Assembly (NCBI RefSeq): GCF_009901525.1
Contig: NZ_CP019288.1
Location: 5,113,501-5,177,500 of the forward strand
Direction: 5' to 3'
DNA length: 64,000 bases
Source of the DNA: Kordia antarctica
Lineage (GTDB): Bacteria; Bacteroidota; Bacteroidia; Flavobacteriales; Flavobacteriaceae
The first letter of the stretch is position 1, and each line of letters begins with the position of its first letter. Shown piece after piece: positions 1-64,000 of this stretch. The notes beneath the pieces were generated by a model that searched no databases, was not told the origin of the DNA, and saw only the letters and a list, made by a program, of their open reading frames with translations. Both the position numbers and the translations under genes were made by a program.

Positions 1-140
1 CATGCAGAAACACCAGCTACAAAATCTAAATATTCTTTGTTATTTGTATCATAGATGTAACTTCCTTCCGCATGCGAAACTTCCATTGCGAGCGGATGCG
101 GCGTTGTTTGTGCTTGGTATTTTAAAAAATCTTTTTTCAT
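1..140 (-). CDS. Class-III PLP aminotransferase, N-terminal fragment
   Basis: Only the first 46 codons lie in the window; the gene runs off the left edge. Reading leftward from the ATG at 140, the protein begins MKKDFLKYQAQTTPHPLAME and continues into a stretch ending YLDFVAGVSA. This is the usual start of acetylornithine/GABA-type class-III aminotransferases of flavobacteria, where the D-x-x-AG(V/I) turn precedes the substrate loop. The PLP lysine and the rest of the fold are not visible, so the substrate cannot be assigned. It follows the OstA-like gene on the same strand, a neighbourhood I recall from flavobacteria. Confidence 0.75.
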   Translation of the reverse strand, partial: MKKDFLKYQAQTTPHPLAMEVSHAEGSYIYDTNNKEYLDFVAGVSA

Positions 141-803
141 AGAAATTGTTTGCAAAGATACGAAGTTAATTGGTGGGTTTTTGATTGAAAAATTAAACAT
201 TAAATAACGTGAGTTCGACATAGTTTTACTTAAGTAAAATTTTGAACATATTTTAAAAATAAGTGCTAAGTATTTGATTTTCATTTTTTTTTATTTTCGT
301 TTTCTTTGTTCGCACAAAGAAAAGAAACAAAAGAAAGTGCGCTTTTCCAGAGGTATTTTTAGTTTTTCTTTTAAGGAAAAACTAAAACCGCATGAATTTT
401 TCTAAATTTTCTCCAAGGATTCGAAAATTCTTAACGAAAAATCCCTGCTATACTGCGGAAAAGACAAAAAACACTCTGAATTTTTATATCGAACTCAGGT
501 TAAATATACAAAGTGATAATTTTGTAAGGGAATCTTGAAATTGTGTAAGACGTAATTGCCAATTCTGTTGCATCTTTGTAATGTAATTAAGAAATGAATT
601 AGCAAATAATAAGAATATAAAGTTTTGGTTGGTTATAAAAAGAGGATGATATCTACAAAAGTCATTCTCTTTTTTGTGTTTAAAGGTTTAAGAAATCTAT
701 TCGAAAAAGAATAACGAACATCGATTTTTCATTTGAGAAGTTTCTCAAACTTGTTTCCCAATACCCAACAACCCAAAACCCAAATTCCTAAGACCTAAAA
801 ACC
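141..803. other. Gene-free region with inverted repeats
   Basis: No convincing coding sequence is present in these 663 bases. It contains a perfect 8-bp stem (TTTCTTTG/CAAAGAAA, 301-322) and a perfect 12-bp stem with a 7-base loop (TTTTAGTTTTTC/GAAAAACTAAAA, 357-387). A terminator-like hairpin lies at 637-675. The AT-rich, purine/pyrimidine-skewed sequence around 290-480 looks like a dispersed flavobacterial intergenic element rather than a decayed gene. Confidence 0.5.
637..675 (-). terminator. Probable terminator after the OstA-like gene
   Basis: On the minus strand an A-rich arm reading AAAAAGAGAATGA is followed, after a 13-base loop, by TCATCCTCTTTTT (one mismatch). It lies 130 bases beyond the stop of the OstA-like gene and ends in a T run in that direction. 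Confidence 0.45.
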
Positions 804-2513
804 CTATTCCTTTTTCACCTTCGGTTGCGCAACAAGTTTCTTCTTCTCGTAGACTTTCTCCTTTTTCTTCTCTGGAGGAACAGCTTTTACAGTAGGTTTT
901 AAAGCTTTTTCATCAGAATCTCGTTTTTCTTCCAAAGGATCCATTGCATTGTTCACTCCGCGGATTACTGGTAAGACTAAATTATTATCATCTTCATCAA
1001 AAATATCCTCTTTGGAAAACATACGTTCATCGCCACGCCAAACAAAACCACGTAGTTTTCGGGCATTTTTTGGTAAATCTTTATCAGGATAAATGACGCC
1101 ATCTGGTCGTGTGAAAAAGGTAATATCTTCTATTTGACTCTCGTTTAAAGTCAGATTAATTGCGCTACAAATGGTTTTATTGATTCCAATAAATTCATTT
1201 TCATCATTGTACATATAATAGACAACTTCCGTGTTTTTTACGACATCAACTTCTCGCAGTTTGTTTTCTTCAAACTTTCCATATAAGTTCAATCCTTTAA
1301 CCTGATTGTAACCTTCGCCAAGCGTATCTTTATTCACAATAAAAGCATTGTTGATTACTTTTAAAGAGTCTAATTTTTCAGTTTTCACATTAGAAATCAA
1401 GAAAATTGTGTCGCCTGTCATTTGACTTTCGCCATTCCACAGAATTGGATTGTTCAGCATTTTGGTGATTCCCGATTTATTATCGGCAAACAAAGAATCA
1501 CATTTTCCGCTCATATCTGTTTTGAAAAACTTCACATTTTTATACGCACGAATCACTCTGTTTTCCGCTGGACCAGTGACTAACAATCGATCTCCGTGAA
1601 TGTACATCGAATCTGTTTCTACCAAACTAATCGCAACAGCGCGTTTGGTAATAAAGGCAGAATCTTTCGCTTTGTACACTTCGCCATAATGACCTTTTAG
1701 AATCATTTTATTAATGGTGTCCGTAATTTTTATATTGTTAGTTGCGGAAGCAAATTCGTTGTTTTTTTCAAAATATAAACTATCACCATTTATGATTCTA
1801 TTGTCATAATCAATCCGTGATTTTTTAATAAAATAGCCTTTTTCCGTGACTGTATTGTAAAATCCACGTTCGCAATAAATGGTATATTCATCTCCTTTTA
1901 TAGTTGATGGTCCATACATATACGCATGTTTGGAATCGGTATAATAATCCAATTGCGCAGAGTTTACCGTGTATTCTGGATTCGTAATATTTACTTCTTT
2001 TAAGAACTGATATTTATTTTTTTCCATAAAATAACGTCCTTCAATACTTTTTAAAACGGTTGCGCTATCTTTTACAATGCCACCTGTATTAAAATAGGCT
2101 TCTTGCTTGTTTCTGTCAAAGTATAACGTGTCTGTAGACAACGTCATATCTGTATTTTTCAAACGCACATTTCGTTTGGAAATAGCGCGTTTTGTATCGC
2201 CATCATATTCAATGTATTCGCTAGACATTTCGACAGAATCTCCTTGTTGAATGAATACATTTCCATAGGCTTTTACCCAATTCGTATCTTGAAACAAAAC
2301 CGCTCTGTCACACCATAAATCCATTCCTTCGTGTTCAAATCGGACTTGTCCAGTTTTCGTTTTGGAAAATATTTTTGCGCCAGGATATTTGTCTTCATTC
2401 ACTTTCAAATTACCACCATACACAATTTTAATCACCGTTTTTTTATTTACAGGATTTTGTGTTTGCGAAAACGCAACTTGAGTTAAAAAAAATAAGATGA
2501 ATAGTTTTTTCAT
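804..2513 (-). CDS. OstA-like protein, LptA/LptD N-terminal family
   Basis: A 569-residue secreted protein of the OstA_2 type. OstA/LptA-fold domains form beta-jellyroll bridges that carry lipopolysaccharide to the outer membrane, and this is the likely role. The chosen start, MKKLFILFFLTQVAFSQ, gives a clean signal peptide; an in-frame ATG eight codons upstream (2537) would spoil it. The body has repeated OstA-style units such as GDTKRAISKRNVRL, GPSTIKGDEYTIYCERGFYN and GDSLYFEKNNEFASATNN. The last 35 residues are a Lys/Pro-rich tail with no evident fold. It lacks the large C-terminal barrel of LptD, so it is more LptA-like. It is divergent from the M16 peptidase gene. Confidence 0.85.
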   Translation of the reverse strand: MKKLFILFFLTQVAFSQTQNPVNKKTVIKIVYGGNLKVNEDKYPGAKIFSKTKTGQVRFEHEGMDLWCDRAVLFQDTNWVKAYGNVFIQQGDSVEMSSEYIEYDGDTKRAISKRNVRLKNTDMTLSTDTLYFDRNKQEAYFNTGGIVKDSATVLKSIEGRYFMEKNKYQFLKEVNITNPEYTVNSAQLDYYTDSKHAYMYGPSTIKGDEYTIYCERGFYNTVTEKGYFIKKSRIDYDNRIINGDSLYFEKNNEFASATNNIKITDTINKMILKGHYGEVYKAKDSAFITKRAVAISLVETDSMYIHGDRLLVTGPAENRVIRAYKNVKFFKTDMSGKCDSLFADNKSGITKMLNNPILWNGESQMTGDTIFLISNVKTEKLDSLKVINNAFIVNKDTLGEGYNQVKGLNLYGKFEENKLREVDVVKNTEVVYYMYNDENEFIGINKTICSAINLTLNESQIEDITFFTRPDGVIYPDKDLPKNARKLRGFVWRGDERMFSKEDIFDEDDNNLVLPVIRGVNNAMDPLEEKRDSDEKALKPTVKAVPPEKKKEKVYEKKKLVAQPKVKKE

Positions 2514-2820
2514 AAAAGCATTCGCTAGAAATAACAATTGTGGTAAGTTCGATAGTTTTGTGCGTACACAGCTGCTAAATTATCGATCAAAAATAATCTT
2601 TTTTGCATGCAAAGTTTATAATTTATGATTTTTTAACTTGGAAACCTCTTTTTTGAGACACTACTCAAACTTGAATCAGTTTGCTTTTATCTAAAAAGAA
2701 AGCGAAAAGATTCACGACGAATCAATTATTAATTTAATGTTAAAGTCTCTTTTTTCTTTTGAAACGCTTCATTTTGTAGTATTTTTATTCCAAATATACT
2801 AAAAACCAAATTATTTTATT
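2514..2820. promoter_or_regulatory. Divergent intergenic region, OstA-like / M16 peptidase
   Basis: 307 bases between two divergent starts. It must hold promoters for both genes, but I see no clear TTTG/TAnnTTTG pair. A short inverted repeat (TTTGAG/CTCAAA) lies at about 2651-2670. Confidence 0.4.
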
Positions 2821-5673
2821 ATGAAAAAATACATATACCTCTTAGGGTTAGTAGTCATTATGAGTTTAGGAAGCTCCGAAAAAGCAACTGCTCAATCCAA
2901 GAAAAGTGATCAAAAAGAGATTCTAGGAACAAATGAAGATTCAGCAAAAATACCCGTTGATCCTAATGTGAAAATGGGGAAGTTATCTAATGGACTCACA
3001 TACTATATTAGAAACAACGGAAAACCAGAAAATAAAGTAGAATTGCGTTTGGTTGTAAATGCAGGTTCTATTTTAGAAGATGAAGACCAACTCGGATTGG
3101 CGCATTTTATGGAGCATATGAATTTTAACGGAACGAAAAACTTCAAAAAAAATGAGCTTGTAGATTATTTACAAAGTATCGGAGTAAAATTTGGAGCGCA
3201 TTTGAATGCGTATACTTCGTTTGATGAAACCGTTTATATTTTACCAATTCCAAGTGATGATCCAGAAAAACTTGAAAAAGGATTTCAAATTATTGAAGAT
3301 TGGGCGCACAATGCATTGTTAACAGATGAAGAAATTGATAACGAAAGAGGTGTTGTACTCGAAGAATATCGTTTGGGAAAAGGAGCAAGCGAACGCATGT
3401 TACAAAGATATTTGCCTAAAATTATGTACGGTTCTAAATACGCAAAGCGTTTGCCAATTGGAACGAAAGAAGTTTTAGAAAATTTTGAATATGAAAGTTT
3501 AAGAAGATATTACAAAGATTGGTACAGACCAGATTTAATGGCTGTTATTGCAGTTGGAGATGTAGATGTTGCCATATTGGAGGAAAAAATAAAATCACAT
3601 TTTGGAAAAATTCCTGCAGCAACAAACCCAAAACCTAGAAATACTTTTGATGTAGAAAATCATGAGGAAACATTAATAGCAATTGAAACTGACAAAGAAG
3701 CTTCATTTGCACAAGTACAAGTTCTATTTAAAGATTTAGGGAAACCTAAAAAAGATGCGACTGTAAAAGAATATAGAACTTCTGTGATTAAAGGATTATT
3801 CACTCAGATGATAAACAACAGATTAGATGAACTAAAAGAATCTGAAAATCCGCCATTTGTATACGGATATAGTTTTCATGGAGGAACTTGGGCAAGAACG
3901 AAAGAAGCATATCAATCTTTTGCAATGACAGCTCCAGACAAACAATTAGAAGCGTTAGCAGTATTACTAGAAGAAAATGAAAGAGCAAAGAAATTTGGTT
4001 TTGGAAGTGGCGAATTTGAAAGAGCAAAAAAGAATATTACTGCACGACTAGAAAAAGCATTTAAGGATAAAGACAAAACAGAATCCAATAGAATTGTAGG
4101 CGAATATGTTAGAAACTTCTTGGAAGGTGAAGCGATGCCAGGTATTGAATGGGAATATAATTTCTACAAAAGCGTATTGCCAACAATTCAGTTAAGTGAA
4201 ATAAACAATGTAATTACCAACTATTTACGAGATACAAATAGAGTAATCGTGCTTACAGGTCCTGAAAAAGAAGGAATGACTAAAGTAACCGAAGCACAAG
4301 TAAAACAAACGCTGGAAGACGTAAAAAACAAAAAAATAACACCTTATGAAGACAAAGCTGTAGCGACTTCTTTACTAACGAATTTGCCGCCTAAAGGAAG
4401 TGTTACTAACATTTCTAAAAATGAAAAACTAGACGTAACTACCATAAAATTAACAAACGGCGCAACAATAACCTACAAGAAAACAGACTTTAAAAACGAT
4501 GAAATTCTTTTTGAAGCCTTTAGTTATGGAGGAAGTTCTTTATATAGTGATGAAGAATATAAAACAATTGGGTTTGCAGGTGGCGGACTTGCGGAAGCTG
4601 GCGTAAACGGATTCTCTAAAGTTGATCTTGGAAAAATGATGTCAGGAAAAATAGTTCGAGTGCGTCCTTATATTGGAACCTACAGTGAAGGTTTAAGCGG
4701 AGCAACAACACCAAAAGACTTGGAAGAATTGTTTCAAATGACGCACTTATACTTTACCAAATTAAACAAAGATGAAAAGGCGTATATGTCTTATGTAAAC
4801 AAGCAAAAAGGGTTCTTAACAAATATGTTGGCAAATCCACAATTCTACTTTCAAAACGAAATGGGGAAATTTACCAACGGAAAAAATCCTCGATACTTAG
4901 GATTTCCAACAGGAGAAAGTATGGACGCAAGTGATTATTCGTTGGCGTATGAAAAATATCAAGAACGATTTGCTGACATTAGCGATTTCAACTTTTACTT
5001 TGTCGGAAACGTAGACGAAAAAGTGCTTGTAGATTATGCAGAAAAATATTTAGGTTCATTAGAAGGAAAAAATTCAAACGAAAAATACAACGTAAGTTCA
5101 TTTAGACCTTTAACAGGATCTCATTCAAAAATTGTAGAAAAAGGACAAGATCCAAAAAGCGCGGTTCGTATTATGTTTCAAGGTGAAGCAGAATATAATA
5201 GAGAAGAAGCAAAGGCGATGAAAGCGCTTGGAGAAATATTGAGCATCAAACTTATTGAAAAACTCCGAGAAGAAGAAGGTGGCGTTTATGGTGCTGGAGC
5301 TAGAGGAAGTATTCGAAGTTTTCCATACGGATGGTATAACTTTAGTATTTCTTTTCCTTGTGGACCCGAAAATGTAGATAAATTAAAAACTGCAGCTTTG
5401 GCTGAATTGCAAAAAATAATTGACAATGGACCGAGTGAAAAAGATGTATCAAAAATAAAAGAAGCACAGCTTTTAGAATACAAAGAAAGTATCAAAAAGA
5501 ACAGATTCTGGTTAGGATATCTAAAAAATTCAGATTACATGAATCGCGATGTAAATCGTGTTCTAGATGATGAAAAAGTAGTAAATGAATTGACAGCTTC
5601 AGACATTCAAAATGTTGCTAAAAAATACTTGACAAAAGGGTATATTTTGGGAATCCATAATCCTGAAAAATAG
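2821..5673 (+). CDS. M16 family zinc peptidase, two-module, secreted
   Basis: A 950-residue insulinase/pitrilysin-type metallopeptidase. It starts with a signal peptide (residues 1-25, ending KATAQ). The inverted zinc motif HFMEH gives H95 and H99 as ligands and E98 as the general base; the distal ligand is Glu in NERGVVLEEYR (about residue 175). A second, catalytically inert M16 half occupies roughly residues 540-950, with the R/Y substrate-grip region near GGVYGAGARGS. The length matches the two-domain pitrilysin class. It probably degrades peptides in the periplasm. It is a single-gene unit followed by a strong terminator. Confidence 0.92.
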   Translation: MKKYIYLLGLVVIMSLGSSEKATAQSKKSDQKEILGTNEDSAKIPVDPNVKMGKLSNGLTYYIRNNGKPENKVELRLVVNAGSILEDEDQLGLAHFMEHMNFNGTKNFKKNELVDYLQSIGVKFGAHLNAYTSFDETVYILPIPSDDPEKLEKGFQIIEDWAHNALLTDEEIDNERGVVLEEYRLGKGASERMLQRYLPKIMYGSKYAKRLPIGTKEVLENFEYESLRRYYKDWYRPDLMAVIAVGDVDVAILEEKIKSHFGKIPAATNPKPRNTFDVENHEETLIAIETDKEASFAQVQVLFKDLGKPKKDATVKEYRTSVIKGLFTQMINNRLDELKESENPPFVYGYSFHGGTWARTKEAYQSFAMTAPDKQLEALAVLLEENERAKKFGFGSGEFERAKKNITARLEKAFKDKDKTESNRIVGEYVRNFLEGEAMPGIEWEYNFYKSVLPTIQLSEINNVITNYLRDTNRVIVLTGPEKEGMTKVTEAQVKQTLEDVKNKKITPYEDKAVATSLLTNLPPKGSVTNISKNEKLDVTTIKLTNGATITYKKTDFKNDEILFEAFSYGGSSLYSDEEYKTIGFAGGGLAEAGVNGFSKVDLGKMMSGKIVRVRPYIGTYSEGLSGATTPKDLEELFQMTHLYFTKLNKDEKAYMSYVNKQKGFLTNMLANPQFYFQNEMGKFTNGKNPRYLGFPTGESMDASDYSLAYEKYQERFADISDFNFYFVGNVDEKVLVDYAEKYLGSLEGKNSNEKYNVSSFRPLTGSHSKIVEKGQDPKSAVRIMFQGEAEYNREEAKAMKALGEILSIKLIEKLREEEGGVYGAGARGSIRSFPYGWYNFSISFPCGPENVDKLKTAALAELQKIIDNGPSEKDVSKIKEAQLLEYKESIKKNRFWLGYLKNSDYMNRDVNRVLDDEKVVNELTASDIQNVAKKYLTKGYILGIHNPEK

Positions 5674-5690
5674 AATCATAGCACGTATTA

Positions 5691-5722
5691 AAACCGCTTA
5701 GACTTTTCTAAGCGGTTTTTTT
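5691..5722 (+). terminator. Rho-independent terminator after the M16 gene
   Basis: A perfect 12-bp stem AAACCGCTTAGA/TCTAAGCGGTTT with a CTTT loop, followed by TTTT, 18 bases after the M16 stop codon. Confidence 0.9.
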
Positions 5723-5823
5723 GTTTCTAGTTTTAACGAAAGATTATCATAGTTGTTGATAATTTTCATTTCATTAACTCAATAATAATTGTATTTTTAT
5801 CGCTTAAAATCCTCAAACCAAAC

Positions 5824-6588
5824 ATGGGCAAAATAATTGCTATCGCAAATCAAAAAGGTGGCGTTGGAAAAACGACAACATCTATAAACTTAGCCGCATC
5901 CTTAGGCGTACTTGAAAAGAAGGTATTACTAATTGATGCAGATCCACAAGCAAACGCAACTTCTGGGTTGGGAATTGATGTGGAAAACGTTGAAAAAGGC
6001 ACGTATCAAGTATTAGAACATACGGCAAGCGCGGCTGAAGTAGTAATAAAAACGAGCTCACCAAACTTAAGTGTTATTCCTTCACATATTGATTTGGTTG
6101 CTATTGAAATAGAATTAGTTGATAAAGATCAGCGTGAATATATGTTGAAAAAAGCCTTGGCTCCAATCAAAGATCAATACGATTATATATTGATTGATTG
6201 CGCGCCATCGTTAGGATTATTAACCTTAAATGCATTAACAGCCGCAGATTCGGTAATGATCCCGATTCAATGTGAATATTTTGCATTAGAAGGTTTAGGA
6301 AAATTATTAAACACGATTAAAAGTGTTCAAAAAATACACAATCCCGATTTAGACATTGAAGGATTGTTATTAACAATGTACGATTCTCGTTTGCGTTTAT
6401 CAAACCAAGTCGTAGAAGAAGTACAAAAACATTTCAACGAGATGGTTTTTACAACCATTATTCAACGAAATGTACGATTGAGCGAAGCACCAAGTTATGG
6501 AGAAAGTATCATTAATTATGATGCAGCAAGTAAAGGCGCGGCAAATTATTTAAGTTTAGCACACGAAGTGATTAAGAAAAATAAATAG
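5824..6588 (+). CDS. parA: ParA/Soj chromosome-partitioning ATPase
   Basis: A 254-residue deviant-Walker ATPase. KGGVGKTTT at residues 11-19 carries the signature lysine K11 and the P-loop lysine K16. LLIDADPQANAT follows at about 37-48, and the Walker B segment reads YILIDCAPSLGLLT. The length and lack of an N-terminal HTH fit the chromosomal Soj type. ParA-ATP binds DNA nonspecifically and moves ParB-parS complexes at the origin. parB follows after 14 bases, so the two are co-transcribed. I saw no parS-like 16-mer in this window. Confidence 0.96.
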   Translation: MGKIIAIANQKGGVGKTTTSINLAASLGVLEKKVLLIDADPQANATSGLGIDVENVEKGTYQVLEHTASAAEVVIKTSSPNLSVIPSHIDLVAIEIELVDKDQREYMLKKALAPIKDQYDYILIDCAPSLGLLTLNALTAADSVMIPIQCEYFALEGLGKLLNTIKSVQKIHNPDLDIEGLLLTMYDSRLRLSNQVVEEVQKHFNEMVFTTIIQRNVRLSEAPSYGESIINYDAASKGAANYLSLAHEVIKKNK

Positions 6589-6602
6589 AGGCAAAAAGAT
6601 TT

Positions 6603-7508
6603 ATGGCGAAGGCAACAAAAAAACAAGCATTAGGAAGAGGATTATCAGCCTTATTGAAAGATCCTGAAAACGATATTAAATCAGTTTCAGACAAGAATGC
6701 AGATAAAGTAGTAGGAAATATTGTAGAACTCGCAATTGATACGATTGAAGTAAATCCGTTTCAACCACGAACAAATTTTAATGAAGAAACACTTCGCGAA
6801 TTAGCTTCTTCTATCAAAGAACTAGGTGTGATTCAGCCGATTACAGTGCGTAAATTAGGTTTTGAAAGTTATCAATTAGTTTCTGGAGAACGTCGTTTTA
6901 GAGCTTCTAAATTAATTGGACTCGAAACAATTCCTGCGTATGTGCGTATTGCAAACGATCAAGAATCGTTGGAAATGGCATTGGTAGAAAACATTCAGCG
7001 TTCCGATTTAGATCCAATCGAAATTGCATTATCCTACCAACGATTAATTGACGAAATTAGCTTAACGCAAGAACAAATGAGTCAGCGTGTTGGAAAAAAA
7101 CGTTCAACAATTGCAAACTACTTGCGTTTATTAAAACTAGATCCAATCATTCAAACAGGAATGCGCGACGGTTTCTTAAGTATGGGACACGGACGTACGT
7201 TGGTAAATATTGAAAACACCAACGATCAATTGGAAATTTATGAAATGATTCTGACCAAATCCTTATCTGTTCGTGAAACCGAAGAATTGGTAAAGAATTA
7301 CAAGAAAGATAAAACTATAGAAGCTCCAAAAACTGAAACAGCGGAAAATCCGAAGTATATCAAAAAAGGAATTCGTGATTTTTCTGAATACTTTGGACAT
7401 AAAGTAGATGTGAAAGTTAGCAAAAATGGAAAAGGGAAAATTAGCATTCCTTTTCATTCGGAAGAAGATTTTGCTCGAATTAAAAAATTACTAAAAAGTG
7501 GGAAATAG
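6603..7508 (+). CDS. parB: ParB/Spo0J partition protein, CTPase
   Basis: A 301-residue ParB. After a basic N-terminus with the ParA-stimulating segment (KKQALGRGLSALL, residues 7-19) comes the CTP-binding fold: NPFQPR at 51-56, GVIQPI at 75-80 and GERRFR at 95-100. ENIQRSDLDPIE and a helix-turn-helix (about 145-175, LTQEQMSQRVGKKRSTIANYL) follow for parS binding. A Lys-rich linker and C-terminal dimerisation segment complete it. Its last codons overlap the next gene by 11 bases. Confidence 0.96.
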   Translation: MAKATKKQALGRGLSALLKDPENDIKSVSDKNADKVVGNIVELAIDTIEVNPFQPRTNFNEETLRELASSIKELGVIQPITVRKLGFESYQLVSGERRFRASKLIGLETIPAYVRIANDQESLEMALVENIQRSDLDPIEIALSYQRLIDEISLTQEQMSQRVGKKRSTIANYLRLLKLDPIIQTGMRDGFLSMGHGRTLVNIENTNDQLEIYEMILTKSLSVRETEELVKNYKKDKTIEAPKTETAENPKYIKKGIRDFSEYFGHKVDVKVSKNGKGKISIPFHSEEDFARIKKLLKSGK

Positions 7509-8106
7509 AATCATTTTAGCGTTATGCTTCTTGTGTTTTGCATGCCAATTATCGTGGTCGCAAGATGATACAGAAAAGAAAGATACGGAAGAAACAACGA
7601 AAGAGGAATCTGTCTTAAAGGTAGAAAATGCTACAGTTGTAGATGAAAAGAAAGTAATTGATCCGTTGTCGCCATCAAAAGCGGCTTTTTATTCAGCTAT
7701 TTTGCCAGGATTGGGACAAGCGTACAACAAAAAGTACTGGAAAATTCCAATTGTGTACGCCGCGTTAGGAACGGGAATTTATTTTTATATAGACAATAAT
7801 AAAAAATACAATCAATATAGAAGTGCATATAAACGACGTTTGGCAGGTTTTACCGATGATGAATTTCAAGGAATTGTTGCCGATAATGACGCATTAATTG
7901 ATGCACAAGAGTTCTATCAAAAAAATCGTGATTTATCGTTGCTTTTAACGGTTGTTGCCTATGTGTTAAATATTGTTGACGCCAATGTTGACGCGCATTT
8001 ATTGCAATTCAACGTAAGTGACGATCTTTCAGTACATCCATATCTTGATCAGAATGAAATTGATTTCAATCGAAACTTAGGAGTCACGCTCAATTTTAAA
8101 TTTTAG
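7498..8106 (+). CDS. DUF5683 membrane protein
   Basis: A 202-residue protein with a signal peptide (cleavage probably near CQLSWSQ), an acidic linker and a conserved hydrophobic block LSPSKAAFYSAILPGLGQAY followed by a membrane segment (IVYAALGTGIYFYI). This is the DUF5683 family, common directly after parB in flavobacteria; its function is unknown. The only plausible start is the GTG at 7498 inside the end of parB, implying translational coupling. The C-terminus ends in an aromatic residue (NFKF), as beta-barrel or periplasmic proteins of this group often do. Confidence 0.85.
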   Translation: MGNRIILALCFLCFACQLSWSQDDTEKKDTEETTKEESVLKVENATVVDEKKVIDPLSPSKAAFYSAILPGLGQAYNKKYWKIPIVYAALGTGIYFYIDNNKKYNQYRSAYKRRLAGFTDDEFQGIVADNDALIDAQEFYQKNRDLSLLLTVVAYVLNIVDANVDAHLLQFNVSDDLSVHPYLDQNEIDFNRNLGVTLNFKF

Positions 8107-8137
8107 CTTCTTTATACTGCATAAAAAACAACAACGT

Positions 8138-8839
8138 ATGAATATTGCATTGCTCGGTTATGGTAGAATGGGGAAAGAAATTGAAAAAGTAGCTATACAA
8201 AGAGGACACACAATTGTTCATAAAATAGAAGGTGATATTTCTTCGTATAATTTCACTACTGTAGATGTGGCAATCGATTTCAGCATTCCGTCTGCTGCTT
8301 TTCAGAATATTTCGCATTGCATCAAACACCAAATTCCTGTAATTTCAGGAACGACAGGTTGGCTGGAAAAATACGATGAAGTTGTTAACATGTGTGAAGC
8401 TGAAAAAGGAGCTTTCATTTATGCTTCAAACTTTAGTTTAGGTGTAAATATTTTCTTTGAGATGAATAACTATTTGGCAAAAATGATGTCTCAATTAGAA
8501 GATTATAAGGTTTCTATCGAAGAAATTCATCATACCAAAAAACTAGATGCTCCAAGCGGAACTGCTATTACTTTGGCAGAAGGAGTTATTCAACAAACAA
8601 ATTACAACGCTTGGAAACTTGATGAAGCAGCAAACGCTACAGAAATTCCAATTGTTGTCAAACGAATTCCAGAAGTTCCTGGAACACATGAAATTACATA
8701 TACATCTTCCGTTGATAGCATTTCTATAAAACATGAAGCGCATAATCGTCAAGGCTTTGCTTTAGGCGCAGTTGTCGCTGCCGAGTGGATTCAAAATAGA
8801 GTAGGCGTGTTCACTATGAAAAACGTGTTAAACATATAA
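8138..8839 (+). CDS. dapB: 4-hydroxy-tetrahydrodipicolinate reductase
   Basis: A 233-residue DapB, the second committed step of lysine/meso-diaminopimelate synthesis. The N-terminal nucleotide-binding glycine motif is LGYGRMGKE (residues 5-13); SGTTGW follows in the mid-region. The catalytic segment EEIHHTKKLDAPSGTA holds the proton-donor His and the substrate Lys. It is slightly short for the family, as usual in Bacteroidota. It sits 31 bases after the DUF5683 gene, in the same forward run. Confidence 0.95.
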   Translation: MNIALLGYGRMGKEIEKVAIQRGHTIVHKIEGDISSYNFTTVDVAIDFSIPSAAFQNISHCIKHQIPVISGTTGWLEKYDEVVNMCEAEKGAFIYASNFSLGVNIFFEMNNYLAKMMSQLEDYKVSIEEIHHTKKLDAPSGTAITLAEGVIQQTNYNAWKLDEAANATEIPIVVKRIPEVPGTHEITYTSSVDSISIKHEAHNRQGFALGAVVAAEWIQNRVGVFTMKNVLNI

Positions 8840-8869
8840 TAAATACAAAGGATATACTATTTCAACCTA

Positions 8870-8877
8870 TATATTTG
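8870..8877 (+). promoter_or_regulatory. Candidate -7 box (TATATTTG) of lepB
   Basis: Matches the Bacteroidota TAnnTTTG element exactly, 57 bases upstream of the lepB ATG. No clear upstream TTTG is present at the expected spacing. Confidence 0.45.
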
Positions 8878-8933
8878 CAAATAATCAAGAACATTCAGTA
8901 TATATGCACTACTGAAACAAAAAATAACAACCA

Positions 8934-10505
8934 ATGACGTTTACGCAATCATTTTTACTATTTTTCTTAATCGTTCAAGTAATTCACTTTTTAGGAACTT
9001 GGAAACTCTATGTAAAAGCTGGTAGAAAAGCTTGGGAAGCTGCTATTCCTATATATAATGCAGTGATTTTGATGAAAATTATCAACCGACCAAAAGAATG
9101 GTATTGGGTAATTTTACTATTCATTCCAATCATAAACCTAATTGTTTTTCCAGTAATTTGGGTAGAAACCATTCGTAGTTTTGGACGTACAGATCGTATG
9201 GAAACAATTTTAGTTGTTGTAACATTAGGATTCTACATTTACTACGTAAACTATATGTTAGATGTTGAATATGTGTATGATAGAAGCTTGCAACCAAGAA
9301 CGCCAGCAGGCGAGTGGATTGCTTCTATATTATTTGCAGTTGTAGCGGCAACATTGGTACATACGTATGTAATGCAACCGTTTGTAATTCCGTCGTCTTC
9401 GTTAGAAAAAACATTGTTAGTGGGCGATTTCTTATTCGTAAGTAAAATACATTACGGCGCAAGAACACCAATGACTTCGGTGGCTTTGCCAATGGTTCAT
9501 GACGCAATTCCTTTTACAGGAATGAAATCGTACTTAAAAGAACCACAATTACCATATTTTAGATTTCCAGGGTTTGAAGGAATTGAGCGAAATGATATTG
9601 TTGTATTCAATTGGCCAGCAGATACATTATCAGTTATTGAAGTTGGTAGTAGTCCTACAATGTATAAACCGTTAGACAAACGCTCAAACTACGTTAAACG
9701 TTGTGTTGGTTTACCAGGTGATGAATTAGAAGTGCGAGACGGATTTGTATTTACAAACGGAAAACAAAATGTATTGCCTGAACGTGCGAAATTGCAGTTT
9801 AACTATAAAGTATCTACTAAAGGAGGAGGTTTTAATCCTCAATATATGCATGATCGTTATGACATTACAGATGGTTTTGGAACAACTGGCGAAAAAAATC
9901 AATACTTCTTTTATGCGTTAACAGAAGCGACAGCGGAAGAATTAAAAAATCATCCTAATGTACTTAGTATTGAAAAATTTCTTGAGCAAAAAGGTGTTGT
10001 TACTAGGGACAAAGTCTTTCCACATTCAGATAATTACAAATGGAACAATAGCCATTTTGGACCCATTACAATTCCTGCAAAAGGATCAACAGTACAATTA
10101 ACAAAGGAAAACTTACCATTATACAAACGAGCAATTTCTGAATACGAAGGAAATAATTTGACAGTAAAAGACGATCAAATTATGATTGACGGAAACGTAA
10201 TTACTTCCTATACATTCAATCAAGATTATTATTGGATGATGGGAGACAACAGGGGAAATTCGCAAGATTCTAGAAGTTGGGGATTTGTTCCATTTGATCA
10301 CGTTTTAGGAAAGCCCGTTTTTGTTTGGTTTAGTTGGGATACAAAAGGAAATGGAATCTTCAATAAAATACGTTGGAACCGAATGTTTACAACCGTAAGT
10401 GGCGAAGGAAAACCTGTTTCATATTTTATCTATTTCGTAATTTTACTATCAGGTTGGTTTGTATTTAATTACTTTAGAAAGAAGAAGAAAGCGGCTGGGA
10501 AATAG
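8934..10505 (+). CDS. lepB: Signal peptidase I with N-terminal DUF5684-like membrane domain
   Basis: A 523-residue type I signal peptidase, much longer than the E. coli enzyme. Residues 1-110 form a membrane domain (several hydrophobic segments, W/Y-rich, DUF5684-like). The S26 fold starts after the TM at about 128-145. The catalytic Ser is S156 in PSSSLEKTLLVGD; the usual Met after it is Leu here. The catalytic Lys is K255 in NYVKRCVGLPGDELEV. Box E reads MMGDNRGNSQDSRSWGFV. A large insertion lies between Lys and box E (about 275-420). A final TM (about 495-515) precedes a basic tail. Confidence 0.94.
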   Translation: MTFTQSFLLFFLIVQVIHFLGTWKLYVKAGRKAWEAAIPIYNAVILMKIINRPKEWYWVILLFIPIINLIVFPVIWVETIRSFGRTDRMETILVVVTLGFYIYYVNYMLDVEYVYDRSLQPRTPAGEWIASILFAVVAATLVHTYVMQPFVIPSSSLEKTLLVGDFLFVSKIHYGARTPMTSVALPMVHDAIPFTGMKSYLKEPQLPYFRFPGFEGIERNDIVVFNWPADTLSVIEVGSSPTMYKPLDKRSNYVKRCVGLPGDELEVRDGFVFTNGKQNVLPERAKLQFNYKVSTKGGGFNPQYMHDRYDITDGFGTTGEKNQYFFYALTEATAEELKNHPNVLSIEKFLEQKGVVTRDKVFPHSDNYKWNNSHFGPITIPAKGSTVQLTKENLPLYKRAISEYEGNNLTVKDDQIMIDGNVITSYTFNQDYYWMMGDNRGNSQDSRSWGFVPFDHVLGKPVFVWFSWDTKGNGIFNKIRWNRMFTTVSGEGKPVSYFIYFVILLSGWFVFNYFRKKKKAAGK

Positions 10506-10596
10506 TTTTCAGTTTTCAGTTTTCAGTTGTCGGTTTTCAGTTGTCAGTTGTCGGTTCGTGTTTGTCACTTCGAGCGCGGTCGAGATGAGGTACTTG
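10503..10596 (+). repeat. Short tandem repeats plus dispersed intergenic motif
   Basis: Directly after the lepB stop, about 55 bases consist of imperfect 7-9-base units of the form CAGTTTT or CAGTTGTCGGTT. They are followed by GTCACTTCGAGCGCGGTCGA, related to dispersed elements near 42.1 and 52.4 kb. Nothing here looks coding. Confidence 0.6.
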
Positions 10597-10688
10597 GGTA
10601 TGAATCGATATTTTTTGTTTACTCTAAATCTGAAATTTACTCTGATAAACTTTTCAACTTATAAACTCATAAACCAAAAAAAAAAACA

Positions 10689-11309
10689 GTGCCTACAATT
10701 ATCCATCCAACATATTTCCCTACAATTGCGCACTATGTAGTGTTGGCAAAATCTGATGGTTTAGTATTTGAAATGGAAGATAATTTCCAAAAGCAAACCT
10801 ATCGAAGTCGAACGTATATCTATGGAGCGAATGGAAAACTGATGTTTAATGTTCCTGTGCGACATCTTAAAGAAGAAAAAAATCAAAAATATAAAGACAT
10901 TCAATTAGCTAACGAAACTCCTTGGCAACGTTTGCATTGGAAATCGTTAGAATCTGCGTATCGGACTTCGCCTTATTTTGAATACTATGAAGATGAATTG
11001 CGTCCGTTATTTGAAAAGAAATATACGTTTTTGATGGATTTGAATTTAGAAACAATTCAGTCGCTAAATGATTGTTTACAATTAGAAGTATCAACTACTA
11101 AAACCACAGTATATCAATCAATTGTAACCGATATTCAAGATTTTAGAAAATTAGCCAACGTAAAAAAAGAACCTGATTATGGTTTTGATACCTACACGCA
11201 AGTATTTGAAGCCAAACACGGTTTCATTCCGAATTTGAGTATTTTAGATTTACTCTTCAATGAAGGAACAAATGCGCTCACCTATTTAGAACAACAAACG
11301 TTCACATAA
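10689..11309 (+). CDS. WbqC family protein
   Basis: A 206-residue WbqC-like protein. The N-terminal signature IHPTYFPTIAHY (residues 5-16) and the basic VPVRHLKEEKNQKYKDI segment (about 57-73), followed by W-x-x-LHWKSLESAYRTSPYFEYY, are typical. The family is found in polysaccharide or glycan gene sets and its biochemical role is not established. The start is the GTG at 10689; no ATG precedes the conserved N-terminus. Its TAA overlaps the next ATG (TAATG), so the two are coupled. Confidence 0.85.
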   Translation: MPTIIHPTYFPTIAHYVVLAKSDGLVFEMEDNFQKQTYRSRTYIYGANGKLMFNVPVRHLKEEKNQKYKDIQLANETPWQRLHWKSLESAYRTSPYFEYYEDELRPLFEKKYTFLMDLNLETIQSLNDCLQLEVSTTKTTVYQSIVTDIQDFRKLANVKKEPDYGFDTYTQVFEAKHGFIPNLSILDLLFNEGTNALTYLEQQTFT

Positions 11310-11620
11310 TGGAACTCAGAACCTTTATCCATTACGGTTTACACTTTATCTTTCCGCTGTTGATAGCTCTACTATTCTATCGAAAATCGTGGAAAATGAC
11401 ATATTTAGTTTTCATTCTTTGTATGTTGATTGATCTCGATCACATGCTCGCAACGCCCATTTTTGAGGCAAATAGATGTAGCATTAACTTTCATCCGTTG
11501 CACACGTATTATGCAATTGCTGTTTACGTAGGATTCCTATTCTTCAAAAAAACACGTATTTTAGGAATTGGTTTATTGATGCACATTTTGGCAGATAGTG
11601 TTGATTGTTGGATGATGTAG
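11309..11620 (+). CDS. DUF6122 family small membrane protein
   Basis: A 103-residue protein with three or four hydrophobic segments. The conserved polar motifs are IDLDHMLATPIFEANRCS and INFHPLHTYYA in the middle and HILADSVDC at the C-terminus. Acidic and His residues embedded between membrane segments suggest a metal-bound membrane hydrolase-like arrangement, but the function is unknown. Coupled to the WbqC gene by a TAATG overlap. Confidence 0.8.
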   Translation: MELRTFIHYGLHFIFPLLIALLFYRKSWKMTYLVFILCMLIDLDHMLATPIFEANRCSINFHPLHTYYAIAVYVGFLFFKKTRILGIGLLMHILADSVDCWMM

Positions 11621-11680
11621 GTTTTTTAGACTTCTTAGATTAGTTAGATTGTTGGACTTCTTAGATTAAAATATATGTAG
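11621..11680. repeat. Dispersed TTCTTAGATT-type intergenic repeat
   Basis: Contains two copies of GACTTCTTAGATTA separated by TAGTTAGATTGTTG. The reverse complement of the same motif appears at about 42230-42290 (AAGTCTAAGAAGTCCAACAA). Confidence 0.5.
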
Positions 11681-11692
11681 TAAATTTAAACA

Positions 11693-12079
11693 ATGAAACA
11701 TTTCAATAAAATAGTAATTCCTATATTTATGTTGACGATCTTTTTCAGCTATGGTCAAGAAAATCCAGATCCTCGAAAAATGTCAAAAGCACGTGCTGAA
11801 ATTATTCTCATCAAGGCTTTAAAAGATTCGACACTTCACAATGTTATAGGAAGTGAACCGATATTAACAACTGAGAAAAAAGTAATTGAGTTTGCAGAGT
11901 TTGTTCTATTTGATACTTATGGAAAGAAAAATATTGAAATTCAAAAACCATATAACTGTATCCAGATTGATAACTATTGGGTAATTAGCGGAACATTACA
12001 TCAAGAAATAGGCGGAACATTTCTGATAATTATCGATTCAAGAAATTGCAAAATCATTCGATTAACGCATGGTAGGTAA
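11693..12079 (+). CDS. NTF2-fold immunity-like secreted protein (YbbC/YhhH type)
   Basis: A 128-residue protein with a signal peptide ending near FFSYG. The mature part matches what I know of the NTF2-fold immunity family: KVIEFAEFVLFDTYGKKNI, then IQKPYNC and DNYWVISGTL, and GGTFLIIIDSRNCKIIRLTHG at the C-terminus. Members are linked to polymorphic-toxin immunity, but many are orphan. No toxin gene is adjacent, so the immunity role is inference. It sits beside the peptide gene cluster on the opposite strand. Confidence 0.65.
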   Translation: MKHFNKIVIPIFMLTIFFSYGQENPDPRKMSKARAEIILIKALKDSTLHNVIGSEPILTTEKKVIEFAEFVLFDTYGKKNIEIQKPYNCIQIDNYWVISGTLHQEIGGTFLIIIDSRNCKIIRLTHGR

Positions 12080-12104
12080 AATGAAAAATCGAAACAAAGT
12101 TAGC

Positions 12105-12180
12105 TAGTTTTTTAAAATGCTCCACAAAATCGAAGTTAAGTTACAGAAGCAGCATACATTACTGTTTAGTCTTGATAGTC
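12105..12180. repeat. Direct repeat copy 1 (3' region of peptide gene 1)
   Basis: The block AAAATGCTCCACAAAATCGA followed by AAGCAGCATAC and CTTGATAGTCTTGAG recurs in the same orientation and order at about 12909-12982 (AAAATGCTCCAAAAAATCGA, AAGCAGCATAC, CTTGATAATGCTTAG). This shows that peptide genes 1 and 3 arose by tandem duplication. Confidence 0.75.
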
Positions 12181-12294
12181 TTGAGAAGAACATGCATCCG
12201 TTTTACAAAATAGTTTACAAGAATACGTGTATTTACCACTACGATCTATAACGTGAGTTTGCTTTAAATTTGAAATAGATTTTTGTTTAGCCAT
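12166..12294 (-). CDS. Short Cys-containing leader peptide 1
   Basis: A 42-codon gene. The product begins MAKQKSISNLKQTHVIDRSG and ends in a core with three Cys (SCKLFCKTDACSSQ). KSISNLK is the leader motif shared with the other peptides, but the double glycine is replaced by RSG. A frameshifted continuation of the 3' region would encode LNSNVCCFCN, resembling the post-stop sequence of peptide gene 3 (LHLNVCCLYD), so this copy has probably shifted frame at its end. It may be a modified secreted peptide precursor or a decaying copy. Confidence 0.55.
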   Translation of the reverse strand: MAKQKSISNLKQTHVIDRSGKYTYSCKLFCKTDACSSQDYQD

Positions 12295-12450
12295 AATGAT
12301 TTAAGAGTTCTTTTTCATAACATGATGTTTTTAAAAATTAGTAATAAACCTAATGAATGAAACATTACACCAGAAAAAGTGAAGTCCGATAAAGTGTTGC
12401 TTAAAGGATTATCGATGCTTTTAGTATTTAAAAAACCTTTGTAAAAACAG

Positions 12451-12479
12451 AAAAAGCCGGGAGATTTTTTCTTCCGACC
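12451..12479 (-). terminator. Degenerate terminator after peptide gene 2
   Basis: On the minus strand GTCGGAAG, a short A-rich loop, then CTCCCGGC followed by TTTTT. It is an imperfect copy of the hairpin at 12859-12882, in the same relative position after its peptide gene. Confidence 0.5.
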
Positions 12480-12513
12480 TTGATAAAGTTTTACTTAAAT
12501 TTAATTTTTCTCT

Positions 12514-12734
12514 TTAACAATCTGCATAGCAAAACCTGAGTTCTGTAAAACATTTTTCATAAGTGATTGTACAAGTTTGAATTTCATGAGAAGCACATAA
12601 ATCCGAATTACAATATTCATTTACAGTAATGTAACATTTTTTTGTAACTCCTCTAAATCCTCCGTGAACGCTGTTAGTTTGCAAGTTAGAAACTAGTTTT
12701 TTGTTCAGCGTTAGTAATGTGATTTTTTTTTCAT
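12514..12734 (-). pseudogene. Double-glycine leader peptide 2, frameshifted at an A9 tract
   Basis: From the ATG at 12734 the frame is ATG-AAA-AAA-AAA-TCA and stops after 7 codons. One base shifted, an open frame reads ITLLTLNKKLVSNL, then a VHGG cleavage motif and a core with seven Cys, ending at 12516. Adding one base to the A9 run gives a 73-residue product with the same leader as peptide 3 (MKKQIT..LNKK). There is no other start codon in the long frame. It may be a true pseudogene, a sequencing error, or a gene expressed through slippage on the homopolymer. Confidence 0.65.
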
Positions 12735-12830
12735 AATAGGTGGTATTAACGTTACTTCAAATGAATCAAATATTAGACCATAAAGAGTAAATTCCTATTA
12801 AATTTTACTTAAAAAAAGTAGATTAGAAAA
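12731..12830 (-). repeat. Direct repeat: upstream region of peptide gene 2
   Basis: About 100 bases including TCATAAT, ATGAATCAAATATTAGACCA and TAAATTCCTATTAAATTTTA are repeated in the same order at 13117-13207. The shared block contains CAAATAT(T/C)AGACC, which on the minus strand reads as a TATTTG promoter-like box 33 bases before each ATG. Confidence 0.75.
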
Positions 12831-12858
12831 CGGAAATAACATTTGTAAAATAGAAAAA

Positions 12859-12882
12859 GTCGGAAGATTTTTTCTTCCGACT
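12859..12882 (-). terminator. Terminator after peptide gene 3
   Basis: A perfect 9-bp stem AGTCGGAAG/CTTCCGACT; on the minus strand it is followed by TTTTTC. It lies about 95 bases past the stop of peptide gene 3. Confidence 0.7.
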
Positions 12883-12976
12883 ATAATTGACCAAAGTCTG
12901 TTTTTTTTAAAATGCTCCAAAAAATCGAAGTTTAGTCATACAAGCAGCATACGTTAAGATGCAATCTTGATAATGC

Positions 12977-13120
12977 TTAGAAAAAACAACACTTTGTTTT
13001 ACAATAATTTTTACTAGTAGAATAGCAATATTCCTGTGATTTCCCACCTAAAACTAGTGTATCCTTTAAACTTGAAATTGACTTCTTGTTCAGCATTAAT
13101 GATGTGATTTGTTTTTTCAT
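12977..13120 (-). CDS. Double-glycine leader peptide 3, Cys-rich
   Basis: A 47-residue peptide precursor. The leader contains LNKKSISSLKDTLVLGG (residues 10-26), a double-glycine site of the Bacteroidota RiPP/bacteriocin type. The core of 21 residues carries four Cys (YCYSTSKNYCKTKCCFF). This family is often annotated as class I lanthipeptide in Bacteroidota; no LanB, LanC, radical-SAM or peptidase-ABC gene is visible nearby, so modification is unproven. In-frame sequence after the stop would continue ALSRLHLNVCC, homologous to the end of gene 1. Confidence 0.7.
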   Translation of the reverse strand: MKKQITSLMLNKKSISSLKDTLVLGGKSQEYCYSTSKNYCKTKCCFF

Positions 13121-13152
13121 AATATTTGGTTTTAATGTTACATCATATGAAT

Positions 13153-13161
13153 CAAATATCA
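13153..13161 (-). promoter_or_regulatory. Promoter-like TGATATTTG box of peptide gene 3
   Basis: Reads TGATATTTG on the minus strand, 32 bases before the ATG. The same word lies before two peptide genes at 36.7 and 37.2 kb, and a variant (TAATATTTG) before peptide gene 2. Confidence 0.5.
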
Positions 13162-13287
13162 GACCAAAAAAAAGTAAATTCCTATTAAATTTTACTTAAA
13201 AAAGTTGATTATTATTACATATCTCCTTAATCAACTGTAAAAAGTAAACCTTTCTATATTCCTATTGAGAACAAAGTTCTATTAAGT

Positions 13288-13461
13288 GTGTTCGATGAAA
13301 CAAAAATGAAACTAGATATCTATCAAAAAGCCATGAATGATTCTGGAGGAATTTCGGTGGAAATAAAAAAAATAGAAAGAAAGTGTTTTTATTACGTTTC
13401 TAAATCGATTTTTGAAAATAAAGAAATGGTCATTGAAGGGAAAATTTGCAAGGAAAAATAA
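13288..13461 (+). pseudogene. Small ORF, probably a C-terminal gene remnant
   Basis: An open frame of 57 codons starting at a GTG, with a product such as YQKAMNDSGGISVEIKKIER ending in GKICKEK. The open frame extends upstream without a start codon (IPIENKVLLSVFDE), suggesting the 3' end of a lost gene. I do not recognise the family. It sits next to the duplicated peptide cluster. Confidence 0.3.
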
Positions 13462-13564
13462 ATACAGTTTATAGCAAAATTATTTAATTCTTCAATAGTT
13501 AAACTATAGATGAAAAATATTGAATACTGAAGTTTTTCAATTCTTGAATCATTGAATCTTTCAA

Positions 13565-14599
13565 TCAATCCAAAGAAATCACACTCTTAATAGCAAAATG
13601 ATCCGAATAATGTTCAGAAAAAGTTTTGAACGTATTTACGGTAAATGATTCATCTGCTAAAATAAAATCGATTCGCATTGGGAAATAAGAGAAATCCAAT
13701 GTTTTTCCAAATCCTTTTCCAGCTTCTACAAACGCATCTTTCATGTCGCCTTTAATGGTTTTATACACATTTGAGAATTGTGTATTGTTAAAATCGCCCA
13801 AGATAATTTTCTTGTAATTACAGTTCTTCCGATTAATTTCAAAGAGCTCCGCTTGCGATTGTTGCATCTTAAACGTATTCGCCATTCGCTTTAACAAACG
13901 CTCCGAATTCTTCTGTGAAAACTCCTCCGTTTCTGGGTTGATATGCAACGATTGTAAATGCAAATTGTACACGCGAATCGTATCGCCATATTTTATAATA
14001 TCTATATAAATAGCATTATTTGGCGTATTTGGAAACTCAAGCGAGCCTTTATGAATGATAGGAAATTTTGAAAAAATAGCTTGTCCTGTCTTTTTATTTT
14101 GACTCTTTAAAGCGACATATTTATGTGGATAAAAACTAAAAGCAGGTTCTTGATTGCGATGAAACTCCTGAAACGCAATAATATCGGGCGATTCCGAACG
14201 TACCAATTCCACAATTTTTTTATCAATACTTTCGTCCTTCAACCATTCATAAATATTAAACAATCGCACATTATAACTCATTACAGAAATAGTGTTTTCC
14301 GTTGGTTTGGTCGTAGTATCTGAAATTTTATATAAAGAAGTGACATGTGAATAGCCAATAATCAACACGAAAAATGATAACAAAAATTGCTTTCGGACAT
14401 TTAAAATCCAAAAAAATAGAAAGAAAAAATTAATCACAATAAACACAGGAACTAACAAACTAAGTACGGAAAGGATCGGGAAACTTTTTGGAACTGCGTA
14501 CGGTAAAATATAAGATAGGAGCAACAAAGCCGCAAAAACAGCATTGAAGAAGAAGATTATTCTACCTAAAAAGCTCAATTTTTTCTTCTTCTCGCTCAT
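13565..14599 (-). CDS. Endonuclease/exonuclease/phosphatase (EEP) family membrane protein
   Basis: A 344-residue protein. Residues 1-95 contain three hydrophobic segments. The EEP fold follows: SVMSYNVRLFN (about 104-114), DIIAFQEF with the metal-binding Glu, the LHLQS segment, GDFNNTQF (catalytic Asp/Asn), and the C-terminal SDHFAI with the catalytic His. EEP enzymes cleave phosphodiester or phosphomonoester bonds, and the substrate here is unknown. It is the last gene of the run small membrane protein-mutL-rhomboid-rhomboid-EEP, starting 3 bases after the rhomboid stop. Confidence 0.9.
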   Translation of the reverse strand: MSEKKKKLSFLGRIIFFFNAVFAALLLLSYILPYAVPKSFPILSVLSLLVPVFIVINFFFLFFWILNVRKQFLLSFFVLIIGYSHVTSLYKISDTTTKPTENTISVMSYNVRLFNIYEWLKDESIDKKIVELVRSESPDIIAFQEFHRNQEPAFSFYPHKYVALKSQNKKTGQAIFSKFPIIHKGSLEFPNTPNNAIYIDIIKYGDTIRVYNLHLQSLHINPETEEFSQKNSERLLKRMANTFKMQQSQAELFEINRKNCNYKKIILGDFNNTQFSNVYKTIKGDMKDAFVEAGKGFGKTLDFSYFPMRIDFILADESFTVNTFKTFSEHYSDHFAIKSVISLD

Positions 14600-14602
14600 A
14601 AA

Positions 14603-15493
14603 TTAATTCTCCTTTCCTGCTTTAAACAAAAAATCTTTCTCCAATTTAGTCAAGCTTTCATAACCAGACTTACTAATTTTATCCAAAATAGCATCTACTT
14701 TTCGCTGTTTCTCCGTTGGCGATTGTGTAGCCGTATTTGTAGTAGAACGTTTATTTGTATTGTTTCTGTATACAGTTTTTAATGGAGATTTCTTTTTTGA
14801 TGAAAAATAGCCTGTCAAGCTATCCCAAAATCGTTCAAATCGGATGCCAATATCATTTCCTTTTTGAAGCTGTTTTACAAAAATAAAACCAATAAGTGCG
14901 CCGCCAATATGTGCAAAATGTCCGCCAGCATTATCATACGGAATTGCGGCAACATATGATATAACTAACAATGTAGCAAGTATCCAATATTTAAGTGGAA
15001 ACACTCCAAAAAGATTTACAATGAAGTTTGGCGAATAGGTCGCACCAGCAACTAAAACAGCCAATACAGCCGCCGAAGCGCCCATTAAAACAGCAGATTC
15101 ATCAGCGAAAGCAGGTAATAAATTATACGCTATCAAAAATAGAATTGCACCCGAAAAGATTCCGTAAGCATACACGGTAATGAATTGTTTTTCAGTAAAA
15201 AATATGTTGAATATTTTCCCTGTAAAGTATAATACTAAGCAATTGAAAATTAAGTGAAAAAACCCAATATGAAGAAAAGCATACGTTACAATAGTCCAAG
15301 GTTTATAAAGCAATTCCCAACCATTTGGTATGGCAAAATATTCGACAAAAAATGTAGAACGCGTCTTTATAAACGAATAATAAATAGTATTGAATAAAGC
15401 AATTATTGTAAAAATGACAATATTGATAAAAATCAACTTTTCAGCTGCGTTAAATCCGCGATATAAAGTCGTTATGCGTGTTTTGTAATCCAT
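14603..15493 (-). CDS. Rhomboid family intramembrane serine protease
   Basis: A 296-residue rhomboid with six or so hydrophobic segments. Motifs: GFFHLIFNCLVLYFTG (the HxxxN of TM2), LMGASAAVLAVLVAG with the catalytic GAS serine, and AHIGGALIGF with the catalytic His. A hydrophilic Ser/Thr/Lys-rich tail of about 85 residues follows. The ATG at 15493 overlaps the TAA of the upstream rhomboid (TAATG), which I prefer over the TTG three codons earlier. The second rhomboid of a tandem pair. Confidence 0.9.
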   Translation of the reverse strand: MDYKTRITTLYRGFNAAEKLIFINIVIFTIIALFNTIYYSFIKTRSTFFVEYFAIPNGWELLYKPWTIVTYAFLHIGFFHLIFNCLVLYFTGKIFNIFFTEKQFITVYAYGIFSGAILFLIAYNLLPAFADESAVLMGASAAVLAVLVAGATYSPNFIVNLFGVFPLKYWILATLLVISYVAAIPYDNAGGHFAHIGGALIGFIFVKQLQKGNDIGIRFERFWDSLTGYFSSKKKSPLKTVYRNNTNKRSTTNTATQSPTEKQRKVDAILDKISKSGYESLTKLEKDFLFKAGKEN

Positions 15494-16260
15494 TAATTCC
15501 AACGATTTTTATTAAACTGAGTTTTATTAAAATACAACATTAATAAGAAGCCAAATAATGCGCCACCTAAATGTGCAAAGTGCGCAATATTTCCGCCGCC
15601 AAATAGACTTAAACCACCTGTAATTCCGCCAATAAAATCGATGACCAATAATCCAGGAATGAAATATTTTGCTTTGATTGGAATTGGAATAAACATCATC
15701 ATCAATTCCATATTTGGATACAACATTCCAAAAGCAACTAAAACACCATATAATGCTCCAGAAGCTCCAACTGCATGAGAGTTAAATGATGACATTAATT
15801 GTGTAAATTGACTAGGCGTTAACAAACTTTCCCAGCTAATAATATACTTACCTTCTTTTAGTACAGATAGAATTTCAGTTTGATTAAATCCAGCTTCTAC
15901 AAGTACTCCAATATTACTGTAAACGCCATAATAATTAACCAGCGTATGCACCAAACCTGCGCCAACACCAGTAATCATGTAAAAACTAAGAAATTTTATT
16001 TTTCCCCAGCGTTCTTCCAAAGCAGATCCAAACATCCACAAACCAATCATGTTGAATAATAGGTGTGCTGGACTTGCTACAGAATGCATAAACATACTTG
16101 TAATAGGTTGCCAAAACCCAAACGATTCATTTTCAGGGAAATGTAATGCTAGAATATTGTTGAGGTCAATATTCGCTTTCATTCCTAAAATTACAGTTGT
16201 CAACCATAATAGTACATTTATGATAATTAGGTGTTTTACCGTTTCCGTGATCCGCATCAT
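15493..16260 (-). CDS. Rhomboid family intramembrane serine protease
   Basis: A 255-residue rhomboid. Visible motifs: HLLFNMIGLWMFGSALEERW (TM2 HxxxN and L1 elements), VGASGALYGVLVAFGMLYPN with the catalytic serine in GASG, and AHFAHLGGALFGFLL with the catalytic His. It shares the six-TM layout with its neighbour but lacks the long tail. It starts 3 bases after the mutL stop, so it is in the mutL operon. Confidence 0.93.
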   Translation of the reverse strand: MMRITETVKHLIIINVLLWLTTVILGMKANIDLNNILALHFPENESFGFWQPITSMFMHSVASPAHLLFNMIGLWMFGSALEERWGKIKFLSFYMITGVGAGLVHTLVNYYGVYSNIGVLVEAGFNQTEILSVLKEGKYIISWESLLTPSQFTQLMSSFNSHAVGASGALYGVLVAFGMLYPNMELMMMFIPIPIKAKYFIPGLLVIDFIGGITGGLSLFGGGNIAHFAHLGGALFGFLLMLYFNKTQFNKNRWN

Positions 16261-16263
16261 AAA

Positions 16264-18123
16264 CTATATAAATTTTTTATCTAAATCATCTACACTTAGC
16301 GTGATGAAAATTGTTTTTTGAAAAGGCGAAACTGTTGGTTCTTTACAAGCAAAAAGATTGTTTACCAACGCTTGTTGTTCTTCGACTTCTAATTTTTTTC
16401 CTGTGCGAATTGCCATGCTTTTCGCTAATGATTTTACTAAAACGTCTGTTTGACTGAATCCTGTATCGGGAATTTCACCTTGAAAATCATTCAGCATTTG
16501 CTCAATAATAATTTGCAATTCGCTTTCAGAAATATTTGATGGAATTCCAGAAAGTTCAATCGTATCATCAGTAATTTTACTGAACATGAAACCGATATTT
16601 TCTAAACTTTCTTTGACTTCTTTTAAAAGTGCAATTTCGCTTGTAGAAAAACTAAACGTTACCGGAAATAATAATTGTTGACTTACGGCTTCGCTTACGG
16701 TAATATTTTTTAACAATTGCTCGTACAAAACACGTTGATGCGCTCTGTGTTGATCAATCACAACAATTCCTGATTTGATAGAACTTACCAAATATTTTCT
16801 GTGTAATTGATACGTTAACGTTTCGCGAGTTTCATCGTTATTGAAAAACGAACTTGTCACTTCTTCCGATTCAAATTCGATGCTTTCTCCAGAAAATCGT
16901 GTGGTGCTTGATCCAGATTCGAGTCCAACATACAAACTTTCCCAACCTTCTGTTGATTCTTTTCGGAAAGCCGGATGTCTTGGTGTTGCCGTATTTCTAG
17001 ACACCATTTTTTCGTCCGCAAACGGATTGAAACTTGAATCGACTTGTATTTTTGGAACACCAACTGATTTGTTTTTATAATCGTATGGCGTATCTAAATT
17101 TGAATCGCGATCAAAATCGAGTATTGGCGCAATATTAAATTGTCCCAAACTGTGTTTTACCGTCGCGCGCAACATTGCATACAACGAATGTTCGTCGTCA
17201 AATTTTATTTCTGTTTTTGTTGGATGAATATTAATATCAATCGTTTCAGGATTAACTTCCAAGTAGATAAAATAACTCGGTTGCATCTTATCTTTCAGTA
17301 AACCTTCAAATGCTGCATTAATGGCGTGATTTAAATAGGGACTTTTTATAAATCGATTGTTCACAAAGAAAAACTGCTCGTTTCTGCTTTTCTTTGCAAA
17401 TTCTGGTTTACCGACAAAACCTTTAATTTTCACAATTTCAGTATCTTCTTGAATAGGAACTAATTTCTCATTGGTTTTTCCACCTAAAATATTAACAATT
17501 CGCTGTCTGCTATTACTTATTGGAAGATTAAATAATTCATTTCCATTATGATACAACACAAAAGAAATATCTGAATGTGCTAAAGAAACACGTTGAAATT
17601 CGTCAATAATATGGCGCAATTCTACCGTATTTGACTTTAAAAAGTTTCGACGTGCAGGAATATTATAAAAAAGATTTTTGACTGAGATAGAAGTTCCTGT
17701 TGGCGTTGTCACGACTTCTTGCGCAACAATAGTACTTCCTTCAATTTTAATGCGCGTTCCGAGTTCGGAGTCGTCATTTTTCGTTTGCAACTCTACATGC
17801 GCAATTGCGGCAATGGACGCCAACGCTTCTCCGCGGAAACCTTTGGTGTGTAAATTAAATAAATCTTCTGCTGCTTTAATTTTGGACGTAGCATGACGCT
17901 CAAAGGAAAGTCGCGCATCAGTTTCGCTCATTCCAAATCCGTTGTCAATAACGTGTATAAGTGTTTTTCCAGCTTCCTTTACAATCAGTTTGATTTCGGT
18001 TGCTTGTGCATCAATTGCATTTTCAAGTAACTCTTTTACCACAGATGCAGGTCGCTGTACAACTTCTCCGGCTGCAATTTGGTTTGCAACATGATCGGGT
18101 AAAAGCTTAATTATGTCTGCCAT
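16264..18123 (-). CDS. mutL: DNA mismatch repair protein MutL
   Basis: A 619-residue MutL. The GHKL ATPase region has ELLENAIDAQ (31-40), DNGFGM (60-65), FRGEALASIAAI (96-107) and GTSISVKNLFYNIPAR (143-158). A C-terminal dimerisation domain begins near 432 after a variable linker. In nuclease-type MutL the motif is DQHA(X)2E(X)4E; here residues 457-468 read DQHRAHQRVLYE, so Ala is Arg and the first Glu is Gln (463), with E468 kept. Whether it can nick DNA is uncertain. Confidence 0.95.
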   Translation of the reverse strand: MADIIKLLPDHVANQIAAGEVVQRPASVVKELLENAIDAQATEIKLIVKEAGKTLIHVIDNGFGMSETDARLSFERHATSKIKAAEDLFNLHTKGFRGEALASIAAIAHVELQTKNDDSELGTRIKIEGSTIVAQEVVTTPTGTSISVKNLFYNIPARRNFLKSNTVELRHIIDEFQRVSLAHSDISFVLYHNGNELFNLPISNSRQRIVNILGGKTNEKLVPIQEDTEIVKIKGFVGKPEFAKKSRNEQFFFVNNRFIKSPYLNHAINAAFEGLLKDKMQPSYFIYLEVNPETIDINIHPTKTEIKFDDEHSLYAMLRATVKHSLGQFNIAPILDFDRDSNLDTPYDYKNKSVGVPKIQVDSSFNPFADEKMVSRNTATPRHPAFRKESTEGWESLYVGLESGSSTTRFSGESIEFESEEVTSSFFNNDETRETLTYQLHRKYLVSSIKSGIVVIDQHRAHQRVLYEQLLKNITVSEAVSQQLLFPVTFSFSTSEIALLKEVKESLENIGFMFSKITDDTIELSGIPSNISESELQIIIEQMLNDFQGEIPDTGFSQTDVLVKSLAKSMAIRTGKKLEVEEQQALVNNLFACKEPTVSPFQKTIFITLSVDDLDKKFI

Positions 18124-18126
18124 GTA

Positions 18127-18426
18127 TTATCTTCCTCTAGTAAATATTGATAGGTCAAAGTCAATAAAATACAAGAAAACGAATATGAGTACCGCAATAA
18201 TTACTAGTAAACGAACGGATACTTCACGATTTCCTCTATGTCTATTGGCTTTACGTGCTTCTTTCCAATGTCCTCCAAAGTCATTTGCATTGAGACCTTC
18301 TCTGTGTTTTTCAAATCTAGATCCTATTTCATAAACGTTTCCAACCTCTTTTCCTTCGTAGTAACGCGGTGTATAATTGAATCGTTTATTCTTTCTCAGT
18401 TTAAATGTACCTCCTTTTAAAAACAT
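18127..18426 (-). CDS. Small membrane protein upstream of mutL
   Basis: A 99-residue basic protein with a single C-terminal membrane segment (about 73-90, LLVIIAVLIFVFLYFI). The N-terminal part is rich in Lys, Arg and Tyr (RKNKRFNYTPRYYEGKEV). Homologues beside flavobacterial mutL have, as I recall, been mislabelled riboflavin synthase beta subunit; nothing here resembles that enzyme. Function unknown. It precedes mutL by 3 bases. Confidence 0.75.
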   Translation of the reverse strand: MFLKGGTFKLRKNKRFNYTPRYYEGKEVGNVYEIGSRFEKHREGLNANDFGGHWKEARKANRHRGNREVSVRLLVIIAVLIFVFLYFIDFDLSIFTRGR

Positions 18427-18516
18427 AGTCGTAGAATTATATCAAAGTTACCTAAAAACAAAACAAAAACCATTCCTAAAACTATAAAAATTGTTAAAAT
18501 GTGTTTGATTAGAATT

Positions 18517-18546
18517 AAAAAAAGCTCCCAATTTGGAAGCTTTTTT
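18517..18546 (-). terminator. Terminator after purA
   Basis: Minus strand: AAAAAAGCTTCC, short loop, GGGAGCTTTTTTT. It follows the purA stop by six bases. Confidence 0.8.
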
Positions 18547-18551
18547 ATTAA

Positions 18552-19823
18552 TTATCTGTGTATTGTTTGCGTTCTATCAGGTCCTACAGAAACTACTTTG
18601 ATCGGAATTTCGAGCTCCTTTTCTAAGAAATCTATATATGCATTCAATTCTTTTGGAAGTTGAGAAGAATCTGTCATTTTGGTCAAATCTTCTTTCCAAC
18701 CTTTAAATTCTGTATAGATTGGTTCTACATTTTCAGGTTCAATATTGTATGGAAGATGCGAAATAGTTTCTCCTTTATATTTGTAAGCGGTGCATATTTT
18801 TAAGGTTTTAAAACCAGAAAGCACATCGCCTTTCATCATCATTAATTGTGTAACTCCATTTATTTGCGCTGTATATTTTAGTGCAACCAAATCGAGCCAT
18901 CCACAGCGTCTTCCGCGTCCAGTTACAGCACCAAATTCATGTCCAATTCGAGCCATATCAGCGCCAACTTCATCAAATAATTCTGTTGGAAAAGGTCCTG
19001 AACCTACGCGCGTTGTATACGCTTTAAAGATTCCGAAAACTTCTTTTATTTTGTTTGGAGCAACTCCTAAACCTGTACATGCACCAGCCGCAGTTGTTGT
19101 AGAAGAAGTTACAAACGGATACGTTCCGAAGTCAATATCTAACAACGAACCTTGTGCGCCTTCAGCTAAAATAGTTTTCCCGCTTTTTTGTGCTTGGTGT
19201 AAATATTCTTCGCTGTCAATGAATTGCAATGCTTTTAAAATTTCCACAGCTTCAAAGAATTCTGTTTCCATTTCTTCTAAATTGTACTGAACATCAACGT
19301 TGTAGAATTTAATCATGGACTCATGCTTGTTAGTCAATGCACGATATTTCTCTTTCCAATTGTCCAACTCTAAATCTCCGACACGAATTCCGTTTCTTCC
19401 AGTTTTGTCCATATATGTTGGTCCAATACCTTTTAAAGTAGAACCAATTTTGGCTTTTCCTTTGGAAGCTTCCGAAGCTGCATCTAACAACCGATGTGTT
19501 GGTAGAATTAAATGTGCTTTTCGCGAAATAATAAGTTTCGTTTTGATGTCAATATTGAATTGCGCCAAACCGTCTAATTCTTTCTTAAAAACCACAGGAT
19601 CAATCACGACGCCATTTCCAATCACGTTGGTAGCGGTTTCATGAAAAATTCCTGATGGAATTGTACGTAATACGTGTTTAATTCCATCAAATTCCAACGT
19701 ATGACCAGCATTTGGTCCACCTTGAAAACGTGCAATAATATCGTAGTTTGCGGTAAGTACGTCAACAATTTTTCCTTTGCCTTCGTCTCCCCATTGAAGT
19801 CCGAGTAGTAAATCTACTGCCAT
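18552..19823 (-). CDS. purA: Adenylosuccinate synthetase
   Basis: A 423-residue PurA, joining IMP and aspartate with GTP in AMP synthesis. The glycine-rich loop GLQWGDEGKGKIVD (residues 8-21) holds the catalytic Asp and Lys; GPNAGHT (36-42) holds the catalytic His. The switch region LAEGAQGSLLDIDFGTYPF and GVAPNKIKEVFGIFKAYTTR are intact, and the C-terminus has the GPDRTQTI guanine-binding motif. Near-standard length. It follows the Fur-family gene by 34 bases and is probably co-transcribed with it. Confidence 0.97.
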   Translation of the reverse strand: MAVDLLLGLQWGDEGKGKIVDVLTANYDIIARFQGGPNAGHTLEFDGIKHVLRTIPSGIFHETATNVIGNGVVIDPVVFKKELDGLAQFNIDIKTKLIISRKAHLILPTHRLLDAASEASKGKAKIGSTLKGIGPTYMDKTGRNGIRVGDLELDNWKEKYRALTNKHESMIKFYNVDVQYNLEEMETEFFEAVEILKALQFIDSEEYLHQAQKSGKTILAEGAQGSLLDIDFGTYPFVTSSTTTAAGACTGLGVAPNKIKEVFGIFKAYTTRVGSGPFPTELFDEVGADMARIGHEFGAVTGRGRRCGWLDLVALKYTAQINGVTQLMMMKGDVLSGFKTLKICTAYKYKGETISHLPYNIEPENVEPIYTEFKGWKEDLTKMTDSSQLPKELNAYIDFLEKELEIPIKVVSVGPDRTQTIHR

Positions 19824-19857
19824 TGTAATAATTTAGTTAGTGAGTTGTAGTTTGTAG

Positions 19858-20304
19858 TTATTTTTTCTTTGTAGCATAGAAATATAATGAGTGATTGTGA
19901 ATATCAATTTCAAAAATTTCTTCTATAGTTTTTTTAATACTTTGAATTCTTGGATCGCAGAATTCCATCACTTCTCCAGTATCTGTTAGAATAATATGAT
20001 CATGTTGTTTGTCAAAATATGATTTTTCGTAATGTGCCTGGTTTTGCCCAAATTGATGCTTTCGAACCAAACTACTATCCAATAAAAGATCAATAGTGTT
20101 GTACAGCGTGGCTCTACTAACTCTATAATTTTTATTTTTCATTTTAATGTATAGCGACTCAATATCGAAGTGCTCTTCGTTGTCGTAAATTTCTTGTAGT
20201 ATGGCAAAACGTTCAGGAGTTTTTCGATGTCCGTTATCTTCTAAAAACTTAGTAAAAACGTTTTTTACAATATCTTGATTAGTTTCCTCCATTTGTTGTT
20301 GCAT
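19858..20304 (-). CDS. Fur family transcriptional regulator
   Basis: A 148-residue Fur/PerR-like repressor. The winged-helix part includes [17 protein letters not shown] and [20 protein letters not shown], the recognition helix. The dimerisation part has [20 protein letters not shown] and [12 protein letters not shown]. Fur proteins usually have CxxC pairs that hold a structural zinc; here the first position reads TDTG and the C-terminal CxxC is absent. The regulatory His residues (HDH, NHS) remain. It may sense metal or peroxide; targets are unknown. A second ATG four codons in is an alternative start. Confidence 0.88.
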
Positions 20305-20324
20305 CTTGGCTGAAGATTAAAAAA

Positions 20325-20332
20325 CAAATTTA
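20325..20332 (-). promoter_or_regulatory. Candidate -7 box (TAAATTTG) of the Fur-family gene
   Basis: Exact TAnnTTTG match on the minus strand, 20 bases before the start codon; no clear upstream TTTG partner. Confidence 0.4.
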
Positions 20333-20577
20333 CACTTATTTTTCAGATTTAGAGATATATTATCGTTTGGAATTCAAATAGACACGTAAAGTAGAGCGGA
20401 TTTATGATCATATAATTTGATTTTGTTTGTTTTTTCGCTTTTAAAAATGTACTTTTAGTAAGTATCTTTCTGAGTATCAGAAATATGCTTTCCTCTAAAT
20501 TTCATATAAGTAACATGGTTAGTCATGCCAATATTGGTATGTATTCTATTGTAATTAACTTTAATATTTTATATGTC

Positions 20578-20793
20578 ATGAAAAAAAAAGAATTTAACCT
20601 AAGACTTAATCTTCGTAAGAATGTAATTTCTAATTTAGATAGCAATCAAATAAAAGGAGGAACGAATCCAATTGTAATCACCATTCAATTCACCGTACAG
20701 TTTACCACATTAGTGACCAAACCAGAAGTCTGTGAAACGCATGGCGATGTGTGTACATTATATTGTGAAACCAAAGAGATATGTAACTATTAA
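20578..20793 (+). CDS. Double-glycine leader peptide 4
   Basis: A 71-residue precursor. Leader: FNLRLNLRKNVISNLDSNQI followed by KGG (residues 5-27). The 44-residue core is Thr/Val-rich at first (ITIQFTVQFTTLVT) and then carries four Cys (VCETHGDVCTLYCETKEICN). The start ATG at 20578 is chosen because the leader begins right after it; the upstream in-frame ATGs give no leader. It is an orphan, isolated between two reverse-strand genes, with its own terminator. Such precursors are class I lanthipeptide-like in Bacteroidota; modification and export partners are not in the window. Confidence 0.75.
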   Translation: MKKKEFNLRLNLRKNVISNLDSNQIKGGTNPIVITIQFTVQFTTLVTKPEVCETHGDVCTLYCETKEICNY

Positions 20794-20809
20794 CAACTTT
20801 ATTATGAAG

Positions 20810-20858
20810 AAAAAAGCTGTCTAAAACATTGATTTTTACGTTTTAAGACAGCTTTTTT
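20810..20858. terminator. Bidirectional terminator, peptide 4 / relA-spoT
   Basis: A stem of AAAAAAGCTGTCT paired with AGACAGCTTTTTT (with AAAAC/GTTTT extending it). It lies between convergent genes and can serve both. Confidence 0.85.
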
Positions 20859-20882
20859 AAGTATATTTTAATGAAGGAAACG

Positions 20883-23093
20883 CTAAGCGCGAGTTACTTT
20901 TTCAATTCCGTTAATTTTTTTCAGATTATTAATCAAGCGTTTTAATATTGAATTATTTTTCACAACTACAGTAACTCTTCCTGTGAAAATTCCGTCATTA
21001 GATGCAAAGCTAATATCTCTCATGTTTACGTTCATATTGCTTGAAATGATTTTTGTCACATCATTGACCAGTCCCATATTATCAATTCCAGTAAACTCTA
21101 AAAGTGCTTTAAATTCTTCTTGAGAAGAATCAATCCACTTTGCAATCATAATTCGGTATGCGTAATTGGCTTGTAAACTTACCGCGTTTGGGCAATCTTT
21201 CTTATGTACTTTAATGCCTTCATTTACGGTGACAAAACCAAAAACAGGATCGCCAGGAATAGGATTGCAACAATTTGCCAACTTATAATTTAGTTTTTCT
21301 TCTTCCTTACCAAAGACAATCAAATCATAGCGATTGGAAACTTCAGGCTGGTTGATTTCTTCGTTTGTATGTTGCGTTCTTCGAATTTTATTCTTAAAAA
21401 AGTTAAAAATACTATTGCCACGTTGCGACGCAAATTCCTTTAACTTTTGGTTGTCAATAGTGCCAATTCCAACACGATAAAACAAATCTAAACTTGTTTT
21501 TAGCTTAAAATGACTTACCATATCATTGACAGAAGCTTCATCAAGTGTAATTTTTAATTGCTTCAATTTTCTGCGTAAAATTTCTTTTCCGTCTTCTGCA
21601 ATGCCTTTTTTTTCTTCTCTTAAAGAAGATTTTATTTTAGATCGCGCTCTTGAAGTCGTTGCATAATCCAACCAGTTTGCATTCGGTTTAGATTTATCAG
21701 AAGTAATAACTTCCACCTGATCGCCACTTTGCAACTCATGACTTAGCGGAACTAATTTTCCGTTTACTTTTGCGCCACGCGTGTGATAGCCGACTTCCGT
21801 ATGAATACTAAATGCAAAATCGAGTGGCGTAGCTCCTTTTGGCAACGATTTTAAATCGCCCGTAGGCGTAAACACAAATATCTCTTTTGCGTATAAATTC
21901 AGTTTAAACTGCTCTACAAAATCAACCGCGCTTACTTCATGATTTTCTAAAGCTTCCTGTAGTTTATTTAACCAAGGTTCTAAACCGTTTTCTTTTTGTT
22001 CTCCTTCTTTATATTTAAAATGTGCTGCATAACCTTTTTCTGCAACTTCATGCATGCGATGCGAACGAATTTGTACTTCAACCCAACGACCTTTTGGTCC
22101 CATTACCGTAATGTGTAAGGCTTCGTAACCTGTAGATTTCGGTGAAGAAATCCAATCGCGCAAACGCACAGGATTTGGACGAAAATGATCTGTTACAATC
22201 GAATAAATCTTCCAAGCAAGGAATTTTTCATTGTCAAGGTCGTCTGTTTTATAAATAATCCGAATGGCAAATTTATCGTAGACTTCATCAAAAGTTACGC
22301 CTTGTTTCACCATTTTTCTACGAATGGAAAAGATAGATTTAAAACGACCTTTTATTTCATAAGTCAATTCTTCTTTATCCAAAGAATTTTTAATCATAGA
22401 AGCAAAGTTGTCAATATATTCTTGTTGTTCTTCTTTACTTTCCTCAATTTTATTTTCAATGTCGTTAAAAACTTCAGGTTCTGTATATTTCAATCCTAAA
22501 TCTTCCAATTCAGTTTTAATATTATACAATCCAATCCGGTGTGCTAAAGGCGCGTAAATGTATAAAGTTTCGGAAGCAATTTTGACTTGTTTGTGCGCAG
22601 GCATGGATTCCATCGTTTGCATATTGTGCAATCGATCGGCAATTTTAATAATAATTACACGGACATCATCATTAATTGTCAATAGCATTTTACGGAAATT
22701 TTCCGCTTGCATGGACACATCTTTATCTTTCTTTAAATGCGAAATTTTGGTCAAACCATCTACAATTTTTGCGACGGTAATTCCGAACATACGTTCAATA
22801 TCTTCTAGCGTATATTCCGTGTCTTCTACGACATCGTGCAATAGGGCAGAAGCAATAGAAGTTGCGTCCATTCCTATTTCGGAAGCTACAATTTTGGCGA
22901 CAGCAATTGGATGAAAAATATAGGCTTCTCCACTTTTTCTTCGTTGATCTTTGTGCGCGTCAACAGCAACATCAAAAGCTTTTCGGATGATTTTTTTGTC
23001 TTCGCTAGAAAGCACTTGATAACTAATGCGCAACAGTTCTTTGTACTGCTTGGCAATCGCTGCGTTTTCTTTCTCAATATCAATTTCTGTCAT
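20883..23093 (-). CDS. RelA/SpoT-type (p)ppGpp synthetase/hydrolase
   Basis: A 736-residue long RSH enzyme controlling the stringent response. The HD hydrolase domain is intact: FHPIAVAKIVA (H61) and LLHDVVEDTEYT (H86, D87). The synthetase domain contains IKGRFKSIFSIRRKMVKQG, FDEVYDKFAIRIIY, and the G-loop region SPKSTGYEALHITV. A TGS domain follows (IFVFTPTGDLKSLPKGATPLDFAFSIHTEVGY), then a Cys/His zinc-finger-like segment (LANCCNPIPGDPVFGFVT, HKKDCPNA) and a C-terminal ACT domain. Both activities therefore look functional. Confidence 0.95.
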   Translation of the reverse strand: MTEIDIEKENAAIAKQYKELLRISYQVLSSEDKKIIRKAFDVAVDAHKDQRRKSGEAYIFHPIAVAKIVASEIGMDATSIASALLHDVVEDTEYTLEDIERMFGITVAKIVDGLTKISHLKKDKDVSMQAENFRKMLLTINDDVRVIIIKIADRLHNMQTMESMPAHKQVKIASETLYIYAPLAHRIGLYNIKTELEDLGLKYTEPEVFNDIENKIEESKEEQQEYIDNFASMIKNSLDKEELTYEIKGRFKSIFSIRRKMVKQGVTFDEVYDKFAIRIIYKTDDLDNEKFLAWKIYSIVTDHFRPNPVRLRDWISSPKSTGYEALHITVMGPKGRWVEVQIRSHRMHEVAEKGYAAHFKYKEGEQKENGLEPWLNKLQEALENHEVSAVDFVEQFKLNLYAKEIFVFTPTGDLKSLPKGATPLDFAFSIHTEVGYHTRGAKVNGKLVPLSHELQSGDQVEVITSDKSKPNANWLDYATTSRARSKIKSSLREEKKGIAEDGKEILRRKLKQLKITLDEASVNDMVSHFKLKTSLDLFYRVGIGTIDNQKLKEFASQRGNSIFNFFKNKIRRTQHTNEEINQPEVSNRYDLIVFGKEEEKLNYKLANCCNPIPGDPVFGFVTVNEGIKVHKKDCPNAVSLQANYAYRIMIAKWIDSSQEEFKALLEFTGIDNMGLVNDVTKIISSNMNVNMRDISFASNDGIFTGRVTVVVKNNSILKRLINNLKKINGIEKVTRA

Positions 23094-23291
23094 AAGAATT
23101 AAAATTAAGCTAAAGAAATGTAACTAGCAAGTATGTTTTATGAATTTAAAAAAGAAAGTAGGGTTGCATAGAAGTATTGGTTTCACATACATTTTTTATT
23201 GTGTAAATGAATATTGATTATCAGTTAGTTATATGGTTTATTTGTATAGAATTTGAATTAGAAAAATCTTGAAAACTATTTTTTAATAGTT

Positions 23292-24101
23292 TTAACTTTC
23301 GAAATTTCGTTGCCGTTTGGCTTCAAAAATAACAATAGCCGCAGCAACAGAAACATTCATAGAATCAATTTTTCCTTGCATTGGAATGATGATATTTTGG
23401 GTAGAATTTTTCAACCATTCATCACTCAAACCTGTAGCTTCAGTTCCAACAACAATTGCAGTCGCGTTTTTAAAGTTTTGAATGTGATAATTCTCAGAAG
23501 CTGTTAATGCTGCGCAATAAATTGAAATTTCTTTTTCTTGGAGAAACGAAATGATTTCGCTCGTACTTGCCATCGCAACTTGTGTCGTAAACACACAACC
23601 AACACTTGAGCGCACAATATTAGGATTATACAAATCGGTTTTTGGATTTGCAATAAAAACAGCATCTACATTTGCGGCATCAGCAGTTCGGAGCAATGCG
23701 CCAATATTCCCAGGTTTTTCGGGTGCTTCGGCTACTAAAATTAAAGGTGTTTTATTGTGAAACGAAATTGTTTCGAGCGAATGTACTTTCGTTTCAACAA
23801 TTGTCAAAACGCCTTCTGTACTTCCGCGATAGGCAATTTTTTGATAGACATCTTTTGTAATTTCAATACATTCAGGCGAATTCTTAGTGTTTTCTAAAAG
23901 TATTTGTACACGTTCGTGCGAGCAAATTTCTGGATAAAATAAGATGGTGTTTATAGTGTAATTACCATCTAGCGCAAGCGATAACTCACGAAAACCTTCC
24001 AATACAAACTTTCCTTCTTTTTTTCGATTTCTCGATTTTTCTTGAAGTTGAAGTATGTATTTTACAATAGAATTTTGCGTACTAGAAATCTGTTTGTACA
24101 T
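23292..24101 (-). CDS. TrmH/SpoU family RNA 2'-O-methyltransferase
   Basis: A 269-residue SPOUT methyltransferase. An N-terminal substrate-binding part (NSIVKYILQLQEKSRNRKKE, then GKFVLEGFRE) precedes the knot domain. Motif 1 is EAPEKPGNIGALLRTADAAN (Asn and Arg), motif 2 is IVVGTEATGLSDEWL, and motif 3 is IPMQGKIDSMNVSVAAAIVI. It acts on rRNA or tRNA ribose 2'-OH; the exact target cannot be read. I place the start at 24101 (MYKQISSTQNS); the longer frame upstream adds a non-conserved segment. Confidence 0.92.
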   Translation of the reverse strand: MYKQISSTQNSIVKYILQLQEKSRNRKKEGKFVLEGFRELSLALDGNYTINTILFYPEICSHERVQILLENTKNSPECIEITKDVYQKIAYRGSTEGVLTIVETKVHSLETISFHNKTPLILVAEAPEKPGNIGALLRTADAANVDAVFIANPKTDLYNPNIVRSSVGCVFTTQVAMASTSEIISFLQEKEISIYCAALTASENYHIQNFKNATAIVVGTEATGLSDEWLKNSTQNIIIPMQGKIDSMNVSVAAAIVIFEAKRQRNFES

Positions 24102-24323
24102 GTTGCAAATATAGGAAAGAGTTTGTTTTTTGGAGTGAAATTTTTTGGCTAAAATTGTATAGAAGTATTTATTTTTTTTCTTACAAATAGCAAGTTGAAC
24201 ACAAGGTACTAACACCGAACTAAGTAAAAACTAAGGTCGATTTATAGTAGCGTTTGATTTGACTGTAAGTAATTGATAATGAGTGCCTAATGAGTTTTTT
24301 AAATTTCAACCGTAACTCATTGA

Positions 24324-24365
24324 AAAATGTAGCGGAGGTTTTACCCAAAACCTCCGCTACATTTT
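24324..24365. repeat. Perfect 19-bp inverted repeat hairpin
   Basis: The arms AAAATGTAGCGGAGGTTTT and its exact complement are separated by a 4-base loop ACCC. The GC-rich core (GTAGCGGAGG) stands out from the AT-rich surroundings. It is terminator-like but has no upstream gene on either strand. Confidence 0.85.
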
Positions 24366-24390
24366 GTTGTTTCTTGCTGTGGTTTTTAGT

Positions 24391-24412
24391 AAAACCTAAG
24401 CAGGTTTTTTTT
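24391..24412 (+). terminator. Terminator-like hairpin without a gene
   Basis: AAAACCT-AAGC-AGGTTTT followed by TTTT. It points rightward, but no gene to its left reads that way. Confidence 0.45.
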
Positions 24413-24632
24413 AGGAGTATTTTAAGGTTAAAATGCGAGATGGTTTTATATTTAGGAAAATAAGAGAAACTCCTATGATTTTTACATTCGTAACTATTTG
24501 ACGAAATAGAAATCTTTTTTAGGAATTCTTTAAAACTAAAGTAGAAATCCTTTAGATTTGTAGGAAATGGATGTTGTGTAATAAAAGTATGTTCGTTATA
24601 TGGATGTTAGTGATCATTAAGGGGCAAAATAA

Positions 24633-26993
24633 ATGATACAGAAAATAGATATAGAAAAATTTGGACTTTTTAATGATTATCAATGGAAGGACTCTGTTGG
24701 AAGTAAAGAGTTATTTAGGAAACTAAATATTTTGTATGGGAGAAACTACTCAGGAAAAACAACATTAGCAAGGATTTTTAAATCTTTGCAGGATGGATTA
24801 ATTCATAAGAATTATATAGATTCAAAATTCAAAGTAACATTTTCAGATGGAAAGGAAATAACACAAGACAATATACTTGAACTTGATCCAGATTTTAAAA
24901 TAAGGGTATACAATACTGATTTTGTAAATGAAAATTTAAGTTGGTTGCATAATGAAGATGGTTCAATAAAGCCATTTACAATATTGGGAGCAAAGAATAT
25001 TGAACTGGACAAGAAAATAAGATTCATTGAAGAGCAATTAGGAAGTATTGAAGAAAAAAAAGGAATACTTTTTACACATGATACTGAAACGCAAATTTTA
25101 GATACAAAAAAGACACAATTAGAGCAAAGCAAAAAATCATTAAATGATAAACTAAGAGAGAAGGCAGTTGAGATAAAAAGAACATCAACAATTTACAACT
25201 ATCCTACGTATCAAATCAACACAATAAAACGAGACATAAGTAAAATAAAGCCTGAGACTCTTTTAGCCGACGATATTATTTTTGATAAGACTAGACTTTT
25301 AAAAGAAGAAGCCAAAAATGACATACAAAAGCTAATAGAAAAGAAACCAAATTTCAATAAATACTTCGAGGAAGTAAATGAAATACTATTTCAAGAAATA
25401 AGAGCAACGGAAACGCTTAAGCATCTGATTGAAAATGCAGTCTTGCAAGAATGGACAAGAAAAGGAATAGGGCTTCATAAAGAAATTCGTGATAATTGTG
25501 GATTTTGCGGGAATCCAATTCCAGCTGATTTGTGGAGTAAATTAGACTTACATTTCAACAAAGAATCTGAAGAGTTAAGAAATCGAATACGGATAAAGGT
25601 CGTTGCATTGAATAACGCAAAAGATGCAATCAATAAATTTGTTTCTCTAAAAAAAGAAGATTTCTATCAGAAACTTCATCCAGAATTCGAAATCTTAGAA
25701 GAAGAATGGAAAATTAATTGTGAGTCTTATATAAATGCGTTGAATCAATTAATTAGTTCTCTTGAATTACGAGAGAAGGATATATTTAATTCAACAATTA
25801 GACCCGAATGTACAGATACATCGGATGAAATTCTTGAAACATTTACAAAATTTAACGAACTAATTGAGGAGCATAATTTATCAACTTCTTCATTAAAAGA
25901 AGCTCAAGAGAAAATCAGGTTGGAATTGAGAATGTCTGAGGTAGCTGAGTTTGTTAAAAATATTGAATATGAAAAGCATAACAATACTCTTGGAATTTTA
26001 GAAGCTGATATTCAACTTAAGGATACTGCTAGCCTCTTAACGAAAAAAAAAGTAGAAGAACTTTTAGAAGAGAAACGAAAATTAGAAGCAGAGGCTAAAG
26101 ATGAGAGTAAAGGAGCTGAGTTAGTAAACCAACATTTAGCTCATTACTTTGGTCATGAAGAACTTAAATTAGTGTCGATTGGAGTTTCTCCAGACATCGA
26201 ATTTAAAATCACACGTGATTCCGATGATGCGAAAAATTTAAGTGAAGGAGAATGTAGTTTAATATCATTTTGTTATTTCATAGCAAGAATGGAAGACGAA
26301 ATGAAAGATGAATTAAATTTGAAAAAGTTAATTATTTATATCGATGACCCAATTTCTAGTCTTGATAGCAATCATATCTTTTTTATGTTTAGTTTAATTG
26401 AAAGTATTATTGGAAAGCCAAAAAAATATGGACAACTTTTTATATCAACTCATAATTTAGATTTTCTCAAGTACTTAAAGAAACTTACTTCGCCAGAAAA
26501 ACACCAGCCAATCCCTACAGTTAAGGCAGTTGATGGTAGACAACATTTCTTAATAGAAAGGAAGGATAAGTCAAGTACATATATAAAGCTTGCACCTAAA
26601 TACCTAAAAAATTATATAACTGAATTCAATTATCTTTTCGATCAAATACACCACTGTGCAAACTCTGATGTTGAAACAATTGGACATACCTATCAATATA
26701 ATTTTGGAAATAATATGAGAAAGTTTTTAGAAGCTTATTTGTTTTATAAATATCCAAATCATCTAATTGGGCTTGACTCAAGATTAGGAAAGTTTTTTGA
26801 CAATGACAGTGTAACTATAAATCTGATAAATCGATTGATAAATGAATATTCACATTTAGGAGAAAACTTTGAGAGAGGAATGGAGCCGATAGATGCCGAG
26901 GCTATTAGAAAAATAGCAAATGCCGTTTTGAATAGAATAAAAGAAACAGATATAGATCAATATGAAGCTTTAGTTGAAAGTATAAATGAATAA
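24633..26993 (+). CDS. AAA_13 ATPase with HEPN-like C-terminus, RloC/PrrC-type candidate anticodon nuclease
   Basis: A 786-residue SMC/ABC-like ATPase. Walker A is GRNYSGKTTLARI (36-48). A long coiled coil (about 125-490) is interrupted by a zinc-hook-like CGFCG (C289, C292). The ABC signature LSEGE is at 536-540, Walker B IYIDDPISSLDSN at 568-580 and the H-loop STHN at 605-608. The C-terminal domain has RKFLE (R696, E700) and RLINEYSH (R734 to H741, an R-x6-H HEPN motif). RloC and PrrC are known tRNA anticodon nucleases with this ATPase type plus an R...E...H nuclease. It stands alone, without restriction genes. A DNA-repair or other AAA_13 role remains possible. Confidence 0.75.
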   Translation: MIQKIDIEKFGLFNDYQWKDSVGSKELFRKLNILYGRNYSGKTTLARIFKSLQDGLIHKNYIDSKFKVTFSDGKEITQDNILELDPDFKIRVYNTDFVNENLSWLHNEDGSIKPFTILGAKNIELDKKIRFIEEQLGSIEEKKGILFTHDTETQILDTKKTQLEQSKKSLNDKLREKAVEIKRTSTIYNYPTYQINTIKRDISKIKPETLLADDIIFDKTRLLKEEAKNDIQKLIEKKPNFNKYFEEVNEILFQEIRATETLKHLIENAVLQEWTRKGIGLHKEIRDNCGFCGNPIPADLWSKLDLHFNKESEELRNRIRIKVVALNNAKDAINKFVSLKKEDFYQKLHPEFEILEEEWKINCESYINALNQLISSLELREKDIFNSTIRPECTDTSDEILETFTKFNELIEEHNLSTSSLKEAQEKIRLELRMSEVAEFVKNIEYEKHNNTLGILEADIQLKDTASLLTKKKVEELLEEKRKLEAEAKDESKGAELVNQHLAHYFGHEELKLVSIGVSPDIEFKITRDSDDAKNLSEGECSLISFCYFIARMEDEMKDELNLKKLIIYIDDPISSLDSNHIFFMFSLIESIIGKPKKYGQLFISTHNLDFLKYLKKLTSPEKHQPIPTVKAVDGRQHFLIERKDKSSTYIKLAPKYLKNYITEFNYLFDQIHHCANSDVETIGHTYQYNFGNNMRKFLEAYLFYKYPNHLIGLDSRLGKFFDNDSVTINLINRLINEYSHLGENFERGMEPIDAEAIRKIANAVLNRIKETDIDQYEALVESINE

Positions 26994-27178
26994 TGAATCG
27001 CTAACACTATATTTCACCTCATATCCTTATTCTTCTAATACGTTAGATATAATTGCACGTTGCCTTTAATTCTACCAATAAATACAATAAATTAAAGTCT
27101 CTCAGCATAGCAATCTCAACCCCCATGTAATGAACACAAAACAATTCCGACTTACGCAGCAATAAAAAAACTAATCAA

Positions 27179-27982
27179 ATGAAAAAAATAGCCATCACAG
27201 TATTAGGAATGTTTCTCATCATAGCCTGTAACAACACTACAAAAAAGGCGGAAACACCTAAAGAAACTCCAAAAGCGGAAAAAGTAGTCACTAAAAATTA
27301 TCCTGAAAATTTACAAAAAGTTTTCAACGCACACGGCGGAATTGACACATGGAACGCTTCACAAACGCTCATATACGAAATGGTAAAACCAGAAGCAACA
27401 GAAAAACATGTCACTGACTTGAAATCACGAAAAGCACGTATTGAAGGAAAAAATTTTTCCATTGGTTATGACGGAACAACCGTGTGGCTAGCACAAAAAG
27501 ACACGACAGCCTTTAAAGGAAATGCACGTTTTTACCACAATTTATATTTCTATTTTTATGCAATGCCATTTGTATTAGGCGATGACGGAATTACCTATAC
27601 CGAAGCAGAAAATCTCTTGTATGAAGGTGTTGAATATCCAGGATATAAAATTTCATATGGTGACAATGTTGGCGATTCTCCAGAAGACAATTACTTTATT
27701 TACTACAATCCAGAGACGTTTCATATGGAATGGCTAGGCTATACCGTAACGTATTACAACGGAGAACCAAGTAACAAAGTGAGTTACATTCGTTATGGAG
27801 ATTGGCAGGAAGTAAACGGAATTTTATTGCCAAAAACATTGACATGGCACAAAACCGAAGATGGAAAAGTAACAGGAGAACGGAATTCAGTTGAATTTAC
27901 CAATGTAAGTTTAACGAATAAAACAATGGAAAACTCGATGTACGAGCGTCCAGCAGATGGCGTTGTTGTTCCGAAAGGATAA
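27179..27982 (+). CDS. DUF6503 lipoprotein
   Basis: A 267-residue lipoprotein with lipobox LIIAC (Cys17) after a standard signal, then a Lys/Glu/Pro-rich linker (res 20-40). The conserved region begins KVFNAHGGIDTWNASQTLIYEM and continues with FSIGYDGTTVWLAQ and RFYHNLYFYFYAMPFVLGD, which I recognise as DUF6503. The fold resembles outer-membrane lipoprotein-sorting beta sheets (LolA/LolB-like), but that is inference. The function is unknown. Single-gene unit with a terminator. Confidence 0.82.
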   Translation: MKKIAITVLGMFLIIACNNTTKKAETPKETPKAEKVVTKNYPENLQKVFNAHGGIDTWNASQTLIYEMVKPEATEKHVTDLKSRKARIEGKNFSIGYDGTTVWLAQKDTTAFKGNARFYHNLYFYFYAMPFVLGDDGITYTEAENLLYEGVEYPGYKISYGDNVGDSPEDNYFIYYNPETFHMEWLGYTVTYYNGEPSNKVSYIRYGDWQEVNGILLPKTLTWHKTEDGKVTGERNSVEFTNVSLTNKTMENSMYERPADGVVVPKG

Positions 27983-28006
27983 TTTCTAAATTTCTAAAAT
28001 ACCAAA

Positions 28007-28045
28007 AACAAAAATGCCTATTCAAACCGAAGAGGCATTTTTGTT
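28007..28045. terminator. Bidirectional terminator
   Basis: A perfect 13-bp stem AACAAAAATGCCT/AGGCATTTTTGTT between the convergent DUF6503 gene and the reverse hypothetical gene. Confidence 0.88.
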
Positions 28046-28062
28046 TAAGTATATAATCGTTT

Positions 28063-28455
28063 CTAATTTGCTCTTTTATAAGCTCCGTTAAAGTGCATTT
28101 GATTTGCATCAAATCCATTAAACATAATAGTGTTCAAGTTGTTTCGCAATTGAAATCGTTGCGGACTTATATTTGGCAATAATGAATTTCCGTCTGTAAA
28201 GTTTCGGAATGTGTATGTAATACTATTTTCGCTATAGAATCCTCTTCTGATTTCTTTCTGAACGTGTTCACCAATATTTGATAAATTAGGTAATGATTCA
28301 CGCACTTTATAATAATCAGTAGCTATATCAGTTGACAATTCTGAAAAACTTGGCAACTTAAAATTCTCAACAGCAATGTTCTCAGTTTCTTGCGCTGATA
28401 TTTGTACAGCAATTAATAAAGTTATTGCTAAAACGAATTTTTGTATCATCTTCAT
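28063..28455 (-). CDS. Secreted hypothetical protein
   Basis: A 130-residue protein with a signal peptide (about 1-21, ending VQISAQ). The mature part is hydrophilic with no recognisable domain: NFKLPSFSELSTDIATDYYK, IGEHVQKEIRRGFYSEN and a basic C-terminus. I do not recognise a family. It precedes the amidohydrolase pair in gene order but on the minus strand is the last of that run, 59 bases after it, so it may share their transcript. Confidence 0.6.
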   Translation of the reverse strand: MKMIQKFVLAITLLIAVQISAQETENIAVENFKLPSFSELSTDIATDYYKVRESLPNLSNIGEHVQKEIRRGFYSENSITYTFRNFTDGNSLLPNISPQRFQLRNNLNTIMFNGFDANQMHFNGAYKRAN

Positions 28456-28514
28456 AACATTTATTTTTTAAACCCTTAAACTTATAAACCCATAAACTAT
28501 TAATATACAAGTTA

Positions 28515-29813
28515 CTACTTTCTACTATATTTTTCCATATAACGCTTCCATAATTTTGTTTGATGCGTTTCTAAGCTCAACATTCGTCCTTCAATAAACG
28601 CATATGTCAAAATATTTCCACGCATATCTAACGCGTCACCTTCACTAATAAAAAGTGTTGCATCTTTTCCAACTTCTAACGTTCCTAAACGATCATCGAT
28701 TCCTAAAATTTTAGCTGTATTCGATGTAATTAATTGCAACGCTTTCTCTTTATCCAAACCTTGCGCAGCAACTGTTCCTGCCAAAAATGGCAAATTACGC
28801 GTATTCATACGCTCCATTTGTCCGCTATTTTCAAGTCCAACTAACACGCCAGCATCGGTTAATATTTTTGCTTTTTTGTATGATAAGTCATAATCTTCAT
28901 CGTCCATTTCAGGAACTGAATGTGTTCTGTGTAATAAAACAGGAATATCATTTTGGCGCAAAGTCGTTGCTATTTTATGTGCATGATAACCGCCGACTAT
29001 AACTATCTTCACGTTGTTTTTCTTCGCGAAAGCGATTGCATCCAACATTCCTTTCTCAGTATCAACATGTACATATAGTTTTTGAGAACCTTTAAATAAT
29101 CCGTTCATTGCTTCATTTGGCAAGTGTTTTGGACTTCTAGAGCCGTTTAAATAACTTGATACTTCATTGAATCCATCTTGAATTGCTATAACTTGTTTTG
29201 CATAGTCTTTATTTGGACTCAAACCTCTTGGTTCGCCAAGCCACCAACGACCTCGCGAAAAATTACTTGGCCAGTTTAAGTGAATTCCATCGTCAACTTT
29301 TACAGCTGCATCTTCCCAATTCCAAGCATCTAATTGTACAATTGAAGAAGTTCCAGAAACGCGTCCGCCACGTGGCACAATTTGCGCTGTTAAAATTCCG
29401 TTTGGTCTACAACTTTCTACAACTTTCGATTCCGTATTGTACGCAATCAAACTCCGAATATGTGGATTAAAATTACCTATTTCGTCTTCATCTTTTGTTG
29501 CTCGTACTGCGTCAACTTCAACCAGACCAAGTGTAGAATTTGGCGCAATAAATCCAGGATATACATGTTTTCCTTTCGCGTCAATTACTTTTCCAGCGGT
29601 TTGTGTCGTAGCAGAAGCGCCAACACGAACTATTTTCCCGTTTTCAAATACTATTGTAGCATTTTCAATCACTTGTCCGTTTCCAATATGTGCGGTTGCG
29701 CCAACAATTGAAATTGCTTGCGATTGTTTTGGCGCAGGCGTTTGTTGTGCAAAACTTAAACCGCTGAACAAAACAGCTACGCATACGATGTATTTATATA
29801 AATATTTTTTCAT
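28515..29813 (-). CDS. Secreted amidohydrolase-family protein, HxH motif missing
   Basis: A 432-residue protein with a signal peptide (ending GLSFAQ). The composite domain reads IENATIVFENGKIVRVG and GKHVYPGFIAPNSTLGL. In active amidohydrolases PGFID is followed by HxH metal ligands; here the segment is PGFIAPNSTLG, so the first two ligands are absent. The C-terminal part has ALQLITSNTAKILGIDDRLG and TLEVGKDATLFI, typical of the family. It is probably a non-canonical or non-catalytic member, possibly a partner of the larger neighbour 11 bases upstream. Confidence 0.85.
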   Translation of the reverse strand: MKKYLYKYIVCVAVLFSGLSFAQQTPAPKQSQAISIVGATAHIGNGQVIENATIVFENGKIVRVGASATTQTAGKVIDAKGKHVYPGFIAPNSTLGLVEVDAVRATKDEDEIGNFNPHIRSLIAYNTESKVVESCRPNGILTAQIVPRGGRVSGTSSIVQLDAWNWEDAAVKVDDGIHLNWPSNFSRGRWWLGEPRGLSPNKDYAKQVIAIQDGFNEVSSYLNGSRSPKHLPNEAMNGLFKGSQKLYVHVDTEKGMLDAIAFAKKNNVKIVIVGGYHAHKIATTLRQNDIPVLLHRTHSVPEMDDEDYDLSYKKAKILTDAGVLVGLENSGQMERMNTRNLPFLAGTVAAQGLDKEKALQLITSNTAKILGIDDRLGTLEVGKDATLFISEGDALDMRGNILTYAFIEGRMLSLETHQTKLWKRYMEKYSRK

Positions 29814-29824
29814 GTCAGTTTTGT

Positions 29825-32800
29825 TTAATATTCAACAGTATCACAATGATGATCTACTTTCTCTTTTTTCTTAGCAGGTTGCGTTTTCATGCCTTTGTCT
29901 TTCTCTGACAGCATCATGTTCATCAACTCGGTACGTTCGGTTTGAATTTTTCTGCGTAATTGTGTATCACGTTCCAAATCAAAATAAATAGTTCCTTCAA
30001 TCATGGTAGTTTGCGCTTTCGCGTAAATTGACATTGGATGAGCTGTCCATAGTACTAAATCTGCTTGTTTTCCAGTTTTTACACTTCCAACTTTATCGTC
30101 AATATGTAATAATTTCGCAGGATTCAGCGTTACAAATTTCCAAGCATCTTCTTCGGAAACGCCACCATATTTTACAGCTTTTGCCGATTCTTGATTCAAT
30201 CTGCGAGACATTTCGCCATCATCAGAATTAAAAGCTACAACAACTCCTTGGCTGTGCATAATTGCGCCGTTATACGGAATTGCGTCATTTACTTCAAATT
30301 TATAAGCCCACCAATCTGAAAAAGTTGATCCGCCAGCGCCATGTGCTTTCATTTTGTCAGCTACTTTGTAACCTTCTAAAATGTGTGTAAAGGTGTTAAT
30401 GTTGAAACCAAATTTATCAGCAACTTTCATTAACATATTAATTTCACTTTGAACATATGAGTGACAGGAAACGAAACGTTTTTTATTTAAAATTTCTAAA
30501 ATCGTTTCCATTTCAATATCATACCGATAGTTTCCAGTTTTTTTCTTTGTTTCGTATTCTTTTGCACGTTGAAAATAATCTGTAAATACTTGCTCAACGC
30601 CCATTCGTGTTTGTGGAAAACGTGTTGTGTTGTTATCGCCCCAATTACTTTGTTTTACGTTTTCACCTAATGCAAACTTGATGAATCCGTCAGCATCTTT
30701 AAAAAGCATGTCATCTGCAGATCGTCCCCATTTTAATCTTAAAATTGCAGAACGTCCACCAATTGGATTTGCAGATCCGTGTAATAACTGAATCGTTGTA
30801 ACGCCACCAGCTAAGTTTCTGTAAATATTTACATCTTCAGGGTTTACAACATCTGCCATGTTAACTTCTGCCGTAGAATTGTGTCCAGCTTCATTAATAT
30901 CAAATGCGCCAATGTGCGAATGCTCGTCAATAATTCCAGAAGTTAAGTGTTTTCCTGTCGCATCAATAATTCGTGCATTTCCTGCGCTGAGGTTTTTTCC
31001 AATTCGCGCTATTTTTCCGTCTTTTACTAAAACGTCCGTATTTTGAAGAATTCCGTCTTTTTCATTTGTCCAAACCGTAGCATTTCTGAATAGAATGGTT
31101 TCTTGTTGCGGTAAAGTTGCCGAACCGTATGCACTATTTGGATACGAAAGTGGTAACATCTTTGGCGCTTCCATCGTATCATCTTTCTTGTCTCCTTTTT
31201 TATCTTTCGATTCAGCAACTTCTTTTTGTGTTGCATTGAATGAAGTTTCGGAACCATTTGCTAAGATTGCTTTTCCAGAGAAATACGTTGCATTATTTAC
31301 AAGCGAAGTCAACCGAATAAATTCTTTTTTCGTCGTGTCAGGTGTTGTAAATTGTAATTGTAACCAATTGTCTTTGAAAGCTATTTTAGAACCTAATTTC
31401 ATAGAATCTTTCATTACTTCTGATTTCAACTTTTCTGGCGAACCTGAAATGTTTACGTCATAGGTATTTCCAGCAATAGTAAACGCGTATTTCCCGCGAA
31501 GATCTTTATGCGATTTGTCTTTGAAAACATTTTGATTTCCTTGAACCCAATTTTCGTAGAGTACGGTTTTCGTATCAAAAATGTCTCCCGAAGTAATTAA
31601 GAAGTTTGCTTGACGCCCATTTTGTAAGCTTCCAACTTTATCTTCTTGTTTTAAAATACGAGCAGGAATTGTTGTCAACGCTTCCAACGCTTTTGTTTTG
31701 TCTAAACCATATTCGATGGCTTTCTGTAGTTTTCCTTTAAATTCACTTGCCTTTTTTAAATCGTGCGTTGTGAAACTGAACGCAATTCCATTGTCTGCCA
31801 ATGTTTTTGGGTTTGAAGGCGCTTGATTCCAGTGTTTCATCGCTTCTAATTCTAAAACGCCAGCCGCGTACGGATCTGAAACGTCATAGGCTTTTGGAAA
31901 GTTGATTGGAATAATGAATGAAGCATTTGTCGCTTTCATCGCGCTGATGTTTTCATATTCTGTTCCGTCGCCGATTAAAATGTATTGAATTCCAAAATCG
32001 TCACCAATTGCATCTGTTTTGATACTGTTGTGTTTGTTTCCTGAATGAAAAATTTGCACTAAGTTTTTATTTGCTATTAAAGCTTCTAAGGCTAAATCTT
32101 TACGTTTTGCATTTCCTTTTGAATACCAATCTGCATCATGATACATTTGACGAATTAACGCCATACTTCCCATTAATGAAGTCGGATAGGATTGTTGTGT
32201 TGCATTGCTTCGTTCGTACGATAAGTATTGTGCCGAACGATTGTCTAAGATGCGCATGCTATTGTCAGCATCAGCATTTAGCGCAACTAATAGTCCGTTT
32301 CCGCGAACAATTCCGTCATTCATGTGTGTATTTACCGTTCCAAAGCCAGCTTTTAATAAATCAGTAGCTTTCTTCTTGTCAAAAGAAAAACTTGTCATCG
32401 GATTTATATCTGGTCTGATGTGATCGTTCCAATAATATCCTTCGCGTGAAGCATCATATTGTGCGCCTCGTCGTCTACCAAGAGTACGTTTTGGTGCTTT
32501 GAGACCAAAGTCAGAATACGGATCAATAAATGAAGGATAGATACTTTTTCCTGTCAAATCTACAATGGTAGCATTTTTCGGAATGGAAATGTTAGTTCCA
32601 GTTTGCAACACTTTTCCATCTTGTATAATGAGTGTTGCGTTTTCTATGACCTGTGTTGGTGTGACATAGATTTTTGCGTTGGTAAAAGCTGTTATAGTGC
32701 GTTCTTCTGTTTTAACGCCGTCATTTTTAGGAAAGTAATCCTGAGCAAAAGTGGTTAGGCTACACAAAAGAAATAACAGCAGCAAGTACGATTTATTCAT
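29825..32800 (-). CDS. Secreted tandem amidohydrolase, two modules
   Basis: A 991-residue protein with a signal peptide (ending LTTFAQ). Two amidohydrolase modules are joined. The N-terminal one (about 25-440) has SIYPSFIDPYSDFGL, without HxH. The C-terminal one (about 560-960) has GKHLTSGIIDEHSHIGAFDI with an intact HSH, later HAHG-free but with SCHSYVQSEINMLMK, THILEGYKVADK and FNSDDGEMSRRLNQE, giving plausible metal ligands. The first module resembles the separate downstream protein. Likely a periplasmic metal-dependent hydrolase of cyclic amides or dipeptides; the substrate is unknown. Confidence 0.87.
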   Translation of the reverse strand: MNKSYLLLLFLLCSLTTFAQDYFPKNDGVKTEERTITAFTNAKIYVTPTQVIENATLIIQDGKVLQTGTNISIPKNATIVDLTGKSIYPSFIDPYSDFGLKAPKRTLGRRRGAQYDASREGYYWNDHIRPDINPMTSFSFDKKKATDLLKAGFGTVNTHMNDGIVRGNGLLVALNADADNSMRILDNRSAQYLSYERSNATQQSYPTSLMGSMALIRQMYHDADWYSKGNAKRKDLALEALIANKNLVQIFHSGNKHNSIKTDAIGDDFGIQYILIGDGTEYENISAMKATNASFIIPINFPKAYDVSDPYAAGVLELEAMKHWNQAPSNPKTLADNGIAFSFTTHDLKKASEFKGKLQKAIEYGLDKTKALEALTTIPARILKQEDKVGSLQNGRQANFLITSGDIFDTKTVLYENWVQGNQNVFKDKSHKDLRGKYAFTIAGNTYDVNISGSPEKLKSEVMKDSMKLGSKIAFKDNWLQLQFTTPDTTKKEFIRLTSLVNNATYFSGKAILANGSETSFNATQKEVAESKDKKGDKKDDTMEAPKMLPLSYPNSAYGSATLPQQETILFRNATVWTNEKDGILQNTDVLVKDGKIARIGKNLSAGNARIIDATGKHLTSGIIDEHSHIGAFDINEAGHNSTAEVNMADVVNPEDVNIYRNLAGGVTTIQLLHGSANPIGGRSAILRLKWGRSADDMLFKDADGFIKFALGENVKQSNWGDNNTTRFPQTRMGVEQVFTDYFQRAKEYETKKKTGNYRYDIEMETILEILNKKRFVSCHSYVQSEINMLMKVADKFGFNINTFTHILEGYKVADKMKAHGAGGSTFSDWWAYKFEVNDAIPYNGAIMHSQGVVVAFNSDDGEMSRRLNQESAKAVKYGGVSEEDAWKFVTLNPAKLLHIDDKVGSVKTGKQADLVLWTAHPMSIYAKAQTTMIEGTIYFDLERDTQLRRKIQTERTELMNMMLSEKDKGMKTQPAKKKEKVDHHCDTVEY

Positions 32801-32882
32801 TGCTTATTATTAGAGGTTAGTTTAGTCTTTAAAGATAAGAGATGTTCCGCCTCCGTTTGCTGTATTAAGATTTTTTTAACGT

Positions 32883-33665
32883 TTATTTATGAATTGGAAT
32901 TGGTGTGTTTTGAATCCATTTTTGAATGAGCTTCCGATTTGTAGTAATTTCTGCAAAAACATAAATATCACTTTGAAAACACGGCGAAGTTTCTGCTTTC
33001 TCAAGTATGACTTTATTATCGCAATAGCTTGAATGTAAAAAGTAGAGTTCTTTGTTTTTGATGAGCACATAGCCAACATGATTGCTCAATCCTACAAAAT
33101 AAATGCCGTCTTTGTATACGTTATTGAGTTTTGTTTTGAGCGCTGTTTGAGAGATATTCCGATAGATTTTTAATTCAGCTCGTGGCTGAAGTGTGATTGC
33201 TTCGTTTGTGCCGCCTTCTTGCGCCATTTTGTACCGATTGAGTCTAAAACCCAAATGTTTTAAGGTTGTGGAAACAAAATAGCCACATGCAATTTCGCCT
33301 TCATTTGGAATGTTGGTATGTCCGTTAAAATCCCACGGCGTTCCGTACCAATGTGGCACGATTTCGTTGAGTAATTTGTTGTATAAATAGCTGGAAGCAG
33401 AATCAATTGTTTTTTGTTTGTTTTGTTTAAATTGTTTTGCAAAATATGCACGATCAGTTGCAATCGTTTGTTTTATGGTGTTGTAATTTCCTTTTGGCTT
33501 CCGATTGATTTTTAACTGAGTAGCATCAATAGTATTAGAATTACTAGAAGATTTTGATACTATTTCCGAAGTTTTTGTTGTGGAAACTACAGTTGACGTA
33601 TTGCTGCGTTCATTCGCGCAAGCGCAACAAAAAACACATATAATAAGAAGAATTGTTCTTGTCAT
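32883..33665 (-). CDS. Lipoprotein with NlpC/P60-like Cys-His motif
   Basis: A 260-residue protein with a Cys-rich lipoprotein-type signal (CVFCCACANE, lipidation likely at C16), followed by a Ser/Thr-rich linker. The central region has GTPWDFNGHTNIPNEGEIAC with C127 leading the helix CGYFVSTTLKHLGF, and H196 in LSNHVGYVLI. The Cys-helix then His-beta arrangement matches the papain-like NlpC/P60 fold of peptidoglycan endopeptidases; this is a fold inference without a family name. Adjacent to the DUF3810 metallopeptidase gene on the same strand, 33 bases apart. Confidence 0.65.
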   Translation of the reverse strand: MTRTILLIICVFCCACANERSNTSTVVSTTKTSEIVSKSSSNSNTIDATQLKINRKPKGNYNTIKQTIATDRAYFAKQFKQNKQKTIDSASSYLYNKLLNEIVPHWYGTPWDFNGHTNIPNEGEIACGYFVSTTLKHLGFRLNRYKMAQEGGTNEAITLQPRAELKIYRNISQTALKTKLNNVYKDGIYFVGLSNHVGYVLIKNKELYFLHSSYCDNKVILEKAETSPCFQSDIYVFAEITTNRKLIQKWIQNTPIPIHK

Positions 33666-33698
33666 ACACTTTAAACGAGGAAATTGATGGTTTCGTAT

Positions 33699-34772
33699 TT
33701 AAGGAACAAGCGTATGTTTCTTGTCATAATTCACCAAAAGTGAAACCACATAACTGTAACTCAAAATTCCACCAGATTGATTGTTTGCTTTTAGGAATTG
33801 ATCAAAAGTAAACTTAAACATCGGTTTGAGTGGGTTTTTATGCGACGTCCAAAAAGCACGAACTTCATCGTAATTTTTCTGAATCCCTGAATGTAAGGTC
33901 AGTTTTAGACGTTCATATTCTTCAGGATTTCTGTTGTGTACTTCTCGTAAACAATGCCACGCCATAAAGTTATACGCGCCATATTGAAAGTAAATATCGT
34001 CATTATGTAAAGCTGCCATACAACCTATAAAATTGGCTTCGTTTTCCGCTGAAAACCCAATTTGATGCGCTTCTTCATGACTTGCCGTTACAGGAAATTT
34101 GTACACAGGAATTTTGCGATTGATCTGCGCTTCATTGGTAAACGGATTGATGTAACCACTAAATCCCATAACAGTTAAGAAACTACTATAAAGCGAAGTC
34201 TTTAAACTACGATGTGTAAATGTAAATTGTGGTTGCTTTGCGCTGAAATTTTCATAACCGTTGCCTGTTTTATCAAGAATTTCACTGGTTTTATAAGGAA
34301 TTTCAACTTTTACAGTATCGTTTTGTGTAATTTGATATTGAATTGTGTTTGCTTTCGCGATGACTCTTTCGGTAAAGTTAACCAATTCTTCTGTGGAATA
34401 TTTCCGATCTAATTCAAGCGATTTATACAACGGCAATCTATAATAATTCATTCCCCAAAGTAGATGAAAAGCGAAGTATGTGATAGTAATTACAATATAA
34501 GTGTCCAATAAAATACGTTTGAATTCAGTTCGGAACAAACGGAAATTTTTATAAATGTATCGAATGATTAAAATTCCAGCAATTGTATAGAAAATATCGC
34601 CCATAGAGAAAGGAATCCAACCAAAAATAACTCTAAAAATCTTTGAAATTATTGGGTATAATCCGTTACTGTAATAGGTTTCTACAAACGCTGGGTAACT
34701 TGCAAGTATCTTAATAGCAATAAATTGAATAGGAAAAGATACAGCAATTAGGAGTTTTGTTCTCTTGGTCAT
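33699..34772 (-). CDS. DUF3810 membrane metallopeptidase-like protein
   Basis: A 357-residue protein with three N-terminal membrane segments (about 8-28, 40-72 and 92-115) and an extracytoplasmic domain. The zinc-peptidase motif is HEEAH in VTASHEEAHQIGFSAENEAN, with Glu residues downstream as a potential third ligand (gluzincin-like). The DUF3810 family is typically Bacteroidota/Firmicutes. The ATG at 34772 is preferred over a TTG two codons upstream. The substrate is unknown. Confidence 0.85.
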   Translation of the reverse strand: MTKRTKLLIAVSFPIQFIAIKILASYPAFVETYYSNGLYPIISKIFRVIFGWIPFSMGDIFYTIAGILIIRYIYKNFRLFRTEFKRILLDTYIVITITYFAFHLLWGMNYYRLPLYKSLELDRKYSTEELVNFTERVIAKANTIQYQITQNDTVKVEIPYKTSEILDKTGNGYENFSAKQPQFTFTHRSLKTSLYSSFLTVMGFSGYINPFTNEAQINRKIPVYKFPVTASHEEAHQIGFSAENEANFIGCMAALHNDDIYFQYGAYNFMAWHCLREVHNRNPEEYERLKLTLHSGIQKNYDEVRAFWTSHKNPLKPMFKFTFDQFLKANNQSGGILSYSYVVSLLVNYDKKHTLVP

Positions 34773-34926
34773 AAGCAATACATTTGAACATCATTTAGGG
34801 CAATGATACATAGCTAATGTAAAAAAACTAAATAACTATTACTAAAATGAACGTGATTTTTTCGTCATTGATAAAACAGTTCAAAATGTATTCATGCAAA
34901 AGCAAGGAATTTTACACGCTAACATT

Positions 34927-34934
34927 TACCTTTG
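34927..34934 (+). promoter_or_regulatory. Candidate -7 box (TACCTTTG) of the dipeptidase gene
   Basis: Exact TAnnTTTG match 35 bases before the ATG at 34969. Confidence 0.45.
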
Positions 34935-34968
34935 TAACATTAAATTGAATCCATAATAAAAAATTAAT

Positions 34969-36429
34969 ATGAGTCAAGAAGTAAGAACTTTAGAACCAAA
35001 TGGACTTTGGAATAAATTCGCAGATTTAAACGCAGTGCCGCGACCTTCAAAAAAAGAAGAACGTGTAATTGCTTTTATGAAAAAATTTGGAGAAGATTTA
35101 GGTTTAGAAACTATTATTGATGAAGTAGGAAATGTAATTGTCAAAAAACCAGCAACTTCAGGAATGGAAGACAGAAAAGCCATTGTAATGCAATCGCATT
35201 TGGATATGGTACATCAAAAAAATTCTGATACCGAGTTTGACTTTGATACACAAGGTATTGAAATGGTTATTGATGGAGATTGGGTACGCGCAAAAGGAAC
35301 AACACTTGGTGCAGATAATGGACTTGGAGTCGCAACGATTATGGCAATTTTAGAAAGTAACGATATTGCGCATCCTGCATTGGAAGCGTTATTTACGATA
35401 GATGAAGAAACAGGAATGACAGGCGCAATGGGCTTGAAAGGCGGATTGCTTGAAGGAGAAATTCTACTAAACCTTGATACGGAAGAAGATGATGAAATCG
35501 GAATTGGTTGTGCAGGTGGAATTGATGTAACTGCAAGACGTTCATATGTTGAAGAAGAAACACCAGAAGGTGTTGTAGGATATCAAATTTCAATTAGTGG
35601 ATTGCAAGGTGGACATAGCGGAATGGACATTCATAAAGGATTTGGAAATGCAAATGTGTTGATGAATCGGATCTTATTTGATGGATTTGAAAACTTCGGA
35701 TTGCGCATTGCTGAAATTAACGGAGGAAGTTTACGAAACGCTATTCCAAGAGAAAGTGTTGCAACTGTTGTAGTTGATAAAGTGCATCAAAAAGCGTTTG
35801 AATTTGAATTAAAAACACAAGCTGATACTATTAAAAAAGAATTTGCAACGATTGAAGCGGATTTAGAAATTATGTGTACTGTTATAGAAACTCCAACGGA
35901 AGTTGTGGAATTAGGCGTACAAGAAGGAATTACACGTTCCATATATGCTGCTTATAATGGTGTATATCGTATGAGTCCAGATATTGAAGATTTGGTAGAA
36001 ACATCAAATAATGTTGCACGAGTAATCGTAAAAGACGGAGAAATTAAAGTTGGATGTTTAACGCGTTCTTCTGTGGAAAGTGGAAAAATGGACTTAGCGA
36101 CAAAATTGAGAGCTTCGTTTGAACTTTCTGGTTGCGAAGTAGAATTTTCAGGTTCGTATCCAGGTTGGGAACCAAATATGAATGCTTCTATTTTACCAGT
36201 TTTGGTTGATTTGTATAAGAAACTAAATAATGAGGAACCAAACGTTGCAGCTTGTCACGCAGGATTGGAATGTGGAATTTTAGGAACAAATTATCCAGAC
36301 ATGGAAATGATTAGTTTTGGACCAACTATTCGTGGAGCGCATTCGCCAGACGAACGTGCAAGTATTTCTTCTACTCAGAAATATTGGAAATTTGTGTTGG
36401 AAATCTTAAAGAACATTCCGAAGAAATAA
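34969..36429 (+). CDS. pepD: Beta-Ala-His/aminoacyl-histidine dipeptidase (M20C, PepD-like)
   Basis: A 486-residue M20 metallopeptidase. The first zinc ligands are in VMQSHLDMVHQK (His and Asp), the bridging Asp is in LGADNGLGVA, the catalytic Glu pair is in TIDEETGMTGAMGL, and another ligand is in LNLDTEEDDE. The dimerisation segment includes SGLQGGHSGMDIHKGFGNAN, and the last His is in GAHSPDERASIS. Length and motifs match PepD, a cytosolic dipeptidase hydrolysing Xaa-His and other dipeptides. Single gene with terminator. Confidence 0.93.
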   Translation: MSQEVRTLEPNGLWNKFADLNAVPRPSKKEERVIAFMKKFGEDLGLETIIDEVGNVIVKKPATSGMEDRKAIVMQSHLDMVHQKNSDTEFDFDTQGIEMVIDGDWVRAKGTTLGADNGLGVATIMAILESNDIAHPALEALFTIDEETGMTGAMGLKGGLLEGEILLNLDTEEDDEIGIGCAGGIDVTARRSYVEEETPEGVVGYQISISGLQGGHSGMDIHKGFGNANVLMNRILFDGFENFGLRIAEINGGSLRNAIPRESVATVVVDKVHQKAFEFELKTQADTIKKEFATIEADLEIMCTVIETPTEVVELGVQEGITRSIYAAYNGVYRMSPDIEDLVETSNNVARVIVKDGEIKVGCLTRSSVESGKMDLATKLRASFELSGCEVEFSGSYPGWEPNMNASILPVLVDLYKKLNNEEPNVAACHAGLECGILGTNYPDMEMISFGPTIRGAHSPDERASISSTQKYWKFVLEILKNIPKK

Positions 36430-36450
36430 TTTTTGGAAAAAATATAAAAG

Positions 36451-36481
36451 CAAAAAGCTCCTTCATTGAGGAGCTTTTTTG
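36451..36481. terminator. Bidirectional terminator, pepD / peptide 5
   Basis: Stem CAAAAAGCTCCT/AGGAGCTTTTTTG, 21 bases after the pepD stop and facing the end of the reverse peptide gene. Confidence 0.85.
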
Positions 36482-36497
36482 TTTTTAATAAGTAGTT

Positions 36498-36695
36498 CTA
36501 CAACCAGGTTCCGCATTTTATACAGCGAGAAGCACCTGTATCTGGTCTTGGGTCTTGTGGCATTTGAGGTATTGGTTTCACTGTTTTTGTCTTACACTTT
36601 TTTCCTTTTGATTTTGCTACATCTGCCGTGATTTCGTCTTCAAATGTAGAAACTGTTTCTTTTTTTAATCCTAGAGCCTTTGTTTCTTTTTTCAT
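36498..36695 (-). CDS. Leader peptide 5, Lys/Pro-rich core with C-x2-C
   Basis: A 65-residue product. Leader: ALGLKKETVSTFEDEITADV (about 7-26), clearly related to peptide 6 (LGLKKQTISSLEAQLV) but ending AKSKGKK rather than GG. The core is Lys/Pro/Gln-rich (KPIPQMPQDPRPD) and ends with CIKCGTWL. The start ATG 36695 lies 25 bases downstream of a promoter-like box also found before peptide 6. The longer upstream frame runs through the palindrome and is not credible. Function unknown; possibly a modified peptide precursor. Confidence 0.6.
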   Translation of the reverse strand: MKKETKALGLKKETVSTFEDEITADVAKSKGKKCKTKTVKPIPQMPQDPRPDTGASRCIKCGTWL

Positions 36696-36720
36696 GATAT
36701 ATGTGTTTTTTGTTTCATTG

Positions 36721-36751
36721 CAAATATCAGTCAAACATGAAACTCCCAAAA
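36721..36751 (-). promoter_or_regulatory. Promoter of peptide gene 5
   Basis: On the minus strand TTTTG, 17 bases, TGATATTTG, followed by CA.. and then GAAACAAAAAACA before the ATG. The same elements with identical 17-base spacing precede peptide gene 6. Confidence 0.6.
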
Positions 36752-36789
36752 GGGGAAAAGAGATGAAAATATAGTAGTGTTTTTCCTGT

Positions 36790-36931
36790 AAAAAAGAGAC
36801 TGTCTGAAAAGGTTTAAACAACGTCATTACGAGAAATTTTTCATTTCGAAGTAATCTGTAAGTCAATAACTTAAACTTGACAGATTGCTTCATTTCATTC
36901 GCAATGACTGCTTTTCAGACAACCTCTTTTC
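36790..36931. repeat. Long imperfect palindrome (MITE/REP-like element)
   Basis: The outer arms AAAAAGAGACTGTCTGAAAA and TTTTCAGACAACCTCTTTTC pair. Inner arms pair GTCATTACGAG with CGCAATGAC and GAAGTAATCTGT with ACAGATTGCTTC. The total is about 140 bases with a short unpaired centre. Related arms (TCATTxxGAG, GAAGxAATCTG) occur at 42015-42108 and 52622-52655. On the minus strand it lies between the stop of peptide gene 6 and the promoter of gene 5, so it may also end transcription. Confidence 0.75.
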
Positions 36932-36960
36932 TATAATACAATTACTTTATTATAAGCGTT

Positions 36961-37173
36961 TTACCAGCTTGTGCATTGTCCACAATTTGAATATGAAAGT
37001 GTCATTGGTTCTGGTTGTGCAGGTGGTAATGGATCACATCCTTGTTGGCTTATGCATCCTCTTTCCATTGTTATCATTGAATGAGTTGTTGGTGCGCCAC
37101 CATTTACTAATTGTGCTTCTAAAGAAGAAATCGTTTGCTTTTTTAATCCTAGAGTTTTCATTTGTTTTTTCAT
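36961..37173 (-). CDS. Double-glycine leader peptide 6
   Basis: A 70-residue precursor. Leader MKTLGLKKQTISSLEAQLVN ends in GG, giving a clear double-glycine site at about residues 25-26. The core has four Cys (GCISQQGCDPL and NCGQCTSW), several Pro, and Met/Ser/Thr. The ATG at 37173 matches the leader start. It belongs to the same family as the other peptides in this window and shares promoter and leader with peptide 5. Confidence 0.75.
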   Translation of the reverse strand: MKKQMKTLGLKKQTISSLEAQLVNGGAPTTHSMITMERGCISQQGCDPLPPAQPEPMTLSYSNCGQCTSW

Positions 37174-37196
37174 GATATTTGTTTTTTGTTTCGGTG

Positions 37197-37227
37197 CAAA
37201 TATCATCCAAGTATGAATTTCTCAAAA
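37197..37227 (-). promoter_or_regulatory. Promoter of peptide gene 6
   Basis: Minus strand: TTTTG, 17 bases, TGATATTTG, then GAAACAAAAAACAAATATC just before the ATG. Near-identical to the region before peptide gene 5. Confidence 0.6.
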
Positions 37228-37409
37228 CAGGAAAATAGATGAAAAATATAGATTTTTTTCTTGAAAAGAGTTAAGTGTAAAATCTTGAATATTGAAAAAA
37301 CTAAAAAAAAGAAAGAATAAGTTTTAGTATTATTGCATTAAAAATCTTATAAATAGTATTTCTATGTAAGAAATAGTGTATTTTTAATCAAATTTTAAAA
37401 TATTTATTT

Positions 37410-37652
37410 ATGAAAAAAAAGAATAATTTGAATTTATCTTTGAGTAAAAAGACAATTTCTAATTTAACAGCAAGTAATTTGATGGCGGGAGATAATACTT
37501 GGAGTAATGAAACTGGTAATCCATTTTGTTTTTTATCCACTGCTGATAACCCTTTATGTGAGACTACTTCATTATCAGATTCACAAGGAATAACTTGTAG
37601 TTGGTGTCCAAATGGTGCTGGTCAGAATACCTGTAGAAAGGAGATAGTGTAG
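37410..37652 (+). CDS. Leader peptide 7, Cys-rich
   Basis: An 80-residue precursor. Leader: NNLNLSLSKKTISNLTASNL (5-24) followed by MAGD, where the expected double glycine is Ala-Gly. The 54-residue core has five Cys (FCFLS, PLCETT, TCSWCPNG, NTCRKE) and is rich in Ser, Thr and Asn. The leader closely matches the Bacteroidota class I lanthipeptide-type leaders. It is divergent from peptide 6 and has its own terminator. Confidence 0.72.
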   Translation: MKKKNNLNLSLSKKTISNLTASNLMAGDNTWSNETGNPFCFLSTADNPLCETTSLSDSQGITCSWCPNGAGQNTCRKEIV

Positions 37653-37668
37653 GTAAATCTATTAAAAC

Positions 37669-37704
37669 AAAAAGCCATTATTGAATAGTAAATAATGGCT
37701 TTTT
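37669..37704. terminator. Bidirectional terminator, peptide 7 / PPIase
   Basis: A perfect 14-bp stem AAAAAGCCATTATT/AATAATGGCTTTTT between convergent genes. Confidence 0.9.
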
Positions 37705-37721
37705 AATATCTTTTTATTATT

Positions 37722-38921
37722 TTATTTAATAACTTCACTCACAATTTCTATTTCAAAAACTAAATCTGAATTTGGAGGAATTCCTCTATTTCCTCTTTCT
37801 CCATACGCTAAATGCGATGGTAAGAATAAAGTTGCTTTGTCTCCAACACTCAATTGTTGCAGGCCTTCTCTGAATCCAGCAATCATAGGTGCATCAGGAC
37901 CAATTTCAGTTTCCATTGGCTTATATGCGTTTGCGGCTTTTTGTTGCGCATCTACGGCATCTAAAGCTTCTGCGGTTGCTAAATTGTTTGTTTGTAATAA
38001 TTTCCCATCGGCAGCAAAATATACTGCGTAATATGCTTCTACAGTAGATGTTGCAGATAATTTAGCTCCAGTACCTTTTTCAGAAATATAATACTTTAAA
38101 CCTGAAGGTAATTCAGTCGCTTTTGCTTTTTGTTCTGCAAACTTAGCTAAAGTTTTTGCTGTAATCTCTTTTGCTTTTTCAATCGCTTTTGCTTTTTCAG
38201 CATACTGACCAGAAAATACTTTTACTTCATCAAATGCTTTTGCATCTGAACCAATACGAATGATTTCAACACTTTCCATTGTGATTTCATCAACAGGTTT
38301 GTTCATAGCATCTGGAGTTTTCAACACAGGTACTTTTGCAATAATATTTACTGTTGCCATTCTTACAGAATCAATTGCTTTCTTTAAAGCAACAGTGTCA
38401 GAAATTTGAGCTCTTAATTCTTTTTCCTTTGCAGGATTGATCACAACTTTTCCAAAAACGGTATATCTTCCATTTAATGAAGGATACGGAACATGTGTAA
38501 TGTAAAATTGACTTCCGCTAGTATCTGGACCAGAATTTGCCATTGCCAAAGTTCCTGCTTCGTTATGATTTAATGTTTTTACAATTTCGTCATCAAATTT
38601 ATAACCAGCATCGCCCATTCCAGTTCCAAGTGGATCTCCTGTTTGAATCATAAAGTTTTCCATAACTCTATGGAAAATAAATCCGTCATAAAAAGGTTTT
38701 CCTTGTAAACTATCTACCAATTGTGGATGCGTTCCTTTTGCCAAACCAATAAAGTTTGCCGTAGTAACTGGCGTGTCTGTAAAGTTTAACTCAACTAAAA
38801 TAGGTCCTTTGGAAGTTTGAATATCAGCATAAATTCCATCGGCTAATTCTGGGTATTTAGCAGTTTTGCAAGCTGTAAAACCTAATGCGATGATAGCAAT
38901 AAGTAGTGTGATTTTTTTCAT
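37722..38921 (-). CDS. Peptidyl-prolyl isomerase lipoprotein, cyclophilin-FKBP fusion
   Basis: About 399 residues. A lipoprotein signal (MKKITLLIAIIALGFTAC) precedes a cyclophilin domain (about 30-225) with FIFHRVMENFMIQTGDPLGTG, GTLAMANSGPDTSGSQFYIT and NGRYTVFGKV. An Ala/Lys-rich helical linker follows, then an FKBP domain (about 270-399) with PMIAGFREGLQQL, LFLPSHLAYGERG and IPPNSDLVFEIEI. It probably assists folding of envelope proteins. An ATG four codons upstream (38933), one base after the gldI stop, is an alternative start. Confidence 0.92.
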   Translation of the reverse strand: MKKITLLIAIIALGFTACKTAKYPELADGIYADIQTSKGPILVELNFTDTPVTTANFIGLAKGTHPQLVDSLQGKPFYDGFIFHRVMENFMIQTGDPLGTGMGDAGYKFDDEIVKTLNHNEAGTLAMANSGPDTSGSQFYITHVPYPSLNGRYTVFGKVVINPAKEKELRAQISDTVALKKAIDSVRMATVNIIAKVPVLKTPDAMNKPVDEITMESVEIIRIGSDAKAFDEVKVFSGQYAEKAKAIEKAKEITAKTLAKFAEQKAKATELPSGLKYYISEKGTGAKLSATSTVEAYYAVYFAADGKLLQTNNLATAEALDAVDAQQKAANAYKPMETEIGPDAPMIAGFREGLQQLSVGDKATLFLPSHLAYGERGNRGIPPNSDLVFEIEIVSEVIK

Positions 38922-38934
38922 TAGTACATTCATT

Positions 38935-39498
38935 TTAATTTTCTGTTTCTAGGTTCTTGTTTTCTTTTTTAATAGTAAGTAATGTAATTGTGGATTGAAT
39001 CGGAACATTCGTTCCAATTTTTTTATTATCTCCGTGATAGCCATACGCAATATGAGAAGGGAAAAGAAATGTTACGGTTTCTCCTTGCTTCATTAGTTGT
39101 AATGCATAGCGTAATCCGGGAATTGTTTGTTGTTTTTCTACAATATATTCTTGAACTCCAATTTCTTCTTTTGCATAAATAACGTCGCCAGCAAATTTGG
39201 AAGTACTAATTTCGTAGGTAAGTGTGTCTCCTTTTTTTGGTAAATACATTTCTTCGGGCGATTTTTTATTGTAAAAATACCAAAAACCATTTTTAGAAGC
39301 TACATAGGTATTTGTAGAATCGTTCTCCATATATTTTTGAATTGCAGCTTCTTCTTGAGCAATTAATGCTTTATTTCGTTCTACGGATTCTTTCAAAAAA
39401 CTACCTGAACGAACGCTGACAGGTTTCCGAGCTTCTTTCTGAGCGCAAGAAACCACAGCGATGCATATCATACTTAAGAAAACAATTTTTTTCAACAT
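38935..39498 (-). CDS. gldI: Gliding motility-associated PPIase lipoprotein GldI
   Basis: A 187-residue FKBP-type lipoprotein. The signal ends in a lipobox (IAVVSC, Cys18). The FKBP core includes QTIPGLRYALQLMKQGETVT, FLFPSHIAYGYHG and IGTNVPIQSTITLL. GldI is required for gliding in Flavobacterium johnsoniae and is thought to fold other Gld or type IX secretion proteins. It lies between the DHH phosphoesterase gene (4 bases) and the second PPIase gene, forming a three-gene reverse unit. Confidence 0.9.
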   Translation of the reverse strand: MLKKIVFLSMICIAVVSCAQKEARKPVSVRSGSFLKESVERNKALIAQEEAAIQKYMENDSTNTYVASKNGFWYFYNKKSPEEMYLPKKGDTLTYEISTSKFAGDVIYAKEEIGVQEYIVEKQQTIPGLRYALQLMKQGETVTFLFPSHIAYGYHGDNKKIGTNVPIQSTITLLTIKKENKNLETEN

Positions 39499-39502
39499 AT
39501 TT

Positions 39503-40516
39503 TTAGTTTAATGCTACTTTGTACGCATTTAAAATTTTAGTGAAATTAACAATGGTATCTTCCATTGAATCGTCACTTCGTCCGCCAGCGGCATTTGTAT
39601 GTCCGCCACCATTAAAATGTGCACGCGCAAATTCATTTACCGAAAAATTACCTTTAGAGCGTAACGACATCTTCACATACGGTTCTTGTAAATTTTCAAT
39701 AAAAATTGCTGCAAATTTAATACCTTTTAATGATAATCCATAATTTACAAAACCTTCTGTATCACCTTTTTTGAAATCGTAGCGTTGTAATTCTTCTTTA
39801 CTAATGGTAATATATACGGTGTTAAATTCTTCCAAAACGACTAAATTCTTCAGTGCGCAACCTAGTAAATGGATGCGACTCAAGCTATTTGTATCGTAAA
39901 TTGCATTGTGAATCGTATCATTTTCAGCACCTTTATCTATCAAATTTGCTATAATTCTATGTGTTTTGCTTGTAGTCGCTTTAAAGCGGAATGAACCTGT
40001 ATCAGTCATAATTCCTGTGTACATACACGAAGCCATTTCAGGAGTTATCAAATCTTCATCACCTAAAAAGGCAATAAAATTATAGACCATTTCACAAGTA
40101 GAACTCATGCTTGTGTCCGAATACATGAATTTTGCATAATCGGAAGGTTGCTGATGATGATCTATCATCACAAAAGTTGCTTCACAAGCGGAAACTGATG
40201 GTTCCATTTCGCCAATTCGGCTCAAATCGTTAAAATCTAACGTAAAGATAACATTGGCATTTTTCAACAACGTTTCTGATCGTTCTTGTTCGCTATCAAA
40301 CTTTACAATTTCACTTTCGCCAGGCATCCATTTTAAAAATTCTGGATAATCATTTGGCGCTACAATCACAGCGTTATGTTTGCGTTTTTTCAAGTAATGG
40401 CAAAGCGCGAGCGTAGATCCAATTGCATCGCCATCAGGATTTTTATGTGGAATTATAACAATATTCTGTGGTGTTTGTAACAAGATTTGTACGCCTTGTA
40501 TCTCAGCTTCATTCAT
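39503..40516 (-). CDS. DHH-DHHA1 phosphoesterase, NrnA-like
   Basis: A 337-residue enzyme of the bifunctional oligoribonuclease/pAp-phosphatase type. The metal-binding motifs are IPHKNPDGDAIGSTLAL (about 24-40), FTLDFNDLSRIG, the DHH motif FVMIDHHQQPSDYA and TGIMTDTGSFRF. The C-terminal DHHA1 domain has the glycine-rich GGGHTNAAGG. NrnA removes nanoRNA and 3'-phosphoadenosine 5'-phosphate in cells lacking Orn. It is the first gene of the unit with gldI and diverges from ndk. Confidence 0.92.
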   Translation of the reverse strand: MNEAEIQGVQILLQTPQNIVIIPHKNPDGDAIGSTLALCHYLKKRKHNAVIVAPNDYPEFLKWMPGESEIVKFDSEQERSETLLKNANVIFTLDFNDLSRIGEMEPSVSACEATFVMIDHHQQPSDYAKFMYSDTSMSSTCEMVYNFIAFLGDEDLITPEMASCMYTGIMTDTGSFRFKATTSKTHRIIANLIDKGAENDTIHNAIYDTNSLSRIHLLGCALKNLVVLEEFNTVYITISKEELQRYDFKKGDTEGFVNYGLSLKGIKFAAIFIENLQEPYVKMSLRSKGNFSVNEFARAHFNGGGHTNAAGGRSDDSMEDTIVNFTKILNAYKVALN

Positions 40517-40611
40517 GCGTGTGAGTTCTGTAATTTGATTGTTGAACTTGTGAAAATAACGAAGATTTAAGCACTTCTTATTTCATAGCTGGCTAATATA
40601 CTAAAATAGAC

Positions 40612-40641
40612 TTGCAAATAAATTGTATTTGTGTACTTTTG
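40612..40641 (+). promoter_or_regulatory. Promoter of ndk
   Basis: TTG (40612-40614), 19 bases, then TACTTTTG (40634-40641), a full match to the Bacteroidota -33/-7 consensus; about 55 bases of leader before the ATG. Confidence 0.7.
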
Positions 40642-40700
40642 CACCGAAAATCAAGAGGATTTTTGAAAACACGAACTTATAATTATTTATACATACCACA

Positions 40701-41120
40701 ATGGCTGGAAAAAGAACTTTTACAATGATTAAGCCTGATGCTGTAGAAAACGGACACATCGGAGCTATTTTAGAAAAAATTACTGCTTCAGGATTTAAAA
40801 TCGTTGCTTTAAAATTAACACAATTAAGCAAACGTGACGCAGAAGAATTTTACGCAGTACACAACGAAAGACCTTTCTTTGGTGAGTTAGTAGAATTCAT
40901 GACAAGAGGACCAATTGTAGCGGCAATCTTAGAGAAAGAGAATGCGGTGAGCGATTTTAGAACTTTAATCGGAGCTACAAATCCATCAGAAGCAGCAGAA
41001 GGAACTATTAGAAACTTATATGCAACTTCTATTGGAGAAAATGCAGTTCACGGTTCTGATAGCGACGAAAATGGTACTATTGAAGGTGCTTTTCACTTTT
41101 CAGGAAGAGAGATTTTCTAA
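40701..41120 (+). CDS. ndk: Nucleoside diphosphate kinase
   Basis: A 139-residue Ndk that transfers gamma phosphates between nucleoside di- and triphosphates. It opens [15 protein letters not shown] (7-21). The phosphohistidine is H117 in ENAVHGSDS, and [12 protein letters not shown] precedes it. Its length and motifs are standard. Single-gene unit with a clear promoter and terminator. Confidence 0.97.
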
Positions 41121-41141
41121 GGAAAAAACATATTATATATT

Positions 41142-41175
41142 AAATCCTCAGTTGTAATGATTGAGGATTTTTTTT
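41142..41175 (+). terminator. Terminator after ndk
   Basis: Stem AAATCCTCA/TGAGGATTT with an 11-base loop and a following T run, 22 bases past the stop. Confidence 0.85.
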
Positions 41176-41177
41176 GT

Positions 41178-41483
41178 TTAGTGTAGCTTCTCCCATTTTT
41201 CATTTAAGTTATCAATGCCAAAAATATTCTCACTTATTGTTTTTCCTTTACTTTTTATATGTAAATCTTCTTGGTTTTCAGCCAAAAACTTTCCAATCTG
41301 CGCATGAACATTTCTAAATGGTTCAGTCTTATAAGAGTTTAGAAATTTCACATATTCTAATTCGAACCGTTTTGAAAAGGATCTAATAAATTCATGAGAA
41401 TCGAAAACTTCTTCTGGAATTTCAGGAATAATTTCATCACGTATAATAGTGATTTGATCTGCCATAAAACTTGGTATACTCAT
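41178..41483 (-). CDS. Hypothetical cytosolic protein
   Basis: A 101-residue acidic protein with no signal or membrane segment. Visible stretches: QITIIRDEIIPEIPEEVFDS, FIRSFSKRFELEYVKFLNSY and NVHAQIGKFLAENQEDL. It looks alpha-helical. I do not recognise a family. The reading frame is clean with an ATG, and it is flanked by the ndk terminator and a small Cys/His protein gene. Confidence 0.55.
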   Translation of the reverse strand: MSIPSFMADQITIIRDEIIPEIPEEVFDSHEFIRSFSKRFELEYVKFLNSYKTEPFRNVHAQIGKFLAENQEDLHIKSKGKTISENIFGIDNLNEKWEKLH

Positions 41484-41658
41484 AATTGATTTATTTTAAA
41501 ATGTTTTGTGACTGCTTCTAGCTTACCGCCAGCGCGAGTTTTTCAACTTGTACCGATGAAAACTTAGAAAAATAAACTTAAGAGAATATTTTTGCCACGA
41601 ATTCAAGAATGTTTTTTTGCTGCTTGTGAAAATAAACTCTCAAAAGTGATAAAAATAA

Positions 41659-41865
41659 CTAAGTTGTATGACAATCGTTAGCGCAATAATAACAACCATT
41701 TGTTTTATCATAATGACCTTTTGCTTTTTTGACAGCATCTTTGCAATTATCAAAATTCCCTAAATAAATTCTATTTTCTTCTTTGGGAAGCCAACTGCAT
41801 CCAGATGTATGCACTTCGTGATCTCCGTTAGATTGTGAGTTTTTGTTAACGTAATAATTAGCCAT
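41659..41865 (-). CDS. Small Cys/His-rich conserved protein (HEVH-C...C-x2-C)
   Basis: A 68-residue protein. Key residues are HEVHTSGCSW (about 17-26), LGNFDNCKDAVKKAKGHY, and a C-terminal GCYYCANDCHTT. Conserved His, Cys and paired Cys suggest metal binding or disulphides. I recall similar small proteins of unknown function in diverse bacteria, often near mobile or stress genes. No signal peptide is seen. Confidence 0.65.
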   Translation of the reverse strand: MANYYVNKNSQSNGDHEVHTSGCSWLPKEENRIYLGNFDNCKDAVKKAKGHYDKTNGCYYCANDCHTT

Positions 41866-42292
41866 ATCTTATTTTTTAAATGTTATATTCAAAGTTAAGT
41901 TATATGGTATTGAGAACTTTACGGGATTCCGTATGTTTGTTTTTTTTTGCCAAGAATTCACAAATATTTCAATTTGTTTGTCGGCACAAGTTGAAAAAAT
42001 TTCGCTAGCGTGTGTGTCATTAAGAGGAGGAAACAACGAAGTAATCTGCTTGTCGAGAAACAGATTGCCACAAATTTTTGCAAAATTTTCGCAAGGACAG
42101 TAATGAACTATGTAGGTTACGATTTTATTTTTAAATCACTTTTACATTTTGAGTTTCAAAGCACTTCTCGATACAATTTTCTCCATTACATTACAAAAAT
42201 TACTCGAAGAGACGATTGTAATCGTCTAAGAAAGTCTAAGAATCTAAGAGCGACAGCAAGTCTAAGAAGTCCAACAATCCAAGAAGTCTATA
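41866..42292. other. Repeat-rich intergenic region
   Basis: 427 bases without a supported gene. From 42015 to 42108 lies a second copy of the palindromic element type (GTCATTAAGAGGAGG, GAAGTAATCTG, then CAGATTGCC and CAGTAATGAAC). At 42150-42207 is a CACTTCTCGATACAATTTTC...ACTCGAAG element similar to 52470-52562. A perfect 8-bp stem AGACGATT/AATCGTCT sits at 42210-42227, followed by AAGTCTAAGAA repeats to 42290. Confidence 0.6.
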
Positions 42293-42589
42293 TTATCTTA
42301 AAATCAACGTTTTAATCAAATCTTTGCCTATACTTTCATTCAGCAATCGAATGATTTTTTCTTTTCCGTAACTCAATTCTTCTCGTAAAACCGCAGAAGA
42401 TAACGAAACATGAAGCGTATCATTTTTAAGAATAACATTCGTCGTATATGTATTCACACCATTTCCCATCAATTTTGCCCAAGCATCACGCGCGTCAATT
42501 TTGTCCAAACCGTCTTCTAATCGGTGTTCCGAAACAAAATCTTTCAATACTTCGCTAATGGTTCTATGTTCAGTGTGTCTTTTCTTCAA
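42293..42589 (-). CDS. DUF721/DciA-like protein
   Basis: A 98-residue DUF721 protein. Conserved features: HRTISEVLKDFVSEHRLED at the N-terminus, then DAWAKLMGNGVNTYTT and LHVSLSSAVLREELSYGKEK, the usual KH-like DciA core. DciA proteins help load the replicative helicase in bacteria without DnaC; the role here is by family. It follows recF by 5 bases and is co-transcribed. Confidence 0.87.
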   Translation of the reverse strand: MKKRHTEHRTISEVLKDFVSEHRLEDGLDKIDARDAWAKLMGNGVNTYTTNVILKNDTLHVSLSSAVLREELSYGKEKIIRLLNESIGKDLIKTLILR

Positions 42590-42594
42590 AATAC

Positions 42595-43674
42595 TTATAA
42601 TTTAAAAATCTCGTATGATTGATGAATCTCTTTTACAATGGCTTCCGTTCTGTCTACATGCGTGTCGCTGATAAATAATTGTCCAAAATCGTCATGATTT
42701 ACTAACGACATTATTTGTGTCACACGTTCTTCATCCAATTTGTCAAAAATATCATCCAACAATAGAATAGGAGTGACGTTGACTAATTGCTTTATGAAAT
42801 CGAATTGCGCTAATTTTAAAGCAATTAGAAATGATTTTTGCTGTCCTTGACTTCCAAATTTCTTAATCGGATAGGTTTCTATCGCAAATAATAAATCGTC
42901 TTTGTGCGCGCCAACACTTGTATATTGCAATACTTTGTCTCTGGTTAAATTTTCTTCTAACAAAGATCGAAAATCTTTTTCATGTAATTGACTTTTATAA
43001 CTGATATTCACATTTTCTTTTTGGTTAGAAATTGCGTTGTAACGCGAAATAAAAATTGGCACAAACGCTTCTATAAACTTTCTGCGTTCAGCGTAAATTT
43101 TAGTACCTAAATCATGCAATTGATCGTTATAAATGCTAAGTGTGACGCCATCAAAAGTACTATTGAGCGCAAAATACTTCAATAACGAATTTCGTTGCGA
43201 CAGCACTTTATTGTAATTGATAAGGTTTTTTAAATAGTGCTTATTGGATTGCGAAATAACGCTGTCCATAAACTTTCTTCGTGTATCGCTTCCTTCGATA
43301 ATTAAATCGCGATCTGCTGGCGAAATAATCACTAATGGGATGAATCCGATGTGTTCTGACAGCTTATCGTAAGGTTTTCCGTTCCGTTTTACTATCTTTT
43401 TTTGTCCTTTCTTCAAAGAACAGATAATATTTTCGTCTCTTTCCGCTTTTTCGTAGGTACCATCCACTACGAAAAATTCTTCTCCGTGTTTAATGTTCTG
43501 TGAAGCCACAGGATTAAAATAACTTTTTCCGAACGATAAATGGTAAATAGCGTCTAACACGTTGGTTTTCCCAACTCCGTTATTCCCTACTAGACAATTT
43601 ACTTTAGGATTAAAATCAAAAGAATTCGTGTCAAAATTCTTATAATTGATCAATGATAATTTCTTTAAAAACAT
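42595..43674 (-). CDS. recF: DNA replication/repair protein RecF
   Basis: A 359-residue SMC-like ATPase that helps load RecA at gaps. It starts [20 protein letters not shown], with Walker A at [20 protein letters not shown], the signature region [18 protein letters not shown] and Walker [16 protein letters not shown]. The ATG at 43674 is chosen over a frame-extended start 17 codons upstream because RecF conservation begins there. It diverges from the TPR gene. Confidence 0.95.
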
Positions 43675-43756
43675 GAAAATAGTAGCGTCATTACAATAAA
43701 AATGCAAATTATTGAAAAATAACAAATAAATAAGCTTTTAATTCTCTTAAAAATTT

Positions 43757-43764
43757 TATTTTTG
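43757..43764 (+). promoter_or_regulatory. Candidate -7 box (TATTTTTG) of the TPR gene
   Basis: Exact TAnnTTTG match 21 bases before the ATG at 43785; no TTTG at the usual upstream spacing. Confidence 0.4.
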
Positions 43765-43784
43765 CGCTCATTAATATACAATTT

Positions 43785-44600
43785 ATGGCAACTTATAAGA
43801 AAAGAGGATATAAAGTTAAAACTAAAGAAGATAAAGAGAAAGATGTTTCTGCTGAACAATTAGATAGTACAACAGCAGAAGTCTTTAATACTTTAGATGA
43901 AACTGCGTCCAAAACGGAAGAATGGGTAGCAAAAAATCAAAAATATATCTTTATCGGTATTGGTGCGATTGCTTTTGTCCTTTTAGGATACTTAGTGTAT
44001 AGCAAAGTATTTGCTGCACCAAAAGAAGCAGAAGCTGCAAACGAAGTATTTAAAGCAAATTCATATTTCGATCAAGCAATTAATGTAAATGTAAACGATC
44101 AACTGTTAAAAGGAATTGCAACAAGAGATTCTTTATTTACATTAGCATTGAATGGTGGAGAAGGAAAGTTCGGATATTTGAACATCATTTCTGAATATCC
44201 AGGTACAAATGCAGCGAACTTAGCAAATTATAGTGCTGGAATTGCATATTTAAACTTAAATGAATACAAATTAGCAATCAAGCATTTACAAGAGTTTTCA
44301 TCTGATGATATTATTATCGGAGCGAAAGCGAAAGGTGCTATTGGAGATGCATTTGCACAGTTAGGGCAACAAGAAGACGCTTTAGCACATTATGAAAAAG
44401 CATTTAAGCACAGCGCAAATGATGCAACAACACCAACCTATTTGTTAAAAGCTGGAGTTACGGCTTTAGATTTAGGCGAAGCAGGAAAAGCTTTAGGTTA
44501 TTTCAATAGAATTGAAAATGAATATGAGAGCTTTAAGAATACAGCAGACGGAAAAATGCTAGATATTTATATAGGAAAAGCAGAAGCTTTGAAAAAATAA
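43785..44600 (+). CDS. TPR membrane protein, YfgM-like
   Basis: A 271-residue protein with a charged cytosolic N-terminus (about 1-48), one membrane segment (YIFIGIGAIAFVLLGYLVYS, about 54-73) and a periplasmic helical part with TPR units, e.g. ANYSAGIAYLNLNEYKLAIK, AFAQLGQQEDALAHYEKAF and AGVTALDLGEAGKALGYFNR. YfgM-like proteins work with SecYEG-associated chaperones. ribH begins one base after its stop, so the two form an operon. Confidence 0.87.
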   Translation: MATYKKRGYKVKTKEDKEKDVSAEQLDSTTAEVFNTLDETASKTEEWVAKNQKYIFIGIGAIAFVLLGYLVYSKVFAAPKEAEAANEVFKANSYFDQAINVNVNDQLLKGIATRDSLFTLALNGGEGKFGYLNIISEYPGTNAANLANYSAGIAYLNLNEYKLAIKHLQEFSSDDIIIGAKAKGAIGDAFAQLGQQEDALAHYEKAFKHSANDATTPTYLLKAGVTALDLGEAGKALGYFNRIENEYESFKNTADGKMLDIYIGKAEALKK

Positions 44601-44601
44601 T

Positions 44602-45087
44602 ATGGCAACAGTAAATAAAAATTTATCTACTTACGATAAAGCTACAATCCCAAATGCGAAAAATTTTCGATTTGGGATTGTTGTTTCTGAGTGGAACGAG
44701 AATATTACCGAAGGACTTTGTAAAGGCGCAATTGCTGCATTAACAGAGAATGGAGTTACAGAAGCTAACATTATCCGTTGGAATGTTCCAGGAAGCTACG
44801 AATTGGTGTATGGAGCAAAACATATGCAGAAAACGCAAGAAGTAGATGCTATTATTGCGATTGGAAGCGTGATTCAAGGAGAAACGAAACACTTTGATTT
44901 TGTATGTAGCGCAACTGCACACGGAATTAAAGACTTGAATGTAAACTCAGATATTCCTGTAATTTTTTGTGTGTTGACAGATAATACGTTGCAACAAGCA
45001 ATTGATCGTTCTGGAGGAATTCATGGAAATAAAGGAATTGAAGCGGCAATTGCAGCTATTAAAATGGCAGCATTGCGAACCTTTTAA
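44602..45087 (+). CDS. ribH: 6,7-dimethyl-8-ribityllumazine synthase
   Basis: A 161-residue RibH, condensing the ribitylaminouracil and dihydroxybutanone phosphate precursors in riboflavin synthesis. Motifs: FGIVVSEWNENIT, WNVPGSYELVYGAKHM, AIIAIGSVIQGETKHFDFVC (with the catalytic-region His) and PVIFCVLTDNTLQQAIDRSG. Length is typical of the capsid-forming subunit. Linked to the TPR gene in flavobacteria. Confidence 0.96.
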   Translation: MATVNKNLSTYDKATIPNAKNFRFGIVVSEWNENITEGLCKGAIAALTENGVTEANIIRWNVPGSYELVYGAKHMQKTQEVDAIIAIGSVIQGETKHFDFVCSATAHGIKDLNVNSDIPVIFCVLTDNTLQQAIDRSGGIHGNKGIEAAIAAIKMAALRTF

Positions 45088-45114
45088 TTAAGATTCTTTT
45101 CAAAAAAATATATA

Positions 45115-45149
45115 AACCGTTAAGGAAATTAATTCTTTAACGGCTTTTT
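45115..45149 (+). terminator. Terminator after ribH
   Basis: AACCGTTAAGGAA and TTCTTTAACGG pair with one mismatch, followed by CTTTTT. Confidence 0.75.
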
Positions 45150-45157
45150 GCATTCTA

Positions 45158-45178
45158 ATCCTGAACTTGATTCAGGAT
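45158..45178. repeat. REP-like palindrome
   Basis: A perfect 8-bp stem ATCCTGAA/TTCAGGAT with loop CTTGA. This CCTGAACTTGATTCAGG type is a common dispersed bacterial palindrome. Confidence 0.6.
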
Positions 45179-45245
45179 CTTTCACTCGTTGACTGAGCAT
45201 TATTGAAATTTAAATATATTTTGATTAAAAATACCTAGCGTGTTG

Positions 45246-45812
45246 CTATTCTTCTTCGTTAGAATTTTCTATTTCTGGAAGTTTAAAAAAGCTAAATGCG
45301 GAACTTCCGTAGTTTTTAGAAAAGTTAAAGTTTGCTACATCTTCCAATTTGGTCTCTTTGGCGTGTTCTATAATTAGAAAACCATCTTGTAAAAGTAATT
45401 CTCTCTCAAATATAATTTCTGTAATACGCACAAATTGTTCTTTGGTAAACGCATATGGTGGATCTGCGAATATAACATCCGATTGAAGACGCGTTCGTTC
45501 TAAAAACTTATAAACGTCGCTTTTAATCGCTGTAATATCTAGTTCAAAAGCTGTCGCCGTTTTTTTAATAAAACTTACACAACCGTAATCGCCATCAACT
45601 GCAGTAATCGTTTCAGTTCCGCGCGAAGCAAATTCGTAACTAATATTTCCAGTTCCAGCAAATAAATCCAATACGCTGATTTCATGAAAATAAAAATGAT
45701 TATTTAAAATGTTGAAAAGTGATTCTTTAGCCATATCTGTCGTAGGTCGTACAGGTAGCTTTTTTGGAGCAGTGATTCTTCTTCCTTTATGTTTTCCTGA
45801 AATAATTCGCAT
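45246..45812 (-). CDS. rsmD: 16S rRNA (guanine966-N2)-methyltransferase
   Basis: A 188-residue RsmD-family enzyme. Motifs: MRIISGKHKGRRI and RPTTDMAKESLFNIL at the N-terminus, SAM motif I in VLDLFAGTGNISYEFASRG, and the catalytic DPPY in VIFADPPYAF. It modifies 16S rRNA G966 in small-subunit assembly. It is directly next to the DUF3822 gene, as usual in flavobacteria. Confidence 0.95.
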   Translation of the reverse strand: MRIISGKHKGRRITAPKKLPVRPTTDMAKESLFNILNNHFYFHEISVLDLFAGTGNISYEFASRGTETITAVDGDYGCVSFIKKTATAFELDITAIKSDVYKFLERTRLQSDVIFADPPYAFTKEQFVRITEIIFERELLLQDGFLIIEHAKETKLEDVANFNFSKNYGSSAFSFFKLPEIENSNEEE

Positions 45813-46649
45813 CTAAAAATTTGTTAGTAAGGTGAAATTACGGTGACTTTCTGGTTTTTCAATATGTTCATTGAAATTGAATGGATACTTTTTTTTCAGA
45901 AAATCCACATTGCGCACATATGTATACGTAACGGTGTATAAAACATCTTCTTTAGAAACATCGCCTAAAAAGTAAAGTTGAAGCGTATCTGTGTTCAATC
46001 CTAATTGTTCTATCGTAAAAAGTAAATAGTAAATAAAATCTTCTGAAGTTGAGTATTCGAAAGCATTGTAAAAGAGTAGTTTTTTGTTTTGGATGATACA
46101 AATTTCAAATTGTTCCTTCTGAACATGCACATATACGGTAGCTTCTTCGGTATTCGTTGATAGTTGAAAAATATTCTCTATCAATACTGTAGCAAAATGT
46201 TTATACGTAAATGAACCGTATTTCTCAAAAAACAGATTGTTGATATTTACATACGGAATATACACATTTACCATGTCGTTATTCGTGATCACATCAAATG
46301 TAATATAATCGTTTGGTAAAATTTTGGTATTGTATTTTAGGTAATCTGCGAGGTTTTTATCAGAAAACAAAGGCTTTGGTACAAACGTCGATAAGGTATT
46401 GATATGACTCACCGTAACGGCTTGAAACGGCTGATTTAGTAGCTCTGAATGTTGCTCAAATATAGCATTTACTTCAGTTTCTAATTGCAGCGGATTTGTT
46501 ACAGCTGTAAATTGAAAATGACGAAGCTCCGTAATTTCATTTTCAATTGTATGTAGGATACAAAAAGAAAGTCCATTCAGTGAAACCTGAATGGACAACT
46601 TTTGATATTCTGGTTGATTATTATTTTTTCTTTTTGCTTTCAATTTCAT
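45813..46649 (-). CDS. DUF3822 family protein
   Basis: About 278 residues. A typical DUF3822 start region is KLSIQVSLNGLSFCILHT, and later segments such as LADYLKYNTKILPNDYITFD, VYIPYVNINNLFFEKYGSFT and FYNAFEYSTSEDFIYYLLFT fit an actin-like ASKHA-type ATPase fold, for which function is unknown. The start is uncertain: ATGs at 46649 and 46676 both lie inside the end of the upstream gene. Between that gene and rsmD, all on the minus strand. Confidence 0.85.
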   Translation of the reverse strand: MKLKAKRKNNNQPEYQKLSIQVSLNGLSFCILHTIENEITELRHFQFTAVTNPLQLETEVNAIFEQHSELLNQPFQAVTVSHINTLSTFVPKPLFSDKNLADYLKYNTKILPNDYITFDVITNNDMVNVYIPYVNINNLFFEKYGSFTYKHFATVLIENIFQLSTNTEEATVYVHVQKEQFEICIIQNKKLLFYNAFEYSTSEDFIYYLLFTIEQLGLNTDTLQLYFLGDVSKEDVLYTVTYTYVRNVDFLKKKYPFNFNEHIEKPESHRNFTLLTNF

Positions 46650-47484
46650 AGCTTGTTGGCCAGTTTCCGCTATCACTTACTTTATCAAGCGATCCAACGA
46701 AAATTTCTTTTCCATCAACTTGATCTACAGAAATGACTCTAGTTTCTTGTCTTAACAAGTCTTTATCTAAATCGTATAATACAAGAGTTTTATCCACAGA
46801 AACTTTAAATACTGGTGCTGTATAGCCATTCACAATAATAGAATCAACTTTCATTGTAAACTCCTGTTGGTCATTCTTCGCATACGGAACAAATTTCATT
46901 TTCTTATAACGATCAGTTCCTTTAAATAATGAATCTCTTACAGGTTCAAAACTTAAGGTATCAAGAATTACTTCTTCTTTTAGCTTATCAATTTTATAAA
47001 CTTTATCAAAATACGTATAACTTGTATCTCTTTTTTCTACAATTGCAAACTGAGCAGTTTCTATAAAATTCTCTAAAGCTGTAAAATCTTTAGCATAATT
47101 TCCAGTAATTGTTTTGTGTGCTAATTGCGAATCTCTAATATCTTTCAAATTATGGATAACCGCACTATAGCGTTTTTCTTTTTCCTGCTTAAACTCAACA
47201 GGCGCCATAATTGACATATAAATCTTAAATCCGAAAAATACAGATGCTAACAAAAATACGATTGAAAATATGGGTCTCACTTTTCGTGGAACCTTTTTTT
47301 CAATTAAGATTAACAGTCCTATAGCTACAATTAAGGCTACGACTAAAATAATTGGAGTTTTCAATGCTTGGAATGAACCTTTTTCAACTACTTCTGCATT
47401 TTGGGCTATAGATAAAGCCGGTAGAAGTAAAAAAGCGGTTACGAATGATAAGACTAAATTGAATTTTTGTTTTACGTGTTTCAT
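46621..47484 (-). CDS. Conserved membrane protein of unknown function
   Basis: A 287-residue protein with a signal-like N-terminus (LVLSFVTAFLLLPALSIAQ), two more membrane segments (about 43-62 and 71-92) and a periplasmic domain of about 190 residues. The latter is charged and beta-rich (IRDSQLAHKTITGNYAKDFT, YDLDKDLLRQETRVISVDQV). I do not recognise a named family. It is consistently ahead of DUF3822-rsmD in flavobacteria as far as I recall, and overlaps the next gene. Confidence 0.75.
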   Translation of the reverse strand: MKHVKQKFNLVLSFVTAFLLLPALSIAQNAEVVEKGSFQALKTPIILVVALIVAIGLLILIEKKVPRKVRPIFSIVFLLASVFFGFKIYMSIMAPVEFKQEKEKRYSAVIHNLKDIRDSQLAHKTITGNYAKDFTALENFIETAQFAIVEKRDTSYTYFDKVYKIDKLKEEVILDTLSFEPVRDSLFKGTDRYKKMKFVPYAKNDQQEFTMKVDSIIVNGYTAPVFKVSVDKTLVLYDLDKDLLRQETRVISVDQVDGKEIFVGSLDKVSDSGNWPTSYEIESKKKK

Positions 47485-47674
47485 CTCTATTAAGAATAGT
47501 TTAATTTTAAGAACATCAATATACGCAAATCTACAATTTTTTTTGAATCGTAAAAGTATTTCATCAAAAAAAGCATTTTATATCTATAAATAATCAAATC
47601 ATAGGCAATCATTCGATTTACTTTTCTACTTTCGTCATAAAATATTGAGTAAAAAGACGATAATTACTACAATT

Positions 47675-49099
47675 ATGGATGCAACTACGTTTTACAAGTT
47701 ATTGAAAAGTAAATTTCCACACGAAGTTACGCTCAAACAAGATGTAGTTTTACATAAACTTTCCGAATTTATTTATGGCGATGATAAAGATGCGTTGTTT
47801 CTTTTAAAAGGATATGCCGGAACAGGAAAAACAACAACTATTGGTACATTAGTTACGCATTTATGGAATACCAAAAAGAAATCGGTATTATTAGCGCCAA
47901 CAGGTCGCGCGGCAAAAGTAATCAGTAATTACTCCAAACAACAAGCACACACAATTCATCGAAAAATATACTTTCCTAAAAAAGATAAAGGCGGCGGCGT
48001 AAGTTTTGTGTTGCAACCAAACAAACATCGGGACACGATATTTATTGTAGATGAAGCTTCTATGATTCCCGATTCGCCAAGCGATTCCAAACTATTTGAA
48101 AATGGTTCGTTGTTAGATGATCTAATAATGTACGTCTACTCAGGTCATAATTGTAAATTAATTTTAATTGGAGATACCGCACAGTTGCCGCCTGTAAAAC
48201 TAGATTTAAGTCCAGCGTTGGACGAACGTACATTAGAACTAAATTACGATAAAAACGTTACTGTCATTGAGTTAGATGAAGTTGTGCGTCAAGATGCAGA
48301 TTCTGGAATTTTAGTAAACGCGACAAACTTGCGTGAACAATTACGTGACGAATTTTACGCTGAGTTTAAATTTCAACTCTCCAATTTTCCAGATATTGTT
48401 CGGTTAATTGATGGCTATGAAATTCAAGATGCGATTAGCGATTCGTATTCCGATGACGGAAAAGAAGACATGGCAATTATTGTACGATCTAACAAAAGAG
48501 CCAACATTTACAATCAGCAAATTCGAAATCGCATCTTATTTAATGAAAATGAATTGTCTGCGGGCGATTATTTAATGGTTGTTAAAAACAATTATTTCTG
48601 GTTGCCACCAACTTCCGAAGCAGGATTTATTGCAAATGGCGATATTATTGAAGTATTAGAGATTTTTTCGATTAAAGAATTATATGGTTTTCGCTTTGCA
48701 GAAGTAAACGTACGAATGGTCGATTATCCAAATCAAATACCACTAGAAACGGTTTTGCTATTGGATACAATTAATGCAGAAACACCAGCATTACCGTATG
48801 AAGATGGAAACCGATTGTATCAAGAAGTCATGAACGATTACGCAGATGAAACTTCGAAATATAAAAAATTTCTAAAAGTAAAAGGCAACAAATTTTTCAA
48901 TGCATTACAAGTAAAATTTAGTTACGCCATAACCTGTCACAAATCGCAAGGTGGACAATGGAAAACAGTATTCATTGAGCAACCATATTTACCAAACGGC
49001 GTTGGAAAAGAATATATGCGATGGTTGTACACAGCAATGACACGTGCCGAAGAAAAATTATATCTCATCGGTTTTTCTGATGAATTCTTTGTAGAATAA
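47675..49099 (+). CDS. RecD-like ATP-dependent helicase
   Basis: A 474-residue SF1B helicase. Walker A is LKGYAGTGKTTTIGTL, motif Ia region VLLAPTGRAAKV, Walker B FIVDEASMI, motif III LILIGDTAQLPPV, and the C-terminal UvrD_C_2 part has YAITCHKSQGGQWKTVFIEQ and RWLYTAMTRAEEKLYLIG. It lacks the N-terminal RecD/RecD2 regions, so it is the short form common in Bacteroidota. It likely acts in DNA repair. The ATG at 47675 is preferred over a TTG ten codons upstream. Confidence 0.9.
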   Translation: MDATTFYKLLKSKFPHEVTLKQDVVLHKLSEFIYGDDKDALFLLKGYAGTGKTTTIGTLVTHLWNTKKKSVLLAPTGRAAKVISNYSKQQAHTIHRKIYFPKKDKGGGVSFVLQPNKHRDTIFIVDEASMIPDSPSDSKLFENGSLLDDLIMYVYSGHNCKLILIGDTAQLPPVKLDLSPALDERTLELNYDKNVTVIELDEVVRQDADSGILVNATNLREQLRDEFYAEFKFQLSNFPDIVRLIDGYEIQDAISDSYSDDGKEDMAIIVRSNKRANIYNQQIRNRILFNENELSAGDYLMVVKNNYFWLPPTSEAGFIANGDIIEVLEIFSIKELYGFRFAEVNVRMVDYPNQIPLETVLLLDTINAETPALPYEDGNRLYQEVMNDYADETSKYKKFLKVKGNKFFNALQVKFSYAITCHKSQGGQWKTVFIEQPYLPNGVGKEYMRWLYTAMTRAEEKLYLIGFSDEFFVE

Positions 49100-49159
49100 T
49101 TAAAAAATTCTGTGTTAATTTAAAATAATTGTATTTTTGAGATCATAAAAGCAACACAT

Positions 49160-49888
49160 TTGAAAATTATAGCAATGATTCCGGCTCGATATGCAGCTTC
49201 TCGATTTCCTGGGAAGCTCATGCAAGACTTGAACGGAAAAACCGTCATTACCCGAACGTATGAAGCAACTGTAGCTACCGGACTTTTTGAAGAAGTATAC
49301 GTAGTAACGGATAGTGACGTAATTCGTGAAGAAATCATCAGCAATGGCGGAAAAGTCATCATGAGTCAAAAACAGCACGAATCTGGAAGCGATCGTATTG
49401 CGGAAGCTGTACAAAATGTGGAAGTTGATATTGTAATCAATGTGCAAGGCGATGAACCTTTTACCGAAAAAGAAAGTCTGGAAAAAGTAATCAATGTTTT
49501 TTATAAAGATCCAAACAAAGAAATAGATTTGGCTTCATTAATGGTGCAAATCAAAGATTGGGACGAAATCAAAAATCCGAATACGGTGAAAGTCATTGTA
49601 GATCAACGAAACTTTGCATTATACTTTTCACGTTCACCAATTCCATATCCTAGAGACGAAAATGCAGGCGCGAAATATTATAAACACAAAGGCATTTATG
49701 CGTTTCGCAAACAAGCATTGCTAGATTTTTATGAATTGCCAATGAAATCCTTGGAAGCTACTGAAAAAATTGAATGCATTCGCTATTTAGAATTTGGGAA
49801 GAAAATAAAAATGGTAGAAACTACGATAGAAGGCGTAGAAATTGATACACCAGAAGATTTAGAACGCGCAAAGAAACAATGGAAATAA
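49160..49888 (+). CDS. kdsB: 3-deoxy-manno-octulosonate cytidylyltransferase
   Basis: A 242-residue KdsB, activating Kdo (or 8-amino-Kdo) with CTP for lipid A core assembly. Motifs: [38 protein letters not shown] and [14 protein letters not shown]. The TTG start at 49160 is preferred because it restores the usual [10 protein letters not shown] start; an ATG five codons later is possible. The HAD gene overlaps its end by 10 bases. The nearby kdnB suggests its natural substrate may be 8-amino-8-deoxy-Kdo. Confidence 0.94.
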
Positions 49889-50577
49889 ACTACGATACAA
49901 TAAAAGTGATTGCTTTTGATGCCGATGATACACTTTGGGTAAACGAAACCTATTTCAGAGATGTAGAACATAAATTTGCGCAATTGTTATCCGCATACGA
50001 AACCGAAAACACGATTGATCAAGAATTATTCAAGTTGGAAATGAAAAATCTTCCGATTTACGGATACGGAATTAAAGGTTTTGTGTTGTCTATGGTTGAA
50101 AGTGCTATTGAACTTTCCAACGGGAAAATTTCAAACAAAGTACTTTCCGAAATCATCGAATTAGGCAAAGAAATGATTGAAATGCCAGTAGAATTATTGG
50201 ATGGAATTGAAGAAGTATTAGAACAATTAAGCAAAAAGTACAGATTATTAGTCTTAACGAAAGGCGATTTGCTCGACCAAGAACGCAAGCTTGAAAAATC
50301 TGGCTTGACCAAATATTTTCATCATGTAGAAGTGATGAGCGATAAAAAAGAAAAAAATTACACAGATTTGTTACAGCATTTAGAAATAGATGTAAACGAA
50401 TTTTTAATGATTGGCAACTCACTAAAATCAGACGTTTTGCCAATTGTAAACATAGGAGGAAAGGCGATTCATGTACCATTTCACACGACTTGGCAACATG
50501 AAACAGTTTTACCAAATGAAGAATCTGACGAATATATTGTTGTAAAAAATATTGTTGAAGTGTTAAACTATTTGTAG
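49879..50577 (+). CDS. HAD family hydrolase
   Basis: A 232-residue haloacid dehalogenase-like phosphatase. Motif I is AFDADDTLW (nucleophile and acid Asp), motif [10 protein letters not shown], a Lys segment [10 protein letters not shown], and the acidic motif IV in [11 protein letters not shown]. An alpha-helical cap lies between motifs I and II. Family members are diverse small-molecule phosphatases. It overlaps kdsB by 10 bases and its stop overlaps the next GTG, so it is part of a tightly coupled unit. Confidence 0.88.
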
Positions 50578-51200
50578 TGAAGAAGTTAAATGTACACACA
50601 TGGAATCGTAGAAAACATTTTGAGTTTTTCAATACGTTTCAAGATCCATTTTTTGCAGTTGCTGCGCCAATGAATGTAACGAAAGCACATGAATTTGCAA
50701 AAGCTTCTGGAAACAGCTTTTTTGCAGTCTATTTGCACGATTGTATGAAAGCAATCAATGAAGTGGAAGCGTTTCGATATCGGATTGAAAATGATACTGA
50801 AGTTGTGATTCATGAGGCAATTCACGCGTCAGCGACGATTATGCGACCTGACAAAACATTTGGTTTTTCGTTCATTGATTATGATGTGAATTTTGAAAAA
50901 TTTAGGAAAAACATAGAAGCTGAAAAAGAACGAATTATCAATTCAGACGACTTGTTTCCGCCAAAAAATAGTGAAGATTGTATCTATGTTTCAGCGTTGC
51001 CTTGGGCAAGTTTTACAGGACATAAAGAGCCGTTTCACGGAAGAAAAGAATCGGTTCCAAGAATAGCTTTCAGTAAAATGGAAGTAGAGAAAACAAAGAA
51101 AAAAATGACGGTTTCAATATCGGTAAATCACGCATTGATGGATGGCTATCATGTAGGACAGTTTACCGAAAAGTTTCAAGAATATTTGTTGAAACACTAA
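50577..51200 (+). CDS. Chloramphenicol acetyltransferase-like acyltransferase
   Basis: A 207-residue protein of the CAT (type A) fold. It opens WNRRKHFEFFNTFQDPFFAV, a typical CAT N-terminus, and the catalytic His is H185 in NHALMDGYHV (the HxxxDG motif). The GTG start overlaps the HAD stop (TAGTG). Members in environmental Bacteroidota are often not antibiotic resistance enzymes; in this kdsB-kdnB setting an endogenous acyl acceptor is possible but unproven. Confidence 0.85.
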   Translation: MKKLNVHTWNRRKHFEFFNTFQDPFFAVAAPMNVTKAHEFAKASGNSFFAVYLHDCMKAINEVEAFRYRIENDTEVVIHEAIHASATIMRPDKTFGFSFIDYDVNFEKFRKNIEAEKERIINSDDLFPPKNSEDCIYVSALPWASFTGHKEPFHGRKESVPRIAFSKMEVEKTKKKMTVSISVNHALMDGYHVGQFTEKFQEYLLKH

Positions 51201-51246
51201 AGAAACTATCATAATATTTATATTTACACTATTAAACTAACAAACT

Positions 51247-52329
51247 ATGCAGTATAGAAACTTTCCAATGGTTCCCAGAGTAATTTTCGGAAGAGGAAGT
51301 TTTAACCAGATACAAGAAATTTTGACGCCAAAACGTGTAAACACAAAAGCGCCATTTATCTTTTTGGTTGATGAGGTTTTTCAAGACAATCCTTGGCTAA
51401 TAGACAGAATTCCACTTCGTTTTTTAGATCAAATTATATTTGTATCAGCAGAAGAAGAACCCAAAACGTCGCAAGTAGATGCTTTGGTGGAAGAATTGAA
51501 ATCGCGTTTTACACAAAATCCGTCAGGAATTATCGGAATTGGTGGCGGAACGTTGCTCGATATGGCTAAAGCTGTCGCAATAATGTTGACCAATGAAGGA
51601 AGCGCTGCCGATTATCAAGGTTGGGATTTGGTGAGTAATGAAGCCGTATATCATGTTGGAATTCCGACAATATCAGGAACTGGTGCGGAAGTTTCGCGAA
51701 CTACGGTTTTAACTGGTCCAGAAAAAAAACTCGGAATCAACTCAGATTTCACACCTTTTGATCAAGTAATGTTAGATCCTGAATTGACGCGTGGTTTGCC
51801 GCAAAATCAATGGTTTTACACTGGAATGGATTGTTATATTCATTGTATAGAATCGCTCACAGGAACCTATTTGAATGCGTTTAGTCAGAGTTATGGCGAA
51901 AAAGCACTCGAATTATGTAGAAACGTTTTCTTAGAAAAAAATGTACGTGATGAAGATTCAGAAGATAAATTAATGATGGCTTCTTGGCATGGAGGAATGA
52001 GCATTGCATATTCGCAAGTTGGAGTCGCACACGCTATGAGTTACGGACTTTCGTACTTATTAGGAACAAAACATGGAATTGGTAATTGTATAGTATTCAA
52101 TCATTTAGAAGAATTTTATCCGCAAGGAGTTTCTGAATTCAAAAAAATGGTTCGTAAACATGATATTGAAATCCCAACAGGAATCTGTAAAGATTTAACC
52201 GACAAAGAGTTTGACAAAATGATTGACATCGCGTTGATGTTAGTTCCACTTTGGGAAAATGCGTTGGGCAAAAATTGGCAAGAAATCATTACACGTGAGA
52301 AGTTGAAGAATATGTATAAGAAAATGTGA
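51247..52329 (+). CDS. kdnB: Iron-containing alcohol dehydrogenase, probable Kdo 8-oxidase
   Basis: A 360-residue type III (iron) alcohol dehydrogenase. Nucleotide-binding glycines are in GIGGGTLLDMAKAVA; the metal-binding region has GMDCYIHCIESLTG, GVAHAMSYGLSYLLG and TKHGIGNC with Asp and His ligands. The start MQYRNFPMVPRVIFGRGSF resembles KdnB, which oxidises Kdo at C8 before KdnA transaminates it. The placement 46 bases after a kdsB-led operon supports the call. No kdnA gene is in the window, and the specificity is inference. Confidence 0.75.
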   Translation: MQYRNFPMVPRVIFGRGSFNQIQEILTPKRVNTKAPFIFLVDEVFQDNPWLIDRIPLRFLDQIIFVSAEEEPKTSQVDALVEELKSRFTQNPSGIIGIGGGTLLDMAKAVAIMLTNEGSAADYQGWDLVSNEAVYHVGIPTISGTGAEVSRTTVLTGPEKKLGINSDFTPFDQVMLDPELTRGLPQNQWFYTGMDCYIHCIESLTGTYLNAFSQSYGEKALELCRNVFLEKNVRDEDSEDKLMMASWHGGMSIAYSQVGVAHAMSYGLSYLLGTKHGIGNCIVFNHLEEFYPQGVSEFKKMVRKHDIEIPTGICKDLTDKEFDKMIDIALMLVPLWENALGKNWQEIITREKLKNMYKKM

Positions 52330-52790
52330 CTTCGACATGGCTCAGTCACCGCTTTTTAGATCTGAGTTTTTAGTATTGAGTATTGAGATTTTTTCGCTGA
52401 AGGCGAAAGAAATTATAAATTTTTCAAAGCGTCACTTCGAGTGGCAAATCTTTGATTTGTTGTATCGAGAAGTGCTAGTAATCTAAATAGTTTCATAAAA
52501 AAGGCAAGTTTTCGTTCTAGAGTTGTTTTCGATATAATTTTCTATCGAAAATCACTCGAACTGATGTTTTGAATTATGAATGTTAAATGCTGAATTTTAA
52601 ATGTAAAAATTTCTTAATTCATCATTGCGAGTGAAACCAAGCAATCTGTTTCTTAATTTTAGATAAAAGATTTTTAATTTTGCTAGAAGCAAGAACTAAA
52701 CACAAACTTCTCCCAATTACACATTAGAATCCTTAAAACTTCATTAAATTAGCCAAGCTATCAAAAAGAAATACTAAAAACTTCCCCAAA
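52330..52790. other. Repeat-rich intergenic region
   Basis: 461 bases without a supported gene. It has CACTTCGAGTG followed by the small palindrome CAAATCTTTGATTTG and TATCGAGAAGTG (52432-52479), a 9-bp stem TTTTCGATA/TATCGAAAA (52526-52551) leading into CACTCGAAC, and a partial copy of the TCATTGCGAG...AAGCAATCTG element (52622-52655). Confidence 0.6.
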
Positions 52791-53348
52791 ATGATGCGAG
52801 CAATTTACAAGTTTATCTATTTCAAACTCATGGGTTGGAAAATTAAAGGTGAATTTTCCGATGAAGTAAAAAAATGTATTGTTGCGGTTGTGCCGCACAC
52901 AAGCTGGCACGATTTCTTTATTGGTTTAATGATTAGAAGCATCACTAAAAAAGAAATCAATTACGTTGGGAAAAAGGAATTATTTAAGTTTCCATTTGGT
53001 TGGTATTTTCGTTGGACAGGCGGCGCGCCAATTGACAGAACACCAGGACAAAACAAAGTGCAAGCAATGGCAGCTGTTTTTGATGGAAAAGAAGAATTCC
53101 GCTTAACATTAGCCCCAGAAGGAACCCGAAAACGCGTAGACGAATTGCGCACAGGATTCTACTATATTGCAAAAGAAGCAAATGTGCCAATTACGTTAGT
53201 TGCGTTCGATTTTGGCAAAAAAGAAGTCAAAATAGACAAACCATATTACCCAACAGACGACATGGAAGCTGACTTCGCATACATTTACAAATTCTTTGAA
53301 GGCGTAGTTGGGAAAGTTCCTGAAAAGAGTTTTCGGTACAATGGATAA
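52791..53348 (+). CDS. 1-acyl-glycerol-3-phosphate acyltransferase-like protein
   Basis: A 185-residue PlsC-family acyltransferase without long membrane anchors. The HxxxxD motif is HTSWHDFF (about 37-44), the glycerophosphate-binding region has GWYFRWTGGAPIDRT, and the third motif is LAPEGTRKRVDE. It is shorter than canonical PlsC and matches the soluble or peripheral form common in Bacteroidota. The acceptor lipid is not certain. It is followed by its own terminator. Confidence 0.88.
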   Translation: MMRAIYKFIYFKLMGWKIKGEFSDEVKKCIVAVVPHTSWHDFFIGLMIRSITKKEINYVGKKELFKFPFGWYFRWTGGAPIDRTPGQNKVQAMAAVFDGKEEFRLTLAPEGTRKRVDELRTGFYYIAKEANVPITLVAFDFGKKEVKIDKPYYPTDDMEADFAYIYKFFEGVVGKVPEKSFRYNG

Positions 53349-53784
53349 TATTCTCAATATATTAAAAAAACTTATAAACTTTACTAATAAAGCAAGTTAC
53401 AAATACTACATTTCGTAGTATTTTTTTTGTGATAAATTTTGTTGACAATACTGTAAAAAATAGTTTTGTAGAAAATTCTTATTTATTTTTTTGATTTTTA
53501 ATATGATTATTGTAATTTAAAGAGTTGAAAATCATGATTTTACACATGATTTCATTTGTCGTAGAAATAACAGGAATTCTTGTTATGCAGCAATTAAATA
53601 CTATAATAGTCAATAAAAACGCCTATTGACACCTCGTAATTATGATAAATGGTGGAAATAAGTTGAAGCACCAAGTAAAAATAAAAAAGATACTTCGCGC
53701 TATAATAGTATTCTATGTTGCGCAGTGAGTGGAATACCAATGTGTCAACTTATCCAAAAATAAGGGCATAAAATAACCAACACC
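53349..53784. other. Intergenic region ahead of a lipoprotein gene
   Basis: 436 bases. Contains the terminator at 53401-53428 and otherwise AT-rich sequence. A 31-codon frame starting near 53533 is too weak to call a gene. Nothing else is recognisable. Confidence 0.45.
53401..53428 (+). terminator. Terminator after the acyltransferase gene
   Basis: Stem AAATACTAC/GTAGTATTT with a 5-base loop and eight T, 52 bases past the stop. Confidence 0.85.
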
Positions 53785-54354
53785 ATGAAAAAAACAGTTA
53801 AATACTTATCAATGATTGCACTTGCGTTCGCCTTTTTACTAAGTGGCTGTACGAGCGATCAAGAAGCCACACAATCAAACGAAGAAAATGCAGCAAAATC
53901 GGAATTACCAATTATAGAAGCTGATTGGGTAGAAATTGGATACATAAAAGATGGAATGCCATATATAACATTCGATACGAAAAAAGCTTTGAATACACTT
54001 AGCGAAAACATGAAAAAATACGCTAACATCGATGAGAATTACACAAGTGTCTATGTCGCTAGTATAGATGAGGACTATAATTTACTCTTTGAAGGGAAAA
54101 CATATCGGACTTCATTTTATGTAAAAGCGATAAAATCAACCGAAAAATTAGCAACAGAAGCTTCATATAGATTAGTAGTTGCACGTAAAATAACCTGTAC
54201 GACTTCCGAATGTTCTCATGAAGCAACAGGATGCGCGGTAAAATATGATCCTGATAACCTTGACCTACCATATTGTTCTCCTTGTGCAAATGGAGGGAAA
54301 TGTACTAAAACAGATATTAGTAACAGTGATGCAGTAGCAACTGGAGTATTCTAA
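53785..54354 (+). CDS. Lipoprotein with Cys-rich C-terminus
   Basis: A 189-residue lipoprotein. Lipobox LLSGC (Cys22) after a normal signal, then an acidic Gln/Asn/Glu linker. The middle (about 50-130) is a mixed region with IEADWVEIGYIKDGMPYITF and YRTSFYVKAIKS. The last 50 residues carry seven Cys in CTTSECSHEATGCAVKYDP and YCSPCANGGKCTK, a pattern that suggests disulphides or metal binding. I do not recognise the family. Confidence 0.65.
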   Translation: MKKTVKYLSMIALAFAFLLSGCTSDQEATQSNEENAAKSELPIIEADWVEIGYIKDGMPYITFDTKKALNTLSENMKKYANIDENYTSVYVASIDEDYNLLFEGKTYRTSFYVKAIKSTEKLATEASYRLVVARKITCTTSECSHEATGCAVKYDPDNLDLPYCSPCANGGKCTKTDISNSDAVATGVF

Positions 54355-54408
54355 TTATCAATAAAATAGCTTAAAAATATACTTGAATTAATTCCTAAAA
54401 TTGGAATT

Positions 54409-54456
54409 AAAAAGCAGAAAAATAAAAACCTATTATTTTATTTTTCTGCTTTTTTT
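54409..54456 (+). terminator. Terminator after the Cys-rich lipoprotein
   Basis: A perfect 19-bp stem, AAAAAGCAGAAAAATAAAA with its complement, ending in a T run; 55 bases past the stop. Confidence 0.88.
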
Positions 54457-54626
54457 ATGTGAAGTTATACCAATTGTTATTTGAAATGAGCCTAAAATAA
54501 TTTGAATTATAGTGCGTCCAGATGAAATTGAAAATTAAAGCATAGCATCGTTACGGTTTTATTTTATATTGAAGTATGGACGCAATAGAAACAAATTATT
54601 AGGTTCATTTTAAGTGATAATTGGTA

Positions 54627-56759
54627 TTATTCTTCATTAATCAAAATCTCCAATAACTGAATCGCCGCTTCGCTAATTTTTGTTCCAGGACCAAACACGG
54701 CAACTGCGCCAGCATCAAATAAAAATTGATAATCTTGATGCGGAATTACGCCACCAACAATTACCATAATATCTTCGCGCCCGTACTTTTTTAACTCAGC
54801 AATTACTTGCGGAACTAAGGTTTTGTGTCCAGCCGCTAATGAAGAAACGCCTAAAATGTGAACATCGTTTTCCATGGCTTGCTTTGCCGCTTCCGCAGGC
54901 GTTTGGAATAATGGTCCAATATCTACGTCAAAACCAACATCGGCATAACCTGTGGCAACAACTTTTGCGCCTCTATCATGTCCGTCTTGTCCCATCTTTG
55001 CAATCATAATTCGCGGTTGACGACCTTCTAATTCGGCAAATTTGGCTGCCAATTCTTTTGCTTTTTTAAACGAACTATCGTCTTTTATTTCTTTGCTATA
55101 CACGCCTGAAAATGATTTTATTTGTGCTTTATATCTTCCGAAAACAGCTTCTAGTGCATCTGAGATTTCTCCTAATGTTGCTCTTTTTCGTGCTGCGTCT
55201 ACTGCCAACGTAAGTAAGTTTTCATTCCCAGATTTCCCTGCTGCTGTCAATTTCTCCAACGCTTCCGTAACTTCCGTAGCGTTTCGGTTCTCTTTCAATG
55301 TTGCCAAACGCGCCAATTGCGCAGTTCGAACGGTTTGATTGTCTACTTCTAAAATATGTAAAGGATCTTCTTTTTCGAGTCTGTATTTATTTACACCAAC
55401 AATGACATCTTGTCCAGAATCTATTCGTGCTTGTTTTCTTGCTGCTGCTTCTTCAATTCGCATCTTCGGAATTCCTGCTTCAATTGCTTTGGTCATTCCG
55501 CCTAATTCTTCCACTTCTTCAATAAGTTTCATCGCTTTATTTGCGATTTCATGCGTCAGTTTTTCAACATAATAACTTCCTGCCCAAGGATCAACCGTTT
55601 TCGTAATCTTCGTTTCTTCTTGTAAATATATTTGTGTGTTTCGCGCAATTCGTGCAGAAAAATCAGTTGGTAATGCAATTGCTTCATCTAAGGCATTGGT
55701 ATGCAAACTTTGCGTTCCGCCAAATGCTGCAGCAGAAGCTTCAATACAGGTTCGTGCTACATTGTTAAACGGATCTTGCTCTGTGAGACTCCAACCACTT
55801 GTTTGACAATGTGTACGAAGAGATAATGATTTTTGATTTTTTGGGTTGAATTGTTTCACGAGTTTTGCCCACAACATTCTGGCAGCTCTCAACTTTGCAA
55901 TTTCCATAAAATGATTCATACCAATTGCCCAGAAGAAAGAGAGGCGAGGCGCAAAGGTGTCAATGTCCATTCCGGCAGCTAAACCTTTTCGGATGTATTC
56001 CAAACCATCTGCTAACGTATATGCGAGTTCAATATCGCAGGTTGCGCCAGCTTCTTGCATGTGATAACCAGAAATGCTAATGCTGTTAAATTTCGGCATG
56101 TGTTCCGATGTATATTCAAAAATATCAGAAATGATTTTCATTGATGGCGATGGCGGATAAATGTACGTATTCCGCACCATAAATTCTTTTAAAATATCAT
56201 TCTGAATCGTTCCTGCTAAGTGTTTCGGATCTACGCCTTGTTCTTCTGCAGCGACAATATAAAACGCCATAATTGGCAAAACTGCGCCGTTCATGGTCAT
56301 GGAAACCGACATTTTATCCAATGGAATTTGATCAAAAAGAATCTTCATATCTTCCACAGAATCAATGGCAACGCCCGCTTTTCCAACATCACCAACTACG
56401 CGTTCATGATCGCTGTCATAACCACGATGTGTTGCCAAATCGAATGCAACTGATAACCCTTTTTGTCCTGCGGCTAAGTTTCTTCTGTAAAAGGCATTAC
56501 TATCTTCTGCGGTAGAAAATCCTGCATATTGGCGAATTGTCCAAGGTCGGCGAACAAACATTGTTGAATATGGTCCACGAAGATTTGGCGCAAGTCCAGC
56601 TACAAAATCCAAGTGTTTTACGTCTTGCATATCTGCTTCGCTGTACGTTGCTTTTACTTCAATGTCTTCCGCAGTTGTAAATACACTTTCTGCGTTTTTT
56701 GTTGAAATCGCTTTCGCTGAATTTCCTAAAGTGATATGTTGAAGATTTTTTCTAGCCAT
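54627..56759 (-). CDS. mutB: Methylmalonyl-CoA mutase large (catalytic) subunit
   Basis: A 710-residue adenosylcobalamin-dependent mutase interconverting methylmalonyl-CoA and succinyl-CoA. The N-terminal TIM barrel has [20 protein letters not shown] (substrate entry), [20 protein letters not shown] and [16 protein letters not shown]. The C-terminal B12 domain carries the DxHxxG motif in [10 protein letters not shown] with the axial H594, and [17 protein letters not shown] and VFGPGTKI. Full length for a catalytic subunit. It follows mutA by 24 bases and ends the reverse operon udk-divIC-mutA-mutB. Confidence 0.97.
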
Positions 56760-56783
56760 TTTATAATCTTATTTTTTGAAAAA

Positions 56784-58148
56784 TTACTCTTGCTTGAGGC
56801 GTTCTTTTTCTAATTTCGTTGCTAAACGTCTTAAACTAATAGGAATGATTGCTACTTTTTTCACTTCATTTTTTGAAAAAGGTTCTATTTCCAAATCGTG
56901 TTTCATACGATCTTCCGAGTTTGGATATTTGTTAGTTCCGAGTAAAACTTCTTTCCCTTCATCAAATAAAGCTTGTTCTTTTTCGGCACTTTCTTTTATC
57001 TTTCGATAGATAGTTTCTGCTTTTAATTGCTTTAAGAAACCGCCAGAAGCTTCTATGTCTTTAAATAGAATCAATGCTTTTTCTGCAAGTTGATTCGTGA
57101 TATTTTCTATGTAATATGCACCTTCTGTCGGATTGTTCGTTTTGTCAAAATAACTTTCATCTTTTAAGATTCTGAGTTGATTTCGAGAAATTCTATCTCC
57201 AAATTCGTTTGCTTTATGATATAATGAATCGTATGGTAAATTATACACAAAATCTGCGCCACCTAAAACTGCGCTCATGCATTCTGTCGTGGTTCGCAAC
57301 ATGTTTACATTGTAATCATACAACGTTTTGTTACGTTTTGAAGGTGAAGCAATTATGATACAATTTTGATCTAAATTATATTCTTTCGCCAAAATACTCC
57401 ATAAGTGACGTAATGCTCTGAGTTTGGCAATTTCAAAGAAATAGTGAGTTCCAACCGAAACATTGAACGTAATTTTGTTCGTAATTTTTGAACCAAAATG
57501 ATTCAAGTATTCGTTTGCGTGTGAAAGTGCGTACGCCAATTGTTGCACCATTGTTGCGCCTGCGTTTTGATATGTGTCAACGTGAATCGTTACCGAACTT
57601 CGGAAACCTTCTAGCGTCATAATATTTTCTAACGCTTCATGATCTTTCGTAGTATTTTCAAACCAATTTCCTGTGGAAGCCAAATTTCCTATGATATCAA
57701 CTCCAATCGTGATACTTGCTGTGTGTTCTTTCGCAAAAGCGGAAATAGTAGTACAATAATCCACAGACAAGAATTCCATTTCTACATGAATAGGAACATT
57801 TTGAACGTCAATATCTTTTAGAAGTGTTTTGATAGAAATGGCTGTGTTTGAGATAATGAGCACAACACTTTCTGCGCCTCTTTCTAGGATGTCTTTTATT
57901 TCGGTGTTTGCTTCGTTGGCATCAGTCACAACAACGCGTTGCGATATTTTCCAATTCGTAGTTTGCGTTGCAATTGGTACGATATTTCCAAACGTTTCAC
58001 TGTGGTAAAATGGCGTAATGTCAATTCCTTCTTGCGTAGCCGTAATTAATGTCTGATTGTAGTCAGCACCTTTTAGATCGACTTGTATTTTTTGTTTCCA
58101 TTGCGCAGCAGAAACAGGGTCAAATTCGTCAAATAGTGACTTGCTCAT
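56784..58148 (-). CDS. mutA: Methylmalonyl-CoA mutase small subunit
   Basis: A 454-residue MutA, the non-catalytic partner of MutB. It opens LFDEFDPVSAAQWKQKIQVD and retains mutase barrel stretches such as HYFFEIAKLRALRHLWSILA and FGDRISRNQLRILKDES, but ends without the B12-binding DxHxxG domain. It overlaps the divIC stop (ATGA). Confidence 0.94.
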   Translation of the reverse strand: MSKSLFDEFDPVSAAQWKQKIQVDLKGADYNQTLITATQEGIDITPFYHSETFGNIVPIATQTTNWKISQRVVVTDANEANTEIKDILERGAESVVLIISNTAISIKTLLKDIDVQNVPIHVEMEFLSVDYCTTISAFAKEHTASITIGVDIIGNLASTGNWFENTTKDHEALENIMTLEGFRSSVTIHVDTYQNAGATMVQQLAYALSHANEYLNHFGSKITNKITFNVSVGTHYFFEIAKLRALRHLWSILAKEYNLDQNCIIIASPSKRNKTLYDYNVNMLRTTTECMSAVLGGADFVYNLPYDSLYHKANEFGDRISRNQLRILKDESYFDKTNNPTEGAYYIENITNQLAEKALILFKDIEASGGFLKQLKAETIYRKIKESAEKEQALFDEGKEVLLGTNKYPNSEDRMKHDLEIEPFSKNEVKKVAIIPISLRRLATKLEKERLKQE

Positions 58149-58450
58149 TCGTTTTTTATTTTTAGGCTATCTGCGTATTCTATGATGTAGATTTCTTCGT
58201 TTTCTTTTTTCATGAAATAGCGTTCGCGTGCAAATTTCTCCAATTCTTCCATACTTGAGAATTTTTTGATATTTTCACGATCTTTTGTGATTTCGAGTTG
58301 AAGATTTTCTTTCTGTTTTTCTAAAAGTTCAATTTGTCTATTGAGTTCTCCGTGTGTCGAAAACCAAGAGTTTGCATCTAAAAATAGCATCCATAAGATA
58401 AATATGGCGGAGATAATGATGTATATATTTTTGAGCTTGTTTAGATTCAT
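58145..58450 (-). CDS. Septum formation initiator, FtsB/DivIC-like
   Basis: A 101-residue bitopic protein with one membrane segment (about 9-24, YIIISAIFILWMLFLD) and a coiled coil (about 35-70, RQIELLEKQKENLQLEITKD). The C-terminal motif EKFARERYFMKKENEEIYII is typical of the FtsB/DivIC family, which forms a divisome complex with FtsL and FtsQ. It lies between udk and mutA and overlaps mutA by four bases. Confidence 0.88.
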   Translation of the reverse strand: MNLNKLKNIYIIISAIFILWMLFLDANSWFSTHGELNRQIELLEKQKENLQLEITKDRENIKKFSSMEELEKFARERYFMKKENEEIYIIEYADSLKIKNE

Positions 58451-58500
58451 TTTTTGTGCAATTGCGCTAGTGTCAAAATATGATATAAATGTACTAAATA

Positions 58501-59109
58501 TTAGGTTAATCGTTCGGTAATAATTGTGCGTACAATATCAACGGCGACTGTGTTGTAGCGATTGTTTGGAATTATGATGTCTGCAAATTCTTTTGTTGGC
58601 TCAATAAACTGCGTGTGCATTGGCTTTAGCGTTGATTGATATCTGCTTAATACTTCGTTGATATCGCGTCCACGTTGTGTAATATCTCGTTTTATTCTTC
58701 GGATGAGACGTTCGTCAGAATCGGCATGTACAAAGATTTTAATGTCGCACATTTCACGAAGTTCCGCATTTGTTAGAATTAGAATTCCTTCTACAATCAT
58801 TACTTTTCGCGGAAGCGTATGAATTGTATCGCCTGTACGATTGTGTTTTACAAACGAATATACAGGTTGATCGATTTCATTTCCTTTTTTTAATTCTTTT
58901 AAATGTTTGCACAATAAATCGAAGTCAATTGATCGCGGATGATCGAAGTTAATTTTTGTACGTTGCTCATAATTTAGGTGTGAAGTATCGTTATAGTAGG
59001 AATCTTGCGAGATGACTCCAACTTCATTTTCGGGCAATTGTTTTATAATTTCGTTTACTACGGTGGTTTTTCCACTTCCAGTTCCTCCGCCAATACCAAT
59101 AATGAGCAT
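58501..59109 (-). CDS. udk: Uridine kinase
   Basis: A 202-residue Udk that phosphorylates uridine and cytidine. The P-loop is GIGGGTGSGKTTVVNEI (5-21), followed by VGVISQDSYYND, NFDHPRSIDFDLL (substrate Asp), PVYSFVKHNRTG, VMIVEGILIL and the lid RRIKRDITQRGRD. First gene of the reverse operon with divIC and the mutase genes, a linkage known from flavobacteria. Confidence 0.96.
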   Translation of the reverse strand: MLIIGIGGGTGSGKTTVVNEIIKQLPENEVGVISQDSYYNDTSHLNYEQRTKINFDHPRSIDFDLLCKHLKELKKGNEIDQPVYSFVKHNRTGDTIHTLPRKVMIVEGILILTNAELREMCDIKIFVHADSDERLIRRIKRDITQRGRDINEVLSRYQSTLKPMHTQFIEPTKEFADIIIPNNRYNTVAVDIVRTIITERLT

Positions 59110-59189
59110 ATATTTCGTGTTTTTTAGATGTTACAAAATTAAGTAAATTATTCATGAAAGTTATTTTTTAAAAATAAATAGTTTTTGTC

Positions 59190-59218
59190 TTTGTGTTTCG
59201 ATAAAAGCACTATATTTG
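59190..59218 (+). promoter_or_regulatory. Promoter of the tRNA-Pro unit
   Basis: TTTG (59190-59193), 17 bases, then TATATTTG (59211-59218), a full match to the Bacteroidota consensus. The transcript would begin near 59225 and read through the partial tRNA copy into tRNA-Pro. Confidence 0.65.
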
Positions 59219-59283
59219 CATTCCAATTTTTAGGGCATAGTTTTGAATTCTTATCGAAAAAAAACTATAGCAAACACACTTTT

Positions 59284-59329
59284 CGGGGTGTAGCCTCTCG
59301 ACGTTACTCGAGATAAACTACACTACGAA
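59284..59329 (+). pseudogene. Partial/decayed tRNA copy
   Basis: ACTTTTCGGGGTGTAGC at 59279-59294 repeats the 5' flank and first 11 bases of tRNA-Pro (ACTTTCGGGGTGTAGC). The copy then diverges (CTCTCGACGTTACTCGAG) and ends in CACTACGA where a tRNA 3' end could have been. It looks like a remnant of a second tRNA gene. Confidence 0.4.
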
Positions 59330-59340
59330 TTTTACACTTT

Positions 59341-59415
59341 CGGGGTGTAGCGTAGCCCGGTCATCGCGCCTCGTTTGGGACGAGGAGGTCGCAGGTTCGA
59401 ATCCTGCCACCCCGA
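59341..59415 (+). tRNA. tRNA-Pro (anticodon UGG)
   Basis: A 75-base tRNA without encoded CCA. The acceptor stem CGGGGTG pairs with CACCCCG, followed by discriminator A. The anticodon stem CTCGT/ACGAG encloses the loop TTTGGGA, giving UGG with G37, typical of proline tRNA. The T arm is GCAGG-TTCGAAT-CCTGC. A terminator hairpin follows immediately. Confidence 0.95.
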
Positions 59416-59450
59416 CAAAAAAAGCTTTGCATTTTGCAAGGCTTTTTTTT
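59400..59450 (+). repeat. 51-bp direct repeat, copy 1 (tRNA 3' end plus terminator)
   Basis: Begins at AATCCTGCCACCCCGAC inside the T arm, covers the tRNA 3' end, seven A and the hairpin GCTTTGCATTTTGCAAGGC, and ends in the T run. An identical 51-bp copy is at 59562-59612. Confidence 0.92.
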
Positions 59451-59451
59451 T
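59417..59451 (+). terminator. Terminator of tRNA-Pro
   Basis: AAAAAAAGCTTTGC, loop ATTT, TGCAAGGCTTTTTTTTT (imperfect stem with a long T run) directly after the tRNA. Confidence 0.8.
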
Positions 59452-59561
59452 GGAATATAGTTGAGCTTGCTCAAAAATATATTTCTAAAAAAAAGAATTG
59501 TGGGAACGAAGTGAATCAAAGCTTTATTAGCAACGTTCCTTTTCTCAGGATCACAATTTGT

Positions 59562-59612
59562 AATCCTGCCACCCCGACAAAAAAAGCTTTGCATTTTGCA
59601 AGGCTTTTTTTT
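59562..59612 (+). repeat. 51-bp direct repeat, copy 2 (att-like)
   Basis: Exact duplicate of 59400-59450, including the last 16 bases of tRNA-Pro and the terminator, 162 bases downstream. This is the geometry left by integration into, or duplication of, a tRNA 3' end. Confidence 0.92.
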
Positions 59613-59770
59613 ATGCGATATATTTTAGCTTACTTAAAATGATGATTACGCATAAATAGTAATGAGTCTATAAAGAAAAACTTCTTCTTGTTAGAAAATG
59701 AATTTCACTGTAACGATGTAGATTGCTAATTATTTGTATATTTAGAATGGAAATATTCTAAATTTTAGTT

Positions 59771-60715
59771 ATGAAATACGTACGAATTGGTCTTGCTATT
59801 TATTTTCTTCTGTTATATACGAATCGTACAATTGCTCAGAATGATTTTTCAAATTCAAACTCAGATATTACCTATGGTGTTTCCACGAAAGTGAATATTG
59901 AATTTAGCAATGTAAGTGGTCCTGCGTTTAAGTTTAGTTTGACAGGCGGAATTGGGTACGATATTGAAAATGTTTTTTTACCAACAGTTCATACAGGAAT
60001 TCTTCTGTTTAATAGTAATAGCGTTGGAGCAGATCAAAGTAAAAAATGGTATAATATGCAAGCGCATTTTTTTATAAATACAACTGCAACTGCGCGTTTG
60101 GATAAAAGAGATTTTGGCTATTTTGAAAGAAATGTTCCTTTGTATCATTTTGCCGATTTTACAGCAAATCCGCTTCAAAATCCATATAAAACGTCTGTCA
60201 GTTACGGATTGAACTGGATTTTTGTCCAAGATAAAAAACAACAGCGCACAGGATTTTTCAATTTGAATGTAATGGGGAGAGCGCAGATTAGTTATTATAA
60301 TGACGGCGGACCAATTTTAGGTTGGGCAGGCGATAATAGAGATCGATATTACACTGGCGGCGTTACTATAAGTTATCACGGAGATATAACCGATCTTATT
60401 GACCTTGTAGAACTTAGTTATCATAAATATACAGGATATCAAAAACATGCTTTTGATGTGGCAGATCATTTGCAAATTGACTTTTTGAATTATCAGGATA
60501 CCAAACAGTTTGCTTTTAACCAACAGCGATGGCGACTTAATTTTTCTAATTTAGAAAATGGTTTTGGCGGAAGTGTTTCAATTTATAATAAAGGAAATTT
60601 AGACCTTCAAGATTTTTTACATTTTAATACGAACGTTCCGTATCATCCAGATTATTATCAAGGATATCGTTGGATGATTGGTGCTAGATACGAATACAAT
60701 CATACAAAATTTTAG
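59771..60715 (+). CDS. Secreted protein resembling polymorphic toxin type 23
   Basis: A 314-residue protein with a signal peptide (ending NRTIAQ). Segments such as SDITYGVSTKVNIEFSNV, NPYKTSVSYGLNWIFVQDKK, DRYYTGGVTISYHGDIT, YHKYTGYQKHAFDVADHLQI and LDLQDFLHFNTNVPYHPDYY resemble proteins I recall annotated with a type-23 toxin domain. The protein is Gly/Tyr-rich with many alternating beta segments, also consistent with an outer-membrane barrel. No immunity or secretion partner is evident, so toxin activity is inference. It precedes two lipoprotein genes on the same strand. Confidence 0.55.
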   Translation: MKYVRIGLAIYFLLLYTNRTIAQNDFSNSNSDITYGVSTKVNIEFSNVSGPAFKFSLTGGIGYDIENVFLPTVHTGILLFNSNSVGADQSKKWYNMQAHFFINTTATARLDKRDFGYFERNVPLYHFADFTANPLQNPYKTSVSYGLNWIFVQDKKQQRTGFFNLNVMGRAQISYYNDGGPILGWAGDNRDRYYTGGVTISYHGDITDLIDLVELSYHKYTGYQKHAFDVADHLQIDFLNYQDTKQFAFNQQRWRLNFSNLENGFGGSVSIYNKGNLDLQDFLHFNTNVPYHPDYYQGYRWMIGARYEYNHTKF

Positions 60716-60719
60716 AGAG

Positions 60720-61535
60720 ATGAAAAAAACAATATATATAATCAGTATACTTTGTGTACTTACGTCTTGTAGATCAGGTCTTTATTTAGTAGATGAATCT
60801 TATGTTGATGAAAATAAAAAAGATACGAAAACATTTGATGTAGCTAATTTTGACGTATATGTATTTAGTATTTGTGAAGATTTTACAAAAGAAGGAGAAG
60901 ACTCAAGATTAGAAAGATTTTGTGATTGTCCTGAAATTTTTTTTGATGTTACTTTGACAAAAGATATTAGAAAAGTTGAGGAATTGTATGTGTTGAAACA
61001 TAAAAAAACAGACCTTATTTTATATTTCACTACATTTTCTCATAAGTATATTGATAGAGGAGAACGTTTTTTGAACAAGCGAAAAATTTACGAAAACACC
61101 ATTATTTTGGAGCAGATAGAATATGTGTATATAGGTAATTTGGATGCTACAAAAAATAAGATTCATTTTCAAGGAAATGAAAAATTGAAAGATGTTATTT
61201 TATATTTTGATCCAAACGAATTTCCGCAAAAACTTTTTTTTACAGAAGCAAATATGGCAACTTCAGAAAATCGGTATAGTATTGCTGAAAAAATTTCTTT
61301 AAATAATATATTTAAACAAGATATTACGTATTCAAAATCTAATTATAAGATAGATTATTACAGAAAAAAATATGAAAACGAACCTTATAACGTCAACCAA
61401 ATAAAGGTAATTTCTAAAAAAGGAGAACTAGAAGTCGTTTTTGGATTTAAGAATTTTGAGCAGTATTATAAAATGGCAGCTAAGCGGATTAGATATTCTC
61501 CAAGTTATGAATCGATTGAAGAAGGAAAAAAATAA
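60720..61535 (+). CDS. Lipoprotein of unknown function
   Basis: A 271-residue lipoprotein. Lipobox VLTSC (Cys16) in MKKTIYIISILCVLTSC. The body has FDVANFDVYVFSICEDFTKE, RFCDCPEIFFDVTLTKD and IILEQIEYVYIGNLDATKNK, with Cys residues in the first third. No family is recognised. The ATG at 60720 follows the previous stop by four bases and gives the lipoprotein signal; a longer frame starting at 60678 overlaps the previous gene and is rejected. Confidence 0.65.
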   Translation: MKKTIYIISILCVLTSCRSGLYLVDESYVDENKKDTKTFDVANFDVYVFSICEDFTKEGEDSRLERFCDCPEIFFDVTLTKDIRKVEELYVLKHKKTDLILYFTTFSHKYIDRGERFLNKRKIYENTIILEQIEYVYIGNLDATKNKIHFQGNEKLKDVILYFDPNEFPQKLFFTEANMATSENRYSIAEKISLNNIFKQDITYSKSNYKIDYYRKKYENEPYNVNQIKVISKKGELEVVFGFKNFEQYYKMAAKRIRYSPSYESIEEGKK

Positions 61536-61580
61536 CGTACAATCTTATTATATTTGATAATTCTCAAAATAATTTTTAAT

Positions 61581-62495
61581 ATGAAATCAAAATTACTATT
61601 ATTTATAGTTGCAATACTTACTTTTATTGCTTGCGGAAGTGACAAAAAGAAAACTGAAAAATCAACTGTAAATACTGAGGAAACAATAAAAGATTCAACT
61701 ATTGACAACGTAACTTCAGAAGTGAAAGCTACTACTCCAGAAGATAAAATTGCAGTAATTAGAGAACGTTTTGCACACGTAGAAAATCAAATTAAATCAT
61801 TAGAAAAAAAGACAATTACTGTTGAAGAAAGTGGAGGCGAATCCATACTTGAAGGTTATTTTAATGATCAAAAACCTGTAAAGATTATTCAAAATCAATA
61901 TAGTGGACATTGGGCAGGTACAACTTCTTATTATTTTATGAATGGAACGTTATTTTTCGTGTTTCAACAAGAAACTAGCGAAGCTTCTTTACGTGGACCT
62001 TTTACGGATAAAGAAGTTCGAACTTGTATTTATGACGGAGAACTTATTAGCGTGTTGGAGAAAGAAAAAACGGTTGCTAAAATTGAAGAAATGAATCTGG
62101 AAAAAGTTCAAAATATTAATGTAACCGAGCAATGGAAATCAAAACCTGATGTTGTTTCAAATTATATAAAAGATGCGCAAAAAAATAGCCAGATGCTATT
62201 AGAAACGTACGAAATAGTTGGATTGAAAGATGGACGTTGGATAAATACAGAAGACACCAATTCGGGAATTGAAATTAAAAATGGCAGCTTTTTCATGTTT
62301 ACCAAAGTCGCTGATAGAACTGTGAGCACTCCATATGATTATGAATTGGATGAAAAAGATGGAATTGAATATTTAACGTTGAAGAATACTAAAGGTCAAA
62401 TGATAATTTACGGATTGTTAGAATATTCTGAAACCAGCTTGGTTTTGAGTTATTTGGATAAAGGAAGCACACTTACTTATACAAGAGAAAAGTAG
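61581..62495 (+). CDS. Lipoprotein of unknown function
   Basis: A 304-residue lipoprotein with lipobox TFIAC (Cys17) after MKSKLLLFIVAIL. A Lys/Thr/Glu-rich linker precedes a globular part with VIRERFAHVENQIKSLEKKT, HWAGTTSYYFMNGTLFFVFQ and, near the C-terminus, EYLTLKNTKGQMIIYGLLEY. The last 90 residues resemble lipocalin-like stability domains in spacing, but I cannot name a family. Start chosen at the signal peptide rather than nine codons upstream. Confidence 0.65.
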   Translation: MKSKLLLFIVAILTFIACGSDKKKTEKSTVNTEETIKDSTIDNVTSEVKATTPEDKIAVIRERFAHVENQIKSLEKKTITVEESGGESILEGYFNDQKPVKIIQNQYSGHWAGTTSYYFMNGTLFFVFQQETSEASLRGPFTDKEVRTCIYDGELISVLEKEKTVAKIEEMNLEKVQNINVTEQWKSKPDVVSNYIKDAQKNSQMLLETYEIVGLKDGRWINTEDTNSGIEIKNGSFFMFTKVADRTVSTPYDYELDEKDGIEYLTLKNTKGQMIIYGLLEYSETSLVLSYLDKGSTLTYTREK

Positions 62496-62530
62496 TTATA
62501 TGATTTAATTTTTCACAGTAGAATTTATAC

Positions 62531-63367
62531 ATGACAGAATTCATAGAACGTTATAAAAAGTTATCTGATAAAGAACTTTTAGCCATAATTGCTAACGCAT
62601 CAAGTTATACGTCAATTGCATTAGAAGCTGCAAAACAAGAATTGATTGCTCGTGGAATTTCTCCAGATCATTTGGCGGAATTAGAGACGCAAAATATTAT
62701 AGATACAAAGGAAAAAGAAGCATTGCTACAAAAACGCAAAGTGGAGCGAGAAAGATCGAAAACAGATTTTTTTACGTTGTTTATTACTGTAAACCCTTTT
62801 TTGAAACAGCTAGCATCTCATGAAAGACTCATTCGGATCATGAGCTGGATTTTCACAGTAATTTCCATATATGTTATTTTTGTTTTGGTGTATTTTATTA
62901 AAACTTATGGATACCTGTTTACTGTAAATCAGTATGAAATTGGGGAATATTTTGATTATCAATTTTCAAGATATGGTATAGGAACAAGCTACCTATTGTT
63001 ATGTTTGGTATACATTATTTCAATTATTCCTGGAACAATTCTATTTTGGAAACGGAAAAGACTCGGTTGGGTTTTGACTACATTTTATATGGTTTCAGTT
63101 GCCGTTGGCTTATTTTTCTTATTGCTTTATTATACAACTAAACCTGGGTATCAATTTAATCGAATGGTTGATGAATTTATGATGTCAGACCTTCCAATGT
63201 GGTATAGTTTGTATATAGCATTCTTGGTGTTTTGTTTGTATGTATTATTTAAAGGAAAAGTGAAAAATGTTTTTAAGATAAAAAAAGGAGTTGGATTTTT
63301 AATAGTAATTTTAGCTATTATATTTCAAGTTTTACTTTGGTATCCTTTTATTACATTAATTAAGTAA
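62531..63367 (+). CDS. Four-TM membrane protein of unknown function
   Basis: A 278-residue protein. The first 90 residues are cytosolic, starting FIERYKKLSDKELLAIIANA and ALEAAKQELIARGIS, a helical motif found at the N-terminus of several Bacteroidota membrane proteins. Membrane segments lie at about 104-126, 150-171, 178-200 and 222-240, with a fifth near the C-terminus (LIVILAIIFQVLLWYPFITL). No catalytic motif is visible. Confidence 0.65.
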   Translation: MTEFIERYKKLSDKELLAIIANASSYTSIALEAAKQELIARGISPDHLAELETQNIIDTKEKEALLQKRKVERERSKTDFFTLFITVNPFLKQLASHERLIRIMSWIFTVISIYVIFVLVYFIKTYGYLFTVNQYEIGEYFDYQFSRYGIGTSYLLLCLVYIISIIPGTILFWKRKRLGWVLTTFYMVSVAVGLFFLLLYYTTKPGYQFNRMVDEFMMSDLPMWYSLYIAFLVFCLYVLFKGKVKNVFKIKKGVGFLIVILAIIFQVLLWYPFITLIK

Positions 63368-63471
63368 TGTAAACACAGTATCAACAGAAGCTAGCAGTTT
63401 TTTCATTTGCAATAGTTTTAAATACAATCTTATTTATACATTTGAAATACAATCAAATACAAAGAATTTTT

Positions 63472-63969
63472 ATGGAAAATAATATGCAGCAGTTAACTCC
63501 AACTAAATTTATACAAACATTGACTATAATTTATAGCGCTTTATTGATTGGTTTGCTATTGTTTATTGGATTTGTGTTATTTCAATTTAGTGACGGAATG
63601 ATACCAGAATTAGATACAAACGACACACTACTTTTCATATATCCTGTTATTGCAATTGCTGCTATTTATGGGAGTCAGGCGATCTTTAAAAAGTTGGTCG
63701 CTTCCGCAGAAAAGAAACCAGATTTAAAGTCAAAATTGGTAAGTTATCAAATAGCTTCCATTATAAAGTTTGGACTTATTGAAGGTTCAATATGTATAGG
63801 AATTGTACTTTCATTAATCACAGGAAACACAGCTTATATTGCAATTGCAGGCGTTTTGATTGTTTATTTTTTAATGCAAAGACCAACACGAACCAAAATT
63901 GAGAGCGATTTAAACTTACACGGAGAACTTCGAAATCAATTTCAAAGATATGATGAAGTTATTGATTGA
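63472..63969 (+). CDS. Four-TM membrane protein of unknown function
   Basis: A 165-residue protein with four hydrophobic segments (about 14-40, 52-72, 98-120 and 124-142) and short polar ends (PTRTKIESDLNLHGELRNQF). No known family is recognised. The ATG at 63472 is chosen; a TTG ten codons upstream and an ATG four codons downstream are alternatives. It ends 31 bases before the window edge. Confidence 0.65.
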   Translation: MENNMQQLTPTKFIQTLTIIYSALLIGLLLFIGFVLFQFSDGMIPELDTNDTLLFIYPVIAIAAIYGSQAIFKKLVASAEKKPDLKSKLVSYQIASIIKFGLIEGSICIGIVLSLITGNTAYIAIAGVLIVYFLMQRPTRTKIESDLNLHGELRNQFQRYDEVID

Positions 63970-64000
63970 TTTAAAAATAGTTAGAAAAAACACATACCGA

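What the first reader, a model, noticed from the sequence alone, without database searches (positions are those of the whole stretch)
36498..37652. Second peptide patch: three leader peptides, two with identical promoter architecture
Seen: peptides 5 and 6 have near-identical 5' regions (TTTTG, 17 bases, TGATATTTG, GAAACAAAAAACA, then ATG) and leaders, but unrelated cores (Lys/Pro-rich with CxxC versus four-Cys GG peptide). Peptide 7 diverges from them. The TGATATTTG word also precedes peptide 3 at 13.15 kb, and TAATATTTG precedes peptide 2. This suggests a co-regulated, genome-wide set of small secreted peptides.
Basis: partly seen in the sequence, partly recalled or inferred. Interest (0 to 1): 0.7.

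Follow-up and report, generated by a model that had tools for sequence, protein, structure and literature searches.

The report
Kordia lanthipeptide-like precursor gene patch
Three small genes in a marine Kordia bacterium look like raw material for modified, exported peptides; two are duplicate copies that kept one promoter, and they belong to a scattered set of about a hundred or more such genes that probably share one set of modifying enzymes.

Summary
Peptides 5 and 6 are tandem paralogues. Their 5' regions match, and their cores are related, not unrelated: both end in CxxC-x-x-W. The exact box TTTTG-N17-TGATATTTG occurs twice in the 5.5 Mb genome, only here. With its 5' UTR word (up to 3 mismatches) it has 16 matches in 10 of 11 genomes of the genus, each before an LxLxK-type leader precursor. 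It is the inherited promoter of a conserved locus, not a genome-wide switch: 74 of 76 precursors examined lack it.

The wider set is real: 125 leader-profile matches in the part of the genome fetched, against one LanB and one LanC, 1.4 Mb away. Each of 11 Kordia genomes has exactly one LanB. A different element, TACGG-N5-CCGTA-N22-TAnnTT, marks a subset: 16 of 16 exact sites in this genome precede small peptides of two unrelated leader families (15 with GG). It occurs 9 to 30 times in each of 11 genomes, with none in the reversed control. The window's peptides lack it.

Best reading: class I lanthipeptide-like precursors modified in trans. Modification and function are untested.

The parts
36498..36695 (-). 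Peptide 5, 65 aa: diverged tandem copy of peptide 6; LxLxK leader with F in place of the last L; no GG; Pro-rich, ends SRCIKCGTWL
36961..37173 (-). Peptide 6, 70 aa: LGLKKQTISSL leader, GGAPTT junction, four-Cys core; member of a precursor family found in 10 of 11 genomes of the genus
37410..37652 (+). Peptide 7, 80 aa: LSLSKKTISNL leader, MAG instead of GG, Cys-containing core; NF038153 near its cut-off
   Evidence: searches (20.8 bits; 22.2 bits, six-frame search), cut-off 22
36721..36751 (-). Box TTTTG-N17-TGATATTTG of peptide 5 (probable -33/-7 promoter)
37197..37227 (-). Box TTTTG-N17-TGATATTTG of peptide 6
36707..36716 (-). GAAACAAAAA, presumed 5' UTR of peptide 5
37183..37192 (-). GAAACAAAAA, presumed 5' UTR of peptide 6
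36777..36787 (-). AGGAAAAACAC upstream of the peptide 5 promoter; similar words stand before most relatives (degenerate before peptide 6)
   Evidence: printed promoters; function unknown; not clearly enriched among precursors

Best explanation
Peptides 5-7 are precursors of ribosomally made, modified, exported peptides of the Bacteroidetes class I lanthipeptide type. Peptides 5 and 6 arose by tandem duplication at a locus kept between pepD and a peptidyl-prolyl isomerase gene; promoter, 5' UTR and leader were kept while the core changed, and peptide 5 lost its GG cleavage site. The box is most likely an ordinary sigma-A type promoter conserved by descent. The leader is inferred to bind the genome's one split LanB (Lant_dehydr_N plus Lant_dehydr_C) and LanC, about 1.4 Mb away, which would dehydrate Ser/Thr and join them to Cys; a C39 ABC transporter in the LanB cluster would cut after GG and export. 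Shown: genes, duplication, conservation, one LanB and one LanC, the conserved cluster. Inferred: promoter activity, modification in trans, cleavage, export. Function unknown; interbacterial competition or signalling is the likeliest guess.
For: Leaders of peptides 6 and 7 fit LxLxKx5L, described with GG ends and clustered C39 proteases for Bacteroidetes class I LanAs in PMC7268733 (passages). One LanB domain, one LanC and three C39 domains in the genome; exactly one LanB in 11 of 11 genus genomes. Cluster sigma-TPR-LanC-LanB-LanBC-TPR/AraC-HlyD conserved in 10 of 10 relatives, C39 transporter in 9 of 10 (the tenth stretch ends first), and in 10 of 10 precursors with a similar leader lie in the cluster (domains). 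Peptide 6 relatives lie beside pepD and the isomerase gene in 10 of 10 box-bearing genomes, own genome included; leader identity 75%, core 56%; GGAPTT, C-x-S-Q-x-x-C-x-P and one later Cys are invariant in the ten. These ten were found by the box, so their having it is by construction; the two Kordia loci found by pepD instead also carry a peptide 6 relative behind the box (they are the same species as G002 and, by identical peptide, G007). Box plus UTR: 16 of 16 genus matches precede precursors. In G010 the exact box precedes a peptide with a different core, next to the peptide 6 relative.
Against: Peptides 5 and 6 do not match NF038153 and peptide 7 straddles the cut-off. Peptide 5 lacks GG and has F where the motif has L; peptide 7 has MAG. 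No modifying enzyme lies near the patch. The -7 word GATATTTG departs at one position from TAnnTTTG. None of the 76 precursors has TTG-N17-21-TAnnTTTG, against 18 of 578 other genes, so an ordinary promoter is not clearly shown. The core of the peptide 6 family is partly conserved, unlike the hypervariable cores of prochlorosins. One of 11 genomes (G009) gave no box match; whether it has the peptide was not tested. Other RiPP enzymes (radical SAM, graspetide ligases) were not searched.
Confidence: 0.66

Rival explanations
1. A genome-wide regulon defined by the reader's box: a dedicated regulator or sigma factor reads TTTTG-N17-TGATATTTG before many peptide genes.
For: The box plus UTR word precedes precursors in 16 of 16 genus matches, from at least two precursor families.
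Against: 2 of 76 precursors carry it, both in this tandem pair; exact copies elsewhere in the genome: none; 1-3 copies per genome in the 10 genomes that have it.
Confidence: 0.06
2. The peptides are unmodified, disulfide-bonded bacteriocin-like peptides exported by the C39 route; LanB/LanC serve only the precursors in their own cluster.
For: Cores are Cys-rich (about 12% Cys in 73 cores); CxxC motifs; a C39-like protein with, by eye, membrane spans and a CxxC thioredoxin-like end lies downstream of a palindrome-driven peptide. The second leader family is not of the LanB-associated type yet shares the palindrome promoter.
Against: Distributed and cluster-encoded precursors share the leader motif, which for Bacteroidetes is tied to class I LanAs; Ser and Thr make up about 18% of the 73 cores.
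Confidence: 0.22
3. The patch is decaying: former precursor genes no longer expressed or processed.
For: Peptide 5 lost GG; in the other patch of the window peptides 1 and 2 are interrupted.
Against: Peptide 6 has an intact frame and relatives with the same promoter in 9 of the 10 other genomes.
Confidence: 0.06

Closest known systems
Bacteroidetes class I lanthipeptide precursors (LxLxKx5L leader; NCBIfam NF038153 lant_leader_L1a; PMC7268733, passages seen)
   Same: Leader motif, GG in peptide 6, Cys with Ser/Thr in the core, a C39 transporter and LanB/LanC in the genome
   Different: Encoded 1.4 Mb from the enzymes, far outside the seven-gene limit used in that survey; NF038153 does not reach peptides 5 and 6
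Prochlorosins / SyncA with ProcM / SyncM (PMC10783134, passages seen)
   Same: Many scattered precursors with a kept leader and varied cores, one modifying system; 29, 79 and 83 precursors in the cases given there
   Different: Those are class II (LanM) with Nif11 leaders; here a split class I LanB and LanC with another leader, and 125 leader-profile matches; promiscuity untested
Kordia as a RiPP-rich genus (PMC11118758, passages seen; PMC7477175, passages seen)
   Same: That Kordia is rich in RiPP precursors, lanthipeptides among them, is already in print; up to 176 precursors per genome are given there for Bacteroidota
   Different: The passages seen name neither the shared promoter elements, nor the one-LanB count per genome, nor the peptide 5/6 locus
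Flavobacterial sigma-A promoters (TAnnTTTG -7 box; PMC9723704, passages seen)
   Same: TGATATTTG and spacing resemble a -33/-7 promoter
   Different: First base of the -7 octamer differs; no start site is mapped here

Membership tests
Bacteroidetes class I lanthipeptide precursor | LxLxKx5L leader motif | tested here: met
   Peptides 6 and 7 fit; peptide 5 has F at the last position (read by eye)
Bacteroidetes class I lanthipeptide precursor | Match to NF038153 over its cut-off of 22 bits | tested here: inconclusive
   Peptide 7: 20.8 bits, 22.2 in the genome search. Peptides 5 and 6: no match
Bacteroidetes class I lanthipeptide precursor | Double-glycine end of the leader (common, not universal) | tested here: inconclusive
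   Met in peptide 6 (VNGGAP); absent in peptide 5; MAG in peptide 7
Bacteroidetes class I lanthipeptide precursor | Class I enzymes LanB and LanC in the genome | tested here: met
   One each; split LanB confirmed by PF04738 and PF14028
Bacteroidetes class I lanthipeptide precursor | Precursor encoded in the same cluster as the enzymes | tested here: not met
   LanB at 3.74 Mb, patch at 5.15 Mb; cluster-encoded precursors of similar leader exist
Bacteroidetes class I lanthipeptide precursor | Thioether rings in the product | not testable with these tools
   Needs mass spectrometry
Prochlorosin system | One LanM with Nif11-type leaders | tested here: not met
   The only LANC_like match at E<=0.01 is a 405-aa stand-alone LanC; the leaders are of another type
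Prochlorosin system | Many scattered precursors for one modifying system | tested here: inconclusive
   125 leader-profile matches in fetched parts against one LanB; that the one LanB modifies them is not tested
Flavobacterial sigma-A promoter | -7 box TAnnTTTG with an upstream TTG | tested here: inconclusive
   GATATTTG fits 5 of 6 fixed bases; TTTTG 18 bases upstream of it

The most novel reading that the evidence does not exclude
Kordia species run a secreted-peptide regulon. A palindrome-binding activator reads TACGG-N5-CCGTA placed 22 bases before a -7-like box and switches on dozens of small, mostly double-glycine, peptides from two unrelated leader families (one class I lanthipeptide type, one bacteriocin type) together with some secreted proteins. 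One LanB/LanC set makes a combinatorial library from about a hundred or more scattered precursors, and conserved tandem loci such as peptides 5/6 stand outside that switch with their own promoter.
Probability: 0.5. Interest if true: 0.72.

Novelty: new variant of a known kind. Interest (0 to 1): 0.52.

Why it matters
If right, Kordia would be a class I counterpart of the prochlorosin system: one dehydratase and one cyclase facing about a hundred or more leaders and cores, in a culturable marine bacterium. The palindrome gives a simple handle on when part of this peptide set is made, which bears on an open question about such libraries: what they are for. It also suggests that two leader families with no common leader sequence can sit behind one promoter cassette.

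Tried and rejected
The -7 word with the UTR word (TGATATTTG-N6-AACAAAAAA, up to three mismatches) gave 77 matches against 71 in the reversed control, so it carries no signal at that looseness.

Plain TTG-N17-21-TAnnTTTG as the common promoter: 0 of 76 precursors, 18 of 578 other genes.

Motif search by expectation-maximisation on 76 upstreams is circular as a test. The independent test is a matrix trained on the other genomes: 10 of 76 precursors against 3 of 578 genes at 8 bits, Fisher p about 5.5e-8. 66 of 76 precursors lack the palindrome by that measure.

Gapped word-pair enrichment gave mainly A/T-rich words. A second conserved word, AGGAAAAACAC, before peptide 5/6 relatives, tested as GGAAAAACACGG, is not clearly enriched among precursors: 3 of 125 against 9 of 578 at two mismatches.

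The LanB cluster genes themselves show no palindrome promoter; the best of seven upstreams has 4 mismatches. My notebook line that the C39 gene at 2785555 has its own palindrome promoter was too simple: the first gene behind that site is a small peptide, and the C39-like gene follows about 170 bases after it.

Results that limit the palindrome: of 35 one-mismatch sites seen in the own genome, 21 precede small leader peptides, 7 other genes and 7 none. Two of the peptides counted behind exact sites lack GG (one in G000 with GRG, one in G002). Looser forms fade: 106 matches against 31 in the control at up to two mismatches, 478 against 474 at up to three. Outside the genus 49 of 297 genomes have 1-4 exact matches, while the reversed control matches in 14 of all 299 by my count of the listing.

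Rows dropped: 93 pattern matches, 14 dropped by rule (one of them, at 4544444, looks genuine), 3 more by eye, leaving 76. Of 11 exact sites of G002, 10 were read. The 2-mismatch sites fetched were not tallied. The 125 come from stretches partly fetched because of the palindrome, so its share of palindromes is biased; the profile was trained on the 76; 5 of 125 lack G[GSA] in the expected place. The regulator was not sought. Whether genomes without LanB lack the precursors was not tested.

Full report
What is there. The window lies in a 5,500,985-base genome. The genus search covered 11 genomes, own included. Between pepD (34969-36429) and a peptidyl-prolyl isomerase gene (37722-38933; both genes named by eye) lie peptides 5 and 6 on the minus strand and peptide 7 on the plus strand.

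Peptides 5 and 6. The box TTTTG-N17-TGATATTTG occurs exactly twice in the genome, before these two genes, with none in the reversed control. Their 5' regions align, best from about 90 bases before the start codon into the leader. The proteins nevertheless align throughout, and peptide 5 fits the relative in genome G003 better: both end in PQDPRPxTGxSxCIKCGTWL. Peptide 5 lacks the GGAPTT junction that peptide 6 and its nine relatives carry. Peptide 5 is therefore best read as a diverged duplicate.

Conservation. A longer pattern (box plus GAAACAAAAA, up to 3 mismatches) gave 16 matches in 10 of 11 genomes of the genus and none in the reversed control. All 16 are followed within 9-12 bases by a leader-type precursor. 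Ten genomes, own included, have a peptide 6 family member; pepD lies beside it in all ten. Because the box was the search key, its presence in these ten is by construction; the two Kordia loci found through pepD show the same peptide behind the same box, but they are the species already counted as G002 and, by identical peptide, G007. Leader identity averages 75%, core 56%. In G010 the exact box precedes a peptide with a quite different core, beside the peptide 6 relative, and K. algicida has a second precursor at the locus. The locus therefore seems to duplicate repeatedly, keeping promoter and leader while the core drifts. Four weaker matches (2-3 mismatches) precede a second precursor family (L368, L370-L372). 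G009 gave no match.

The wider set. NF038153 gives 87 matches at E<=10 in the genome, 20 over its cut-off, scattered. From stretches around them I took 76 precursors. A profile of their leaders finds 125 in all the fetched stretches, and a second profile finds 27 peptides of another leader type, MLKNILNLEGV..L.K.EQ..INGG. All 76 have Cys after residue 20. The genome has one Lant_dehydr_N, one LANC_like and three C39 domains. Each of 11 genus genomes has exactly one Lant_dehydr_N. The cluster is conserved in 10 of 10 relatives, and in all 10 precursors with similar leaders lie within it. LanC shows CYG and CHG words (sequence; recalled as zinc-site motifs). By the leader motif (PMC7268733, passages) these are class I lanthipeptide-type precursors; modification in trans is my inference.

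Regulation. The box is not the common element: 2 of 76 precursors and 0 of 578 other genes. Expectation-maximisation on the upstreams led instead to a palindrome, TACGG-N5-CCGTA, 22 bases before a TAnnTT word. Exact sites number 16 in this genome and 9 to 30 in each of 11 genomes, reversed control 0 in every one. In a sample of 299 genomes of the family 51 had a match; two of these are of this genus, and none of the other 49 had more than 4; the reversed control matched in 14 of 299 by my count. Downstream, 16 of 16 exact sites in this genome precede a small leader peptide (15 with GG, one with GRG), 26 of 30 in G001, 10 of 13 in G005 and 8 of 10 read in G002, one of these without GG. The exceptions include a recurring secreted protein of about 490 aa and a lipoprotein-like one (by eye). 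With one mismatch, 21 of 35 sites seen in this genome precede such peptides. Both leader families occur behind the element, and their 5' UTR ends resemble each other as much between as within families (0.52 between; 0.48 and 0.55 within; other genes 0.34). The spacing is strict: among 76 upstreams 7 of 7 palindromes with at most one mismatch have TAnnTT at 22, against 1 of 6 in 578 other genes. A matrix trained on the other genomes scores 10 of 76 precursors and 3 of 578 genes at 8 bits. The window's peptides 3, 5, 6 and 7, and the precursor at 20578 that I take for peptide 4, score negative, so they stand outside this element.

A third kind of control. Rfam's DUF805b RNA lies 17-22 bases before four precursors, one over the gathering score and three below it.

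Print. Kordia's richness in RiPP precursors is in print (PMC11118758, passages), as is a lanthipeptide cluster in K. antarctica (PMC7477175, passages). None of the papers listed by the searches names the palindrome or the peptide 5/6 locus in its title or abstract start; only listings and passages were seen, in an open-licence library, so absence from print is not shown.

Judgement. The finding itself is a new member of a known kind, with a correct eye for the shared promoter and a wrong one for the cores. Following it led to a one-LanB, many-precursor set and a genus-wide promoter element, which lifts it to a new variant.

Noticed in passing
G000 C1, e.g. L120-L128 position 1501; relatives L213-L239, L374-L413: Palindrome TACGG-N5-CCGTA 22 bases before TAnnTT in all 11 Kordia genomes; in the four genomes read it mostly precedes small peptides of two unrelated leader families.
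   Followed up: yes
L098:10345-10379 (+); L077:9274-9308 and 10064-10099 (-); L073:4844-4875 (+): DUF805b cis-regulatory RNA (RF02914) 17-22 bases before four precursor genes; one over the gathering score, three below it.
   Followed up: partly
window 12160-12800, minus strand: Peptides 1 and 2 are paralogues of peptide 3 with interrupted reading frames: stops appear early in the leader frame of both.
   Followed up: partly
L118:9547-11106 (+): 519-aa protein with a weak C39 match and, by eye, membrane spans and a CxxC thioredoxin-like end, downstream of a palindrome-driven GG peptide.
   Followed up: no
L218, L229, L233 position 1501; L382, L398, L404, L411: The palindrome also precedes a recurring secreted protein, 490 aa in the three read whole, with a start like MKK..FAQNESSG.
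   Followed up: no
window 36777-36787 (-), and relatives in L358-L367: AGGAAAAACAC-like word ending about 25 bases before the TTTTG of peptide 5/6 relatives; its reverse complement stands before the second precursor family (L368, L371, L372).
   Followed up: partly
L095:17813-19179 (-): A sigma-70 region 2 protein and a TPR protein stand upstream of lanC here and in 10 of 10 relatives; possible regulators of the LanB cluster.
   Followed up: no
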